From Ehretia macrophylla (lineage: Eukaryota; Streptophyta; Magnoliopsida; Boraginales; Ehretiaceae), in contig CM075767.1 of the NCBI GenBank assembly GCA_037974665.1, positions 88,314,644-88,378,643 on the forward strand: a stretch of 64,000 bases of DNA, read 5' to 3'. The translations under genes and the position numbers were made by a program. The notes beneath the pieces are model-generated. The model was not told the DNA's origin. It did no database searches and saw nothing but the letters and a program-made list of their open reading frames with translations. Position 1 is the stretch's first letter. Each line of letters opens with the position of its first letter. Shown here in pieces: positions 1 through 64,000 of this stretch.

Positions 1-176
1 TGACTCGCGATACATCAGAGGGCCCTATAACGTGTCGATATGACGTCTTGCGAGGATGCTGCGTTGTTGAAATTAATGGGTTGTCGTTAAGCCCATTGGG
101 CCTTTTGAATGGGCCATCTCTCTAGGCTGGCACTGTGAACGGTTAACACATATAGGAATTATGCCCTCAACATGAC

Positions 177-295
177 GGGTGCGATCATACCAGCACTAAT
201 GCACCGGATCCCATCAGAACTCCGAAGTGAAGCGTGCTTGGGCGAGAGTAGTACTAGGATGGGTGACCCCCTGGGAAGTCTTCGTGCTGCACCCG
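177..295 (+). rRNA. 5S rRNA: 5S rRNA gene, copy 1
   Basis: 5S rRNA is the small RNA of the large ribosomal subunit, made by RNA polymerase III from a promoter inside the gene (A box about 50-64, intermediate element about 67-72, C box about 80-97) plus short upstream elements. This copy is full length and collinear with the plant 5S consensus. Changes from the window consensus: GTTAAG to GTGAAG in the A box, TCCTCG to TCTTCG, GTTGC to GCTGC, last C to G. The C box is intact. Upstream CATATAGG starts at -28; G to A just before GCCC. Confidence 0.93.
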
Positions 296-851
296 CTTTT
301 CAATTTTTTTTCCCTGGTTAGGGTTGCCAAGATACTTTATCCACCAAATCTCTATTACCGACTCCTACGGAGCATTGGGCAAGACAACTTCGCTTGACGT
401 AGATGCTGGTCCTGCAAACCGAGGGCGTAGGGTTTGTGACCAAGTCTCCGTCGCTCTGGTGCCCATAACTTTTGATCGATAAGGTGTTACGCAGCGCACA
501 GTATACTGTTGGAAAGCTCTCTGAGAGCTCTACGACGGGGGCATCCAGCTTGCTCACTGTGCCCTTTTTGGAGCCCAAAATCGAACGTTTTCATCAATTT
601 TAGGCCACTTTACTTCTTTTGCTCTATTTTTTCGTCCCAGATCGTACGTCGTGAGCTGTTAAAAGGATGACAACATGACTCGCTGGACATCAGAGGGCCC
701 TACAACGTGTCGACATCACGTCTTTCGAGGATGCTGCGTTGGTGAAGCAGATGGGTTGTCGTTAAGCCCATTGAGCCTTTTGAATGGGCCATCTCTCTAG
801 GCTGGCACTGTGAACTGTTAACACATATAGGAATTGTGCCCTCAACATGAC

Positions 852-970
852 GGGTGCGATCATACCAGCACTAATGCACCAGATCCCATAAGAACTCCGA
901 AGTTAAGCGTGCATGGGTAAGAGTAGTACTAGGATAGGTGAAGCCCTGGGATGTCCTCGTGTTGTACCCC
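852..970 (+). pseudogene. 5S rRNA: 5S rRNA gene, copy 2, strongly diverged
   Basis: Full length but with about ten changes: CCGGAT to CCAGAT, CATCAG to CATAAG, GCTTGGGCGA to GCATGGGTAA across the A box and intermediate element, GGATGGGTGACC to GGATAGGTGAAG in the C box, GGGAAG to GGGATG, TTGCAC to TTGTAC. The upstream element is consensus. Damage to all three internal promoter parts makes a pseudogene likely; this is inference. Confidence 0.75.
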
Positions 971-1526
971 CATTTCAATTTTTTTTGCCCTGGTTAGGGT
1001 TGCCAAGATACTTTAACCACCAAATCTCTATTACCGAATCCCACAGAACATTGGGCAAGACAACTTCGCTTCACGTAGTGGCTGGGCCAGCAAGCCGAGG
1101 CCGTATGGTTTGTGACCAGGTCTCCGTCGCTCCGCTGCCCATAACTTTTGATCCGTAAGGAGTTTCGCAGCGCACAGCATACCATTTCAAAGCTCTCTGA
1201 GAGCACTACGACAGGGGCATCCAGCTTGCTCGCCGTGCCCTTTTTGGAGCCTAAAATCAAACATTTTCATCATATTCGAGCCACTTTTCTTTGTTTGCTC
1301 TGTTTTCTGTCCCGGATCATATGTCGTGAGCTGCTAAAAGGACGACAACATGACTTGCGGGACATCAGAGGGCCCTAAAACCTGTCGATATCACGTCTTT
1401 CGAGGATGCTGCGTTGGTGAAGCGGATGGTTTGTCGTTAAGCCCATTGGGCCTTTTCAATTGGCCATCTCTTTAGGCTGGCACTGTGAACAGTTAACACA
1501 TATAGGAATTGTGCCCTCAACATGAC

Positions 1527-1645
1527 GGGTGCAATCATACCAGCACTAATGCACCGGATCCCATCAGAACTCCGAAGTTATGTGTCCTTGGGCGAGAGTA
1601 GTACTAGGATGGTTGAACCCCTGGGAAGTCCTCGTGTTGCATCCC
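1527..1645 (+). rRNA. 5S rRNA: 5S rRNA gene, copy 3
   Basis: Full length. Changes: GCGATC to GCAATC, TTAAGCGTGC to TTATGTGTCC in the A box, GGGTGACCC to GGTTGAACC in the C box, GCACCC to GCATCC at the end. Upstream element consensus. The A and C box changes make it a doubtful template. Confidence 0.85.
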
Positions 1646-2194
1646 TATTTCAATTTTTTTTGCCCTGGTTAGGGATGCCAAGATACTTTATCCAACAAAT
1701 CTCTATTACCGAATCCCACGGAACATTGGGCAAGACAACTTCGCTTCACATAGAGGCTGGGCTAGCAAACCGAGGGCGTAGGGTTTGTGACCAGGTCCCC
1801 CACGCTCCGGTGCCCATAACTTTTGATCCGTATGGAGTTACGCAGTGCACAACATACCGTTGCAAAGCTCTCTGAGAGCTTTACGACGGGGGCAGCCAAC
1901 TTGCTTGCTTTGCCCGTTTTTGGAGCCCAAAATTGAACATTTTCATCAATTTTTGGCCACTTTCTTCTTTTGCTCTATTTTTCCGTCTCAGATCGTACGT
2001 CGTGAACTGTTAAAAGGACGACAACCTGAATCGCGGGACATCAGAGGGCCCTACACCGTGTCGATATCACGTCTGGTGAGGATGCTGCGTTGTTGAAGCG
2101 GATGTTAAGCCCATTGGGCTTTTTGAATGGGCCATCTCTCCAGGCTGGCACTGTGAACCATTACAACATATAGGAATTGTGCCCTCAACATGAC

Positions 2195-2227
2195 GGGTGC
2201 GATCATACCAGCACTAATGCACCGGAT
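2195..2227 (+). pseudogene. 5S rRNA: 5S rRNA gene, copy 4, truncated after 33 bases
   Basis: Only the first 33 bases are left, ending in CACCGGAT. The sequence then runs straight into spacer (ACTTTATCCACC), which normally lies about 155 bases from the gene start. The join is at a shared GAT (gene GGATCC, spacer AAGATAC), so about 122 bp were lost, including the whole internal promoter. The upstream TATA-like element is intact. It cannot make 5S rRNA. Confidence 0.93.
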
Positions 2228-3007
2228 ACTTTATCCACCAAATCTCTATTACCGAATCCCACGGAACATTGGGCAAGACAACTTCGCTTCACGTAGAGGC
2301 CAGGCCCGCAAACCGAGGGCGTAGGGTTTGTGACCAAGTCTCCGTTGCTCCGTTGCCCATAACTTTTCATCTGTAAAGTGTTACGCGGCGCACAACATAC
2401 CGTTGCAAAGCTCTCTGACTGTTATACGAAGGGGGCAGCCAGCTTGCTCACTGTGCCCGCTTTTCGAGCCCAAAATCGAACGTTTTCATCAGTTTCAGTC
2501 CACTTTTCTTATTTTGCTCTCACGGAACATTAGGCAAGACAACTGCGCTTCACGTAGAGGACGGGCCCGCAAACCGAGGGCGTAGGATTTGTGACCAGGC
2601 CTCTGTCGCTCCGGTGCCCATAACTTTTGCTCCGTAAGGAGTTACGCGGCGCACAGCATACCGTTGCAAACCTCTCTCAGAGCCCTACGACGGGGGCAGA
2701 CAGATTGCGCGCTGTGCCCATTTTTGGAGCCCAAAATCGAACGTTTTCATCAGTTTCAATCCACTTTTATTCTTTTGCTCTATTTTTCCACCCCGGATCG
2801 TACGTTGTGAGCTGTTAAAAGGAAGACAACATGACTCGTGGGACATCAGAGGGCCCTACAACGTGTCGATATCACGTCTTCCAAGGATGTTGCGTTGTTG
2901 AAGCGGATGGGTTCTCGTTAAGCCCATTGGGCCTTTTGAATGGGCCATCTCTCTAGGCAGGCACTATGAACCGTTAACACATATAGGAATTGTGCCCTCA
3001 ACATGAC
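2228..3007 (+). repeat. Rearranged 5S spacer, two units fused without a gene between
   Basis: Spacer follows the truncated gene up to 2520, where TTTTGCTCT joins directly to CACGGAACATTAGG at 2521. In a normal array those two stretches are separated by the rest of the spacer, a 5S gene and the start of the next spacer (about 416 bp). The distance between the flanking gene starts (813 bp) equals two units minus 122 and minus about 416 bp, which fits two deletions. No gene lies here. Confidence 0.88.
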
Positions 3008-3126
3008 GGATGCGATCATACCAGCACTAATGCACCGGATCCCATCAGAACTCCGAAGTTAAGCGTGCATATGGGAGAGTAGTACTAGGATGGGTGACCC
3101 CCTGGGAAGTCCTTGTGCTGCACTCC
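3008..3126 (+). rRNA. 5S rRNA: 5S rRNA gene, copy 5
   Basis: Full length. Starts GGATGC instead of GGGTGC. The A box end and intermediate element read GCATATGGGAGAG instead of GCTTGGGCGAGAG. TCCTCGTGTTG is TCCTTGTGCTG; the end is CACTCC. C box intact. Its unit is the counterpart of the unit at 5717. Confidence 0.88.
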
Positions 3127-3686
3127 CTTTTCAATTTTTTTTGCCCTGGTTATGGTTGCCAAGATACTTTATCCACCAAATCTCTATTACTGAATCCCAC
3201 AGAACATTGGGCAAGACAATTTCGCTTCACGTAGAGGCCGGGCCCGCAAACCCAGGGCGTAAGGTTTGTGACCAGGTCTCCGTCGCTCCAATGGCCATAA
3301 CTTTTAATCCGTAAGGAGTTACGAAGCGCACAGCATACCATTGCAAAGCTCTATGAGAGCTCTACGACAGGGGCAGCCAGATGGCTCGCTGTGCCCTTTT
3401 TGGAGCCCAAAATCGAAAGTTTTCATCAGTTTCAGTCCACTTTTCTTGTTTTGCTCTGCTTTTTTTCTGTCCCGGATCGTACGTCGTGAGCTGCTAAAAG
3501 GACGACAACATGACTCGCGGGACATCAGAGGGCCCTACAACGTGTCGATATCACGTCTTGCGAGGATGATACGTTGTTGAAGCAAATGGGTTGTCGTTGA
3601 GCCCATTAGGCCTTTTGAATGGGCCATCTATCAAGGTTGGCACTGTGAACCATTAACACATATAGGAATTGTGCCCTCAACATGAC

Positions 3687-3805
3687 AGGTGCGATCATAC
3701 CAGCACTAATGCACCGGATCCCATAAGAACTCCGAAGTTAAGTGTGCTTGGGCGCGAGTAGTACTTGGATGGGTGACCCCCTGGGAAGTCCTCCTGCTGC
3801 ACCCC
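3687..3805 (+). rRNA. 5S rRNA: 5S rRNA gene, copy 6
   Basis: Full length. +1 G to A (AGGTGC), CATCAG to CATAAG, AAGCGTG to AAGTGTG, GGGCGAG to GGGCGCG, ACTAGG to ACTTGG, CTCGTGTTGC to CTCCTGCTGC. Shares CATAAG, AGTGTG and ACTTGG with copy 10, four units away. Confidence 0.87.
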
Positions 3806-4362
3806 TTTTTCAATTTTTTTTGCCCTGATTAGGGTTGCCAAGATACTTTATCAATCAAATCTCAATTACCGAATCCCACGGAACATTGGGCAAGACAACT
3901 TAGCTTCAGGTAGAGGCCGGGCCAACAAACCGAGGGGGTAGGGTTTGTGACCAGGTCTCCGTCGCTCCGGTGCCCAGAACTTTTGATCCGTAAAGAGTTA
4001 CGCGGCTCATAGCATACCGTTGCAAAGCTCTCTGAGAGCTCTACGTAGGGGGTAGCCAGCTTGCTCACAGTAACATTTTTGGAGCCCAAAATCGAACGTT
4101 TTCATCAGTTTCAGTCCACTTTTCTTGTTTTGCTCTGTTTTTCCATCCCGGATCGTACGTCGTGAACTGTTATATGGACGACAACCGGACTCGCGGGACA
4201 TCAGAGGGCCCTACAACGTGTCGATATCACGTCTTGTGAGGATGCTGCGTCGTTGAAGCGGATGGGTTGTCGTTAAGCCCATTGGGCCTTTTGAATGGGC
4301 CATCTCTCTAGGCTGGCATTGTGAACCATTAACACATATAGGAATTATGCCCTAAACATGAC

Positions 4363-4481
4363 GGTTGCAATCATACCAGCACTAATGCACCGGATCCCAT
4401 CAGAACTCCGAAGTTAAGCATGCTTGGGCGAGAATAGTACTAGGATGGGTGACCCCCTGGGAGGTCCTCGTGGTACACCCC
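4363..4481 (+). rRNA. 5S rRNA: 5S rRNA gene, copy 7
   Basis: Full length. GGGTGCGATC to GGTTGCAATC, AGCGTG to AGCATG, GCGAGAGTAG to GCGAGAATAG, GGGAAG to GGGAGG, GTGTTGCACC to GTGGTACACC. C box intact. Upstream G to A before GCCC and CCTCAAC to CCTAAAC. Confidence 0.87.
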
Positions 4482-5038
4482 CTTTTCAATTTGTTTTGCC
4501 CTGTTTACGGATGACAAGATACTTTATACACCAATTTTCTATTAACGAATCCCACCGAACATTGGGCAAGACAACTTCGCTTCACGTTGAGGCCGGGTCC
4601 GCAAACCGAGGGCGTAGGGTTTATGACCAGGCCTCCGTCACTCCGGTGCCCATAACTTTTGATCCGTAGGGAGTTACGCGGCGCACAGCATACCGTTACA
4701 AAGCTCTCGGAGAGCCCTACGACGGGTGCAGCTAGATTGCTCGCTGTGCCATTTTTGGAGCCCAAAATCGAACGTTTTCATCAGTTTCAGTCCACTTTTC
4801 TTTTTTTGCTCTATTTTTTCATCCCGGATCGTACGTCGTGAGCTGTTAAAAGGACGACAACATGACTCGCGGGACATTTGAGGGCCTTACAACGTGTCAA
4901 TATCACGTCTTGTGAGGATGCTGCGTTGTTGAAGCAGATTGGTTGTCGTTAAGCCCATTGGGCCTTTTGAATGGGCCATCTCTCTAGGCTGGCACTGTGA
5001 ACCGTTAACACATATAGGAATTGGGCCCTCAACATGAC

Positions 5039-5157
5039 GGGTGCTATCATACCAGCACTAATGCACCAGATCCCATCAGAACTCCGAAGTTAAGGATGCT
5101 TGTACGAGAGTAGTACTAGGATGGGTGACCCCCTAGGAAGTCCTCGTGCTGCACCCC
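5039..5157 (+). rRNA. 5S rRNA: 5S rRNA gene, copy 8
   Basis: Full length. TGCGATC to TGCTATC, CCGGAT to CCAGAT, AAGCGTGCTTGGGCG to AAGGATGCTTGTACG across the A box, CCTGGG to CCTAGG, GTTGC to GCTGC. The same set, with small differences, recurs in copy 12, four units on. Upstream TGTGCCC is TGGGCCC. Confidence 0.87.
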
Positions 5158-5716
5158 CTTTTCAATTTTTTTTGCCGTGGTTATGGTTGCCAAGATACTT
5201 TATCCACCAAATCTCTATTACCGAATCCCACGGAACATTGCGCAAGAGAACTTCGCTTCAAGTAGAGGCCGAGCCCGCAAACCGAGGGTGTAGGGTTTGT
5301 GACCATGTCTCCGTATGTCCAGTGCCTATAACTTTTGATCCGTAAGGAGTTACGCGGAGCACAGCATACCGTTGCAAAGCTCTCTGAGAGCTCTACGACG
5401 GCGGCTGCCAGCTTGCTTGCAGTGCCTGTTTTTGGTGCCCAAAATCGAAAGTTTTCATCAGTTTCAGTCCATTTTTCTTCTTCAGCTCTGTTTTTCCGTC
5501 CCGTATCGTACGTCGTGAGCTGTTAAAAGGATGACAACCGGACTCGCAGGACATTAGAAGGCCCTACAACGTGTCGATATCACGTCTTGCAAGGATGTTA
5601 CGTTGTTGAAGCGGATGGGTTGTCATTAAGCCCATTGGGCCTTTTGAATGGGCCATCTCTCTAGGCTGGCACTGTGAACCAGTTAACACATAAAGGAATT
5701 GTGTCCTCAACATGAC

Positions 5717-5835
5717 GGATGGGATCATACCAGCACTAATGCACCGGATCCCATCAGAACTCCGAAGTTAAGCGTGCTTGGGCGAGAGTAGTACTAGGAT
5801 GGGTGACTTCCTAGGAAGTCCTCGTGTTGCACCCC
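5717..5835 (+). rRNA. 5S rRNA: 5S rRNA gene, copy 9
   Basis: Full length. GGGTGCGATC to GGATGGGATC, GACCCCCTGGG to GACTTCCTAGG. A box, intermediate element and the core of the C box are intact. The TATA-like element is CATAAAGG instead of CATATAGG, and TGCCCTC is TGTCCTC. Confidence 0.9.
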
Positions 5836-6397
5836 CTTTTTCAATTTTTTTTTGCCCTGGTTAGGGTTACCAAGATACCTTATCCACCAAATATCTATTA
5901 CAGAATCCCACGGAACATTGGGCAAGACAACTTCGTTTCACGTAGAGGCTGGGCCCGCAAACCGAGGGCGTAGGGTTTGTGACTAGGTCTCCGTCGCTCC
6001 GGTGCCCATAACTTTTGATTCGTAAGGAGTTACGCGGCGCACAGCATACCATTGCAAAGCTCTATGTGAGCTCTATGACGGGGGCAGCAAGATGGCTCGC
6101 TGTGCCCTTTTTGGAGCCCAAAATCGAAAGTTTTCATCAGTTTCAGTCCACTTTTTTGTTTTGCTCTGCTTTTTTTTCTATCCCGGATCGTACGTCGTGT
6201 GCTGTTAAAAGGACGACAACATGACTCGCGGGACATCAGAGGGCCCTACAACGTGACGATATCACGTCTTGCGAGGATGATGCGTTGTTGAAGCAGATGG
6301 GATGTCGTTGGGCCCATTGGGCCTTTTGAATGGGCCATCTATCAAGGTTGGCACTGTGAACCATTAACACATATAGGAATTGTGCCCTCAACTTGAC

Positions 6398-6516
6398 AGG
6401 AGTTATCATACCAGCACTAATGCACCGGATCCCATAAGAACTCCGAAGTTAAGTGTGCTTGGGCGAGAGTAGTACTTGGATGGGTGACCCCCTGGTAAGC
6501 CCTCGTGCTGCACACC
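6398..6516 (+). rRNA. 5S rRNA: 5S rRNA gene, copy 10
   Basis: Full length. Start is AGGAGTTATC instead of GGGTGCGATC; CATCAG to CATAAG, AGCGTG to AGTGTG, ACTAGG to ACTTGG, GGGAAGTCC to GGTAAGCCC, GTTGCACCCC to GCTGCACACC. The 5' and 3' ends no longer pair well in helix I, so a functional product is doubtful. Confidence 0.83.
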
Positions 6517-7074
6517 CTTTTCAATTTTTTTTTGCCTTGATTAGTGTTGCCAAGATACTTTATCGATCAAATCTCAATTACCGAATCCAACGGAACATTG
6601 GGCAAGACAACTTCGCTTCACATAGAGGCCGGGCCCGTAAACCGAGGGCGTAGGGTTCGTGACCAGGTCTCTGTCGCTCCGCTGCCCATAACTTTTGATC
6701 CATAAGGAGTTACGCGGCACATAGCATACCGTTGCAAAGCTCTCTGAGAGCTCTACGTAGAGGGCGGCCATCTTGCTCGCTGTGCCCTTTTTCGAGCCAA
6801 AAATTGAATGTTTTCATCCGTTTCAGTCCACTTTTCTTCTTTTGCTCTGTTTTTCCATCCCGGATCGTACGTCGTGAGTTGTTAAAAGGACGACAACCTG
6901 ACTCGCGGGACATCAGAGGGTCCAACAAAGTGTCGATATGATGTCTTGCAAGGATGCTGTGTTGTTGAAGCGGATGGGTTGTCGTTAAACCCATTGGGGC
7001 TTTTGAATGGGCCATCTCTCTAGGCTGGCACTGTGAACCGTTAACACATATAGGAATTGTGCCCTCAACATGAT

Positions 7075-7193
7075 GGGTGTGATTAGACCAGCACTAATGC
7101 ACCGGATCCCATCAGAACTCCGAAGTTAAGCGTGCTTGGACAAGAGTAGTACTAGGATGGGTGACCCCTTGGGAAGTCCTCGTGTTGCACCCC
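7075..7193 (+). rRNA. 5S rRNA: 5S rRNA gene, copy 11
   Basis: Full length. TGCGATCATACC to TGTGATTAGACC, TTGGGCGAG to TTGGACAAG, CCCCCTGGG to CCCCTTGGG. C box intact; -1 is T rather than C. Confidence 0.9.
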
Positions 7194-7751
7194 CTTTTCA
7201 ATTTTTTTTGCCCTAGTTAGGGTTGCCAAGATACTTTATCCACCAAATCTCTATTACCGAATCCCACGGAACATTGGGCAGGACAACTTCGCTTCACGTA
7301 GAGGCCGGGACCGCAAACCGAGAGCGTAGGGTTTGTGACCAGGTCTCCGTCGCTCCAGTGCCCATAACTTTTGATCCGTAAGGAGTTACGCGGCGCATAG
7401 CATACTGTTGCAAAGCTCTCTAAGAGCTCTACGACGGGAACAGCCAACTTCCTCGTTGTGCCCATTTTTGGAGCCCAAAATCGAACGTTTTCATCAGTTT
7501 AAGTCCACTTTTCTTCTTTTGCTCTATTTTTTCATCCCGGATCGTACGCCGTGAGCCGTTAAAAGGACGACAACCTGACTCGCGGTACATCAGAGGGCCC
7601 TACAACGTGTTGATATCATGCCTTGCGAGGATGCTACGTTGTTGAAGCTGATTGGTTGTAGTTAAGCCCATTGGGCCTTTTGAATGGGCCATCTCTCTAG
7701 GCTGGCACTGTGAACTGGTAACACATATAGGAATTGGGCCCTCAACATGAC

Positions 7752-7870
7752 GGGTGCTATCATACCAGCAATAATGCACCAGATCCCATCAGAACTTCGA
7801 AGTTAAGGATGCTTGTACGAGAGTAGTACTAGGATGGGTGACCCCCTAGGAAGTCCTCGTGCTGCACCCC
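7752..7870 (+). rRNA. 5S rRNA: 5S rRNA gene, copy 12
   Basis: Full length. TGCTATC, GCAATAATG, CCAGAT, ACTTCG for ACTCCG, AAGGATGCTTGTACG in the A box region, CCTAGG and GCTGC. Nearly the same allele as copy 8, including the upstream TGGGCCC. Confidence 0.87.
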
Positions 7871-8400
7871 CTTTTCAATTTTTTTTGCCGTGGTTATGGT
7901 TGCCAAGATACTTTATCCACCAAATCTCTATTACCGAATCCCACGGAACTTTGGGCAAGACAACTTCGCTTCAAGTAGAGGCCGGGCCCGCAAACCGAGG
8001 GTGTAGGGTTTGTGACCATGTCTCCGTCGCTCCAGTGCCTATAACTTTTGATCTGTAAGGAGTTACGCGGAGCACAGCATACCGTTGCAAAGCTCTCTAA
8101 GAGCTCTACGAAAGGGCCAGCCAGCTTGCACGCTGTCCCCGTTTTTGGTGCTCAAAATTGAACATTTTCATCAATTTCATTCCACTTTTCTTCTTTTACT
8201 CAGTTTTTCCGTCCCGGATCGTACGTCGTGAGCTATTAAAAGGACGACAACCTTACTCGCGGGACATCAGAGGGCCCTACAACGTGTCGATATCACATCT
8301 AGCGAGGATGCTGCGTTGTTGAAGCGGATAGGTTGTCGTTAAGCACATTGGGCCTTTTGAATGGGCCATCTCTCTAGGCTGGCATTGTGAACCATTAACA

Positions 8401-8428
8401 CATATAGGAATTGTGCCCTCAACATGAC
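8401..8428 (+). promoter_or_regulatory. Upstream 5S promoter element, representative copy
   Basis: CATATAGG begins at -28 from the gene at 8429, a GC pair lies at -14/-13, and C is at -1. This matches the known plant pattern of a TATA-like element near -28, GC near -12 and C at -1, which supports start-site choice by RNA polymerase III. The element is present before nearly every gene in the window; deviations are given under the individual genes. Confidence 0.82.
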
Positions 8429-8547
8429 GGGTGCGATCATACCAGCACTAGTGCACCGGATCCCATCAGAACTCCGAAGTTAAGCGTGCTTAGGCGAGAG
8501 TAGTACTAGGATGGGTGACCCCTTGGAAAGATCTCGTGTTGCACCCC
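8429..8547 (+). rRNA. 5S rRNA: 5S rRNA gene, copy 13
   Basis: Full length. CACTAATG to CACTAGTG, CTTGGGCG to CTTAGGCG, CCCTGGGAAGTCCTCG to CCTTGGAAAGATCTCG. A and C boxes intact; upstream element consensus. Confidence 0.9.
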
Positions 8548-8563
8548 CTTTTCAATTTTTTTT
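8548..8563 (+). terminator. RNA polymerase III terminator, representative copy
   Basis: Directly after the gene come C, a run of four T (8549-8552), CAA, then a run of eight T (8556-8563). Runs of four or more T on the non-template strand end polymerase III transcription; the second run would act as a back-up. The same pair follows nearly all copies, with small changes in T number. Confidence 0.85.
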
Positions 8564-8767
8564 GCCCTGGTTAGGGTTGCCAAGATACTTTATCCACAAA
8601 ATCTCTATTACCAAATCCCACGGAACATTGGGCAAGACAACTTTGCTTCACGTAGAGGCCAGGCCAGCAAACCGAGGTCGAAGGGTTTGTGACTAGGTCT
8701 CCGTCGCTCCGGTGCCCATAACTTTTGATCCGTAAGGAGTTACGCGGCACACAGCATACCGTTGCAA

Positions 8768-8782
8768 AGCTCTCTGAGAGCT
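8768..8782. repeat. Spacer dyad AGCTCTC-T-GAGAGCT, representative copy
   Basis: Two perfect 7-base inverted arms around one T. The element sits about 340 bases after each 5S gene start in nearly all units. Some units vary in one arm (TAAGAGCT, TATGAGAGCT) and at least one (around 21221-21236) is changed in both arms to AGATCTC-T-GAGATCT. Function unknown. Confidence 0.7.
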
Positions 8783-9104
8783 CTACGACGGCGGCTGCCA
8801 GCTTGCTTGCAGTGCCCATTTTAAAGCCCAAAATTGAAAGTTTTCATCAGTTTAAGTCCATTTTTCTTCTTCAGCTCTGTTTTTCCGTCCCGTATCGTAC
8901 GTCGTGAGCTGTTAAAAGGTCGACAACCGGACTCGCAGGACATTAGAAGGCCCTACAATGTGTCGATATCACGTCTTGCAAGGATGTTACGTTGTTGAAG
9001 CGGATGGGTTGTCGTTAAGCCCATTGGGCCTTTTGAATGGGCTATCTCTCTAGGCTGGCACTGTGAACCATTAACACATATAGAAATTGTGCCCTCAACA
9101 TGAT

Positions 9105-9223
9105 GGGTGCGATCATACTAGCACTAGTGCACCGAATCCCATCAGAACTCCGAAGTTAAGCGTGCTTGGGCGAGAGTAGTATTAGGATGGGTGACCCCCA
9201 GGGAAATTCTCGTGTTGCACCCC
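9105..9223 (+). rRNA. 5S rRNA: 5S rRNA gene, copy 14
   Basis: Full length. ATACCAG to ATACTAG, CTAATGC to CTAGTGC, CCGGAT to CCGAAT, GTACTAGG to GTATTAGG, CCCTGGGAAGTCC to CCCAGGGAAATTC. Its spacer shares AGCCCGGGCCCGC and an ACTGAGG change with the unit at 14515. -1 is T; TATAGG is TAGAAA-like (CATATAGAAATT). Confidence 0.88.
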
Positions 9224-9780
9224 CTTTTCAATTTCTTTTGCCCTTGTTAGGGTTGCCAAGATACTTTATCGACCAAATCTCTATTACCGAATCCCACGGA
9301 ACATTGGGCAAGACAACTTCGCTTCACGTAAAGCCCGGGCCCGCAAACTGAGGGCGTAGGGTTTGTGACCAGGCCTCCGTCGCTCCGGTACCCATTACTT
9401 TTGATCCGTAAGGAGTTACGCGGTGCACAGCATACCGTTGCAAAGCTCTCTCAGAGCTCTACGACGGGTGCAGCAAGATTTATCGTTGTTCCCTTTTTGG
9501 AGCCCGAAATCGAACATTTTCATCAGTTTCCGTCCACTTTTCTTCTTTTGCTCAATTTTTCCGTCTTGGATCGAACGTCGTGAGCTGTTAAAAGGACGAC
9601 AACATGACTCGCGGGACATAAGAGGACCCTACACCCTGTCGATATCACGTCTTGCGAGGATGCTGCGTTGTTGAAGCAGATGGGTTGTCGTTAAGCCCAT
9701 TGGGCTTTTTGAATGGGCCATCTCTCTAGGCTGGGACTGTGAACCGTATACACATATAGGAATTGTGCCCTCAACATGAC

Positions 9781-9899
9781 GGGTGCGATAATACCAGCAC
9801 TAATGCAACGGATCCCATCAGAACTCCGAAGTTAAACGTGCTTGGGCGAGAGTTGTACTAGGATGGGTGACCCCCTTGGAAGTCCTCGTACTGCAACCC
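9781..9899 (+). rRNA. 5S rRNA: 5S rRNA gene, copy 15
   Basis: Full length. GATCAT to GATAAT, GCACCGG to GCAACGG, TTAAGCG to TTAAACG, AGAGTAGT to AGAGTTGT, CCCTGGG to CCCTTGG, GTGTTGCACCC to GTACTGCAACC. C box core intact. Confidence 0.88.
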
Positions 9900-10456
9900 A
9901 TTTTCAATTTTTTTTGCCCTGGTTAGGGTTGCCAAGATACTTTATCCACCAAATCTCTATTACCGAATCCCACGAAACATTGGGCAAGACAACTTCGCTT
10001 CAAGTAGAGGCCTGCCCGCAAACCGAGGGCGTAGGGTTTGTGACCAAGTCTCCGTCGCTCCGGTGCCCATAACTTTTGATCCGTAAAGAGTTATGCGGTG
10101 CACAGCCTGCCGTTGCAAAGCTCTCTGAGAGCTCTACGAAGGGGGTAGCCAGCTTGCTCACTTTTCCCGTTTTTGGAGCCAAAAATCGAACGTTTTCATC
10201 AGTTTCAGTCTACTTTTCTTATTTTGCTCTATTTTTTCGTCCCGGATCGTATATCGTGAGCTGTTAAAAGGATGACAACCTGACTCGCGAGACATCAGAG
10301 GGCCTTACAATGTGTCGACATCACGTCTTGCGAGGATGCTGCGTTGTTGAAGCAGATGGGTTGTTGTTAAGCCCATTGGGCCTTTTGAATGGGTCATCTC
10401 TCTAGGCTGGCTTTGTGAATCGTTAACACATATAGGAATTGTGCCCTCAACATGAT

Positions 10457-10575
10457 GGGTGCGATCATACCAGCACTAATGCACCGGATCCCATCAGAAC
10501 TCCGAAGTTAAGCGTGCTTGGGCGAGAGTAGTACTAGGATGGGTGATCCCCAAGAAAGTCCTCATGTTGCACCCC
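10457..10575 (+). rRNA. 5S rRNA: 5S rRNA gene, copy 16
   Basis: Full length and identical to consensus through the A box, intermediate element and C box start. The segment after it reads GATCCCCAAGAAAG instead of GACCCCCTGGGAAG, and CTCGTG is CTCATG. -1 is T. Confidence 0.91.
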
Positions 10576-11133
10576 CTTTTCAATTTTTTTTGCCCTAGTT
10601 AGGGTTGCCGAGATAATTTATCCACCAGATCTCTATTACCGAATCCCACGAAACATTAGGCAAGACAACTGCGCTTCACGTAGAGGCCGGGCCCGTAAAC
10701 CGAGGGCGTAGGGTTTGTGACCAGGCCTCCGTCGCTCCGGTGCACATAACTTTTGATCTGTAAGGAGTTACGCGGCGCACAGCATACCGTTGCAAAGCTC
10801 TCTCAGAGCCCTACGATAGGGGCAGCCAGATTGCTCGCTTTGCCCATTTTTGGAGCCCAAAATCTAACGTTTTCATCAGTTTCAGTCCACTTTTCTTGTT
10901 TTGCTCTATTTTTCTGTCCCGGATTGTACGTCGTGAGCTGTTAAAAGGACGACAACCAGACTCACGGGACATCAGAGTGCCCTACAACGTGTCGATATCA
11001 CTTTTTGCGAGGTTGCTGCGTTGTTGAAGCGAATGGGTTGTCGTTAAGCCCATTGGGCCTTTTGAATGGGCCATCTCTCTAGGCTGGCACTGTGAACCAT
11101 TAACACATATAGGAATTGTGCCGTCAACATGAC

Positions 11134-11251
11134 GGGTGCGATTATACCAGCACTAATGCACCAGCTCCCATCAAAACTCCGAAGTTAAGCGTGCTTGGGT
11201 GAGAGTAGTATTAGGATGGGTGACCCCCGGGAAGTCCTCGTGTTGCACCCC
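11134..11251 (+). rRNA. 5S rRNA: 5S rRNA gene, copy 17
   Basis: 118 bases; one T lost in CCCCCTGGG (now CCCCCGGG). Other changes: GATCAT to GATTAT, CCGGAT to CCAGCT, CAGAAC to CAAAAC, GGGCGAG to GGGTGAG, ACTAGG to ATTAGG. Near twin of the next copy, with which it shares the deletion, ATTAGG and the AATTTTTGTTGCCC after the gene. Confidence 0.88.
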
Positions 11252-11808
11252 CTTTTCAATTTTTGTTGCCCTGGTTAGGGTTGCCAAGATACTTTATCCA
11301 CCAAATCTCTACTACCAAATCCCATGGATCATTGGGCAAGACAACTTCACTTCACGTAGAGGCCGGGCCCGCAAACTGTGGGCATACGGTTTGTGACCAG
11401 GTCTCCGTCGATCCGGTGCCCATAACTTTTGATCCGTAAGGATTTACGCGGCGCACAGCATACCGTTGCAAAACTCTCTGAGTGCTCTACGTAGGGGGCA
11501 GCCAGCTTGGTCACAGTAACATTTTTGGAACCCAAAATCGAACGTTTTAATCAGTTTCAGTCCACTTTTCTTCTTTTGCTCTGTTTTTTCGTCCCGGATC
11601 GTACGTCGTGAGTTGTTAAAAGCACGACAACATGACTCGCGGGACATCAGAGGGCCATACAATGTGTCGACATCACGTCTGGCGAGGGTGCTGCGTTGTT
11701 GAAGTGGATGGGTTATCGTTAAGCCCATTGGGCCTTTTGAATGGGCCATCTCTCTAGGCTGGCACTGTGAACCATTAACACATATAGGAATTGTGCCTTC
11801 AACATGAC

Positions 11809-11926
11809 AGGTGCAATCATACCAGCACTAATGCCCCAGATCCCATCAGAACTCCGAAGTTAAGCGTGCTTGGGCGAGAGTAGTATTAGGATGGGTGACC
11901 CCCGGGAAGTCCTCGTGTTGCACCCC
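11809..11926 (+). rRNA. 5S rRNA: 5S rRNA gene, copy 18
   Basis: 118 bases with the same one-base loss as copy 17. +1 is A; GCGATC to GCAATC, TGCACCGG to TGCCCCAG, ACTAGG to ATTAGG. A box intact. Upstream GCCCTC is GCCTTC. Confidence 0.88.
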
Positions 11927-12484
11927 CTTTTCAATTTTTGTTGCCCTGGTTAGGGTTGCCAAGATACTTTATCCACCAAATCTCTATTACCGAATCCCAC
12001 GGAACATTGGGCAAGACAACTTCGCTTCACGTTGAGGCCGGGCCCGCAAACCGAGGGCGTAGGGTTTGTGACCAGGCCACCGTCGCTCCGGTGCCCATAA
12101 CTTTTGATCCGTAAGAAGTTACGCGGCGCACAGCATACCGTTGCAAAGCTCTCTGAGAGCCCTACGACGGGGGTAGCCAGATTACTCGCTGTCCCTATTT
12201 TTGGAGCCCAAAATCGAACGTTTTTATAAGTTTCAGTCCACTTTTCTTCTTTTGCTCTATTTTTCCGTCCCGGATCGTACGTCGTGAGCTGTTAAAAGGA
12301 CGACAACATGACTCGCGGGACATCTGAGGGCCCTACAACGTGTCGATATCACGTCTTGCGAGGATGCTACGTTGTTGAAGCGGATTGGTTGTCGTTAAGC
12401 CCATTGGGCCTTTTGAATGGGCCATCTCTCTAGGCTGGCACTGTGAACCGTTAACACATATAGGAATTGTGCCCTCGACATGAC

Positions 12485-12602
12485 GGGTGCGATCGTACCA
12501 GCACTAATGCACCGGATCCCATCAGAACTCAGAAGTTAGGCATGCTTGTACGAGAGTAATACTAGGATGGGTGACCCCTAGGAAGTCCTCGTGCTGCACC
12601 CC
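12485..12602 (+). rRNA. 5S rRNA: 5S rRNA gene, copy 19
   Basis: 118 bases; GACCCCCTGGG is GACCCCTAGG (one base lost). GATCAT to GATCGT, ACTCCG to ACTCAG, TTAAGCGTGCTTGGG to TTAGGCATGCTTGTA across the A box, GTAGTAC to GTAATAC, GTTGC to GCTGC. Confidence 0.86.
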
Positions 12603-13160
12603 TTTTTCAATTTTTTTTGCCCTGGTTATGGTTGCCAAGATACTTTATCCACCGAATCTTTATTACCGAATCCCACGGAACACTGGGCAAGGTAACTTCG
12701 CTTCACGTAGAGGCCGGGCCAGCAAACCGAGGGCATACTGTTTGCGACCAGGTCTCCGTCGCTCCGGTGCCCATAACTTTTGATCTGCAGGCAGTTACGC
12801 GGTGCGCAGCATACCGTTGCAACGCTCTCTGAGAGCTCTACGAAGGTCGCAGCCAGCTTGCTCGTTGTGCCCATTTTTCGACCCCAAAATTGAACCTTTC
12901 CATCAGTTTCAGTCCACTTTTATTCTTTTACTCTATTTTTTCGTCCCGGACCGTACATCATGATCTGTTAAAAGGACGACAACATGACTCGCGGGACATC
13001 TGAGGGGCCTACAACGTGTCAATATCACGTCTTGCGAGGATGCTGCGTTGTTCAAGCGGATGGGTTATCGTTAAGCACATTGGGCCTTTTGAATGGGCCA
13101 TCTCTCTAGGCTGGCACTGTGAATCATTAACTCATATAGGAATTGTGCCCTCAACATGAC

Positions 13161-13279
13161 GGATGCGATCATACCAGCACTAATGCACCGGATCCCATCA
13201 GAACTCTGAAGTTAAGCGTCCTTGGGCGAGAGTAGTACTAGCATGGGTGACCTCATGGGAAGTCCTCGTGTTGCACCCC
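13161..13279 (+). rRNA. 5S rRNA: 5S rRNA gene, copy 20
   Basis: Full length. GGGTGC to GGATGC, ACTCCG to ACTCTG, GCGTGC to GCGTCC, ACTAGGATG to ACTAGCATG in the C box, CCCCCTGGG to CCTCATGGG. Spacer tail (CAGCTCTG, CGGACTCGCAGG) matches those of the units at 5039 and 8429. Confidence 0.89.
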
Positions 13280-13837
13280 CTTTTCAATTTTTTTTGCCCT
13301 GGTTAGGGTTGCCAAGATACTTTATCCATCAAATCTCTATTACCGAATCCCACGGAACATTGGGCAAGGCAACTTCGCTTCACGTAGAGGCCGGGCCAGC
13401 AAACCGAGGGCGTAGTGTTTGTGACTAGGTCTCCGTCGCTCCGATGCCCATAACTTTTGATTCCTAAGGAGTTACGCGGTACACATCATACCGTTATAAA
13501 GCTCTCTGAGAGCTCTACGACGGTGGCAGCCAGCTTGCTCGCTATGCCCATTTTTGGAGCCCAAAATCGAAAGTTTTCATCAGTTTCAGTCCATTTTTCT
13601 TCTTCAGCTCTGTTTTTCCGTCCTGTATCGTACGTCGTGAGCTGTTAAAAGGACGACAATCGGACTCGCAGGACATCAGAGGGCCCTACAACGTGTCAAT
13701 ATCACATCTTGCGAGGATGCTGCGTTGTTGAAGCGGATTGGTTGTCGTTAAGCCCATTGGGCCTTTTGAATGGGCCATCTCCCTAGGCTGGGACTGTGAA
13801 CCTTTAACACATATAGGAATTGTGCCCTCAACTTGAC

Positions 13838-13956
13838 GGGTGCGATCATACCAGCACTAATGCACCGGATCCCATCAGAACTCCGAAGTTAAGCGTGCTT
13901 GGGCGAGAGTAGTACTTGGATGGGTGACCCCTTGGGAAGTCCACGTGTTGCACCCC
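13838..13956 (+). rRNA. 5S rRNA: 5S rRNA gene, copy 21, close to consensus
   Basis: Only three changes: ACTAGG to ACTTGG at the C box edge, CCCCCTGGG to CCCCTTGGG, TCCTCG to TCCACG. A box and intermediate element intact. Upstream CAACATGAC is CAACTTGAC. Among the best candidates for a working gene here. Confidence 0.94.
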
Positions 13957-14514
13957 CTTTTCAATTTTTTTTGCCCGGGTTAGGGTTGCCAAGATACTTT
14001 ATCTAGCAAATCTCTATTACCGAATCCCACGGAACATTGGGCAAGACAATTTCGCTTCAAGTAGAGGCTGGGCCCGCAAACCGAGGGCGTAGGGTTTATG
14101 ACCAGGTCTCCGTCGCTCCGGTGCCCTTAACTTTTGATCCGCAAGGAGTTATGCGGCGCACAGCATACCGTTGCAAAGCTCTCTGAGTGCTCTACGCCGG
14201 GCGTAGCCAGCTTGCTCGCTGTGACCGTTTTCGGAGCCAAAAATTGAATGTTTTCATCAGTTTTTGTCCATTTTTCTTCTTTTGCTATGTTTCTCCGTCC
14301 CAGATCGTACGTCGTGAGTTGTTAAAAGGACGACAACATGACTCGCGGGACATCAGAGGGCCCTACAACGTATCGATATCACGTCTTGCGACGATGCTGC
14401 GTTGTTGAAGCGGATGGGTTGTCGTTAAGCCCATTGGGCCTTTTGAATGGGCCATCTCTCTAGGCTGGGACTGTGAACCGTTAACACATATAGGAATTAT
14501 GCCCTCAACATGAT

Positions 14515-14633
14515 GGGTGTGATCATACCAACACTAATGCAGCGGATCCCATCAGTACTCCGAAGTTAAGCATGCTTGGGCGAGAGTAGTACTAGGATGG
14601 GTGACCCCCGGGGAAGTTCTCGTGTTGTACCCC
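14515..14633 (+). rRNA. 5S rRNA: 5S rRNA gene, copy 22
   Basis: Full length. TGCGAT to TGTGAT, CCAGCAC to CCAACAC, CACCGG to CAGCGG, CAGAAC to CAGTAC, AGCGTG to AGCATG, CCCTGGG to CCCGGGG, AGTCC to AGTTC, TTGCAC to TTGTAC. C box intact; -1 is T. Confidence 0.88.
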
Positions 14634-15190
14634 CTTTTCAATTTTTTTTGCCCTGGTTAGGGTTGCCAAGATACTTTATCCACCAAATCTCTATTACCGA
14701 ATCCCACGGAACATTGGGCAAGACAACTTGGCTTCACATAGAGCCCGGGCCCGCCAACTGAGGGCGTAGGGCTTGTGACCAGGCCTCCGTCGCTCTGGTG
14801 CCCATAACTTTTCATCCGTTAGGAGTTACGCGGCGCCCAGCATACCGTTTCAAACCTCTCTGAGAGCTCTACGACAGGGGTAGCAAGTTTGCTCGTTGTT
14901 CCCTTTTTGGAGCCGAAAATTGAATATTTTCATCAGTTTTAGTCCACTTTTCTTCTTTTGCTCTATTTTTCCGTCTGGGATTGTACGTTGTGAGCTGTTA
15001 AAAGGACGACAACATGACTCATAGGACATCAGAGGGCCCTACAACGTGTCGATATCACGTCTTGTGAGGATGCTGCGTTGTTGAAGCGGATGGGTTGTCG
15101 TTAAGCCCATTGGGCCTTTTGAATGGCTCATCTCTCTAAGCTGGCACTGTGAACCGTTAACACATATAGGAATTGTGTCCTCGACATGAC

Positions 15191-15309
15191 GGGTGCGATA
15201 ATACCAGCACTAACGCACCGCATCCCATCAGAACTCCGAAGTTAAGCATGCTTCGGCTAGAGTAGTACTAGGATTGGTGACCCCCTGGGAAGTCCTCGTG
15301 TTGCACCCA
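15191..15309 (+). rRNA. 5S rRNA: 5S rRNA gene, copy 23
   Basis: Full length. GATCAT to GATAAT, TAATGC to TAACGC, CGGATC to CGCATC, AGCGTGCTTGGGCGAG to AGCATGCTTCGGCTAG, GGATGGG to GGATTGG in the C box, last C to A. Upstream TGTGCCCTCAAC is TGTGTCCTCGAC. Confidence 0.87.
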
Positions 15310-15868
15310 CTTTTCAATTTTTTTTTGCCCTTGTTAGGGTTGCCAAGATACTTTATCCACCAAATCTCTATTACCGAATCCCACGGAACATTGGGCAAGA
15401 CAACTTCGCTTCACGTAGGGGCTGGGCCAGCAAACCAAGGGCGTAGGGTTTGTGACCAGGTCTCTGTTTCTCCAGTGCCCATAACTTTTGATCCGTAAGG
15501 AGTTACGCGGCACACAGCATACCGTTACAAAGCTCTCTGAGAGCTCTACGACGGGGGCAGCCAGCTTGCTCGCTTTGCCCGTTTTTGAAGCCCAAAATTG
15601 AATGTTTTTGTCAATTTCAGGCCACTTTTCTTCTTTTGCTCTATTTTTCCGTCCCAGATCGTACGTCGTGAGCTGTTAAAAGGATGACAACCTGACTCGC
15701 GGGACATCAGACGACCCTACAACGTGTCGATATCACGTCTTGCGAGGATGCTGCATTGTTGAAGCGGATGGGTCGTCGTTAAGCCCATTGGGCCTTTTGA
15801 ATGGGCCATATCTCTAGGCTGGCACTGTGAACCGTTAACACATATAGGAGTTGTGCCCTCAACATGAC

Positions 15869-15987
15869 GGGTGCGATCAGAGCAGCACTAATGCACCAGA
15901 TCCCATCATAACTCCGAAGTTAAGCGTGCTTGGGCGAGAGTAGTACTAGGATGTGTGACCCACTGGGAAGTCCTCGTGTTGCACCCC
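15869..15987 (+). rRNA. 5S rRNA: 5S rRNA gene, copy 24
   Basis: Full length. ATCATACCAG to ATCAGAGCAG, CCGGAT to CCAGAT, CATCAGAAC to CATCATAAC, GATGGGTG to GATGTGTG in the C box, CCCCCTGG to CCCACTGG. A box intact. Last gene before the LTR; its spacer is broken after 193 bases by the insertion. Confidence 0.89.
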
Positions 15988-16177
15988 CTTTTCAATTTTT
16001 TTTGCCTTGGTTAGGGTTGCCAAGATACTTTATCCACCAAATCTCTATTACCGAATCCCACGGAACATTGGGCAAGACAACTTCGCTTCACGTAGAGGCC
16101 AGGCCCGCAAACCGAGGGCGTAGGGTTTGTGACTAGGTCTCCGTCGCTCCGGTGCCCATAACTTTTGATCTGCAAAG

Positions 16178-16182
16178 AGTTA
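16178..16182. repeat. Target site duplication AGTTA, left
   Basis: AGTTA directly before the LTR, repeated directly after it at 19841. In uninterrupted units the site reads GGAGTTACGCGGCGC with one AGTTA. A 5-bp duplication is usual for LTR retrotransposon integration. Confidence 0.93.
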
Positions 16183-16815
16183 TGTCACGCCCCAACCCGG
16201 CCTATAAAGGTTAGACTAGGGTGTGATCTAAACGTTCGGGACATATCACATGCTTAACCGTTTATGAAGATTTAACACTTAACGTTTTGGCCTAAACTCC
16301 AAATCTTTTTCGGAAAATCGGCAGCATAACGGCTGTAATTAGGCTCTTTGGTTTGACCTAATTCTCTAAATGCCTCAATTATTCCAATCATTAATCCAAT
16401 TCCATTAAGGACTCCTATTTGTCACCAACCGATTTGCCTACTAGTTTATCTTGAAAGTCTCGTTTGGTTAATAAGCCTAACATGATAACTATGTCCCGTT
16501 TATTTGTCAATTTCCTATCAGGCGAGTACCTATTATCCTTTAGTTTGCAAATGAGCACCTAAGTGAAATTAGATAGAATTAACTTAGTTGATTGTTCATC
16601 TAGTGGTTTGAATACCTACGATAACTACTAATTAAGAAAACGAAAGCAAACAACCAAATAAAAGTTCGTCCGGTTATAGATAGTACAATCCCAGAATTAG
16701 ACCCAAATTATAACGGGGTCATTTACATCAATGAAATGAGTAGTTGGCAATCAAACACAACATCCATATAGCAACCACTTTCAGGCAAAGCACAAAAGCA
16801 CGTAGGGACAGACAA

Positions 16816-16878
16816 TCACTCCAAGGAATCATCGATAGGCACGTTGTCCTCGGGTACCTGTACCTGTTCTTCTTCACC
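16816..16878 (-). other. Conserved short open frame after a splice-acceptor-like site in the LTR
   Basis: On the minus strand a pyrimidine-rich TTTTTATCACAG is followed by GGTGAAGAAGAA and an open frame that reads EEEQVQVPEDNVPIDD and ends in TGA at 16816-16818. The same frame is in the second LTR (30546-30608). Whether it is translated is unknown. Confidence 0.3.
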
Positions 16879-19004
16879 TGTGATAAAAAAGAGGGTGAGT
16901 CCTTATGAACTCAGCGAGGGGGAACGAGAAATACGTTTTGAAACTCATTTTCCGGTTCAATTTATGAAAATCCCTTTTTCAAACATGAATATAACAGTAA
17001 AATCAAGTAAAGGAACAGAAATACTAGTCTTTTCTCCCCGAGGTTCTCTAGGAACCAAGCGAGAGTACTTATACACACAGTAGAAGGATACGGTGAGCTT
17101 TAGCTCTCAGATCAGTTCCAGAATCAGAAGTTACGGCCGACTTCAAATCATCCCCCAAACAAACCAGGTGGGTATACTCCGGATGTACCCCGAAATCCCA
17201 CGACCCAACTCTCCGAGGAAGTCTAGCCCCCAAGTGAGAGAGGGAATGGGACCATGGTAGTCACGGGTGCGCCGGCAAGCCCGATGTCGCCTGATGTGCG
17301 TGATCGCTACCATGCCAACAGGAAAGGTTGCAACCTTGTATGCAATGCACATTCATGACAGGTAATATATCACAGTAGGAGGACAACAAAGTAGGTTGCC
17401 TCCGGACAGTCATAAGATTGCACATTGACAGGTAGACAAGCAAGGCACGATAAGACAGGAAAATTTCACTTGAAGGCATATAGTGTTATATGAAAATTAA
17501 ACGGGCAGCCATGTAACACATGTAAAACAGGCCATATAACTCATTAAGAAGTCCACGTGATCAAATGATAAGATTATTCAACATGCAATGACATCAATCA
17601 TGGGTTCGGGTGCAAGAAAAGCTTATTTGTCAACATGCAATGGTCAAAATCATATTTGACGTTATAAGACATTAACGAGCAGCCCACTAAGCATATAATT
17701 CCCACACAATATCCAATTGATCAATACTTAGCAAAACTACCTAGTCATTAGGGTTTTCATTTCATGTATATTCGTGCAATTTGGGCCTCAACCCAACTCA
17801 AGGTCAATCTCAAACCATGCATCATTTAATTCAACATCCTCAAACATTCAAAACAGTCCACACAACATCCTATAGCTACAATCCCAAGCATCTAATTCAA
17901 CAAGAGGAGTCACAACAATATTTCCAAGCACAACATTAAGTGAAACCCTTACTGCAATAGGCTGTCTTCTCACAATCAATCGGATAAGCAAACAATATCC
18001 AAATTCAGTGAATAAGATGTAAAATTAAAGCTTAAGAATTTAACTAAAATCAAAAACAAACCTTGCATCAATTGGAGTTCGGGATCATTAGATATAGCCG
18101 AAACAGTGGAATAGCACAAAACTGTCCACATTTGCACACTTTTCAGAAATTGACGTTTTTGAGGTCCTTAGGGTCAGTTTTAGCCTTGGTCCATTTCTGA
18201 CAAAATTGTCCAGAACTGAAAAATATAGCAGCACACCATTTTCATGCATTTTGGACAACATTTACTAAGTCAAATATGGTTCGTTCCACAAGGTCTGTGC
18301 ATCTGCCAAAACCTGCTTCATTTTTCCAGATTTCCAGATTTGGTCACATTTTAAAGATTTGCCATTTTGAGGACCTTAGAGTCAAAATTAGCTTCTGCCT
18401 ATTTCTGGGAAAAATATTCAAAACTGTCCCAACTAGTTACCTACCAATTTTCATGCATTTTCAACATTCGTTTCCTAGCTAAACTTACCTCGAACAGACT
18501 GGTCAGAGAGCTGTGAACAATTTCGACTTCACCTAGCATCATTTTCAAGCCAAGATCTTGCCATGCATGGTTGTTTAAGCTTATGAACGACCATATAGCT
18601 CAATTACAGAAGCAAATATACACATTTATAAGCATGCATATGAATTTTTGAAGAGTTTTCAAAAGGTTTTAGCCCTCACCTTTGCAATCAACCCAAAAAA
18701 ATGCTCAAAACCTTGTTGAAGCTCAAATCTCTTCTTCTTCTTGCTTAGCCGAGATTCCAACTAGGTTTTCTCTATTTTTCCTTGCTTAGTGATCAATATA
18801 TTAGCACATGCATGAGGTTAGAACAAGAAGAAAAGAAATGGAAGCTTAAAAACTCACCAAGGCCGAAAATGGTGACTCAAAATGCTTGCATGTGTGTTTC
18901 TTGCATCCTAGCTTGCTTGGGTGAGTTTCTTTGCTTGTGGTTTGTCTTGATGCATCATAGGATGATGAAGATGAGCTAAGAGGTGGAGAGAACTCAGCCA
19001 AAAC

Positions 19005-19080
19005 CGAAATGGAGAGAGAGAGTGAGAGGGAGAGAGAGAAAATGTGAGGAAAGTGAGAGAAATGAGAGAAAAATGAGGCT
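19005..19080. repeat. GA-rich low-complexity tract in the LTR
   Basis: Repeated GAGAGA, GTGAGAGG and AAATGAGAG over about 75 bp. The matching part of the plus-strand LTR (about 28640-28680) is a shorter CT-rich tract, so the length changed since the copies separated. Confidence 0.75.
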
Positions 19081-19374
19081 TTTGCAAAAGTTGATGCATA
19101 TGTTGGCCTTGGGCATGCAAAAATTCAGATTTGTGTCATCTTTTGAATTGTTTTAACATGTGTGTAAGAGAATGTTGGGTATTTAGGGATTTTAGGTAGA
19201 ATAGAATATAGGATATGTTTAGAGGTTTGTGAGATTTTGTCTTGTAGTGAGTTTAAAATATAATATTTAGGTGTTAGTGGATTTTGTAGAGATTTGAATT
19301 AGGATTATAATAATAGTTAGTGGTGTTTGTAGGATTATTTTATAATCTAGTGCTTTGAGTAAGATTCTTTATTG

Positions 19375-19835
19375 ATTAGCGTGCGGGCACGCTTTCCTAA
19401 GTCTAGGGCACGTACAACGAGACACACACATAAATCAATATAGGGCACGAATCACGAGGTAGACAGGAACTACGAGGTAAGACACGGACTTCAAGACTAA
19501 TGCACACAATCCTAGGTGAATCCACGTAAACCAATGCAAGGCACGTAATTCAATGTAATGCACACAAATCGAGGTATGACTCTTAAACCTAGGTTAAGGT
19601 ACTCAGTTCAAGGTTAGGGCACACGAAACGAGGTAACACACATACATCGAGGTCAGGGCACGTATTTCTAGGTATCGCACGTGAGTCGGGGATTAGGGCA
19701 TACTATTCAAGGTCAAGGCACGTATGACGAGGTATGCACGAAAAACAAGACAGAACACAGAATTCAAGGTCAGTCATATAATTAGGGGTCTATGGCACGC
19801 AAATCAAGGTAACACACGTTATACGGGGTCGGGCC
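19375..19835 (-). repeat. Degenerate ~20-bp tandem array at the LTR 5' end
   Basis: On the minus strand CCT-CGA-TTTACGTGC-CTTA-like units follow one another at roughly 20-bp spacing, with CGTG as the most constant core. It is the counterpart of the array at 27680-28115. Confidence 0.75.
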
Positions 19836-19840
19836 TCACA

Positions 19841-19845
19841 AGTTA
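19841..19845. repeat. Target site duplication AGTTA, right
   Basis: Second copy of the AGTTA at 16178, followed by CACGGCGCACAGCATACC, where the interrupted 5S spacer resumes. Confidence 0.93.
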
Positions 19846-20208
19846 CACGGCGCACAGCATACCGTTGCAAAGCTCTCTGAGAGCTCTACGAAGGGGGCAG
19901 CTAGCTTGCTCGCCGTGCCCCTTTTTGGAGCCAAAAATCAAACATTTTCATCAGTTTCCGTCCATTTTTCTTCTTTTGCTCTGTTTTTTCATCCCGGATC
20001 GTACGTCGTGAGCTATTAAAAGGACGACAACCTGACTCGCCGGATATCAGAGGGCCCTACAACGTGTCGATATTACGTCTTACGAGGATGCTGCGTTGTT
20101 GAAACAGATGGGTTGTCGTTAAGCCCATTGGGCCTTTTGAATGGGCCATCTCTCTAGGCTGGAACTGTGAACCATTAACACATATAGGAATTGTGCCTTC
20201 AACATGAC

Positions 20209-20327
20209 GGGTGCGATCATACCAGCACAAATGCACCGGATCCCATCAGAACACCGAAGTTAAGCGTGCTTGGGCGAGAGTAGTACTAGGATGGGTGACC
20301 CTCTAGGAAGTCCTCGTGTTGCACCCC
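20209..20327 (+). rRNA. 5S rRNA: 5S rRNA gene, copy 25
   Basis: Full length, four changes: CACTAATG to CACAAATG, ACTCCG to ACACCG, CCCCTGGG to CTCTAGG-type (two bases). A, intermediate and C elements intact. Upstream GCCCTC is GCCTTC. First gene after the minus-strand LTR. Confidence 0.92.
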
Positions 20328-20884
20328 CTTTGCAATTTTTTTTGCCCTGGTTAGGGTTGCCAAGATACTTTATCCACCAAATCTCTATTACCGAATCCCA
20401 CGAAACATTGGGCAAGACAACTGCGATTCACGTAGAGGCCGGGCCCGCAAACCGAGGGGTAGGGTTTATGACCAGGCCTCCGTCATTCCGGTGCCCATAA
20501 CTTTTGATTTGTAAGGAGTTACGCGGCGCACAGCATACCGTTGCAAAGCTCTCTGATAGCTCTACGACGGGGGCAGCAAGATTGCTCGCTGTGCCCATTT
20601 TTGGAGCCCAAAATTGAACATTTTCATCAGTTTCAGTCTACATTTCTTCTTTTGCTCTATTTTTTCATCCCGGATCGTACGTCGTGAGTTGTTAAAAGGA
20701 CGACAACAAGACTTGCGAAATATCAGAGGGCCCTACAAGGTGTCGATATCACGTCTTGCGAGGATGCTGCTTTTTTTATGCAGATGGGTTGTCGTTAAGC
20801 CCATTGGGCCTTTTGAATGGGCCATCACTCTAGGCTGCCACTGTGAACCGTTAACACATATAAGAATTGTGCGCTCAACATGAC

Positions 20885-21003
20885 GGGTGCAATCATACCA
20901 TCGCTAATGCACCAGATCCCATCAGACCTCCGAAGTTAAGCGTGCTTTGGCGAGAGTAGTACTAGGATGGGTGACCCCGTGGGAAGTCCTCGGGTTGCAC
21001 CCC
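20885..21003 (+). rRNA. 5S rRNA: 5S rRNA gene, copy 26
   Basis: Full length. GCGATC to GCAATC, CCAGCAC to CCATCGC, CCGGAT to CCAGAT, CAGAAC to CAGACC, CTTGGGC to CTTTGGC, CCCCTGGG to CCCGTGGG, CTCGTG to CTCGGG. C box intact. Upstream TATAGG is TATAAG and GCCCTC is GCGCTC. Confidence 0.88.
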
Positions 21004-21560
21004 CTTTTCAATTTTTTTTCCCTGGTTAGGGTGGCCAAGATACTTTATCCACCAAATCTCTATTACCGAATCCCACGGAACATTGGGCAAGACAACTTCG
21101 ATTCACGTAGAGGCCGTGCCCGCAAACAGAGGGTGTAGGGTTTGTGACCAGGTCTCCGTCGCTCCGGTACCCATAACTTTTGATCTGCAAGGAGTTACAC
21201 GGCGCACAACATACTGTTGCAAAGATCTCTGAGATCTCTGCGAATGTGGCAGCCAGCTTGCTCGCTGTGCTCATTTTTGGAGCCCAAAATCGAACGTTTT
21301 CATCAGTTTCAGTCCACTTTTCTTCTTTTCCTCTATTTTTCCTTCCCGGATCGTACGTCGTGAGCTGTTAAAAGGACGACAACTTGACTCGCGGGACATC
21401 AGAGGGCCCTAAAATGTGTCAATATCAAGTCTTTCGAGGATGCTGTGTTGTTGAAGCTGATGGGTTGTCGTTAAGCCCATTGGGCCTTTTGAATGGGCCA
21501 TCTCTCTAGGCTGGCTCTATGAACCATTAACACATATAGGAATTGTGCCCTCAACATGAC

Positions 21561-21679
21561 GGGTGTAATCATATCAGCACTAATGCACCGGATCCCAGCA
21601 GAAGTCCGAAGTTAAGCATGCTTGGGCCAGAGTAGTACTAGGATGGGTGACCCCCTAGGAAGTCGTCGTCTTGCACCCC
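21561..21679 (+). rRNA. 5S rRNA: 5S rRNA gene, copy 27
   Basis: Full length. TGCGATCATACC to TGTAATCATATC, CCCATCAGAACTCC to CCCAGCAGAAGTCC, AGCGTG to AGCATG, GGGCGAG to GGGCCAG, CCTGGG to CCTAGG, GTCCTCGTGTTG to GTCGTCGTCTTG. C box intact; its spacer carries the double-changed AGATCTC/GAGATCT dyad of the unit before it. Confidence 0.87.
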
Positions 21680-22236
21680 ATTTTCAATTTTTTTTGCCCT
21701 GGTTGGGGTTGCCAAGATACTTTATCCACCAAATCTCTATTACTGAATGCCACGGTACATTGGGCAAGACAACTTCGCTTCACGTAGAGGCCGGGCCCGC
21801 AAACCGAGGGCGTAGGGTTTGTGACCAGGTCTCCGTCGCTCCGGTGCCCATAACTTTTGATCCGTAAGGAGTTACGCGGCGCACAGCATACCGTTGCCAA
21901 GCTCTCTGAGAGCTCTACGATGGGGGCAGCAAGATTGCTCACTGTGCCCATTTTTGGAGCCCAAAATCAAACATTTTCATCAGTTTCAGTCAACTTTTCT
22001 TCTTTTGCTCTATTTTTCCGTCCTGGATCATATGTCGTGAGCTGTTAAAAGGACTACAAATGACTCGTGGGACATCAGAGGGCCCTACAACGTGTCGATA
22101 ACACGTCTTGCGAGGATGCTGCGTTGTTGAAGCGGATGGGTTGTCGTTAAGCCCATTGGGCCTTTTGAATGGGCCATCTCTCTAGGCTGGCACTGTGAAC
22201 CGTTAACACATATAGGAATTGTGCCCTCAACATGAC

Positions 22237-22355
22237 GGGTGCGGTCATACCAGCACTAATGCACCGGATCCCATCAGAACTCCGAAGTTAAGCGTGCTTG
22301 GGCGAGAGTAGTACTAGGAAGGGTGACCCCCTTGGAAGTCCTCGTGTTGCACCCT
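22237..22355 (+). rRNA. 5S rRNA: 5S rRNA gene, copy 28
   Basis: Four changes: GCGATC to GCGGTC, AGGATGGG to AGGAAGGG in the C box, CCTGGG to CTTGGA-type, last base T. A box intact; upstream element consensus. Counterpart of copy 30. Confidence 0.92.
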
Positions 22356-22913
22356 CTTTTCAATTTTTTTTGCCCTAGTTAGGGTTGCCAAGATACGTTA
22401 TCCACCAAATCTCTATTACCGAATCCCACGGAACATTAGGCAAGACAACTTCGCTTCATGTAGAGGCTGGGCCCGCAAACTGAGGGTGTAGGGTTTGTGA
22501 CCAAGTCTCCGTCGCTCCGATGCCCATAACTTTTTATCCGTAATGAGTTACGCGGTGCCCAGCATACCGTTGGAAAGCTCTCTAAGAGCTCTACGACGGG
22601 CGCAGCAAGCTTGCTCGCTGTGACCGTTGTTGGATTCCAAAATCAAACGTTTTCATCAGTTTTAGTCCACTTTACTTCTTTAGCTCTGCTTTTTTGACCC
22701 GGATCATACTTCGTGAGTTGTTAAAAGTACGACAACCTGACTCGCGGGACATCGGAGTGCCCTACAACGTGTTTATACCACATCTTGTGAGGATGATGTG
22801 TTGTTGAAGCTGATGGGTTGTCGTTAAGCCTATTGGGCCTTTTGGATGGGCTATCTCTCTAGGCTGGCACTGTGAACCGTTAACACATATAGGAATTGTG
22901 CCCTCAACATGAC

Positions 22914-23032
22914 GGGTGCGATCATACCCGCACTAATGCACCGGATCCAATCAGAACTCTGAAGTTAAGCGTGCTTGGGCGAGAGTAGTACTCGGATGGG
23001 TGACCCCCTGGGAAGTCCTCTTGTTGCACCCC
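22914..23032 (+). rRNA. 5S rRNA: 5S rRNA gene, copy 29
   Basis: Full length. ACCAGCAC to ACCCGCAC, TCCCATC to TCCAATC, ACTCCG to ACTCTG, ACTAGG to ACTCGG, CTCGTG to CTCTTG. A box intact. Counterpart of copy 31, with which it shares the CTTTAGCTCTGC spacer allele on its upstream side. Confidence 0.91.
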
Positions 23033-23595
23033 TTTTTCAATTTTTTTTGCCCTGGTTAGGGTTAGGGTTGCCAAGATACTTTATCCACCCAATCTCTATT
23101 ACCGAATCCCACGGAACATGGGCAGGACAACTTCACTTCACATAGAGGCCGGGCCCGCAAACCGAGGGTGTAGGGTTTGTGACCAGGTCTCCGTCGCTCC
23201 GGTGCCCATAACTTTTAATCCGTAAGGAGTTACTCAGCGCACAGCATACCGTTGCAAAGCTCTCTGAGAACTCTACGATAGGGGCAGCCAGCTTGCTTGC
23301 TATACCCAATTTTGGAGCCCAAAATCGAACGTTTTCATCAGTTTCAAGCAACTTTTGTTGTTTTGCTCTATTTTTCCGTCCCGGATCGTACGTCGTGAGC
23401 TGTTAAAAGGACGACAACCTGACTCGTGGGACATTAGAGAGCCCTACAACGTGTCGATATCACATCTTGCGAGGTTGCTGCGTTGTTGATGTGGATGGGT
23501 TATCGTTAAGCCCATTGGGCATTTTGAATGGGCCATCTCTCTAGGCTGGCACTGTGAACCGTTAACACATATTGGAATTGTGCCCTCAATATGAT

Positions 23596-23714
23596 GGGTG
23601 CGATCATACCAGCACTAATGCACCAAATCCCATCAGAACTCCGAAGTTAAGCGTGCTTGGGCGAGAGTAGTACTAGGATGGGTGACCCCCTTGGAAGTCC
23701 TCGTGTTGCACCCT
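23596..23714 (+). rRNA. 5S rRNA: 5S rRNA gene, copy 30
   Basis: Four changes: CCGGAT to CCAAAT, CCTGGG to CTTGGA-type, last base T. All internal promoter parts intact. TATA-like element is CATATTGG; -1 is T. Confidence 0.92.
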
Positions 23715-24271
23715 CTTTTCAATTTTTTTGCCCTGGTTAGGGTTGCCAAGATACTTTATCCCCTAAATCTCTATTACCGAATCCCACGGAAAATTGGGCA
23801 AGACAACTTCGCTTCACATAGAGGCTGGGCCCGCAAACCAAGGGCGTAGGGTTTGTGACCAGGTCTCCGTCGCTCCGATGCCCATAACCTTTTATCTGTA
23901 ATGAGTTACGCGGTGCCCAGCATACCGTTGGAAAGCTCTCTAAGAGCTCTACGACGGGCGCAGCAAGCTTGCTCGCTGTGACCATTTTTGGATTTCAAAA
24001 TCGAACGTTTTCATCAGTTTTAGTCCATTTTACTTCTTTAGCTCTGCTTTTTTGACCCGGATCATACGTCGTGAGTTGTTAAAAGGACGACAACCTGACT
24101 CACGGGACATCAGAGTGCCCTACAACGTGTTGATATCACATCTTGCGAGGATGATGTGTTGTTGAAGCTGATGGGTTGTCGTTAAGCCTATTGGGCCTTT
24201 TGGATGGGCTATCTCTCTAGGCTGGCACTGTGAACCGTTAACACATATAGGAATTGTGTCCTCAACAAGAC

Positions 24272-24390
24272 AGGTGCGATCATTCCAGCACTAATGCACC
24301 GGATGCCATCAGAATTCCGAAGTTAAGCGTGCTTGGGCGAGAGTAGTACTAGGATGGGTGACCTCTTGGGAAGTCCTCTTGTTGCACCCC
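24272..24390 (+). rRNA. 5S rRNA: 5S rRNA gene, copy 31
   Basis: Full length. +1 is A, CATACC to CATTCC, GATCCC to GATGCC, ACTCCG to ATTCCG, CCCCCTGGG to CCTCTTGGG, CTCGTG to CTCTTG. Internal promoter intact. Upstream CAACATGAC is CAACAAGAC. Confidence 0.9.
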
Positions 24391-24948
24391 TTTTTCAAAT
24401 TTTTTTGCCCTGGTTAGGGTTGCCAAGATACTTTATCCACCAAATCTCTATTACCGAATCCCACGGAACATTGGGCAAGACAACTTCGCTTCACGTAGAG
24501 GCCGGGCCCACAAACCGAGGGCGTAGGGTTTGTGACCAGGTCTCCGTCGCTCTGGTGCACATATCTTTTTATCCGTAAGGAGTTACGCGGCGCACAGCAT
24601 ACCGTTCCAAAGTTCTCTGAGGGCTCTACAATAGGGGCAGCAAGCTTGCTCACTATACCCAATTTTGGAGCCCAAAATCGAACGTTTTCATCAGTTTCAG
24701 GCAACTTTTGTTCTTTTGCTCTATTTTTTCGTCCCGGATCGTACGTCGTGAGCTGTTAAAAGGACGACAACCTGACTCGCGGGACATTAGAGAGCCCTAC
24801 AACATGTCGATAACACGTCTTGCGAGGATGCTGCGTTGTTGAAGCGGATGGGTTGTCGTTAAGCCCATTGGGCCTTTTGAATGGGCCATCTCTCTAGGCT
24901 GGGACTGTGAACCGTTAACACATATAGGAAATGTGCCCTCAACATGAC

Positions 24949-25066
24949 GGGTGCGATCATACCAGCACTAATGCACTGGATCCCTTCAGAACTCCGAAGT
25001 TAAGCCTGCTTGGGGGAGAGTAGTACTAGGATGGGTGCCCCCTGAGAAGTCCTCGTGTTGCACCCC
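24949..25066 (+). rRNA. 5S rRNA: 5S rRNA gene, copy 32
   Basis: 118 bases: GGTGACCCCC is GGTGCCCCC. Other changes: CACCGG to CACTGG, CCCATCAG to CCCTTCAG, AGCGTG to AGCCTG in the A box, GGGCGAG to GGGGGAG, CTGGGAAG to CTGAGAAG. Confidence 0.88.
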
Positions 25067-25624
25067 TTTTTCAATTTTTTTTGCCCTGGTTAGGGTTGCC
25101 AAGATACTTTATCCACCAAATCTCAATTATCGAATCCCACAGAATATTGGGCAAGACAACTTTGCTTCACGTGGAGGCCGGGCCCGCAAACCGAGGGCGT
25201 AGGGTTTGTGACCAGGTCTCCGTCGCTCCGGTGCCCATAACTTTTGATCCGTAAGGAGTTACACGGCGCACATCATACCGTTGCAAAGCTCTCTGAGAGC
25301 TCTACGACAGGGGCAGTGAGCGTGCTTGCTAAGCCCCTTTTTGGAGCCCAAAATCGAATGTTTTCATCAGTTTCAGGCCACTTTTCTTCTTTTGCCATGT
25401 TTTTCCGTCCCGGATCGTACGTCGTGTGCTGTTAAAAGAAGGACAACCTGACTCACGGTACATTAGAGAGCCCTATAACTTGTCGATATCACGTCTTGCG
25501 AGGATGATGCATTGTTCAAGCGGATGGGTTGTCGTTAAGCCCATTGGGCCCTTTGAATGGGTCATCTCTCTAGGCTGGCACTATGAACTGTTAACACATA
25601 TAGGCATTGTGCCCCCAACATGAC

Positions 25625-25743
25625 GGGTGCGATCATACCAGCACTAATACACCGGATCCCATTAGAACTACGAAGTTAAGGGTGCTTGGGGGAGAGTAGT
25701 ACAAGGATGGGTGACCCCCTACGAAGTCCTCTTGTTGCACCCC
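25625..25743 (+). rRNA. 5S rRNA: 5S rRNA gene, copy 33
   Basis: Full length. TAATGC to TAATAC, CATCAGAACTCC to CATTAGAACTAC, AAGCGTG to AAGGGTG, GGGCGAG to GGGGGAG, TACTAGG to TACAAGG, CCTGGGAAG to CCTACGAAG, CTCGTG to CTCTTG. Confidence 0.88.
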
Positions 25744-26302
25744 CTTTTCAATTTTGTTTGCCCTGGTTAGGGTTGCCTAGATACTTTATCCACCAAATCT
25801 CTATTACCGAATCCCACGGAACATTGGGCAAGACAACTTCGCTTCACGAAGAGGCCAGTCCCGCAAACCGAGGGAATAGGGTTTGTGACCTGGTCTCTGT
25901 CGCTCCGGTGCCCATAACTTTTGATTCGTAAGGAGTTACGCGGCGCACAGCATACCGTTGCAAAGCTCTATGAGAGCTCTACGACGGTGGCAGCCAGCTT
26001 GCTCGCTATGCACATTTTTGGAGCTGAAAATCTAACTTTTTACATCAATTTTAGGCCACTTTTCTTATTTTGCTCTGTTTTTCCGTCCCGGATCGTACTT
26101 CGTGAGCTGTTAAAAGGATGACAACCTGACTCGCTGGACATCAGAGGGCCCTACAACGTGTCAATAACACATCTTGCGAGGATGCTGCGTTGTTAAAGCA
26201 GATGGGTTGTCGTTAAGCCCATTGGGCATTTTGAGTGGGCCTTCTCTCTAAGCTGGGACGGTGAACCGTTAACACGTATAGGAATTGTGACCTCAACATG
26301 AC

Positions 26303-26421
26303 GTGTGCGATCAAACCAGCACTAATGCACTGGATCCCATCAGAACACTGAAGTTAAGCGTGCTTCGGCGAGAGTAGTACTAGGATGGGTGACCTCCTGG
26401 GAAGTCCTCGTGTTGAACCCC
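26303..26421 (+). rRNA. 5S rRNA: 5S rRNA gene, copy 34
   Basis: Full length. GGGTGC to GTGTGC, ATCATACC to ATCAAACC, CACCGG to CACTGG, ACTCCG to ACACTG, CTTGGGC to CTTCGGC, ACCCCC to ACCTCC, TTGCAC to TTGAAC. TATA-like element CGTATAGG. Confidence 0.87.
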
Positions 26422-26978
26422 TTTTCAATTTTTTTTTCCCTGGTTAGGGTTGCCAAGATACTTTATACACCAAATCTCTATTACCGAATCCCACAGAATA
26501 TTGGGCAAGACAACTTCGCTTCACGTAGAGGCCGGGCCCGCAAACCGAGGGCGTAGGGTTTGTGACCAGGTCTCCGTCGCTCCAATACCCATAACTTTTT
26601 ATCCGTAAGGAGTTGCGCGGCGTACAACATACCGTTGCAAAGCTCTCTGAGAGCTCTACGACGGGGGCAGCCAGCTTGCTCGCTATGACCATTTTTGGAG
26701 CCAAAAATTGAACATTTTCAATAGTTTCAGGCCACTTTTGTGCTTTTGCTCTATTTTTCCATCCCGGATCGTACGTCGTGAGTTGTTAAAAGGACGACAA
26801 CCTGACTCGCGAGACTTCAGAGCGCCCTACAACGTGTTGATATCACGTCTTGCGTGGATGCCGCGTTGTTGAAGTGGATTGGTTGTCGTTAAGTCCATTA
26901 GGCCTTTTGAATAGGCGATCTCTCTAGGCTGGGACTGTGAACCGTTAACACATATAGGAATTGTGCCCTCAACATGAC

Positions 26979-27097
26979 AGGTGCTATCATACCAACACTA
27001 ATGCACCGGATCCCATCAGAACTCCGAAGTTAAGCGGCCTTGGGCGAGAGTAGTACTAGGATGGGTGACCCCTTGGGAAGTCCACGTGTTGCACCCA
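26979..27097 (+). rRNA. 5S rRNA: 5S rRNA gene, copy 35
   Basis: Full length. +1 is A, TGCGATC to TGCTATC, CCAGCAC to CCAACAC, AGCGTGCTTG to AGCGGCCTTG in the A box, CCCCCTGG to CCCCTTGG, TCCTCG to TCCACG, last C to A. C box intact. Confidence 0.9.
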
Positions 27098-27653
27098 TTT
27101 TTCAATTTTTTTTGCCGTGGTTAGGGTTGCCAAGATACTTTATCCACCAAATCTCTTTTACCGAATCCCATGGAACATTGGGCAAGACAACTTCGCTTCA
27201 TGTAGAGGCCTGGCCCGCAAACCGAGGGCGTAGGGTTTGTGACCAGGTCTTCGTCGCTCCGGTGCCCATAACTTTTGATCTGTAAGGAGTTACGCAGCGC
27301 ACAGCATACCGTTGCAAAGCTCTCTGAGAGCTCTACGACAGGGGCAGCCAGCTTAGTCGCTGTGCCTTTTTTTGGAGAACAAAATCAAATGTTTTCATCA
27401 GTTTCAGTCCACTTTTCTTCTTTTGCTCTGTTTTTCTGTCTCGGATCGTACGTCGTGAGCTCTTAAAAGGACGACAACCTGACTCGCGGGACATCAGAGG
27501 GGCCAACAACGTGTCGATATCACGTCTTGCGAGAATGCTGCGTTGTTGAAGCGGATGGGTTGTCGTTAAGCCCATTGGGCCTTGTGAATGGGCTATCTCT
27601 ATAGGCTGGGACTATGAACCGTTAACACATAGGAATTGTGCCCTCAACATGAC

Positions 27654-27659
27654 GGGTGC
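27654..27659 (+). pseudogene. 5S rRNA: 5S rRNA gene, copy 36, 5' stub (GGGTGC)
   Basis: The first six bases of a 5S gene, cut by the LTR at 27660. The upstream element is also short: ACACATAGGAATTG, missing two bases of CATATAGG. The rest of the gene is at 31239-31356. Confidence 0.92.
27655..27659. repeat. Target site duplication GGTGC, left
   Basis: GGTGC, bases 2-6 of the 5S gene, stands directly before the LTR and again directly after it at 31239-31243. Confidence 0.94.
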
Positions 27660-27679
27660 TGTGAGGCCCAACCCCGAAT

Positions 27680-28115
27680 AACATGTCCTACCTCGATTTA
27701 CGCACTTTAGACCTAAAATTATATGACCGACCTTAGATTACGTGTCGTGTCTTGGTTTTCTTGCATACCTCATCATACGTGCCTTGACCTAGAATAGTGT
27801 GCCCTAATCCCCGACTTACGTGCGGTACCTAGAAATACATGCCCTGACCTCGATATACGTGCGTTACCTCATTTCGTGTGCCCTAACCTTGAACTGCGTA
27901 CCTTAACCTAGGTTTAAGAGTCGTACCTCGATTTGCGTGCATTATATTGAATTACGTGCCTTGCATTGTTTTACGTGTATTCACCTAGGATTGTGTGCAT
28001 TAGTCTTGAAGTCCGTGTCTTACCTCGTAGTTTGTGTCTACCTTGTGATTCGTGCACTGTATTGATTTCTGTGTGTGTCTCGTAGTGCGTGCCCTAGACT
28101 TAGGAAAGCGTGCCC
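27680..28115 (+). repeat. Degenerate ~20-bp tandem array in the LTR 5' end
   Basis: About twenty units begin with CCT and hold CGTG or a near version, for example CCTCGATATACGTGCGTTA, CCTAGAAATACATGCCCTGA and CCTCGATTTGCGTGCATTA. Spacing is mostly 19-21 bp with some decayed units. The LTR at 38226 has two units of the same motif in the same place. Being in the promoter-proximal part of an LTR, a regulatory role is possible, but this is inference. Confidence 0.78.
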
Positions 28116-29001
28116 GCACGCTAATCAATAAAGAATTCTACACAAAGCACTATACTATAAAATAATCCTACAAACACCACTAACTATTATTATAATCCTA
28201 ATTCAAATATCTACAAAATCCACTAACACCTAAATATTATATTTTAAACTCACTACAAGACAAAATCTCACAAACCTCTAAACATATCCTATATTCTATT
28301 CTACCTAAAATCCCTAAATACCCAACATTCTCTTACACACATGTTAAAACAATTCAAAAGATGACACAAAATCAGATTTTTGCATGCATGTTTAATTCAA
28401 AATGATTCTAGACAAGTCATGACACAAAAACACTTATCAATGCATAAAAAATTGCCCAAAACCACCTCAATTTCCTCTCATTTTCGACCAAACCACTCAT
28501 GGCCCATGCTAGCATTTTAAATTCCACCTTGAAGACACAAAAATCTGATTCACCAAGCTCAAGGCTGAACATGCTCATCAAAAATTGCAAAAGGCTTTAT
28601 TCCTTGTCATATTTTGTCATTTCTTCATTTCTTTCTCAAACTTCTTTCTCTCCCTCTCATTTCCTCTCTCCATTTCGGTTCTTGGCTGAGTTCTCTATCT
28701 CCTTGGCTTGTCTTCTTCATAACTTAGCTAAGCCAAGTCAAGCAATCATCAAGAAAGTCGAGCAAACAAGCTAGAGTTCGAAAATCACTCATGCATGTGC
28801 ATTGAAGCTTCATTTTCGGCCTAGGTGAGTTACTAAGCTTCCATTTCTTTTCTTCAAGTCCTAACTACATGCATGTACTAAGAGATTGCTTACTAGGCTA
28901 GGAAAAATAGAGAAAACCAAGTTGGAAACTCGGCTAAGCAAGAAGAAGAAGAAATTTGAGCTTCAACAAGGTGTTTGTGCATCTTTTGATTAATTGCAAA
29001 G

Positions 29002-30546
29002 GTGAGGGTTAAAACCTTTTGAAAACTCTTTAAAATTTCACATGCATGCTCATAAATGTGTGTATTTGCTTCTGTACTTGAGCTATATGGTCGTTCATAA
29101 GCTTAAACAACCATGCATGGCAAGATCTTGGCTTGAAAATGATGCTAGGTGAAGTCGAAATGGATGACAGCTCTCTGACCAGTCTGTTCGAGGTACGTTT
29201 AGCTAAGAAAATGATGTTGAAAATGCTTGAGCATTGGTAGATGACTAGTTTGGACAGTTTTAGACATTTTTCCCAGAAATAAGCCAAAGCTAATTTTGAC
29301 TCTAAGGTCCTCAAAATAGCATATCTTTAAAATGTGACAAAATCTGGAAATCTGGAGAAATGAAGCAGGTTTTGGCAGATGCACTGACCTTGTGAAACGT
29401 ACCATATTTGACCTAGTAAATTTTGTCCAAAATGCATGAAAATTGGTGTGCTGTTATATTTTTCAGTTCCGGAAAATTTTGTCAGAAATGGACCAAAGCT
29501 AAAACTGACTCTAAGGACCTCAAAAACGTTAATTTCTGAAAAGTGTGCAAATCTGGACAGTTTTGTGCTACCTCACTGTTTCGGCTATAACTAATGATTC
29601 TGAACTCCAATTGATGCAAGGTTTGTTTCTGAGTTTATTTAACTTCTTAAGCTTTAATTTTGAAATATTAATCACACGAATAAGCATGAAATAGAAACCC
29701 TAATGACTAGGTAGCTTTGCTAAGTGTTGATCTCTTGGTTATTGTGTGGAAATTATATGCTTAGTGGGCTGCCCATAAATGTTCTATAACTTCAAATGTG
29801 AATTTGACCATGGCATGTTGTCAAATAAACTTTTCTTGCTACCAAACCCACGTAAATGTTGTTGCATGTTGAATAATTCGTATCACTTGATTATATGGGC
29901 TTCTTAATGAGTTATATGGCCTGTTTTACATGTGTTACATGGCTGCCCGTTTGATGTTCATATGACTCTATATGCCTTTCAAGTAAAATTACTTGTCTTA
30001 TCGTGTCTTGTTTGACTACTTGACAACGTGCGATCTTATAACTGTTCGGAGGCAACCTACTTTGTTGTCCTCCTAATGTGATATGTTAAATGTTATAAAT
30101 GTGCATTGCATACAAGGTTGCAACCTTTCGTGTGGCATGGTAGCGTTTCACGTCCGCCGGGCGGCATCGGGCTTGCCGGTGCTACCGTGACTACCATGAT
30201 CCAATTCCCTCTCTCGCTTGGTATTCACCCTTGGAGAGTTGGGTCGTAGGATTTCGGGGTACATCCGGAGTACACACACCTGGCGTGTTTTGGGGTTATT
30301 TGAAGTCAGCCGCAACTTCTGATTCTGAAACTGATTTGAGAGCAAATGCTCACCGTATCCTTGAAATGATTGGTAATTGTATCCATTTCTCGATTTGTTT
30401 CTTATAATTGCTTACCATATTATTTGTAATATGTGACATGTTTTAAAAAGGGGTTTTCATAAATTGAACCGGAAAATGAGTTTCAAATCGTATTTCTCGT
30501 TTCCCCCTCGCTGAGTTCATAAGGACTCACCCTCTTTTTATCACAG
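29002..30546 (+). other. Possible intron within the LTR
   Basis: Donor-like AAAG/GTGAGG at 29002 and acceptor-like CTTTTTATCACAG ending at 30546. The related LTR at 38226-40664 has the same arrangement (AAAG/GTGAGA at 38992, GCTTACAG ending at 40158), and the minus-strand LTR also has both sites. Seen: the paired sites. Inferred: splicing of an LTR transcript. Confidence 0.3.
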
Positions 30547-30608
30547 GTGAAGAAGAACAGGTACAGGTACCCGAGGACAACGTGCCTATCGATGATTCCT
30601 TGGAGTGA
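30546..30608 (+). other. Conserved short open frame after the acceptor-like site
   Basis: From GGT at 30546-30548 the frame reads GEEEQVQVPEDNVPIDDSLE and stops at TGA 30606-30608. It is acidic. The frame at the same place in the third element (40158-40250) is also acidic and also stops just before the non-coding end of the LTR. No similarity to a known domain is recognised. Confidence 0.3.
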
Positions 30609-31238
30609 TTGCCTGTCCCTACGTGCTTTTGTGCCTTGCCTGAAAGTGGTTGCTATATGGATGTTGTGTTTGATTGCAACTATTCATTTTATTGATGTAA
30701 ATGACCCCGTTGTAATTTGGGTCTAATTCTGGGATTGTACTATCTATAACCGGATGAACTTTTATTTGGTTGTTTGCTTTCGTTTTCTTCATTAGTAGTT
30801 ATCGTAGGCATTCAAACCACTAGATGAACAATCAACTAAGTTAATTCTATCTAATTTCACTTAGGTGCTCATTTGCAAACTAAAGGATAATAGGTACTTG
30901 CATGATAGGAAATTGACAAATAAACGGGACATAGTTATCATGTTAGGCTTATTAACCAAACGAGACTTTCAAGATAAACTAGTAGGAAAATCGGTTGGTG
31001 ACAAATAGGAGTCTTTAATGGAATTGGATTAATGATTGGAATAATTGAGGCATTTAGAGAATTAGGTCAAACCAAAGAGCCCAATTACAGCCGTTATGCT
31101 GCCGGTTTACAGAAAATTTTGGAGTTTAGGCCAAAACGCTAAGTGTTAAATCTTTATAAACAGTTAAGTATGTGATATTACCTGAATGTTTAGATCACAC
31201 CCTAGTCTAACCTTCATAGGCCGGGTTGGGGCGTGACA

Positions 31239-31243
31239 GGTGC
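31239..31243. repeat. Target site duplication GGTGC, right
   Basis: Second copy of the GGTGC at 27655; it restores bases 2-6 of the 5S gene on the right side of the LTR. Confidence 0.94.
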
Positions 31244-31356
31244 GATCATACCAGCATTAATGCACCGGATCCCATCAGAACACCGAAGTTAAGCGTCCTT
31301 GGGAGAGAGTAGTACTAGGATGGGTGACCCCCTGGGAAGTCCTCGTGTTGCACCCC
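31239..31356 (+). pseudogene. 5S rRNA: 5S rRNA gene, copy 36, body without its own upstream element
   Basis: Bases 2-119 of a 5S gene follow the LTR end; the LTR's final A takes the place of base 1. Four changes: CACTAA to CATTAA, ACTCCG to ACACCG, GCGTGC to GCGTCC, GGGCGAG to GGGAGAG. The C box is intact. The -28 region is now the LTR terminus (GGCCGGGTTGGGGCGTGACA), with no TATA-like element. Since the main promoter is internal, weak transcription is still possible. Confidence 0.9.
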
Positions 31357-31912
31357 TTTTCAATTTTTTTTGCCCTGGTTAGGGTTGCCAAGATACTTTA
31401 TCCACCAAATCTCTATTACCGAATCCCACGGAACATTGGGCAAGACAACTTCGCTTCACGTAGAGGCCGGGCCCGCTAACCGAGGGCGTAGGGTTTGGGA
31501 CCAGGTCTTCGTCGCTCTGGTGCCCATAACTTTTGATCCGGAAAGAGTTACGCAGCGCACAACATACCGTTGCAAAGCTCTCTGAGAGCTCTACGATGGG
31601 GCAGCCAGCTTGCTCGCTGTGCCCCTTTTTGGAGCCCAAAATTGAACATTTTCATCAGTTTCAGTCTACTTTTCTTCTTTTGCTCTATTTTTCCGTCCCA
31701 GATCATACGTCGTGAGCTGTTAAAAGGACGACAACCTGACTCGCGGAACATCAGAGGGCCCTACAACATGTCGATATCACATCTTGCGAGGATGCTGCGT
31801 TGTTGAACCGGATGGGTTGTCGTTAAGCCAATTGGACCTTTTGAAAGGGACATCTCTATAGGCTGGAACTGTGAACCGTTAACACATATAGGAATTGTGC
31901 CCTCAACATGAC

Positions 31913-32031
31913 CGGTGCGATCATACCAGCACTAATGCACCGGATCCCATCAGAACTCCGAAGTTGAGTGTGCTTGGGCGAGAGAAGTACTAGGAAGGGT
32001 GACCCCCTGGGAAGTCCTCGTTTTGCACCCC
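31913..32031 (+). rRNA. 5S rRNA: 5S rRNA gene, copy 37
   Basis: Full length. +1 is C (CGGTGC), GTTAAGCG to GTTGAGTG in the A box, GAGAGTAG to GAGAGAAG, AGGATGGG to AGGAAGGG in the C box, GTGTTGC to GTTTTGC. Upstream element consensus. Confidence 0.87.
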
Positions 32032-32589
32032 CTTTTCAATTTTTTTTGCCCTGGTTAGGGTTGCCAAGATACTTTATACACCAAATCTCTATTACCAAAT
32101 CCCACGGAACATTGGGCAAGACAACTTCGCTTCACATAGAGGCCTGCCCCGCAAACCGAGGGCATAGGGTTTTTGACCAGGTCTCCGTCGCTCTGGTGCC
32201 ATAACTTTTGATCCGTAAGGAGTTACGCGGCGCATAACATACCATTGCAAATCTCTCTGAGATCTCGATGACGGGGGTAGCCAGCTTGCTCGCTGTGCCC
32301 CTTTTTGGAGCGCAAAACCGAACGTTTCTATCAGTTTCAGTCTACTTTTCTTCTTTTTGCTATATTTTTTCATCCCGGATCGTACGTCGTGAGCTGTTAA
32401 AAGGACAACAACCTGACTCGCTGTACATCAGAGGGCCCTGCAATGTGTCGATATCACGTCTTCCGAGGATGCTGCGTTGTTGAAGCGGATGGACTGTCGT
32501 TAAGCCAATTGGACCTTTTGAATGGGCCATCTCTATAGACTAGAACTGTGAACCGTTAACTAATATATGAATTGTGCCCTCAACATGAT

Positions 32590-32708
32590 AGGTGAGATCA
32601 TACCAGCACTAATGTACCGGATCCCATCAGAACTTCGAAGTTAAGCGTCCTTGGGCGAGAGTAGTACTAGGATGGGTGACCCCCTGGGAAGCCCACGTGT
32701 TGCACCCC
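32590..32708 (+). rRNA. 5S rRNA: 5S rRNA gene, copy 38
   Basis: Full length. Start AGGTGAGATC, TGCACCGG to TGTACCGG, ACTCCG to ACTTCG, GCGTGC to GCGTCC, GTCCTCG to GCCCACG. C box intact. Upstream is ACTAATATATGAATTG, so the TATA-like element is shifted; -1 is T. Confidence 0.88.
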
Positions 32709-33265
32709 TTTTTCAAATTTTTTTGCCCTGGTTAGGGTTGTCAAGATACTTTATCCACCAAATCTCTATTACCGAATCCCACGGAACATTGGGCAAGACA
32801 ACTTCGCTTCACGTAGAGGCCGGGCCCGGAAACCGAGGGCGTAGGGTTTGTGACTAGGTATTCGTCACTCCAGTGTCCATAACTTTTGATCCGGAAGGAG
32901 TTACTCGGCGCACAGCCTACAGTTGCAACGCTCTCTGAGAGCTCTACGACGGGGCAGACAGCTTTCTCGCTGTGCCCATTTTTAGAGACCAAAATTGAAC
33001 GTTTTCATCAGTTTCAATCTACTTTTCTTCATTTGCTCTGTTTTTCTGTCCCGGATCGTACTTCGAGAGTTGATAAAAGGACGACAGCCTGACTCGCAGG
33101 ACATCAGAGGGCCCTACAACGTGTTGATATCACGTATTGCGAGGATGCCGCGTTGTTGAAGCGGATGGGTTGTCGTTAAGCCCATTGGGCCTTTTGAATG
33201 GGCCATCTCCCTAGACTGGCACTGTGAACCGTTAACAAATAAAGGAATTGTGCCCTCAACATGAC

Positions 33266-33380
33266 AAGTGCGATCATACCAGCACTAATGCATTGGATCC
33301 CATCAGAACTCTGAAAGCGTGCTAGGGCGAGAGTAGTACTAGGATGGGTGACCCCCTGGGAAGTCCTTGTGTTACACCAC
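33266..33380 (+). pseudogene. 5S rRNA: 5S rRNA gene, copy 39, 4-base deletion in the A box
   Basis: 115 bases. ACTCCGAAGTTAAGCG is ACTCTGAAAGCG, so four bases around GTTA are missing from the A box and helix III region. Also GGGTGC to AAGTGC, CACCGG to CATTGG, CTTGGG to CTAGGG, TCCTCG to TCCTTG, TTGCACCCC to TTACACCAC. TATA-like element is AAATAAAGG. Likely non-functional. Confidence 0.82.
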
Positions 33381-33936
33381 CTTTTCAATTTTTTTAGCCC
33401 TGGTTAGGGTTGCCGAGATACTTTTTCCACCAAATCTCTATTACCGAATCCCACAAAACATTGGGCAAGACAACTTCGCTTCACGTAGAGGCCGGGCCCG
33501 TTAACCGAGGGCGTAGGGTTTGTGACCAAGTCTTCGTCGCTCCGGTGCCCATAACTTTTGATCCGGAAGGAGTTACGCGGCGCACAGCATACCGTTGCAA
33601 AGCTCTATAAGAGCTCTACGACGGGGCAGCCAGCTTGCTCGCTTTGCCCCTTTTTGGAGCCCAAAATTGAACATTTTCATCAGTTTTAGTCTACTTTTCT
33701 TCTTTTGTTCTGTTTTTTCGTCCCAAATCGTACGTCGTGAGCTGTTAAAAGGACGACAACTGACTCGCGGTACATCAGAGGGCCCTAAAATGTGTCGATA
33801 TAACGTCTTGCGAGGATGCTGTGTTGTTGAAGCGGATGGGTTGTCGTTAAGCCCATTGGACCTTTTGAATGGGCCATCTCTATAGGCTAGAACTGTGAAC
33901 CGTTAACACATATAAGAATTGTGCCCTCAACATGAT

Positions 33937-34055
33937 GGGTGAGATCATACCAGCACTAATGTACCGGATCCCATCAGAACTCCGAAGTTAAGCGTCCTTG
34001 GGCGAGAGTAGTACTAGGATGGGTGACCCCCTGGGAAGCCCACGTGTTGCACCCC
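33937..34055 (+). rRNA. 5S rRNA: 5S rRNA gene, copy 40
   Basis: Five changes: TGCGATC to TGAGATC, TGCACC to TGTACC, GCGTGC to GCGTCC, GTCCTCG to GCCCACG. C box intact. Same allele as copy 38 with a consensus start. Upstream CATATAAG; -1 is T. Confidence 0.91.
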
Positions 34056-34613
34056 TTTTTCAAATTTTTTTGCCCTGGTTAGGGTTGCCAAGATACTTTA
34101 TCCACCAAATCTCTATTACCAAATCCCACGGAACATTGGGCAAGACAACTTCACTTCACTTAGAGGTCGGGCCCGCAAACCGAGGGCGTAGGGTTTGTGA
34201 CCAGGTCTTCGTCGCTCCGGTGCCCATAACTTTTGATCCGTAAGGAGTTACGCGGGGCACAGCATACCGTTGCAAAGCTCTCTGAGACCTCTACGACGGG
34301 GGCAGCCAACTTGCTTGCTGTGCCCATTTTTGGAGCCCAAAATTGAACGTTTTCATCAGTTTCAGTCTACTTTTCTTCTTTTGTTCTTTTTTTTCATCCT
34401 GAATTGTACGTGGTGAGTTGTTAAAAGGACGACAACCTGACTCGCGGTACATCAGAGGGCCCTACAATGTGTCGATATCACGTCTTGCGAGGATGCTGCG
34501 TTGTTGAAGTGGACGGGTTGTCGTTAAGCCCATTGGACCTTTTGAATGGGCCATCTCTATAGGCTGGAACTGTGAACCGTTAACACATATAAGAATTGTG
34601 CCCTCAACATAAC

Positions 34614-34732
34614 GGGTGAGATCATACCAGCAGTAATGCACCGGATCCGATCAGAACTCCGAAGTTAAGCGTCCTTGGGCGAGAGTAGTACTTGGATGGG
34701 TGAACCCCTGGGAAGTCCTCGTGTTGCACCCC
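34614..34732 (+). rRNA. 5S rRNA: 5S rRNA gene, copy 41
   Basis: Full length. TGCGATC to TGAGATC, GCACTAAT to GCAGTAAT, GATCCCATC to GATCCGATC, GCGTGC to GCGTCC, ACTAGG to ACTTGG, TGACCCCC to TGAACCCC. Upstream CATATAAG and CATAAC. Confidence 0.89.
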
Positions 34733-35290
34733 ATTTTCAATATTTTTTGCCTGTGTTAGGGTTGGCAAGATACTTTATCCACCAAATCTCTATTACCGAA
34801 TCCCACGGAACATTGGGCAAGACAACTTCGCTTCACGTAGAGGCCGGGCCTGCAAACCGGGGGCGTAGGGTTTGTGACCTGGTCTCTGTCGCTCCGGTGC
34901 CCATAATTTTTTATTCGTAAGGAGTTACACAGCGCACAGCATACCGTTGCAAAGCTCTCTGAGAGCTCTACGATGGGGGCAGCCAGCTTGCTCGCTGTGC
35001 CACTTTTTGGAGCCCAAAATCGAACGTTTTCATCAATTTCAGACAACTTTTCTTCTTTTGCTCTGTTTTTCCGTCCCGGATTGTACGTCGTGAGCTGTTA
35101 AAAGGACGACAACTTGACTCGTGGGAGATCAGAGGGCCCTACATCATGTCGATATCACGTCTTGCGAGGATGCTGCGTTGTTGAAGCGGATGGGTTGTCG
35201 TTAAGCCGATTAGGCCTTTTGAATAGGCCATCTCTCTAGGCTGGGACTATGAACCGTTAACACATATAGTAATTGTGCCCTCAACATGAC

Positions 35291-35409
35291 GGCTGCGATC
35301 ATACCAGCAATAATGCACCGGATCCCATCAAAACTCCGAAGTTAAGCGTGCTTGGGCGAGAGTAGTACTTGGATTGGTGACCCCCTGGGAAGTCCTAGTG
35401 TTGCACTCG
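35291..35409 (+). rRNA. 5S rRNA: 5S rRNA gene, copy 42
   Basis: Full length. GGGTGC to GGCTGC, GCACTAAT to GCAATAAT, CAGAAC to CAAAAC, ACTAGGATGGG to ACTTGGATTGG in the C box, CTCGTG to CTAGTG, CACCCC to CACTCG. A box intact. Its spacer is cut at 35647 by the retroelement. Confidence 0.89.
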
Positions 35410-35649
35410 CTTTTCAATTTTTTTTGCCCTGGTTAGGGTTGCCAAGATACTTTATCCACCAAATCTCTATTACAGAATCCCACGGAACATTGGGCAACAC
35501 AACTTTGCTTCACTTAGAGGTCGGGCCCGCAAACCGAGGGCGTAGGGTTTGTGACCAGGTCTTCGTCGTTCCGGTGCCAATAACTTTTGATCCGTCAGGT
35601 ATTTCGTACGTCACAGCATACCGTTGCAAAGCTCTCTGAGACCTCTATA

Positions 35650-35900
35650 TGTTGATATGTTTATGTGATTAATTTACTTATGTGTCTAACTTTCTATGTG
35701 ACCAGTATGCCTTGTGTGTTAAGTGAACTAATGTGGTCAATATGTTTTATGTGATAACGTGCTATACGTACTCAATGTGTTGTAATTAATGTGCATTATG
35801 TGATTAATGTGCATTATGTGATTAATGTGTATTATGTGACAATTGTGTTTTATGTGATCAAAGTGCCTTATGTGAAGGTTGTTGCTTATGTGACTTTAAT
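35650..35900 (+). repeat. Degenerate ATTAATGTGCATTATGTG repeats
   Basis: An 18-bp unit is repeated almost perfectly three times around 35784-35838 and in decayed form on both sides (TTATGTGAT, AATGTG, GTGCCTTATGTGA). No coding potential seen. Confidence 0.75.
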
Positions 35901-38212
35901 TGTTTATAACTTACTTCTGTGATATAACCTGTTTATGTGTTGTTGGCTTCTTATATGCTGAATTGTGTGTTATGTGATAATGTTATATTATATGATAATC
36001 ATGCATTACGTTGTACCTATTTTCATGTGATGTAATTGTATATATTCTATAACTGTGGGTGATTCTTTTAGGTGAAGTAAGGATGACTGCTCGAGTTTTC
36101 AGAAATAGAGGTAGGCCATGATTTTGAATTATTATTATTCTAGAAGTTTATCAGTTAGATTTTAATTGTTATGTTTATGGATTTTAGTTTCGGCTTAGTG
36201 GATTGATCTTGATGTTCCTTTAGCGAGAATGAAGTTGTTCGAGGAAATAGCAATGTATCTTGATGATTATAATTACTTTTGTTGCCATGTTTAACTTGTT
36301 ATTACTTGGAGATGGATCATAAGTTGAGGTTTCCGTGAGTTTATCATTAGACACTTTTGGAGTCTCAACTCAGACTATGCTTTCTTGAGATCATTTTAGA
36401 ATGAATTTATTTGAGGAATTAGTGATGTATATTTGTGAATGGAATGAAGTGTAGTATAACATGTGAGTGTTTCTACTATTTGGGATTGCTATATTATTAA
36501 TGGATATTTTGGAGTTTTGATCTTTAAATCTTGGAGACAATTAGAGTGATTCCTGACTAAAGTTATTTTATTCAAAGATGTAATTGTTGGGAGATAGAAT
36601 TATTTGAGGAAATAAGAATGCATTTTGATGACTGAACATTTACTTACCTACGTCAAGATTTTGAGTTCTAGGTGGTATGACTTTCTAAATTGTTGATTGG
36701 GGATTCTCTTGTGTTATAATGGGTTAGTATGAATCTGTATTGTGTTATCAGATTTTGGAGTCTTCATTAGTTAATCTTGTTGGGTAATCGGTGATTTATC
36801 TTGTTTAGTGATTGGTCTGGTACGGAATGTAAAATTTTGGAGTGATTTATCTTGTTTGGTGATTGTTATCACACCTTAGGTTCTCTAGATCTCCTTAGTG
36901 TCTTGTTTTGGAGGAAGATAGATTGTAGGATTTGACTTGTTGGTATTTAAATGTGTAGGTGGGACACCCCCTTTGTGCTTCCTATTCTATTGGTCTTATT
37001 ATTCTTTTCTACTCTATTCTCACTTATTTGAGAGAGAGTTACACTTTTCTAGCCTGTCAATTGTTTCTTGAAAGTTTGCTTATTGGATTAATGGATCCTA
37101 TACTCATTTGACATTGTTTCTATTCTTAACATTCATATTTGCTTCTTATAGCAATGTCACTTATTGGAGTTAAGGTTTGAGACTTCTATATTTCATTCTA
37201 TATCTCCAGCCATTGATTTCAATATTTCATTTCATCCTATTACTATTCATTTGAAAGTAATTTTTCCTTTGGTATACCATTTTACTTGTTCGAATTCCAC
37301 TTGCTTGATGTACTCCCTACCTAAGTACATTATTGTCATTCTTGTTGATCCTTGTAATCCTATTGTTTCATTATTAAATCCTGAGCCATTACTTTGCTTG
37401 TAATTGCTCATTTAATATACTCAGCATTGTCCTTTCTTATTTATACTTCTTTGGTTTTTGCGTGCTGAGATACTCATTATCTTGACACTCATATTTTCTA
37501 TTGAATTAATCATCTCTTATTTCTTAATTTCATTTCGCCTCAAGTACAACCTACTTGTTGGTTCCTTGAACAATCATCGAGAATTGAAATATCTACTTGT
37601 TCAGGAATTTTTGTTCAACATACTCAGCACTGTTTTGACTCGTCATCATCCTTTGTTTGTACTTATTTAACTGATAGGTGCTGAGACATTTCTTATCTTA
37701 GTTATCATGCTTCTTTATTAAACTATTAGCCCCTTGACTCTCTAACCTGTTTCACATCTTGTTCACTTGATTGTTGGCTCGAATATGACTTTCCATATTC
37801 TTATTTCCTTGTAAATTTCATAAGAGCCATATTCTGACCAATGTCACTTTTGAGATATTTCCTTGATCAGTAATCATTCATGTTATCGTAAATGAGTTTT
37901 TAAACCCTCGGGGTGTTCATAGAGCTCTTTTGTGTAGTAGGGGATGATTGATAATTAGTGGTGTCATGCTAAGACTTTGGAGTTGTGATTTCTTTCATAT
38001 GCAATATGATATTAGGTAGGAGAGAATTATGAATTGAAGATTGTCTTGGAATTATGATCATCAACTTGCAGTCAACAGAGTTTGTTCTTTTGAGGTCTTT
38101 GGTTAGGTGTCATCCTAAGAGATAAATGAGAACTAAGAGAAGTATTGTTAAGTGTAACGATTGAGGATTTAATTGTCAGTCAGTTCGAGAATTGCGCGGA
38201 CGCAATTGTTTT

Positions 38213-38225
38213 AAGGAGGGGAGAA
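38213..38225 (+). other. Polypurine tract
   Basis: AAGGAGGGGAGAA stands directly before TGTGAAACCCC. A purine run touching the 3' LTR is the plus-strand primer of reverse transcription in LTR retrotransposons. It fixes the orientation as plus and the LTR start at 38226. Confidence 0.85.
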
Positions 38226-38789
38226 TGTGAAACCCCAGTTTTCGTCTTTACCTCGATTTGCGTGTCTTTGCCTCGATTTGCGTGAATTAACCTGTCTATG
38301 TGCTATATGGCTTATAATATTTTGATATTAATACTCCTAGAACATGCTAAATGTGCATTCATGAAATTTTCATAAAAAACGGAGTCAGAAATTTTATCAT
38401 CGATTTTTAGTGAATAGTATTTTCGAAACACGTCCGCTATAATTTTGAAAATGGTCTTTTTAACCCTTCTAGACCTAGTCCACGGACTTTAATAGACCTG
38501 TGTTTGATTAAAACGGTTTTAAAATCGGCTTAGGAATTTATTAGGGTTTTTACACCGACTTTTGCGAAAATCGAGTTTTAAGCCGACTCGGGTGAAATTG
38601 TTTGATTGTAAAACTTCTTGTCACCTAAAAATAACCTACTTGAGCTATCTTGGGTGTTGGATAATTGTTTTGAACATTGGTGATCAAGAAAATGCATTTA
38701 AAGTCAAGAAAACACTAAAAATAATTAGTTTCCACTTTGACTTTCTTTTATTTATTTGACCTTTGCTTAATATATCATCAACAAACATT

Positions 38790-38802
38790 AAAAAAAAAAA
38801 AA
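38790..38802 (+). repeat. A13 homopolymer in the LTR
   Basis: Thirteen A followed by GCAAAACACCACC. Low-complexity; its length could be an assembly uncertainty. Confidence 0.85.
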
Positions 38803-39639
38803 GCAAAACACCACCAAAAACACACACAAAACCGTGGTTCCTTGTAGGAGAAAGATGAAGGCATTTTTCAAAGGTTTTCAAGCATTTTTCACATAGATTT
38901 TGCAATTCAAGTCCAAATCACTTCATTCAAAGCTTGATTTCACTTGTTTGGCATCCATTCTACACATTTCTTGCATCAAAACACATCAAAGGTGAGAGAA
39001 AAATTCTAGATCTCAAAACTCATATTTTGTGTTTATGCGTATAAATAATTATTGAACCGTTAAAATGTTAATCTGATGTTAGATTATTGCTCCATGCATG
39101 CTAGGGATCATTTATATATAATCCTATGAGATTTGAACGGTTGTAGCATAATTATTATTTTTCGGGTATTTAAAGTTGAATAATTTGGTTAATGTTGATT
39201 ATTTTGAGTTGTGTTGATCGGAATCGATTGCCGTCGATTTCTAAATGTTTGATAATTACATGGTAGTGCCGTTGTAATGCCAAATTTTTGATTACGATGT
39301 CCGTGCTAAAATCCGGAAATTTTAGCCATGACACATTAGGGTTTTAGGGTTATTGAGCATGATTTGGATGTATTTTGGTTGGTTTCCGAGGGGACTAATG
39401 TAGTTGATTGAATGGGTGAGTGTTTGAAACTGATTTGGATTTGTTTGGATTAGTAGGATGTAAGATATGATTATTTGAAGTTTAGGTTATCTTTCTTTAA
39501 ATTGTTGAACTGAGCCTTAGTTGATTGGGTGTGGTTTGAGTGATTGAATTGTGAGTTGATGATGGGTAAACTAGGGTTCGATTGTGTGTTTAATGCATGT
39601 TCAGTTGGATGACCTACTTTGTCATCTAACCTAGTTATT

Positions 39640-39720
39640 TGTTGTTAAATTAATTATTGATGTTATTATGATGATAATATGATTATTGATGATTATTGAT
39701 TGATGATTGATGTCGGGAGA
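39640..39720 (+). repeat. AT-rich ATTGATGATTATT microrepeats
   Basis: Short repeats of ATTATTGATG and GATTGATTGATG over about 80 bp within the LTR. No function visible. Confidence 0.7.
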
Positions 39721-40157
39721 TAGGTAGTTCTCCTGACTGTCCTCCTGTGAATGATTAATGTTTATTATTATTGCTGAGTCTTTGGTATGTGTGTGCCACC
39801 TCTCGGGCAGCATCGGGCTATCGGGTTGATAACGGCATGACTACCAGAGACTGCCTCCAGCTCGCATGACGGAGGTGTCATAGAAGGAGAGGTTATTGGG
39901 GTACCTCGGGTGCGTGAGTTTATGGGAGTCACAAGAAGGCTGTTGTGATCGTGATGGCATTTGGAGCTACACCGACTAGTGTATCCTTTATTGAATGGTC
40001 ATTATAGATTATGTGATGATAGTATTATTGATGTTATTGTGTGTTTACTTGCTCAAAGGATTATTTCCAAGGAGTATAGTGAATACTGTTAGAGATCTAT
40101 TTGATCCTCACTGGGCTTATTTTATATAAGCTCACTCTCTATTATTGCATGCTTACA

Positions 40158-40250
40158 GGTGTACTTGAGCAAAATTACGGATACGTGCCTCAAGAAGCTG
40201 AGAATGTGCTTTATGTGGATGAGTCTTATGTTCCGGAGTCTTATCCTTGA
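40158..40250 (+). other. Short open frame after an acceptor-like site, third element
   Basis: After GCTTACAG the frame reads GVLEQNYGYVPQEAENVLYV, then DESYVPESYP, and stops at 40248-40250. Position and acidic character match the frame at 30546-30608, though the residues differ. Coding status unknown. Confidence 0.28.
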
Positions 40251-40732
40251 TATTGTATTGCTTTACTATCTTGTAAATTAACTTAGTAGACTTTCATATG
40301 CTTTGTAGTTCATAATGTAGAAGATGTTGAAAAGTTAATGAATTAGTCGATGTTGTCTTAGTAGCCTTTCTTGTGTTTATGATTAGGTTGCTAGATTGGC
40401 TCAATATGTTTTCGTAATGTATATTAAGGTTCATGTATTATATTGGAACGGAGGCGTATAACGAAGAACGTTTATTGTTTATTATGGTTATGATGTATGT
40501 TGTTATTTTATTGAGGAGTTGTTTGTTGTATGGTTTGTGGAGTTAATGTATGATGTCCTATTGAGGTTGGTTTAGAGCCTCGGTATCCTATTTACTATCC
40601 TTATACTGCCGAAATTCCGTTGCGTCCTGACTGATCATAGGAGGGGTCGAGTTGGGGCGTGACACCCTACAACATTTCGATATCACGTCTTGCGAGGATG
40701 CTGCATTGTTGAAGCGGATGGGTTGTCGTTAA

Positions 40733-40756
40733 GCCCATTGGGCCTTTTGAATGGGC
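40733..40756. repeat. Spacer dyad GCCCATT / AATGGGC, representative copy
   Basis: Inverted 7-base arms around a 10-base centre that includes GGGCC. The stretch lies about 85 bases upstream of each 5S start and is among the best kept parts of the spacer. TGGGCC/GGCCCA motifs are known plant promoter elements (site II type), so a role as a protein-binding site is possible. Confidence 0.6.
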
Positions 40757-40818
40757 CATCTCTCTAGGCTGGCACTGTGAACCGTTAACACATATAGGAA
40801 TTGTGCCCCCAACATGAC

Positions 40819-40937
40819 GGGTGCGATCATACCAGCACTAATGCACCGAATCCCATCAGAACTCCGAAGTTAAGCGTGCTTGGGTGAGAGTAGTACTAGG
40901 ATGGGTGACCCCCTGGGAAGTCCTTGTGTTGCACCCC
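40819..40937 (+). rRNA. 5S rRNA: 5S rRNA gene, copy 43, close to consensus
   Basis: Three changes: CCGGAT to CCGAAT, GGGCGAG to GGGTGAG in the intermediate element, TCCTCG to TCCTTG. A and C boxes intact; upstream GCCCTC is GCCCCC. Among the best candidates for a working gene. Confidence 0.94.
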
Positions 40938-41350
40938 TTTTTTTAATTTTTTTTTCCCCTGGTTAGGGTTGCCTAGATGCTTTATCCACCAAATCTCTAT
41001 TACCGAATCCCACGGAACATTGGGTAAGACAACTTCGCTTCAAGTAGAGGTCGGGCCCGCAAACCGAGGGCGTAGGGTTTGTGACAAGGTCTCCGTCGCT
41101 CCGGTGCCCATAATTTTTGATTCGTAAGAAGTTACACGGCGCACAGCATACCGTTGCAAAGCTCTCTGAGAGCTCTACGACGGGGGCAGCCAGCATGCTA
41201 GTTGTGCCCATTTTTGGAGCCCAAAATCGAACGTTTTCATCAGTTTCAGGCCACTTTTGTTCATTTGCTCTATTTTACTGTCCCGGATCGTATGTCGGGA
41301 GTTGTTAAAAGGACGACAACCAGACTTGCGGGACATTAGAGGGCCCTACA

Positions 41351-41367
41351 ACGTGTCGATATCACGT
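41351..41367. repeat. Spacer dyad ACGTG-TCGATAT-CACGT, representative copy
   Basis: Five-base inverted arms, each an ACGTG/CACGT half, around seven bases. It is found about 150 bases upstream of most 5S genes but is often broken by C/T changes (ATGTG, CACAT). Function unknown. Confidence 0.5.
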
Positions 41368-41497
41368 CTTGCGAGGATGCTGCGTTGTTGAAGCGGATGG
41401 GTTGTCGTTAAGCCCATTGGGCCTTTTGAATGGGCCATCTCTCTAGACTGGCACTGTGAACCGTTAACACATATAGAAATTGTGCCCTCAACATGAC

Positions 41498-41616
41498 GGG
41501 TGCGATCATACCAGCACTAATGCACCGGATCCCATCAGAACTCCGAAGTTAAGCGTGCTCGGGCGAGAGTAGTACTAGGATGGGTTACCTCCTGGGAAGT
41601 CCTCGTGTTGCATCCC
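41498..41616 (+). rRNA. 5S rRNA: 5S rRNA gene, copy 44
   Basis: Four changes: GCTTGGG to GCTCGGG, GGGTGACCC to GGGTTACCT in the C box region, GCACCC to GCATCC. TATA-like element CATATAGAAATT. Confidence 0.92.
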
Positions 41617-42173
41617 TTTTTCAATTTTTTTTGCCCTGGTTAGGGTTGCCAAGATACTTTATCCACCAAATCTCTATTACCGAATCCCACGGATCATTGG
41701 GCAAGACAACTTCGCTTCACGTAGAAGTCGGGCCTGCAAACCGAGGGCGTAGGGTTTGTGACCAGGTCTCTGTCGCTCTGGTGCCCATAACTTTTGATTC
41801 GTAAGGTGTTAAACGGTGCACAGCATACCGTTGCAAAGCTCTCTGAGAGCTCTACGACGGGGGCAGCGAGCTTGCTCGCTGTGCCCATATTTGGAGCCCA
41901 AAGTCGAACGTTTTCATCAGTTTCAAGCCACTTTTCTTGTTTTGCCCTATTTTTTCGTCTCGGATTGTACGTCGTGAGATGTTAAAAGGACGACAACCTG
42001 ACTCGCGGTATATCAGAGGGCCCTACAACGTGTCGATATCACGTCTTGCGAGGATGCTGCGTTGTCGAAGCGAATGGGTTTTTGTTAAGCCCATTGGCCT
42101 TTTGAATTGGCCATCTCTCTAGGCTGGGACTGTGAACCGTTAACACATATAGGAATTGTACCCTCAACATGAC

Positions 42174-42292
42174 GGGTGCGGTCATACCAGCACTAATGCA
42201 CCGGATCCCATCAGAACTCCTAAGGTAAGCGTGCTTGGGCGAGAGTAGTACTAGGATGGGTGACCCCCTCGGAAATCCTCGTGTTGTACCCC
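42174..42292 (+). rRNA. 5S rRNA: 5S rRNA gene, copy 45
   Basis: Full length. GCGATC to GCGGTC, CCGAAGTTAAG to CCTAAGGTAAG at the A box start, CCTGGGAAG to CCTCGGAAA, TTGCAC to TTGTAC. C box intact. Confidence 0.9.
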
Positions 42293-42850
42293 TTTTTCTA
42301 TTTTTTTTTCCCTGGTGAGGGTTGCCAAGATACTTTATCCACCAAATCTCTATTACCGAATCCCATGGAACATTGGGCCAGACAACTTCGCTTCTTGTAG
42401 AGGCTAGGCCCGCAAACCTAAGGCGTAGGATTTGTGACCAGGTCTCCATCGCTCCGGTGCCCATAACTTTTGATCCGTAAGGAGTTATGCGGCGCAAAGC
42501 ATACCGTTGCAAAGATCTCTGAGAGCTCTACGATGGGGGCAGCTAGGTTGCTCGTTGTGCCCATTTTTGGAGCCCAAAATTGAACGTTTCCATCAGTTTC
42601 AGCCCACTTTTGTTCTTTTGCACTATTTTTCCATCCCGGATTGTACGTCATGAGCTGTTAAAAGGACGACAACCTGACTCATGGGACATCAGAGGGCCCT
42701 ACAACGTGTCGATATCACGTCTTGCGAGAATGCTGCGTTGTTGAAGCGGAAGATTTGTCGTTAAGCCTATTGGGCCTTTTGAATGGGCCATCTCTACAGG
42801 CTGGGACAGTGAACCATTAACACATATAGGAATTGTGCCCTCAACATGAC

Positions 42851-42969
42851 GGGTGCGACCAAACCAGTACTAATGCACCTGATCCCATCAGAACTCCGAA
42901 GTTAAGCGTGCTTGGGCGAGAGTAGTACTAGGATGGGTGACCCCCTGGGAAGTCCTCGTGTTGCACCCC
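42851..42969 (+). rRNA. 5S rRNA: 5S rRNA gene, copy 46
   Basis: Five changes, all in the first 30 bases: GCGATCATACC to GCGACCAAACC, CAGCAC to CAGTAC, CACCGG to CACCTG-type. From base 31 to the end it is identical to consensus, with all internal promoter parts intact. Upstream element consensus. Confidence 0.93.
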
Positions 42970-43527
42970 CGTTTCAATTTTTTTTGCCCTGGTTAGGGTT
43001 GCCAAGATACTTTATCCACCAAATCTCTATTACTGAATCCCACGGAACATTGGGCAAGACAACTTCGCTTCACGTAGAGGCCGGGCCCGCAAACCAAGGT
43101 CGTCGGGTTTGTGACCTGGTCTCCATTGCTCCGGTGCCCATAACTTTTGATCCGTAAGGAGTTACACGGTGCACAGCATACCGTTGCAAAGCTCTCTGAG
43201 AGCTCTACGACGGGAGCAGCGAGCTTGCTCGCTGTGCCTGTTTTTGGAGCCCAAAATCGAATGTTTTCATCAGTTTCAGTCAACTTTCCTTCTTTTGCAC
43301 TGTTTTTTCGTCCCAGATCGTACTTCGTGAGATGCTAAAAGGACGACAACCTGACTTGCAGTACATCAGAGGGCCATACAATGTGTCGATATCATGTCTT
43401 GCGAGGATGCTGCGTTGTTGAAGTGGATGGGTTGTCGTTAAGCCCATTGGGCCTTTTGAATGGGCCATTTCTCTAGGCTGGGACTGTGAACCGTTAACAC
43501 ATATCGGAATTGTGCCCTCAGCATGAC

Positions 43528-43646
43528 GGGTGCGATCATGCCAGCACTAATGCACCGGATCCCATCAGAACTCCGAAGTTAAGCGTCCTTGGGCGAGAGT
43601 AGTACTAGGATGGGTGACCCCTTGGGAAGTCCTCGTGTTGCACCCA
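43528..43646 (+). rRNA. 5S rRNA: 5S rRNA gene, copy 47
   Basis: Four changes: CATACC to CATGCC, GCGTGC to GCGTCC, CCCCCTGG to CCCCTTGG, last C to A. C box intact. TATA-like element CATATCGG. Confidence 0.92.
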
Positions 43647-44204
43647 CTTTTCAATTTTTTTTGCCCTGGTTAGGGTTGCCAAGATACTTTATCCACCAAA
43701 TCTCTATTACCGAATCCCACGGAACATTGGGCAAGACAACTTCACTTCACGTAGAGGCCGGGCCCGCAAACCGAGGGCGTAGGGTTTGTAACCAGTTCTC
43801 CGTCGCTCCGGTGCCCATAACATTTGATCCGTAAGGAGTTACGCGGCGCACAGCATACCGTTGCAAAGCACTATGAGAGCTCTATGACGGGGGCAGCGAG
43901 TTTGCTCGTTGTGCCCGTTTTTGGAGCTCAAAATCAAACGTTTTCATAAGTTTCAGGCCACTTTTCTTCTTTTACCCTATTTTTCTTTCCCGGATCGTAC
44001 GTCGTGAGCTGTTAAAAGGACGACAACCTGACTCGCGGGACATCATTGGGCCCTACAAAGTGTCGTTATCACGTCTTGCGAGGATATTGCGTAGTTGAAG
44101 CGAATGGGTTGTCGTTAAGCCCATTGGGCCTTTTGAATGGGCCATCTCTCTAGGCTGGCACTGTGAACCGTTAAAACATATAGGAATTGTGCCCTCAACA
44201 TGAC

Positions 44205-44322
44205 GGGGGCGATAATACCAGAACTAATGCACCGGATCCATTAGAACTCCGAAGTTAAGCATGCTTGGGCGAGAGTAGTACTAGGATGGCTGACCCCCTG
44301 GGAAGTCCTCATGTTGCACCCC
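44205..44322 (+). rRNA. 5S rRNA: 5S rRNA gene, copy 48
   Basis: 118 bases; GATCCCATCAG is GATCCATTAG (one base lost). GGGTGC to GGGGGC, GATCAT to GATAAT, CAGCAC to CAGAAC, AGCGTG to AGCATG, GATGGGTG to GATGGCTG in the C box, CTCGTG to CTCATG. Confidence 0.87.
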
Positions 44323-44880
44323 ATTTTCAATTTTTTTTGCCCTGGTTAGGGTTGCCAAGATACTTTATCCACCAAATCTCTATTACTGAATCCCACGGAA
44401 CATTGGGCAAGACAACTTCGCTTCACGTAGAGGCCGGGTCCGCAAACCGAGGGCGTAGGGTTTGTGACCATGTCTCCGTCGCTCCGGTGCCCATAACTTT
44501 TGATCCATAAGGAGTTACACGGCGCACAGCATACCGTTGCAAAGCTCTCTGAGAGCTCTACGACAGGGGGAAGCTATGTTGCACGCTTTGGCCCTTTTTG
44601 GAGCCCAAAATCGATCGTTTTCATCAGTTTCAGGCCACTTTTGTTCTTTGCTCTATTTTTTCGTCCCGGATCGTACGTCGTGAGCTGTTAAAAGGACGAC
44701 GACCTGACTCGCTGGACATCAGAGGGCCCTACAACGTGTCGATATCACGTCTTGCGAGGATGCTGCGTTGTTGAAGCGGATGGGTTATCGTTAAGCCCAT
44801 TAGGCCTTTTGAATGGGCCATCTCTCTAGGCTGGGACTGTGAACCGTTAACAGATATAGGAATTGTGCCCTCCACATGAC

Positions 44881-44999
44881 GGGTGCGATCATACCAGCAC
44901 TAATGCACCGGATCCCATCAGAAGTCCGATGTTAAGCATGCTTGGATGAGAGTAGTACTAGGATCGGTGACCCCCTGGAAAGTCCTCGTGTTGCACCCC
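44881..44999 (+). rRNA. 5S rRNA: 5S rRNA gene, copy 49
   Basis: Full length. GAACTCCGAAG to GAAGTCCGATG, AGCGTG to AGCATG, TTGGGCGAG to TTGGATGAG, GGATGGG to GGATCGG in the C box, CTGGGAAG to CTGGAAAG. First 40 bases consensus. Confidence 0.89.
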
Positions 45000-45557
45000 C
45001 TTTTCAATTTTTTTCGCCCAGGTTAGGGTTGCCAAGATACTTTATCCACCAAATCTCTTTTATCGAATCCCACGAAACATTAGGCAAGACAACTTCGCTT
45101 CATGTAGAGGCCGGGTCCGCAAACCGAGGGCCTAGGGTTTTTGACCTGGTCTCCGTAGCTCCGATGCCCATAACTTTTGATCCGTAAAGAGTTACGCAGC
45201 GCATAACATACCGTTGCAAAGCTCTATGAGAGCTCTACAATGGAGGCAGTGAGCTTGCTCGCCGTACCCATTTTTGGAGCCCAAAATCGAACGTTTTCAT
45301 CAGTTTCAAGCCACTTTTCTTCTTTTGCTCTATTTTTTCATCCCGGATCGTACGTCGTGAGCTGTTAAAAGTACGACAAGCTGACATGCGCTACATTAGA
45401 GGGCCCTACAATGTGTCGATATCACGTCTTGCGAGGATGCTGCGTTGTTGAAGCGGATGGGTTGTCGTTAAGCCCATTGGGCCTTTTGAATGGGCCATCT
45501 CTCTAGGCTGGGACTGTGAACCGTTAACACATATAGGAATTGTGCCCTCAGCATGAC

Positions 45558-45676
45558 GGGTGCGATCATACCAGTACTAATGCACCGAATCCCATCAGAA
45601 CTCCGAAGTTAAGCGTGCTTGGGCTAGAGTAGTACTTGGACGGGTGACCCCCTGGGAAGTCCTCGTGTTGCACCCG
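45558..45676 (+). rRNA. 5S rRNA: 5S rRNA gene, copy 50
   Basis: Full length. CAGCAC to CAGTAC, CCGGAT to CCGAAT, GGGCGAG to GGGCTAG, ACTAGGATGGG to ACTTGGACGGG in the C box, last C to G. A box intact; upstream CAACATG is CAGCATG. Confidence 0.9.
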
Positions 45677-46232
45677 CTTTTCAATTTTTTTGCCCTGGTT
45701 AGGGTTGCTAGGATACTTTATCCACCAAATCTCTATTACTGAATCCCACGGAACATTGGGCAAGACAACTTCGCTTCACGTAGAGACTGGGGCCGCAAAC
45801 CTAGGGCGTAGGGTTTGTGACCAGGTCTACGTCGCTCCGGTGCCCATAACTTTTGATCCGTAAGGAGTTACGCGGTGCACAACATACCGTTGCAAAGCTA
45901 TCTGAGAACTCTACGATGGCGGCATCCAGCTTGCTCGCTGTGCCCATTTTGGAGCCCAAAATCGAACATTTTCATTCATTTTAGGCCAGATTTATTCTTT
46001 TGCCCAGTTTTTCCATCCCGGATCGTATGTCGTTAGCTGTTAAATGGACGACAATCTGACTCGCGGTACATCAGTGGGCCCTACAATGTGTCGATATCTC
46101 GTCTTGTGAGGATGCTGCGTTGTTGAAGCGGATGGGTTGTCGTTAAGCCCATTGGGCCTTTTGAATGGGCCATCTCTCTAGGCTGGCACTGTGAACCGTT
46201 AACACATATAGGAATTGTGCCCTCAACATGAC

Positions 46233-46351
46233 TGGAGCGATCATACCATCACTAATGCACCGGATCCCATCAGAACTCCGTAGTTAAGCGTGTTTGGGCG
46301 AGAGTAGTACTAGGATGGGTAACCCCCTGGGAAGTCCTCGTGTTGCACCCC
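46233..46351 (+). rRNA. 5S rRNA: 5S rRNA gene, copy 51 (type a)
   Basis: Full length. Start TGGAGC, CCAGCAC to CCATCAC, CCGAAG to CCGTAG, GCGTGCTTG to GCGTGTTTG in the A box, GGGTGACC to GGGTAACC in the C box. Rest consensus. Shares the A box change with copy 62. Confidence 0.9.
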
Positions 46352-46909
46352 CTTTTCAATTTTTTTTGCCCTGGTTAGGGTTTCCAAGATACTTTGTCCA
46401 CCAAATCTCTATTACCGAATCCCACGGAACATTGGGCAAGACAACTTCGCTTCACATAGAGACCGAGCCCGTAAACCGAGGGCGTAGGGTTTGTGACTAG
46501 GTCTCCGTCGCTCCGGTGCCCATAACTTTTGATCCGCAAGGAGTTACACGGCGCAAAGCATACCGTTGCACAGCTCTCTGAGAGCTCTACGACGGGGGCA
46601 ACCAACTTGCTCGCTGTGCCCCTTTTTGGAGCCAAAAATCTTATGTTTTCATTAGTTTCAGGCCAATTTTCTTCTTTTGCCCTATTTTTTCGTCCGGGAT
46701 CGTACGTCGTGAGCTGTTAAAAGGACGACAACCTGACTCGCTGGACATCAGAGGGCCCTATAATATGTCGATGTCACATCTTGCGAGGATACTGCGTTGT
46801 TGAAGCTGAAGTGTTGTCGTTAAGCCCACTGGGCCTTTTGAATGGGCCATCTCTCTATGCTGGGACTGTCAACCGTTAACACATATAGGAATTGTGCCGT
46901 CAACGTGAC

Positions 46910-47028
46910 GGGTGCGATCATACCAGCACTAATGCACATGATCCCATCAGGACTCCGAAGTTAAGCGTGCTTGGGTGAGAGTAGTACAAGGATGGGCGAC
47001 CCCCTGGGAAGTCCTCGTGTTGTACCCC
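46910..47028 (+). rRNA. 5S rRNA: 5S rRNA gene, copy 52 (type b)
   Basis: Full length. CACCGG to CACATG, CAGAAC to CAGGAC, GGGCGAG to GGGTGAG, ACTAGG to ACAAGG, GGGTGACC to GGGCGACC in the C box, TTGCAC to TTGTAC. Upstream CCCTCAACATGAC is CCGTCAACGTGAC. Confidence 0.89.
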
Positions 47029-47586
47029 CTTTTCAATTTTTTTTGCCCTGGTTAATGTTGCCAAGATACTTTATCCACCAAATCTCTATTACTGAATCGC
47101 ACGGAACATTGGGCAAGACAACTTCGCTTCACGTAGAGGCTGGGCCCGCAAACCGAGTGCGTAGGGTTTGTGACCAGGTCTCCGTCGCTCCGGTGCCCAT
47201 AACTTTTGATCCGTAAGGAGTTACGCGGCGCACAACATACCGTTGCAAAGCTCTCTGAGAACTCTACGACAGGGGCAGCCAACTTGCTCGCTGTGCAACT
47301 TTTTGTAGCCCAAAATCGAACGTTTTCTTCAGTTTTAGGCCACTTTCCTTCTTTTGCCCTATTTTTCCGTCCCGGATCGTACGTCGTGAGCTGTTAAAAG
47401 GACAACAACCAGACTCGCGGTACATCAGATGGACCTACAACGTGTCGATATCACGTCTTGCGAGGACGCTGCGTTGTTGAAGCGGATGGGTTGTCGTTAA
47501 GCCCATTGGACCTTTTGAATGGGCCATATCTCTAGGCTGGGACTGTGAACCGTTAACACATATAGGAATTGTGCCCTCAACATGAC

Positions 47587-47705
47587 TGGTGCAATCATAC
47601 CAGCATTAATGCACCGGATCCCATCAGAACTCTGAAGTTAAGCATGCTTGGGCGAGAGTAGTACTTGGATGGGTGACCCCCTGGGAAGTCCTCGTGTTGC
47701 ACCCC
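47587..47705 (+). rRNA. 5S rRNA: 5S rRNA gene, copy 53 (type c)
   Basis: Six changes: +1 is T (TGGTGC), GCGATC to GCAATC, CACTAA to CATTAA, ACTCCG to ACTCTG, AGCGTG to AGCATG, ACTAGG to ACTTGG. Ends in consensus. Upstream element consensus. Confidence 0.9.
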
Positions 47706-48262
47706 TTTTTCAATTTTTTTTGCCCCGGTTAGGGTTGCAAAGATGCTTTATCCGCCGAATCTCTATTACCGAATCCCACGGAACATTGGGCAAGACAACT
47801 TTGCTTCACGTAGAGACCAGGGCCGCAAACCGAGGGCATAGGGTTTGTGACCAGGTCTACGTCGCTCTGGTGCCCAAAACTTTTGATCCGGAATGAGTTA
47901 CGCGGCACACAGCATACCGTTGCAAAGCTCTCTATGAGCTCTACGACGGTGGTAGCCAGCTTGCACGTTGTGCCCATTTTGGAGCCCAAAATCGAACGTT
48001 TTCATCCGTTTCAGGCTACTTTTATTCTTTTACCCTATTTTTCCGTCGCGGATTGTACGTCGTGAGCTGTTAAAAGGACGAAAATCTGACTCGCTCTACA
48101 TCAGAGGGCCCTACAACCTGTCGATGTCACGTCTTGGGAGGATGCTGCGTTGTTGAAGTGGATGGGTTGTCGTTAAGCCCATTGGGCCTTTTGAATGGGC
48201 CATCTCTCTAGGCTGGCACTGTGAACCGTTAACACATATAGGAATTGTGCCCTCAACATGAC

Positions 48263-48381
48263 TGGTGCAATCATACCAGCATTAATGCACCGGATCCCAT
48301 CAGAACTCCGAAGTTAAGCATTCTTGAGAGAGAGTAGTACTAGGATGGGTGACCCCCTGGGAAGTCCTCGTGTTGCACCCC
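48263..48381 (+). rRNA. 5S rRNA: 5S rRNA gene, copy 54 (type c)
   Basis: Full length. TGGTGCAATC and CATTAA as in copy 53; AGCGTGCTTGGGCGAG is AGCATTCTTGAGAGAG across the A box and intermediate element. C box and 3' half consensus. Confidence 0.89.
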
Positions 48382-48938
48382 CTTTTCAAATTTTTTTGCC
48401 CTGTTTAGGGTTGCCAAGATATTTTATCCACCAAATCTCTATTTCCGGAACCCACGGAACATTGGGCAAGACAACTTCGCTTCACGTAGAGACCAGGGCC
48501 ACAAACCGAGGGCATAGGGTTTGTGACCAGGTCTACGACGCTCTGGTGCCCATAACTTTTGTTCCGGAAGGAGTTACGCGGCGCACAGCATACCGTTGCA
48601 AAGCTCTCTGTGAGCTCTACGATGGTGGCAGCCAGCTTGCACGCTGTGCCCATTTTGGAGCCCAAAATCGAACGTTTTCATCCGTTTCAGGCTACTTTTA
48701 TTCTTTTGCCCTATTTTTCCGTCCCGGATTGTACGTCGTGAGCTGTTAAAAGGACGAAAATCTGACTCGCTCTACATCAGAGGGCCCTACAACCTGTCGA
48801 TGTCACGTCTTGCAAGGATGCTACGTTGTTAAAGTGGATGGGTTGTCGTTACGCCCGTTGGGCCTTTTGAATGGGCCACCTCTCTAGGCTGGCACTGTGA
48901 ACCGTTAACACATATAGGAATTGTGCCCTCAACATGAC

Positions 48939-49057
48939 TGGTGCGATCATACCATCACTAATGCACCGGATCCCATCAGAAATTCGAAGTTAAGCATGCT
49001 TGGACGAGAGTAGTACTTGGATGGGTGACCCCCTGGGAAGTCCTCGTGTTGCACCCC
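48939..49057 (+). rRNA. 5S rRNA: 5S rRNA gene, copy 55 (type d)
   Basis: Full length. +1 is T, CCAGCAC to CCATCAC, AACTCCG to AAATTCG, AGCGTG to AGCATG, TTGGGCG to TTGGACG, ACTAGG to ACTTGG. 3' end consensus. Confidence 0.89.
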
Positions 49058-49615
49058 CTTTTGAATTTTTTTAACCCTAGTTAGGGTTGCCAAGATACTT
49101 TATCCACCAAATCTCTATTACCGAATCGCACGAAACATTGGGCAAGACAACTTCGCTTCACGTAGAGGCCGGGCCCGCAAACCGAGGGCGTAGGGTTTCT
49201 GACCAAGTCTCTGTCGCTCCGGTGCCCATAACTTTTGATCAGTAAGGACTTACGCGGCGCACAGCATAACGTTGCAAAGCTCTCGGAGAGGTCTACGACG
49301 GGGGCAGCCAGCTTGATCGCTGTGCCAGTTTTTGGAGCCCAAAATCGAACGTTTTCATTAGTTTCAGGCAACTTTTCTTCTTTTGCCCTGTTTTTCCGTC
49401 TCGGATCGTACGTCGTGAGCTGTTAAAAGGACGACAACCTGACTCTAGGGACATCAGAGGGCCCTACAACGTGTCGATATCACGTCTTGCTAGGATGCTG
49501 CGTTGTTGAAGCGGATGTGGTGTCGTTAGGCCCATTGGGCCTTTTGAATGGGCCATCTCTCTAGGGTGGGGCTGTGAACAGGTAACACATATAAGAATGC
49601 TGCCAGCAACATGAC

Positions 49616-49734
49616 GGGAGCGATCATACCAGCACTAATGCAACGAATCCCATCAGAACTCCGAAGTTAAGCGTGCTTGGGCGACAGTAGTACTAGGATG
49701 GGTGACCCCCTGGGAAGTCCTCGTGTCGCACCCC
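49616..49734 (+). rRNA. 5S rRNA: 5S rRNA gene, copy 56 (type e)
   Basis: Full length. GGGTGC to GGGAGC, CACCGGAT to CAACGAAT, GCGAGAG to GCGACAG, GTGTTGC to GTGTCGC. A and C boxes intact. Upstream is unusual: CATATAAGAATGCTGCCAGCAAC. Confidence 0.91.
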
Positions 49735-50031
49735 ATTTTCAATTTTTTTTGCCCTGGTTGGGGTTGCCAAAAAACTTTATCCACCAAATCTATGTTACCG
49801 AATCCCACAGAACATTGGGCAAGACAACTTTGCTTCACGTAGAGACCGGGCCCGCAAACCGAGGGCGTAGGGTTTATGACCAGGTCTCCGTCGCTCCAGT
49901 GCCCATAACTTTTGATCCGTAAGGAGTTACGGGGCGCACAGCATACTGTTGCAAAGCTCTCTGAGAGCTCTACGACGGTGGCACCCAGCTTGCTTGCTAT
50001 GCCCATTTTGGTGCCTAAAATTGATCGTTTT

Positions 50032-50037
50032 CATCAG
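50032..50037 (+). other. Spacer deletion junction at CATCAG
   Basis: TTTTCATCAG runs directly into AGGGTCCTAC. In other units the spacer has CATCAGTTTCAG and, about 97 bases on, GACATCAGAGGGCCC. The loss between two CATCAG repeats leaves one copy and gives the 580-bp unit. Confidence 0.9.
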
Positions 50038-50195
50038 AGGGTCCTACAACGTGTCGGTATCACGTCTTGCGAGGATGCTGCGTTGTTGAAGCGGATGGGT
50101 TGTTGTTAAGCCCATTGGGCCTTTTTAATGGTCCATCTCTCTAGGCTGGCACTGTGAACCGTTAACACATATAGGAATTGTGCCCTCAACATGGC

Positions 50196-50314
50196 TGGTG
50201 CGATCATACCAGCATTTATGCACCGGATCCCATCAGAACTCCGAAGTTAAGCATGCTTGGGCAAGAGTAGTACTTGGATGGGTGACCCCCTGGGAAGTCC
50301 TCGTGTTGCACCCC
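50196..50314 (+). rRNA. 5S rRNA: 5S rRNA gene, copy 57 (type d)
   Basis: Six changes: +1 is T, CACTAATG to CATTTATG, AGCGTG to AGCATG, GGGCGAG to GGGCAAG, ACTAGG to ACTTGG. Rest consensus. Upstream CATGAC is CATGGC. Confidence 0.9.
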
Positions 50315-50872
50315 CTTTTCAATTTTTTTTGCCCTGGTTAGGGTTGCCAAGATACTTTATCCACCAAATATCTATTACCGAATTGCACGAAACATTGGGC
50401 AAGACAACTTCGCTTCACGTAGAGGACGGGCTCGCAAACCGAGGGCGTAGGGTTTGTGACCAGGTCTCCGTCGTTCCGGTTCCCATAACTTTTGATCCGT
50501 AAGGAGTTACACGGCGCACAGCATACCGTTGCAAAGCTCTCTAAGAGCTCTACGACTGGGGCAGCCATCTTGCTCACTGTGCCAGTTTTTGGAGCCCAAA
50601 TTCAAACATTTTCAAATGTTTCAGGCCACTTTTGCTCTTTTGCCCTATTTTTCCATCCCGAATCGTACGTCGTGAGCTGTTAAAAGGACGACAACCTGAC
50701 TCTTGGGACATCAGAGGGCCTTACAACGTGTCGATATCACGTTTTGCTAGGATGCTGCATTGTTGAAGCGGATGGGTTGTCGTTAAGCCCATTGGGCCTT
50801 TTGAATGGGCCATCTCTCTAGGTTGGGACTGTGAACAGTTAACACATATAGGAATTGTGCCCTCAACATGAC

Positions 50873-50991
50873 GGGAGCGATCATACCAGCACTAATGCAC
50901 CGAATCCCATCAAAACACTGAAGTTAAGCGTGCTTGGGTGACAGTAGTACTAGGATGGGTGACCCCTTGGGAAGTTCTCGTGTCGCACCCC
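50873..50991 (+). rRNA. 5S rRNA: 5S rRNA gene, copy 58 (type e)
   Basis: Full length. GGGTGC to GGGAGC, CCGGAT to CCGAAT, CAGAACTCCG to CAAAACACTG, GGGCGAGAG to GGGTGACAG, CCCCCTGG to CCCCTTGG, AGTCC to AGTTC, GTTGC to GTCGC. A and C boxes intact. Confidence 0.89.
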
Positions 50992-51552
50992 ATTTTCAAC
51001 TTTTTTTTCCCTGGTTAGGGTTGCCAAAAACCTTTATCCACCAAATCTCTATTACCGAATCCCACGGAACATTGGGCAAGACAACTTCATTTCAGGTAGA
51101 GGCTAGGCCAGCAAATCGAGGGCGTAGGGTTTATGACCAGGTCTCCGTCGCTCTAGTGCCCTTAACTTTTGATCCGTAAGGAGTTACGCGGTGCACAGCA
51201 TACCGTTGCAAAGCTCTCTGAGAGCTCTACGACGGTGGCAGCCAGCTTGCTCGCTTTGCCCATTTTTGGAGCCCAAAATTGAACGTTTTCATTAGTTTCA
51301 GGCCACTTTTCTTCTTTTGCTCTGTTTTTCCGTCCCGGATCGTAGGTCGGGAGCTATTAAAAGGACTAGAAACTGACTCGCGGTACATCAGAGGGTCCTA
51401 CAACGTGTCGATATCACATCTTGCGAGGATGCTGCGTTGTTGAAGCGGATGGGTTGTCGTTAAGCCCATTGGGCCTTTTGAATGGGCCATCTCTCTAGGC
51501 TGGCACTGTGAACCGTTAACACATATAGGATTTTTTGTGCCCTCAACATGAC

Positions 51553-51671
51553 TGGTTCGATCATACCAACAGTAATGCACCGGATCCTATCAGAACTCCG
51601 AAATTAAGCCTGCTTGGGCGAGAGTAGTACTTGGATGGGTGACCCCCTGGGAAGTCTTCGTGTTGCACCCC
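51553..51671 (+). rRNA. 5S rRNA: 5S rRNA gene, copy 59 (type f)
   Basis: Full length. TGGTTCGATC start, CAGCACTAAT to CAACAGTAAT, GATCCCATC to GATCCTATC, GAAGTTAAGCGTG to GAAATTAAGCCTG in the A box, ACTAGG to ACTTGG, TCCTCG to TCTTCG. Upstream TATAGGAATTG has four extra T (CATATAGGATTTTTTG), moving the TATA-like element to about -32. Confidence 0.88.
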
Positions 51672-52228
51672 CTCTTCAATTTTTTTTGCCCTGGTTAGGG
51701 TTGCCAAGATACTTTATTCACCAAATCTCTATTACCGAATCCCAAGGAACATTGGGCAAGAAAACTTCGCTTCACGTAGAGGCCGGGCCCGCAAACCGAA
51801 GGCATAGGGTTTGTGACCAGGTCTCCGTCGCTCTGGTGCCCATAACTTTTGATCCGTAAGGAGTTATGCGGCGCACAACATACCGTTGCAAAGCTCTCTG
51901 AGAGCTCTACGACGGGGGCCGCCAGCTTGCTCGCTATGCACATTTTTGGTGCACAAAATTGAATGTTTCATCAGTTTCAGCACACCTTTCTTCTTTTGCC
52001 CTATTTTTTCCTCCCGGATCGTACGTCGTGAGCTGTTAAAAGGACGACAACCTAACTCGCTGTACATCAGAGGGCCCTACAACATGTCGATATCAAGCCT
52101 TGCATGGATGCTGCGTTGCTAAAGCGGATGGGTTGTCGCTAAGCCCATTGGGCCTTTTGAATGGGTCATCTCTCTAGGCTGGCACTGTGAACCGTTAACA
52201 CATATAGGAATTGTGCCCTCAACATGAT

Positions 52229-52347
52229 GGGAGCGATCGTACCAGCAATAATGCACTGGATCCCATCAAAACTCCGAAGTTAAGCGTGCTTGGGCGAACG
52301 TAGTACTAGGATGGGTGACCCCCTGGGAAGTCCTAATGTTGCACCCC
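52229..52347 (+). rRNA. 5S rRNA: 5S rRNA gene, copy 60 (type g)
   Basis: Full length. GGGTGCGATCAT to GGGAGCGATCGT, CACTAA to CAATAA, CACCGG to CACTGG, CAGAAC to CAAAAC, GCGAGAGTAG to GCGAACGTAG, CTCGTG to CTAATG. A and C boxes intact; -1 is T. Confidence 0.89.
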
Positions 52348-52903
52348 CTTTTCAATTTTTTTTGCACTGGTTAGGGTTGCCAAGATACTTTATCCACCAA
52401 ATCTCTATTACCAAATCCCACGGAACATTGGGCAAGACAACTTCGCTTCACACAGAGGCCGTGCTCGCAAACCGAGGGCGTAGGGTTTGTGACCAGGTCT
52501 CCGTCGCTCCGATGCCTATAGATTTTGATCCGTAAGGAGTTACGCGACGCACAGCATACCGTTGAAAGCTTTATGTGAGCTCTACGACGGGGGCAGCTAG
52601 CTTGCTCGCTTTGCCATTTTTGGATCCCAAAATCGAACGTTTTCATCAGTTTCAGGCCACTTTTATTCTTTCGCCCTATTTTTCCATCCTGGATAGTACG
52701 TCGTGAGCTGTTAAAAGGACGACAACCTGACTCTCGATACATCAGAGGGCCTTACAACGTGTCGATATCACGTCTTGTGTGGATGCTGTGTTGTTAAAGC
52801 GGATGGGTTGTCGTTAAGCCCATTGGGCCTTTTGAATGGGCCATCTCCCTAGGCTGGGACTGTGAACCTTTAACACATATAGGAATTTTGCCGTCAACAT
52901 GAT

Positions 52904-53022
52904 GGGTGCGATCATACAAGCACTAATGCATCGGATCCTATCAGAACTCCGAAGTTAAGCATGATTGGGCGAGAGTAGTACTAGGATGGGTGACCCCCTT
53001 GGAAGTCCTCGTGTTGCACCCC
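52904..53022 (+). rRNA. 5S rRNA: 5S rRNA gene, copy 61 (type h)
   Basis: Full length. ATACCAG to ATACAAG, CACCGG to CATCGG, CCCATC to CCTATC, AGCGTGCTTG to AGCATGATTG in the A box, CCTGGG to CTTGGA-type. C box intact. Upstream TGTGCCCTC is TTTGCCGTC; -1 is T. Confidence 0.9.
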
Positions 53023-53287
53023 CTTTTCAAATTTTTTTGCCCAAGTTAGGGTTGCCAAGATACTTTATCGACCGAATCTCTTTTATCGAATCTCACGGAA
53101 CATTGGGCAAGACAACTTCGCTTCACGTAGAGACCGGGCCCGCAAACCGAGGGCGTAGGGTTTATGACCAGGTCTCCGTCGCTCCGGTGCCCACAACTTT
53201 TGATCTGTAATGAGTTACGCGACGCACAGCAAACCGTTGCAAAGCTCTCAGAGAGCTCTACGACGGGCGCAGCCAGCTTGCTCGCTG

Positions 53288-53302
53288 TGCCCTTTTTTTC
53301 CA
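53288..53302 (+). other. Spacer deletion junction, 60 bp, first copy
   Basis: GTGCCC is followed at once by seven T and CCATCCCGG. The usual GGAGCCCAAAATCG...CTTTTGCTCT stretch is missing. T-runs lie at both edges of the lost piece. The same loss at 57968 shows the two units share descent. Confidence 0.88.
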
Positions 53303-53519
53303 TCCCGGATCGTACGTCGTGAGCTGTTAAAAGGACGACAACCTGACTCGCGGTACATCAGAGGGCCCTACAACATGTCGATATCACGTCTTGCGAGGAT
53401 GCTGCGTTGTTTAAGCGGATGGGTTGTCATTAAGCCCATTGGGCCTTTTCAATGGGCTATCTCTCTAGGCTGGAGTTGTGAACCGTTAACACATATAGGA
53501 ATTGTGCCCTCAACATGAC

Positions 53520-53638
53520 TGGTGCGATCATACCAGCACTAATGCACCGGATCCCATCAGAACTCCGTAGTTAAGCGTGTTTGGACGAGAGTAGTACTAG
53601 GATGGGTGACCCCCTGGGAAGTCCTCGTGTTGCACCCC
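53520..53638 (+). rRNA. 5S rRNA: 5S rRNA gene, copy 62 (type a)
   Basis: Four changes: +1 is T, CCGAAG to CCGTAG, GCGTGCTTGGGCG to GCGTGTTTGGACG. C box and 3' half consensus; upstream element consensus. Nearly the same as copy 51 in the A box. Confidence 0.92.
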
Positions 53639-54196
53639 CTTTTCAATTTTTTTTGCCCTGGTTAGGGTTTCCAAGATACTTTATCCACCAAATCTCTATT
53701 ATCGAATCCCACGGAACATTGGGCAAGACAACTTCGCTTCACATAGAGACCGTGCCCGCAAACCGAGGCCGTAGGGTTTGTGACTAGGTCTCTGTCGCTC
53801 CGGTGCCCATAACTTTTGATATACAAGGAGTTACACGGCGCACAGCATACCATTACACAGCTCTCTGAGAGCTCTACGACGGAGGCAACCAACTTGCTCG
53901 TTGTGCCCCTTTTTGGAGCCCAAAATCTAACATTTTTATTAGTTTCAGGCCACTTTTCTTCTTTTGTCCTATTTTTTCGTCCTGGATCGTACGTCGTGAG
54001 CTGTTAAAAGGACGACAACCTGACTCGCTGGACATCAGAGGGCCCTACACCATGTCGATATCACGTCTTGCGAGGATGCTGCGTTGTTGAAGCGGATAGG
54101 TTGTCGTTAAGCCCATTGGGCCTTTTGAATGGGCCATCTCTCTAGGCTGGAACTGTGAACCGTTAACACATATAGGAATTGTGCCCTCAACATGAC

Positions 54197-54315
54197 GGGT
54201 GCGATCATACAAGCACTAATGCACAGGATACCATCAGAACTCTGAAGTTAAGCGTGCTTAGGCGAGGGTAGTACTAGGATGGGTGACCCACTGGGATGTC
54301 CTCGTGTTGCACCCG
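54197..54315 (+). rRNA. 5S rRNA: 5S rRNA gene, copy 63
   Basis: Full length. ATACCAG to ATACAAG, CACCGGATCCC to CACAGGATACC, ACTCCG to ACTCTG, CTTGGGCGAGAG to CTTAGGCGAGGG, CCCCCTGGGAAG to CCCACTGGGATG, last C to G. C box intact. Confidence 0.89.
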
Positions 54316-54872
54316 CTTTTCAATTTTTTTTGCCCAGGTTTGGGTTGCCAAGATACTTGATCGACCGAATCTCTTTTACCGAATCCCACGGAACATTGGG
54401 CAAGACAACTTCGCTTCACGTAGAGACCGGGCCCGCAAACTGAGGGCGTAGGGTTTGTGACCAGGTCTACCTCGCTCCGGTGCCCATACATTTTGATCCG
54501 GAAGTAGTTACGCGGCACACAGCATACCGCTGCAAAGCTCTCTGTGAGCTCTACGACGGTGGCAGCCAGCTTGCTCGCTATGCCCATTTTGGAGCACAAA
54601 ATCGAACGTTTTCATCCATTTCAGGCCACTTTTATTCTTTTGCCCTGTTTTTTCGTCACGGATCGTACGTTGTGAGCTATTAAAAGGACGACAATGTGAC
54701 TCGTGGTACATCAGAGGGCCCTTCACCCTGTTGATGTCACGTCTTGCAAGGATGCTGCGTTGTTGTAGTGGATGGGTTATTGTTAAGCCCATTGGGCCTT
54801 TTGAATGGGCTATCTCTCTAGGCTGGCACTGTGAACAGTTAACAAATATAGGAATTGTGCCATCAACATCAG

Positions 54873-54991
54873 AGGTGCGATCATACAAAGACTAATGAAC
54901 AGGATACAATCAGAAATCCAAAGTTAAGCATGCTTGGGCGAGAGTAGTACTTGGAAGGGTGACCCCCTGGGAAGTCCTCGTGTTGTACCCC
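54873..54991 (+). pseudogene. 5S rRNA: 5S rRNA gene, copy 64, strongly diverged (type d)
   Basis: Full length with a dozen changes, mostly toward A, packed into the first 50 bases: CATACCAGCACTAATGCACC is CATACAAAGACTAATGAACA, GGATCCCATC is GGATACAATC, AACTCCGAAG is AAATCCAAAG. Also AGCATG, ACTTGGAAGGG in the C box, TTGTAC. Upstream CATCAACATCAG is also altered. Probably not functional. Confidence 0.78.
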
Positions 54992-55549
54992 ATTTTCAAT
55001 TTTTTTTGCCCTGGTTAGGGTTGCCAAGATACTTTATCCACCAAATCTCTATTACCGAATCGCACGAAACATTGGGCAAGACAACTTCACTTCACGTAGA
55101 GGCCGGGCTCGCAATCTGAGGGCGAAGGGTTTGTGACCAGGTGTTCGTCGTTCCGGTTCCCATAACTTTTGATGTGTAAGGAGTTACGCGGCGCACAGCA
55201 TACCGTTGCAATGCTCTCTGAGAGCTCTACGACGAGGGCAGCCAGTTCGCTCGCTGTGCCAGTTTTTGGAGCCCAAAATCGAACGTTTTCATATGTTTCA
55301 GGCCACTTTTGCTCTTTTGCTCTATTTTTCCTTCTCGAATCGTATGTTGTGAGCTGTTAAAAGGACGAAAACCTGACTCTTGGGACATCAAAGGGCCCTA
55401 CAATGTGTCGATATCACGTCTTGCTAGGATGCTGCGTTGTTGAAGTGGATGGGTTGTCGTTAAGCCCATTCGGCCTTTTGAATGGACCATCTCTCTAGGT
55501 TGGGACTATGAACAGTTAACACATATAGGAATTGTGCCCTCAATATGAC

Positions 55550-55668
55550 GGGAGCGATCATACCAGCACTAATGCACCGAATCCCATCAGAACTCCAAAG
55601 TTAAGCGTGCTTGGGCGGCAGTAGTACTAGGATGGGTGACCCCCTGGGAAGTCGTCGTGTCGCATCGC
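55550..55668 (+). rRNA. 5S rRNA: 5S rRNA gene, copy 65 (type e)
   Basis: Full length. GGGTGC to GGGAGC, CCGGAT to CCGAAT, CCGAAG to CCAAAG, GCGAGAG to GCGGCAG, GTCCTCG to GTCGTCG, TTGCACCCC to TCGCATCGC. The ends pair poorly in helix I. A box core and C box intact. Confidence 0.86.
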
Positions 55669-56225
55669 ATTTTCAATTTTTTTTGCCCTGGTTAGGGTTG
55701 CCAAAAAACTTTATCCACCAAATCTCTATTACCGAATCCCACAGAACATTGGGCAAGACAACTTTGCTTCACGTAGAGACCGGGCTCGCAAACCGAGGGC
55801 GTAGGGTTTATGACCAGGTCTCCGTCGCTCCGGTGTCCATAACTTTTGATCCGTAGGGAGTTACGCGGCGCACAGTATACTTTTGCAAAGCTCTCTGAGA
55901 GCTCTACGACGGTGGCAGCCAGCTTGCTCGCTGTGCCCATTTTGGTGCTCAAAATCAATCGTTTTCATCAGTTTCAGGCCACTTTTATTCTTTTGCCCTG
56001 TTTTTCGGTCCCGGATCGTACGTCGTGAGCTATTAAAAGGACTACAAAATGACTTACGGTACATTATAGGGTCCTACAATGTTTCGATATCACGTCTTGC
56101 GAGGATGCTGAGTTGTTGAAGCGGATGGGTTGTCGTTAAGCCCATTGGGCCTTTTGAATGGGCCATCACTCTAGCCTGGCACTGTGGACCATTAACACAT
56201 TTACGAATTGTGCCGTCAACATGAC

Positions 56226-56344
56226 TGGTTCGATCATACCAGCAGTAATGCACCGGATTCTATCAGAACTCCGAAATTAAGCCTGCTTGGGCGAGAGTAG
56301 TACTTGGATGGGTGACCCCCTGGGAAGTCCTCCTGCTGCACCCC
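56226..56344 (+). rRNA. 5S rRNA: 5S rRNA gene, copy 66 (type f)
   Basis: Full length. TGGTTCGATC start, CACTAAT to CAGTAAT, GATCCCATC to GATTCTATC, GAAATTAAGCCTG in the A box, ACTAGG to ACTTGG, CTCGTGTTGC to CTCCTGCTGC. TATA-like element lost: CATTTACGAATTG. Confidence 0.87.
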
Positions 56345-56902
56345 CTTTTCAAGTTTTTTTGCCCTGGGTAGGGTTGCCAAGATACTTTATCCACAAAATC
56401 TCTATTACCGAATCCCACGGAAAATTGGGCAAGAAAACTTCGCTTCACATTGAGGCCGGGCCCGCAAACCGAGGGCATAAGGTTTGTGACCAGGTCTCCG
56501 TCGCTCTGGTGCACATAACTTTTGATCCGTAAGGAGTTACGCGGCGCACAGCATACCGTTGCAAAGCTCTCTGAGAGCTCTACGACGGGGGCCGCCAGCT
56601 TGCTCGCTATGCACATTTTTGGGGCACAAAATCTAAAATTTTCATCAGTTTCCGCACACTTTTCTTCTTTTGCCCTGTTTTTTCCTCCCGGATCGTACGT
56701 CGTGAGCTGTTAAAAGAAACACAACCTGACTCGCTGTACATCAGAGGGCCCTACAACATGTCGATATCAAGCCTTGCGTGGATGCTGCGTTGCTGAAGCG
56801 GAAGGGTTGTCGTTAAGCCCGTTAGGCCTTTTGAATGGGCCATCTCTCTAGGCTGGGACTGTGAACCGTTAACACAAATAGGAATTGTGCCCTCAACATG
56901 AT

Positions 56903-57021
56903 GGGAGCGATCGTACCAGCACTAATGCACTGGATCCCATCAAAACTCCGAAGTTAAGCTTGCTTGGGCGAATGTAGTACTATGATGGTTGATCCCCTGG
57001 GAAGTCCTCATGTTGCACCCC
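56903..57021 (+). rRNA. 5S rRNA: 5S rRNA gene, copy 67 (type g)
   Basis: Full length. GGGAGCGATCGT, CACTGG, CAAAAC, AGCGTG to AGCTTG, GCGAGAG to GCGAATG, ACTAGGATGGGTGACCCC to ACTATGATGGTTGATCCC in the C box, CTCGTG to CTCATG. TATA-like element is CAAATAGG. Confidence 0.86.
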
Positions 57022-57578
57022 CTTTTCAATTTTTTTTGCCCTGGTTAGGGTTGCCAAGATACTTTATCCACCAAATCTCTATTACCGAATCCAACAGAAC
57101 ATTGGGCAAGATAACTTTGGTTCACGTAGAGGCCGTGCCCGCAAACCGAGGGTGTAGGGTTTGTGACCAGGTCTCCGTCGCTCCGGTGCCCATAGCTTTT
57201 GATCCGTAAGGAGTTATGCGACGCACAGCATACCGTTGCAAAGCTCTCTGTGAGCTCTACGATGGGGGCAGCTAGCTTGCTCGCTTTGCCATTTTTGGAT
57301 CCCAAAATCGAACGTTTTCATCCGTTTTAGGCCACTTTTATTCTTTTTCCCTATTTTTCCATCCCGGATCGTACGTCGTGAGCTGTTAAAAGGACGACAA
57401 CCTGACTCTCGATACATCAGAGGGCCCTACAATGTGTCGATATCACGTCTTGCGAGGATGTTGCGTTGTTAAAGCGGATGGGTTGTGGTTAAGCCTATTG
57501 GGCCTTTTGAATGGGCCATCTCTCTAGGCTGGGACTGTGAACCGTTAACACATATAATAATTTTGCCCCCAACATGAT

Positions 57579-57697
57579 GGGTGCGATCATACCAGCACTA
57601 ATGCATCGGATCCCATCGGAACTCCGAAGTTAAGCGTGCTTGGGCGAGAGTAGTACTAGGATGGGTGACCCCCTGGGAAATCCACGTGTTGCACCCC
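57579..57697 (+). rRNA. 5S rRNA: 5S rRNA gene, copy 68 (type h)
   Basis: Four or five changes: CACCGG to CATCGG, CATCAG to CATCGG, GGGAAGTCCTCG to GGGAAATCCACG. All internal promoter parts intact. Upstream is CATATAATAATTTTGCCCCC; -1 is T. Confidence 0.91.
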
Positions 57698-57964
57698 CTT
57701 TTCAATTTTTTTTGCCTAGGTTAGGGTTGCCAAGATACTTTATCAACCGAATATCTTTTGCCGAATCCCAGGGAACATTGGGCAAGACAACTTCGCTTCA
57801 CGTAGAGACCGGGCCCGCAAACCGAAGGCGTATGGTTTGTGACCAGGTCTCCGTCGCTCCGGTGCCCACAACTTTTAATCCGTAATGAGTTACGCGACGC
57901 ACAGCATACCGTTGCAAAGCTCTCGTAGAGCTCTACGACGAGCGCAGCCAGCTTGCTCGCTGTT

Positions 57965-57978
57965 CCCTTTTTTTCCAT
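57965..57978 (+). other. Spacer deletion junction, 60 bp, second copy
   Basis: TTCCC, seven T, then CCATCTCGG: the same loss as at 53288, 4.68 kb away. It marks the two units as copies. Confidence 0.88.
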
Positions 57979-58193
57979 CTCGGATCGTACGTCGTGAGCT
58001 ATTAAAAGGACGACAACCTGACTTGCGGTACATCAGAGGGCCCTACAACATGTCGATATCACGTGTTGCGAGGATGCTTCGTTGTTGAAGCGGATGGGTT
58101 GTCGTTATGACCATTAGGCCTTTTGAATGGGCTATCTCTCTAGGCTGGAGCTGTGAACCGTTAACACACATAGGAATTGTGCCACAACATGAT

Positions 58194-58312
58194 GGGTGCG
58201 ATCATACCAGCACTAATGCACCGGATCCCGTTAGAACTCTGACGTTAAGCGTGCTTGGGTGAGAGTAGTACTAGGGCATGTGACCCCCTAGTAAGTCCTC
58301 GTGTTGCACCCC
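58194..58312 (+). rRNA. 5S rRNA: 5S rRNA gene, copy 69
   Basis: Full length. CCCATCAG to CCCGTTAG, ACTCCGAAG to ACTCTGACG, GGGCGAG to GGGTGAG, TAGGATGGGTG to TAGGGCATGTG in the C box, CCTGGGAAG to CCTAGTAAG. Upstream GCCCTCAAC is GCCACAAC and the TATA-like element is CACATAGG. C box damage makes it a weak candidate. Confidence 0.86.
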
Positions 58313-58870
58313 CTTTTCAATTTTTTTTGCCCTGGTTAGGGTTGCCAAGATACTTTATCCACCAATTCTCTATTACCGAATCACACAGAACATTGGGCAA
58401 GACAACGTCGCTTCACGTAGAGGCCGAACCCGCAAACCGAGGGTGTAGGGTTTGTGACCAGGTCTCCGTCGCTCCAGTGCCCATAACTTTTGATCCGTAA
58501 GGAGTTACGCGGCGCATAGCATACCGTTGCAAAGCTCTCTGAAAGCTCTTTGATGGGGGCAGCCAGCATGCTTGCTGTGTCCATTTTTGGAGCCCAAAAT
58601 CGAACGTTTTCATCAGTTTTAGGCCACTTTTGTTCTTTTGCTCTATTTTTCTGTCCCAGATCGTACGTCGTGAGCTGTTAAAAGGACAACAACCTGACTC
58701 GCGGGACATTAGTGGGCCCTACAATGGGTCGATATCACGTCTTGCTAGGATGCTATAGTGTTGAAGCGGATGGGTTGTCGTTAAGCCCATTGGGCCTTTT
58801 GAATGGGCCATCTCTCTAGGCTGCCACTGTGAACCGTTAACACATATAGGAATTGTGTCCTCAACTTGAC

Positions 58871-58989
58871 GGGTGCGATCATACCAGCACTAATGCACCG
58901 AATCCCATCAGAACTCCGAATTTAAGCTTGCTTGGGCGAGAGTAGTACTAGGATGGGTGACCCCCATGGAAGCCCTCGTGCAGCACCCC
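58871..58989 (+). rRNA. 5S rRNA: 5S rRNA gene, copy 70
   Basis: Full length. CCGGAT to CCGAAT, GAAGTTAAGCGTG to GAATTTAAGCTTG in the A box, CCCTGGGAAGTCC to CCCATGGAAGCCC, GTGTTGC to GTGCAGC, last base A. C box intact. Confidence 0.88.
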
Positions 58990-59548
58990 ATTTTTAATTT
59001 TTTTTGCCCTGGTTAGGGTTGCCAAGATACTTTATCCACCAAATCTCTATTACCGAATCCCACAGAACATTGGGCAAGACAACTTCGCTTCACGTAGAGG
59101 CCGGGCCCGCAAACCGAGGTCGTAGGGTTTGTGACCAAGTCCCCATCACTCCGGTGCCCATAACTTTTGATCCGTGAGGAGTTACGTGGCGCACAGTATA
59201 CCGTTGCAAAGCTCTCTAAGAGCTCTATGATGGGGGCAGCCAGCTTGCTCGCTGTGCCCATTTTTTGGAGCCCAAAATCGAACGTTTTCATCAATTTTAG
59301 TCTACTTTTCTTCTTTTGCTCTGTTTTTCCATCCCGGATCGTACGTTGTGAGCTGTTAAAAGGACGACAACCTAACTCGCGGGACATCAATGGGCCCTAC
59401 AACGTTTCGATATCACGTCTTACGAGGATGCTGCGTTGTTTTAGCGGATGGATTGCCGTTAAGCCCATTGGGCCTTTTGAATGAGCCATCTCTCTAGGCT
59501 GGGACTGTGAACCGTTAACACATATAGGAATTGTGCCCTCAATATGAT

Positions 59549-59582
59549 GGGTGCGATCATACCAGCACTAATGCATCGGATC
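59549..59582 (+). pseudogene. 5S rRNA: 5S rRNA gene, copy 71, truncated after 34 bases
   Basis: GGGTGCGATCAT...GCATCGGATC, then GCACGTCGTGAGC, which is spacer normally about 465 bases from the gene start (CCGGATCGTACGTCGTGAGC). The join is at GGATC, common to gene and spacer. About 430 bp, including the internal promoter, is gone. The next gene starts only 242 bp after this one. Confidence 0.93.
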
Positions 59583-59790
59583 GCACGTCGTGAGCTATTA
59601 AAAGGACGACAACCTGACTCGTGGGACATCAGAGGGCCCTACAACTTGTCTATATCATGTCTTGCGAGGATGCTGCGTTGTTGTAGTGGATGGGTTGTCG
59701 TTAAGCCCATTTGGCCTTTTGAATGGGCCGTCTCTCTAAGTTGGCACTGTGAACCGTTAACACATTTAGCAATTGTGCCCTCAACATGAC

Positions 59791-59909
59791 GGGTGCGATC
59801 ATACCAGTACTGACGCACCAGATCCCATCAGAACTACGAAGTTAAGCGTTCTTGGGCGAGAGTAGTACTAGGATGGGTGACCCCCTGGGAAGTCCTAGTG
59901 TTGCACACC
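59791..59909 (+). rRNA. 5S rRNA: 5S rRNA gene, copy 72
   Basis: Full length. CAGCACTAATG to CAGTACTGACG, CCGGAT to CCAGAT, ACTCCG to ACTACG, GCGTGC to GCGTTC, CTCGTG to CTAGTG, CACCCC to CACACC. C box intact. TATA-like element is CATTTAGC. Confidence 0.88.
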
Positions 59910-60465
59910 CTTTTCAAATTTTTTTGCCATGGTTAGGGTTGCCAAAATACTTTATCCACCAATTCTCTATTACCGAATCACACGGAACATTGGGCAAGAC
60001 AACTTCGCTTCACGTAGAGGCCGGGCCCGCAAACCGAGGGCGTAGGGTTTGTGACCAGGTCTCCGTCGCTCCGGTGCCCATAACTTTTGATCCGAAAGAA
60101 ATTATGCGGCGCACAACATACCGTTGCAAAGCTCTCTGAGAGCTCTACGACGGAGGCAGCTAGCTTGCTCGCTATGCCATTTTTGGAGCCCGAAATCGAA
60201 CGTTTTCATCAATTTCATGCCACTTTTCCTCTTTTGCTCTGTTTTTCCATCCCGAATAGTACGTCATGAGCTGTTAAAAAGACGAAAACATGACTCGCGG
60301 GACATCAGAGGGCCCTACAACGTGTCGATATCATGTCTTGCGAGGATGCTGCGTAGTTAAAGTGGATGGGTTGTCGTTAAGCCCATTGGCCTTTTGAATG
60401 GGCCATCTCTCTAGGCTGGCACTGTGAACCGTTAACACATATAGGAATTGTGCCCTCAACATGAC

Positions 60466-60584
60466 GGGTGCGATCATACCAGCACTAATGCAGCGGATCC
60501 CAACAGAACTACGAAGTTAAGCGTGCTTGGGCGATAGTAGTACTAGGATGGGTGACCTGTTGGGAAGTCCTCGAGTTGCACCCC
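60466..60584 (+). rRNA. 5S rRNA: 5S rRNA gene, copy 73
   Basis: Full length. CACCGG to CAGCGG, CATCAG to CAACAG, ACTCCG to ACTACG, GCGAGAG to GCGATAG, ACCCCCTGG to ACCTGTTGG, CTCGTG to CTCGAG. A box and C box core intact. Confidence 0.89.
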
Positions 60585-61141
60585 TTTTCAATTTTTTTTG
60601 CCCTGGTTAGGGTTGCCAAGATACTTGATCCACCAAATCTCTATTACCGAATCCCACGGAACATTGGGCAAGACAACTTCGCTGCACGTAGAGGCCGAGC
60701 CAGCAAACCGAGGGCGTAGGGTTTGAGACCAGGTCTCTGTCGCTCCGGTGCACATAACTTTTGATCCATAAGGAGTTACGCGGCACACAGCATACCGTTG
60801 CAAAGCTCTCTGAGACCTATACGACGGGGGCAGCGAGCTTTCTCGCTGTGCCCATTTTTGGAGCCCAAAATCGAACGTTTTCATCAATTTCAAACCACTT
60901 TTCTACTTTTGCTCTGTTTTTCTGTCCCGGATCGTACGTCATGAGCTGTTCAAAGGACGACAACCTGACTCACGGGACATCAGAGGGCCCTACAATGTGT
61001 CGATATCACGTCTTTCGAGGATGCTGCATTGTTGAAGCGGATGGGTTGTTGTAAAGCCCCTTGGGCCTTTTGAATGTGCCATCTCTCTAAGTTGGGACTG
61101 TGAACCGTTAACACATATAGGAATTGTGCCCTCAACATGAC

Positions 61142-61260
61142 GGGTGCGATCATACCAGCACTAATGCACCAGATCCCATCATAACTCCGAAGTTAAGCGT
61201 GCTTGGGCAGGAGTAGTACTAAGATGGGTGACCCCCTGGGAAGTCCTCGTGTTACACCCC
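61142..61260 (+). rRNA. 5S rRNA: 5S rRNA gene, copy 74
   Basis: Full length. CCGGAT to CCAGAT, CATCAGAAC to CATCATAAC, GGGCGAGAG to GGGCAGGAG, CTAGGATG to CTAAGATG in the C box, TTGCAC to TTACAC. A box intact; upstream element consensus. Confidence 0.9.
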
Positions 61261-61818
61261 TTTTTCAATTTTTTTTGCCCTCGTTAGAGTTGCCAAGATA
61301 CTTTATCCACCAAATCTCTATTACTGAATCCCACGGAACATTGGGCAAGACAACTTCGCTTCACATAGAGGCCGAGCTAGCAAACCCAGGGCGTAGGGTT
61401 TGTGACCAGGTCTCCGTCGCTCCGGTGCCCAAAACTTTTGATCCGTAAGGAGTTTTGCGGCGCACAACATACTGTTGCAAAGTTCTCAGTGAGCTCTATG
61501 ACGGGGGCAGCCAACTTGCTCGCTTTGCCTCTTTTTGGAGCCCAAAATCAAACATTTTCATCAATTTCAGGCCACTTTTCTTCTTTCGCTCTGTTTTTCC
61601 GTCCCGGATCGTACGTCGTGAACTATTAAAAGGACGACAACCTGACTTGCGGGACATTAGAGGGCCCTACAATGTGTCGATATCACGTCTTGCTAGAATG
61701 CTGCGTTGTTGAAGTGGATGGGTTGTCGTTAAGCCCATTGGGCCATTTGAATGGGCCATCTCTCTAGGCTGGGACTGTGAATAGTTAACACATAAAGGAA
61801 TTATGCCCTCAACATGAC

Positions 61819-61937
61819 GGGTGCGATCATACTAGCACTAATGCATCGGATCCCATCAGAACTCCGAAGTTAAGCGTGCTTGGGTGAGAGTAGTACTAGG
61901 ATGGGTGACCCCTTGGGAAGTCCTCGTGTTGCACCCC
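61819..61937 (+). rRNA. 5S rRNA: 5S rRNA gene, copy 75
   Basis: Four changes: ATACCAG to ATACTAG, CACCGG to CATCGG, GGGCGAG to GGGTGAG, CCCCCTGG to CCCCTTGG. A and C boxes intact. TATA-like element is CATAAAGG. Confidence 0.93.
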
Positions 61938-62495
61938 CTTTACAATTGTTTTTGCCCTGGTTAGAGTTGCCAAGATACTTTAACCACCAAATCTCTATTA
62001 CCGAATCCCACGGAACATTGGGCAAGATAACTTCGCTTCACGTAGAGGCCGGGCCTGCAAACCGAGGGCGTAAGGTTTGTGACCAGGTCTCCATCGCTCC
62101 GGTGCCCATAACTTTTGATCCGTCAGGAGTTACGCGGTGCACAGCATACCGTTGCAAAGCTCTCTGAGACCTCTACGATGGGGGCAGAGAGTTTGCTTGC
62201 TTTGCCCCTTTTTGGAGCCCAAAATCGAACATTTTCATCAGTTTCAGGCCACTTTTCTTCTTTTGCTCTGCTTTTCCGTCCCGGATCGTACGCCGTGAGC
62301 TATTAAAAGGACGACAACCTGACTCGCGGGACATCAGAGGGCCCCACAATGTGTCGGTACCACGTCTTGCGAGGATGCTGCGTTGTTGAAGCAGATGGGT
62401 TGTCGTTATGCCCATTGGGCCTTTTGAATGGGCCATCCCTCTAGGCTGGGACTCTGAACAGTTAACACATATAGGAATTGCGCCCTCAACATGAC

Positions 62496-62614
62496 GGGTG
62501 CGATCATACCAGCACTGATGCACCGGCTCCCATCAGAACTCCGAAGTTAAGCGTTCTTGGGCGAGAGTAGTACTAGGATGGGTGACCCCCTGCGAAGTCC
62601 TCGTGTTGCACCCC
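62496..62614 (+). rRNA. 5S rRNA: 5S rRNA gene, copy 76
   Basis: Four changes: CTAATG to CTGATG, GGATCC to GGCTCC, GCGTGC to GCGTTC, CTGGGAAG to CTGCGAAG. C box intact; upstream TGTGCCC is TGCGCCC. Same allele group as copy 78. Confidence 0.92.
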
Positions 62615-63172
62615 CTTTTCAATTTTTTTTGCCGTGGTTAGGGTTGCCAAGATACTTTATCTGCCAAATCTCTATTACCGAATGCCATGGAACAATGGGC
62701 AAGACAACTTCGCTTCACTTAGAGGCCGGGGCCGCAAACCGAGGGCGTAGGGTTTGTGACCAGGTCTCCGTCGCTCCGGTGCCCATAACTTTTGATCCGT
62801 AAGGAGTTATGCGGCGCACAGCATACCGTTGCAAAGCTCTCTAAGAGATCTACGATGGGGGCAGCTAGCTTGCTCGCTGTGCCCCTTTTTGGAGTCCAAA
62901 ATTGAACACTTTCATCAGTTTCAGGCCACTTTTCTTCTTTTGCTCTAGTTTTCCGTCCCGGATCGTACGTTGTGAGCTGTTAAAAAGACGACAACCTGAC
63001 TCGCGGGACATCAGAGTGACCTACAAAGTGTCGATATCACGTCTTGCGAGGATGCTGCGTTGTTGAAGCATATGGGTTGTCGTTAAGCCCATTGAGCCTT
63101 TTGAATGGGCCATCTCTCTAGGCTGGGACTGTGAACCGTTAACAAATAAAGGAATTGTGCCCTCAACATGAC

Positions 63173-63290
63173 GGGTGCGATCATACCAGCACCAATGCAC
63201 CAGATCCCATCAGAACTTTGAAGTTAAGCGTGCTTGGACAAGAGTAGTACTAGGATGGGTAACCCCTGCGAAGTCCTCGTGTTGCACCCC
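63173..63290 (+). rRNA. 5S rRNA: 5S rRNA gene, copy 77
   Basis: 118 bases: TGACCCCCTGGG is TAACCCCTGCG (one C lost). CACTAATG to CACCAATG, CCGGAT to CCAGAT, ACTCCG to ACTTTG, TTGGGCGAG to TTGGACAAG. TATA-like element is AAATAAAGG. Confidence 0.88.
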
Positions 63291-63847
63291 CTTTTCAATT
63301 TTTTTTGCACTGGTTAGGGTTGCCAAGATACTTTATCCACCAAATCTCTATTACCGAATCCCACGGAACATTAGGCAAGACAAATTCGCTACATGTAGAG
63401 GCCGGGCCCGCAAACCGAGGACGTAGGGTTTGTGACCAGGTCCCCATCGCTCCGGTGCCTATAACTTTTGATCCGTGAGGAGTTACGCAGCGCACAGTAT
63501 ACCGTCGCAACGCTCTCTGAGAGCTCTGTGACGGGGCAGCCAGCTTGCTCGCTATTCCCATTTTTTGGAGCCCAAAATTGAACGTTTTCATCAGTTTCAG
63601 TCCAGTTTTCTTCTTTTGCTCTATTTTTTCGTCCCGGATCGTACGTCGTAAGCTGTTAAAAGGACGACAACCTAACTCGCGGGAAATCAAAGGGCCCTAC
63701 AACGTGTCGATATCACATCTTGCGAGGATGCTGCGTTGTTGAAGCGATGGGTTGCCGTTAAGCCCATTGGGCCTTTTGAATGAGCCATCTCCCTAGGCTG
63801 GGACTGTGAACCGTTAACACATATAGGAATTGTGCCCTCAACATGAC

Positions 63848-63966
63848 GGGTGCGATCATACCAGCACTGATGCACCGGATCCCATCAGAACTCCGAAGTT
63901 AAGCGTTCTTGGGCGAGAGTAGTACTAGGATGGGTGACCCACTGCGAAGTCCTCGTGTTGCAACCC
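63848..63966 (+). rRNA. 5S rRNA: 5S rRNA gene, copy 78
   Basis: Five changes: CTAATG to CTGATG, GCGTGC to GCGTTC, CCCCCTGGG to CCCACTGCG, GCACCC to GCAACC. C box intact; upstream element consensus. Last gene; the window ends 34 bases into its spacer. Confidence 0.92.
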
Positions 63967-64000
63967 CTTTTCAATTTTTTTTGCCCTGGTTTTGGTTGCC

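Follow-up and report, generated by a model that had tools for sequence, protein, structure and literature searches.

The window, by which we mean the whole 64-kb stretch of Ehretia macrophylla DNA analysed here, contains a tandem array of 5S rRNA genes that we take to be of the plant type, judging from the gene sequence. Sixty-six of the 75 intervals in the array measure 675-682 bp, and the Rfam scores of the genes range from 62.2 to 115.5 bits. Three large intervals, those after 15869, 26979 and 35291, contain inserts of 3.7, 3.6 and 5.0 kb, referred to here as B, A and C, respectively (Table 1). Additional, truncated gene starts and partial units account for the intervals after 1527 (1,481 bp) and 58871 (920 bp). 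A tRNA search of the window returned no tRNA gene.

Table 1. Features of the 5S rRNA gene array and its inserts (positions within the window)
Feature	Positions	Strand	Description
Host array of 76 5S rRNA genes	177-63966	+	Rfam gathering score; interrupted by A, B and C
Insert B, best read as a solo LTR	16183-19840	-	3,658 bp; family of insert A, orientation opposite to A
5' fragment of the split 5S rRNA gene	27654-27659	+	Bases 1-6, GGGTGC; by comparison with uninterrupted units
Target duplication GGTGC, copy 1	27655-27659	+	Within the 5' gene fragment
Insert A, best read as a solo LTR	27660-31238	+	3,579 bp; starts TGTGAGGCCC, ends GGGTTGGGGCGTGACA; 38% GC
Rest of the split 5S gene	31238-31356	+	Rfam 5S_rRNA, 94.5 bits
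Target duplication GGTGC, copy 2	31239-31243	+	Exact 5-bp match to copy 1
Insert C, remnant of an LTR-like element	35648-40664	+	In 5S spacer; family other than that of A and B
Putative 3' LTR of insert C	38226-40664	+	2,439 bp; starts TGTGAAACCCC, ends GTTGGGGCGTGACA

Insert A splits a 5S rRNA gene between its sixth and seventh bases. Read from upstream to downstream, the junction runs ...CAACATGAC GGGTGC / TGTGAGGCCC...GGGTTGGGGCGTGACA / GGTGCGATCATACC..., and as the neighbouring units are uninterrupted, the state before the insertion is known. The original prediction had placed a TG...CA element of 3.58 kb in a 5S gene after base 6, with an exact 5-bp duplication of GGTGC, and both the element and the duplication were borne out at the coordinates in Table 1. 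Its identification of the insert as an LTR and its placement within the 5S gene were also right. Rfam calls a complete 5S gene downstream of the junction because the last base of the LTR, an A, stands in for base 1; this downstream part has 5 differences from the array consensus, the LTR-derived A included. From the TG/CA ends, the exact duplication and a sister copy in the window that aligns from end to end, we infer that the insertion is more than a chance resemblance. Within the first 450 bp of the insert A LTR, positions 27690-28110 carry a loose series of short related words (TTGACCTAGAATAGTGTGCCCTAA and similar), possibly the remains of a tandem repeat.

The sister copy, insert B, is located in the spacer at unit position 310-314, with an AGTTA duplication on both flanks. 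In an end-to-end alignment, A and B are identical in 3,007 of 3,363 ungapped columns (89.4%), with 511 gap columns, and their K2P distance is 0.115. The two copies share their termini, both starting with TGTGAGGCCC and both ending with GGCGTGACA. The original prediction included neither this copy, nor insert C, nor the decay of the 5S genes described below.

Inserts A and B are best read, from their sequence, as solo LTRs. Each has TG...CA ends and a short exact duplication (GGTGC for A, AGTTA for B), and each is a single repeat without an internal coding region. The longest direct repeat inside A measures only 144 bp at 69% identity and so does not make an LTR pair; that of B is 139 bp at 70%. 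Neither insert has a stop-to-stop frame of more than 108 amino acids, and an internal coding region of this family was not found within the 64-kb window. Coding remnants were also considered for all three inserts in a Pfam search of seven pieces, three from A and B and four from C, and none of the seven had a match at E up to 1. These pieces represent 6 of the 29 frames of at least 60 amino acids (2 of 11 in A, 1 of 11 in B and 3 of 7 in C) plus one further piece of C, so that most of the listed A and B frames lie outside this result.

Insert C is truncated at its 5' side. The 5S unit is broken at position 357 before the insert and resumes at position 524 after it, so the 5S spacer lacks about 166 bp here. 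A search for an LTR pair within insert C did not find one. A polypurine-like tract, AAGGAGGGGAGAA, stands directly before the putative 3' LTR, and this putative layout is as expected of a polypurine tract followed by a 3' LTR. The tract and the start of this LTR may resemble those of Tekay elements. The last 14 bases, GTTGGGGCGTGACA, are common to inserts C and A; apart from this end, A and C share a single 44-bp match at 77% identity, and a comparison of B with C gave no match at E up to 0.01. The occurrence of a polypurine-like tract before a stretch of C that has the 14-base end of A supports the reading of A and B as LTRs. It also disfavours a DNA transposon with inverted ends: the two ends form imperfect inverted repeats, yet the TG...CA ends and the 5-bp duplication again favour an LTR.

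A Cassandra element was rejected as well. The LTR of this TRIM is described as carrying the 5S promoter within it, so that the two are mobilised together (PMC10853983). Both Cassandra and insert A present an LTR joined to 5S sequence, but at insert A the 5S sequence belongs to the host. Rfam found no 5S match at the gathering score inside LTRs A and B, and BLAST of their inner parts against a reference 5S unit gave no match at E up to 1e-3. Relatives of the inserts were sought in viral and prokaryote contigs, where plant DNA is hardly expected. A 16-base pattern of the LTR end matched at 5 loci in viral contigs and 68 in prokaryote genome contigs; BLAST of these 73 loci gave no match to inserts A, B or C or to the reference 5S unit, and the pattern matches are therefore taken as chance. 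A 25-base spacer pattern had no match in the viral contigs.

We also examined the divergence of the units that host these inserts. The alignment comprised 68 units of the 76 genes; it omitted the units after 1527, 15869, 35291, 49616, 52904, 57579 and 58871 and the last, incomplete unit, and the unit before insert A was trimmed at the base preceding GGGTGC. The gene departs from the consensus by substitution at 5.8% of sites, and the spacer at 6.3%. When corrected for sequence context, the ratio of observed to expected change is 0.92 for the gene, compared with 0.75-1.52 for 439 overlapping spacer windows of equal length, 41% of which are at or below the value of the gene. Since gene and spacer are similar in both divergence and context-corrected rate, there is no clear constraint on the genes beyond that of the spacer, and this comparison did not clearly detect selection on them. 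Not one of the 68 aligned units is within a single substitution of the consensus gene, and the median number of differences from the consensus across all 76 genes is 7. Nevertheless, the results leave room for weak or past constraint, because the gene has a lower rate of difference at CHH sites (5.3% vs. 6.9% in the spacer) and the 40 bp upstream of the gene are less divergent than the gene itself (4.5% vs. 5.9%, in a gene-only alignment). Differences are found at 14.5% of CG sites in the gene and 13.4% in the spacer, at 10.6% and 11.8% of CHG sites, and at 3.3% and 3.0% of A/T sites, respectively. This excess of CG and CHG change is the pattern of methylated DNA, and the array is probably methylated and may be silent.

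We consider it highly likely that an LTR retrotransposon landed in a decaying, probably methylated 5S array and was later reduced to a solo LTR. The element would have entered a single unit of the tandem 5S rDNA through the customary 5-bp staggered cut, which fell by chance across gene bases +2 to +6, and recombination between its two LTRs would then have removed the internal part to leave a solo LTR and one duplication. The sister copy B would have followed the same course in a different unit, within the spacer. Units in the array would no longer have been homogenised or maintained as genes, and the array, as probable methylated heterochromatin, would have tolerated such insertions. We infer this order of events, and the LTR-LTR recombination behind the solo LTRs, from the present structure of the locus. 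A similar situation is described in wheat (PMC5688495). In the 5S rDNA region of chromosome 5BS (pool 52), several transposable elements break up strongly diverged 5S units; all but one lie in the spacer, the exception being the LTR retrotransposon Fatima, found within a 5S coding sequence. Mean divergence of the coding sequences is put there at 2.8% for the disrupted region and 1.1% for the intact region. The Ehretia array likewise has diverged 5S units with LTR insertions, one of which is in coding sequence. However, the wheat Fatima is described as a 2,084-bp piece among several other elements (PMC5688495), whereas here there are two clean solo LTRs with exact duplications. With this precedent and that of beet, discussed below, the insertion is a further case of a known kind. 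It is real but ordinary, and its value is as a clean example of 5S rDNA decay, in which units diverge, fastest at CG and CHG sites, and LTRs land in both gene and spacer.

An alternative is that the family favours a compartment, rDNA arrays or heterochromatin, without aiming at a particular base, as is reported for some chromoviruses. Of the three LTR inserts in the 64 kb, two are members of a single family, a possible sign that the array is preferred; these copies lie in opposite orientations within a single array, whose mutation pattern is that of methylated DNA. There are also precedents among chromoviruses: Beon1 of Beta vulgaris is described as occurring exclusively in 18S rDNA, sequenced at nucleotide 736, with similar integrations detected by PCR in wild beets, and the Reina and Tekay elements of banana map to heterochromatin (PMC3605345). 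Beon1 resembles insert A as an LTR element in an rRNA gene with a 5-bp duplication, but is confined in that account to 18S rDNA (PMC3605345), whereas the family of insert A has, within this window, one gene site and one spacer site in 5S rDNA. Against a compartment preference, the copies from which it is read all come from the array, and membership of any chromovirus clade is hypothetical. We regard this explanation as unlikely, although it deserves some weight. A bolder version, in which the lineage prefers 5S rDNA arrays so that copies accumulate there and help to break the arrays, with the +2 to +6 site one of many near gene starts, seems very doubtful to us. The locus would be of greater significance only if the LTR family were concentrated in 5S arrays.

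The split gene might, in principle, still be active: its internal promoter, with the LTR end now upstream of it, could drive a chimeric or altered 5S transcript. Its downstream part keeps bases 2-119, the score of this part falls within the range of the array, base 1 is supplied by the final A of the LTR, and the gene differs from the consensus at fewer positions than the median gene of the array. The native sequence before the gene, e.g., CACATATAGGAATTGTGCCCTCAACATGAC, is replaced at the split gene by TAACCTTCATAGGCCGGGTTGGGGCGTGAC. Comparison of the LTR end GTGAC-A with the native ATGAC-G shows that TGAC at -4 to -1 is kept, which could speak for transcription but which we read as coincidence. 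However, the TATA-like stretch is gone from its native distance, in agreement with the claim that the insertion left the internal promoter beside the LTR end in place of the TATA-like element. The split gene is also substituted at positions 45, 60 and 67, the last two of which presumably belong to the A box and the intermediate element, and its letters at the three positions are rare among the genes of the array (4, 9 and 3 of 76, respectively, the split gene counted). Because of these substitutions and the state of the array, in which the gene is under no clear constraint, a working chimeric gene is unlikely, and we judge such a transcript to be highly improbable.

The original prediction had also raised, with due caution, the possibility that the element prefers polymerase III genes as some Ty-type elements do. 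In the strong form of this idea, the LTR family targets such genes in the manner of Ty3 and Tj1, with transcription factors bringing the integration complex to the 5S start. The GGTGC duplication at +2 to +6 does adjoin the transcription start, which we take to be base 1, and a second copy of the family in the same array speaks for such targeting. In addition, Ty3 of yeast and Tj1 of Schizosaccharomyces japonicus are described as inserting at polymerase III gene starts, Tj1 also at 5S genes, so that insert A shares with them a position at or near such a start (PMC5911963). However, Ty3 sites are described at 1-4 bp, and Tj1 sites at 1-10 bp, upstream of the start, and both recur (PMC5911963), whereas the cut of insert A is within the gene and is known from one case; its duplication is near the Ty3 site but off it. 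Copy B, moreover, lies about 310 bp into the unit, far from the gene start, and C is in the spacer too. The gene makes up 119 of the 677 bp of a unit, and the chance that at least one random insertion falls within it is 0.32 for two inserts and 0.44 for three; for a zone of 30 bp about the start, whose width was set post hoc, it is 0.09 and 0.13. One of the two copies of the family in the window is in a gene and the other in spacer, and these two are too few to exclude a preference. With one of the three LTR inserts in a gene, the result is within random landing and therefore gives no support for targeting of polymerase III genes, so that the earlier hint is unsupported; equally, three inserts do not disprove it. 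We regard targeting by transcription factors as highly improbable.

Other rearrangements of the array were noted apart from the inserts. Four successive units at 50873-53519 recur at 55550-58193, approximately 4,675 bp apart, with the gene starts GGGAGC, TGGTTC, GGGAGC and GGGTGC in shared order and a last unit of 615-616 bp. Over their first 600 bases the recurring units are 90.5-93.8% identical, compared with 86.4-88.3% for four adjacent pairs, and the recurrence appears to be an older duplication spanning about seven units. Two further 5S genes, at 2195-2227 and 59549-59585, end at about base 33 and base 37, respectively, at CGGAT(C), and are joined there to spacer with the short matching words GAT and CGGATC; their shortening looks like deletion through short matching sequences. 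Finally, three units are shorter than the rest, at 49616-50195 (580 bp), 52904-53519 (616 bp) and 57579-58193 (615 bp), and thus spacer deletions occur in the array.
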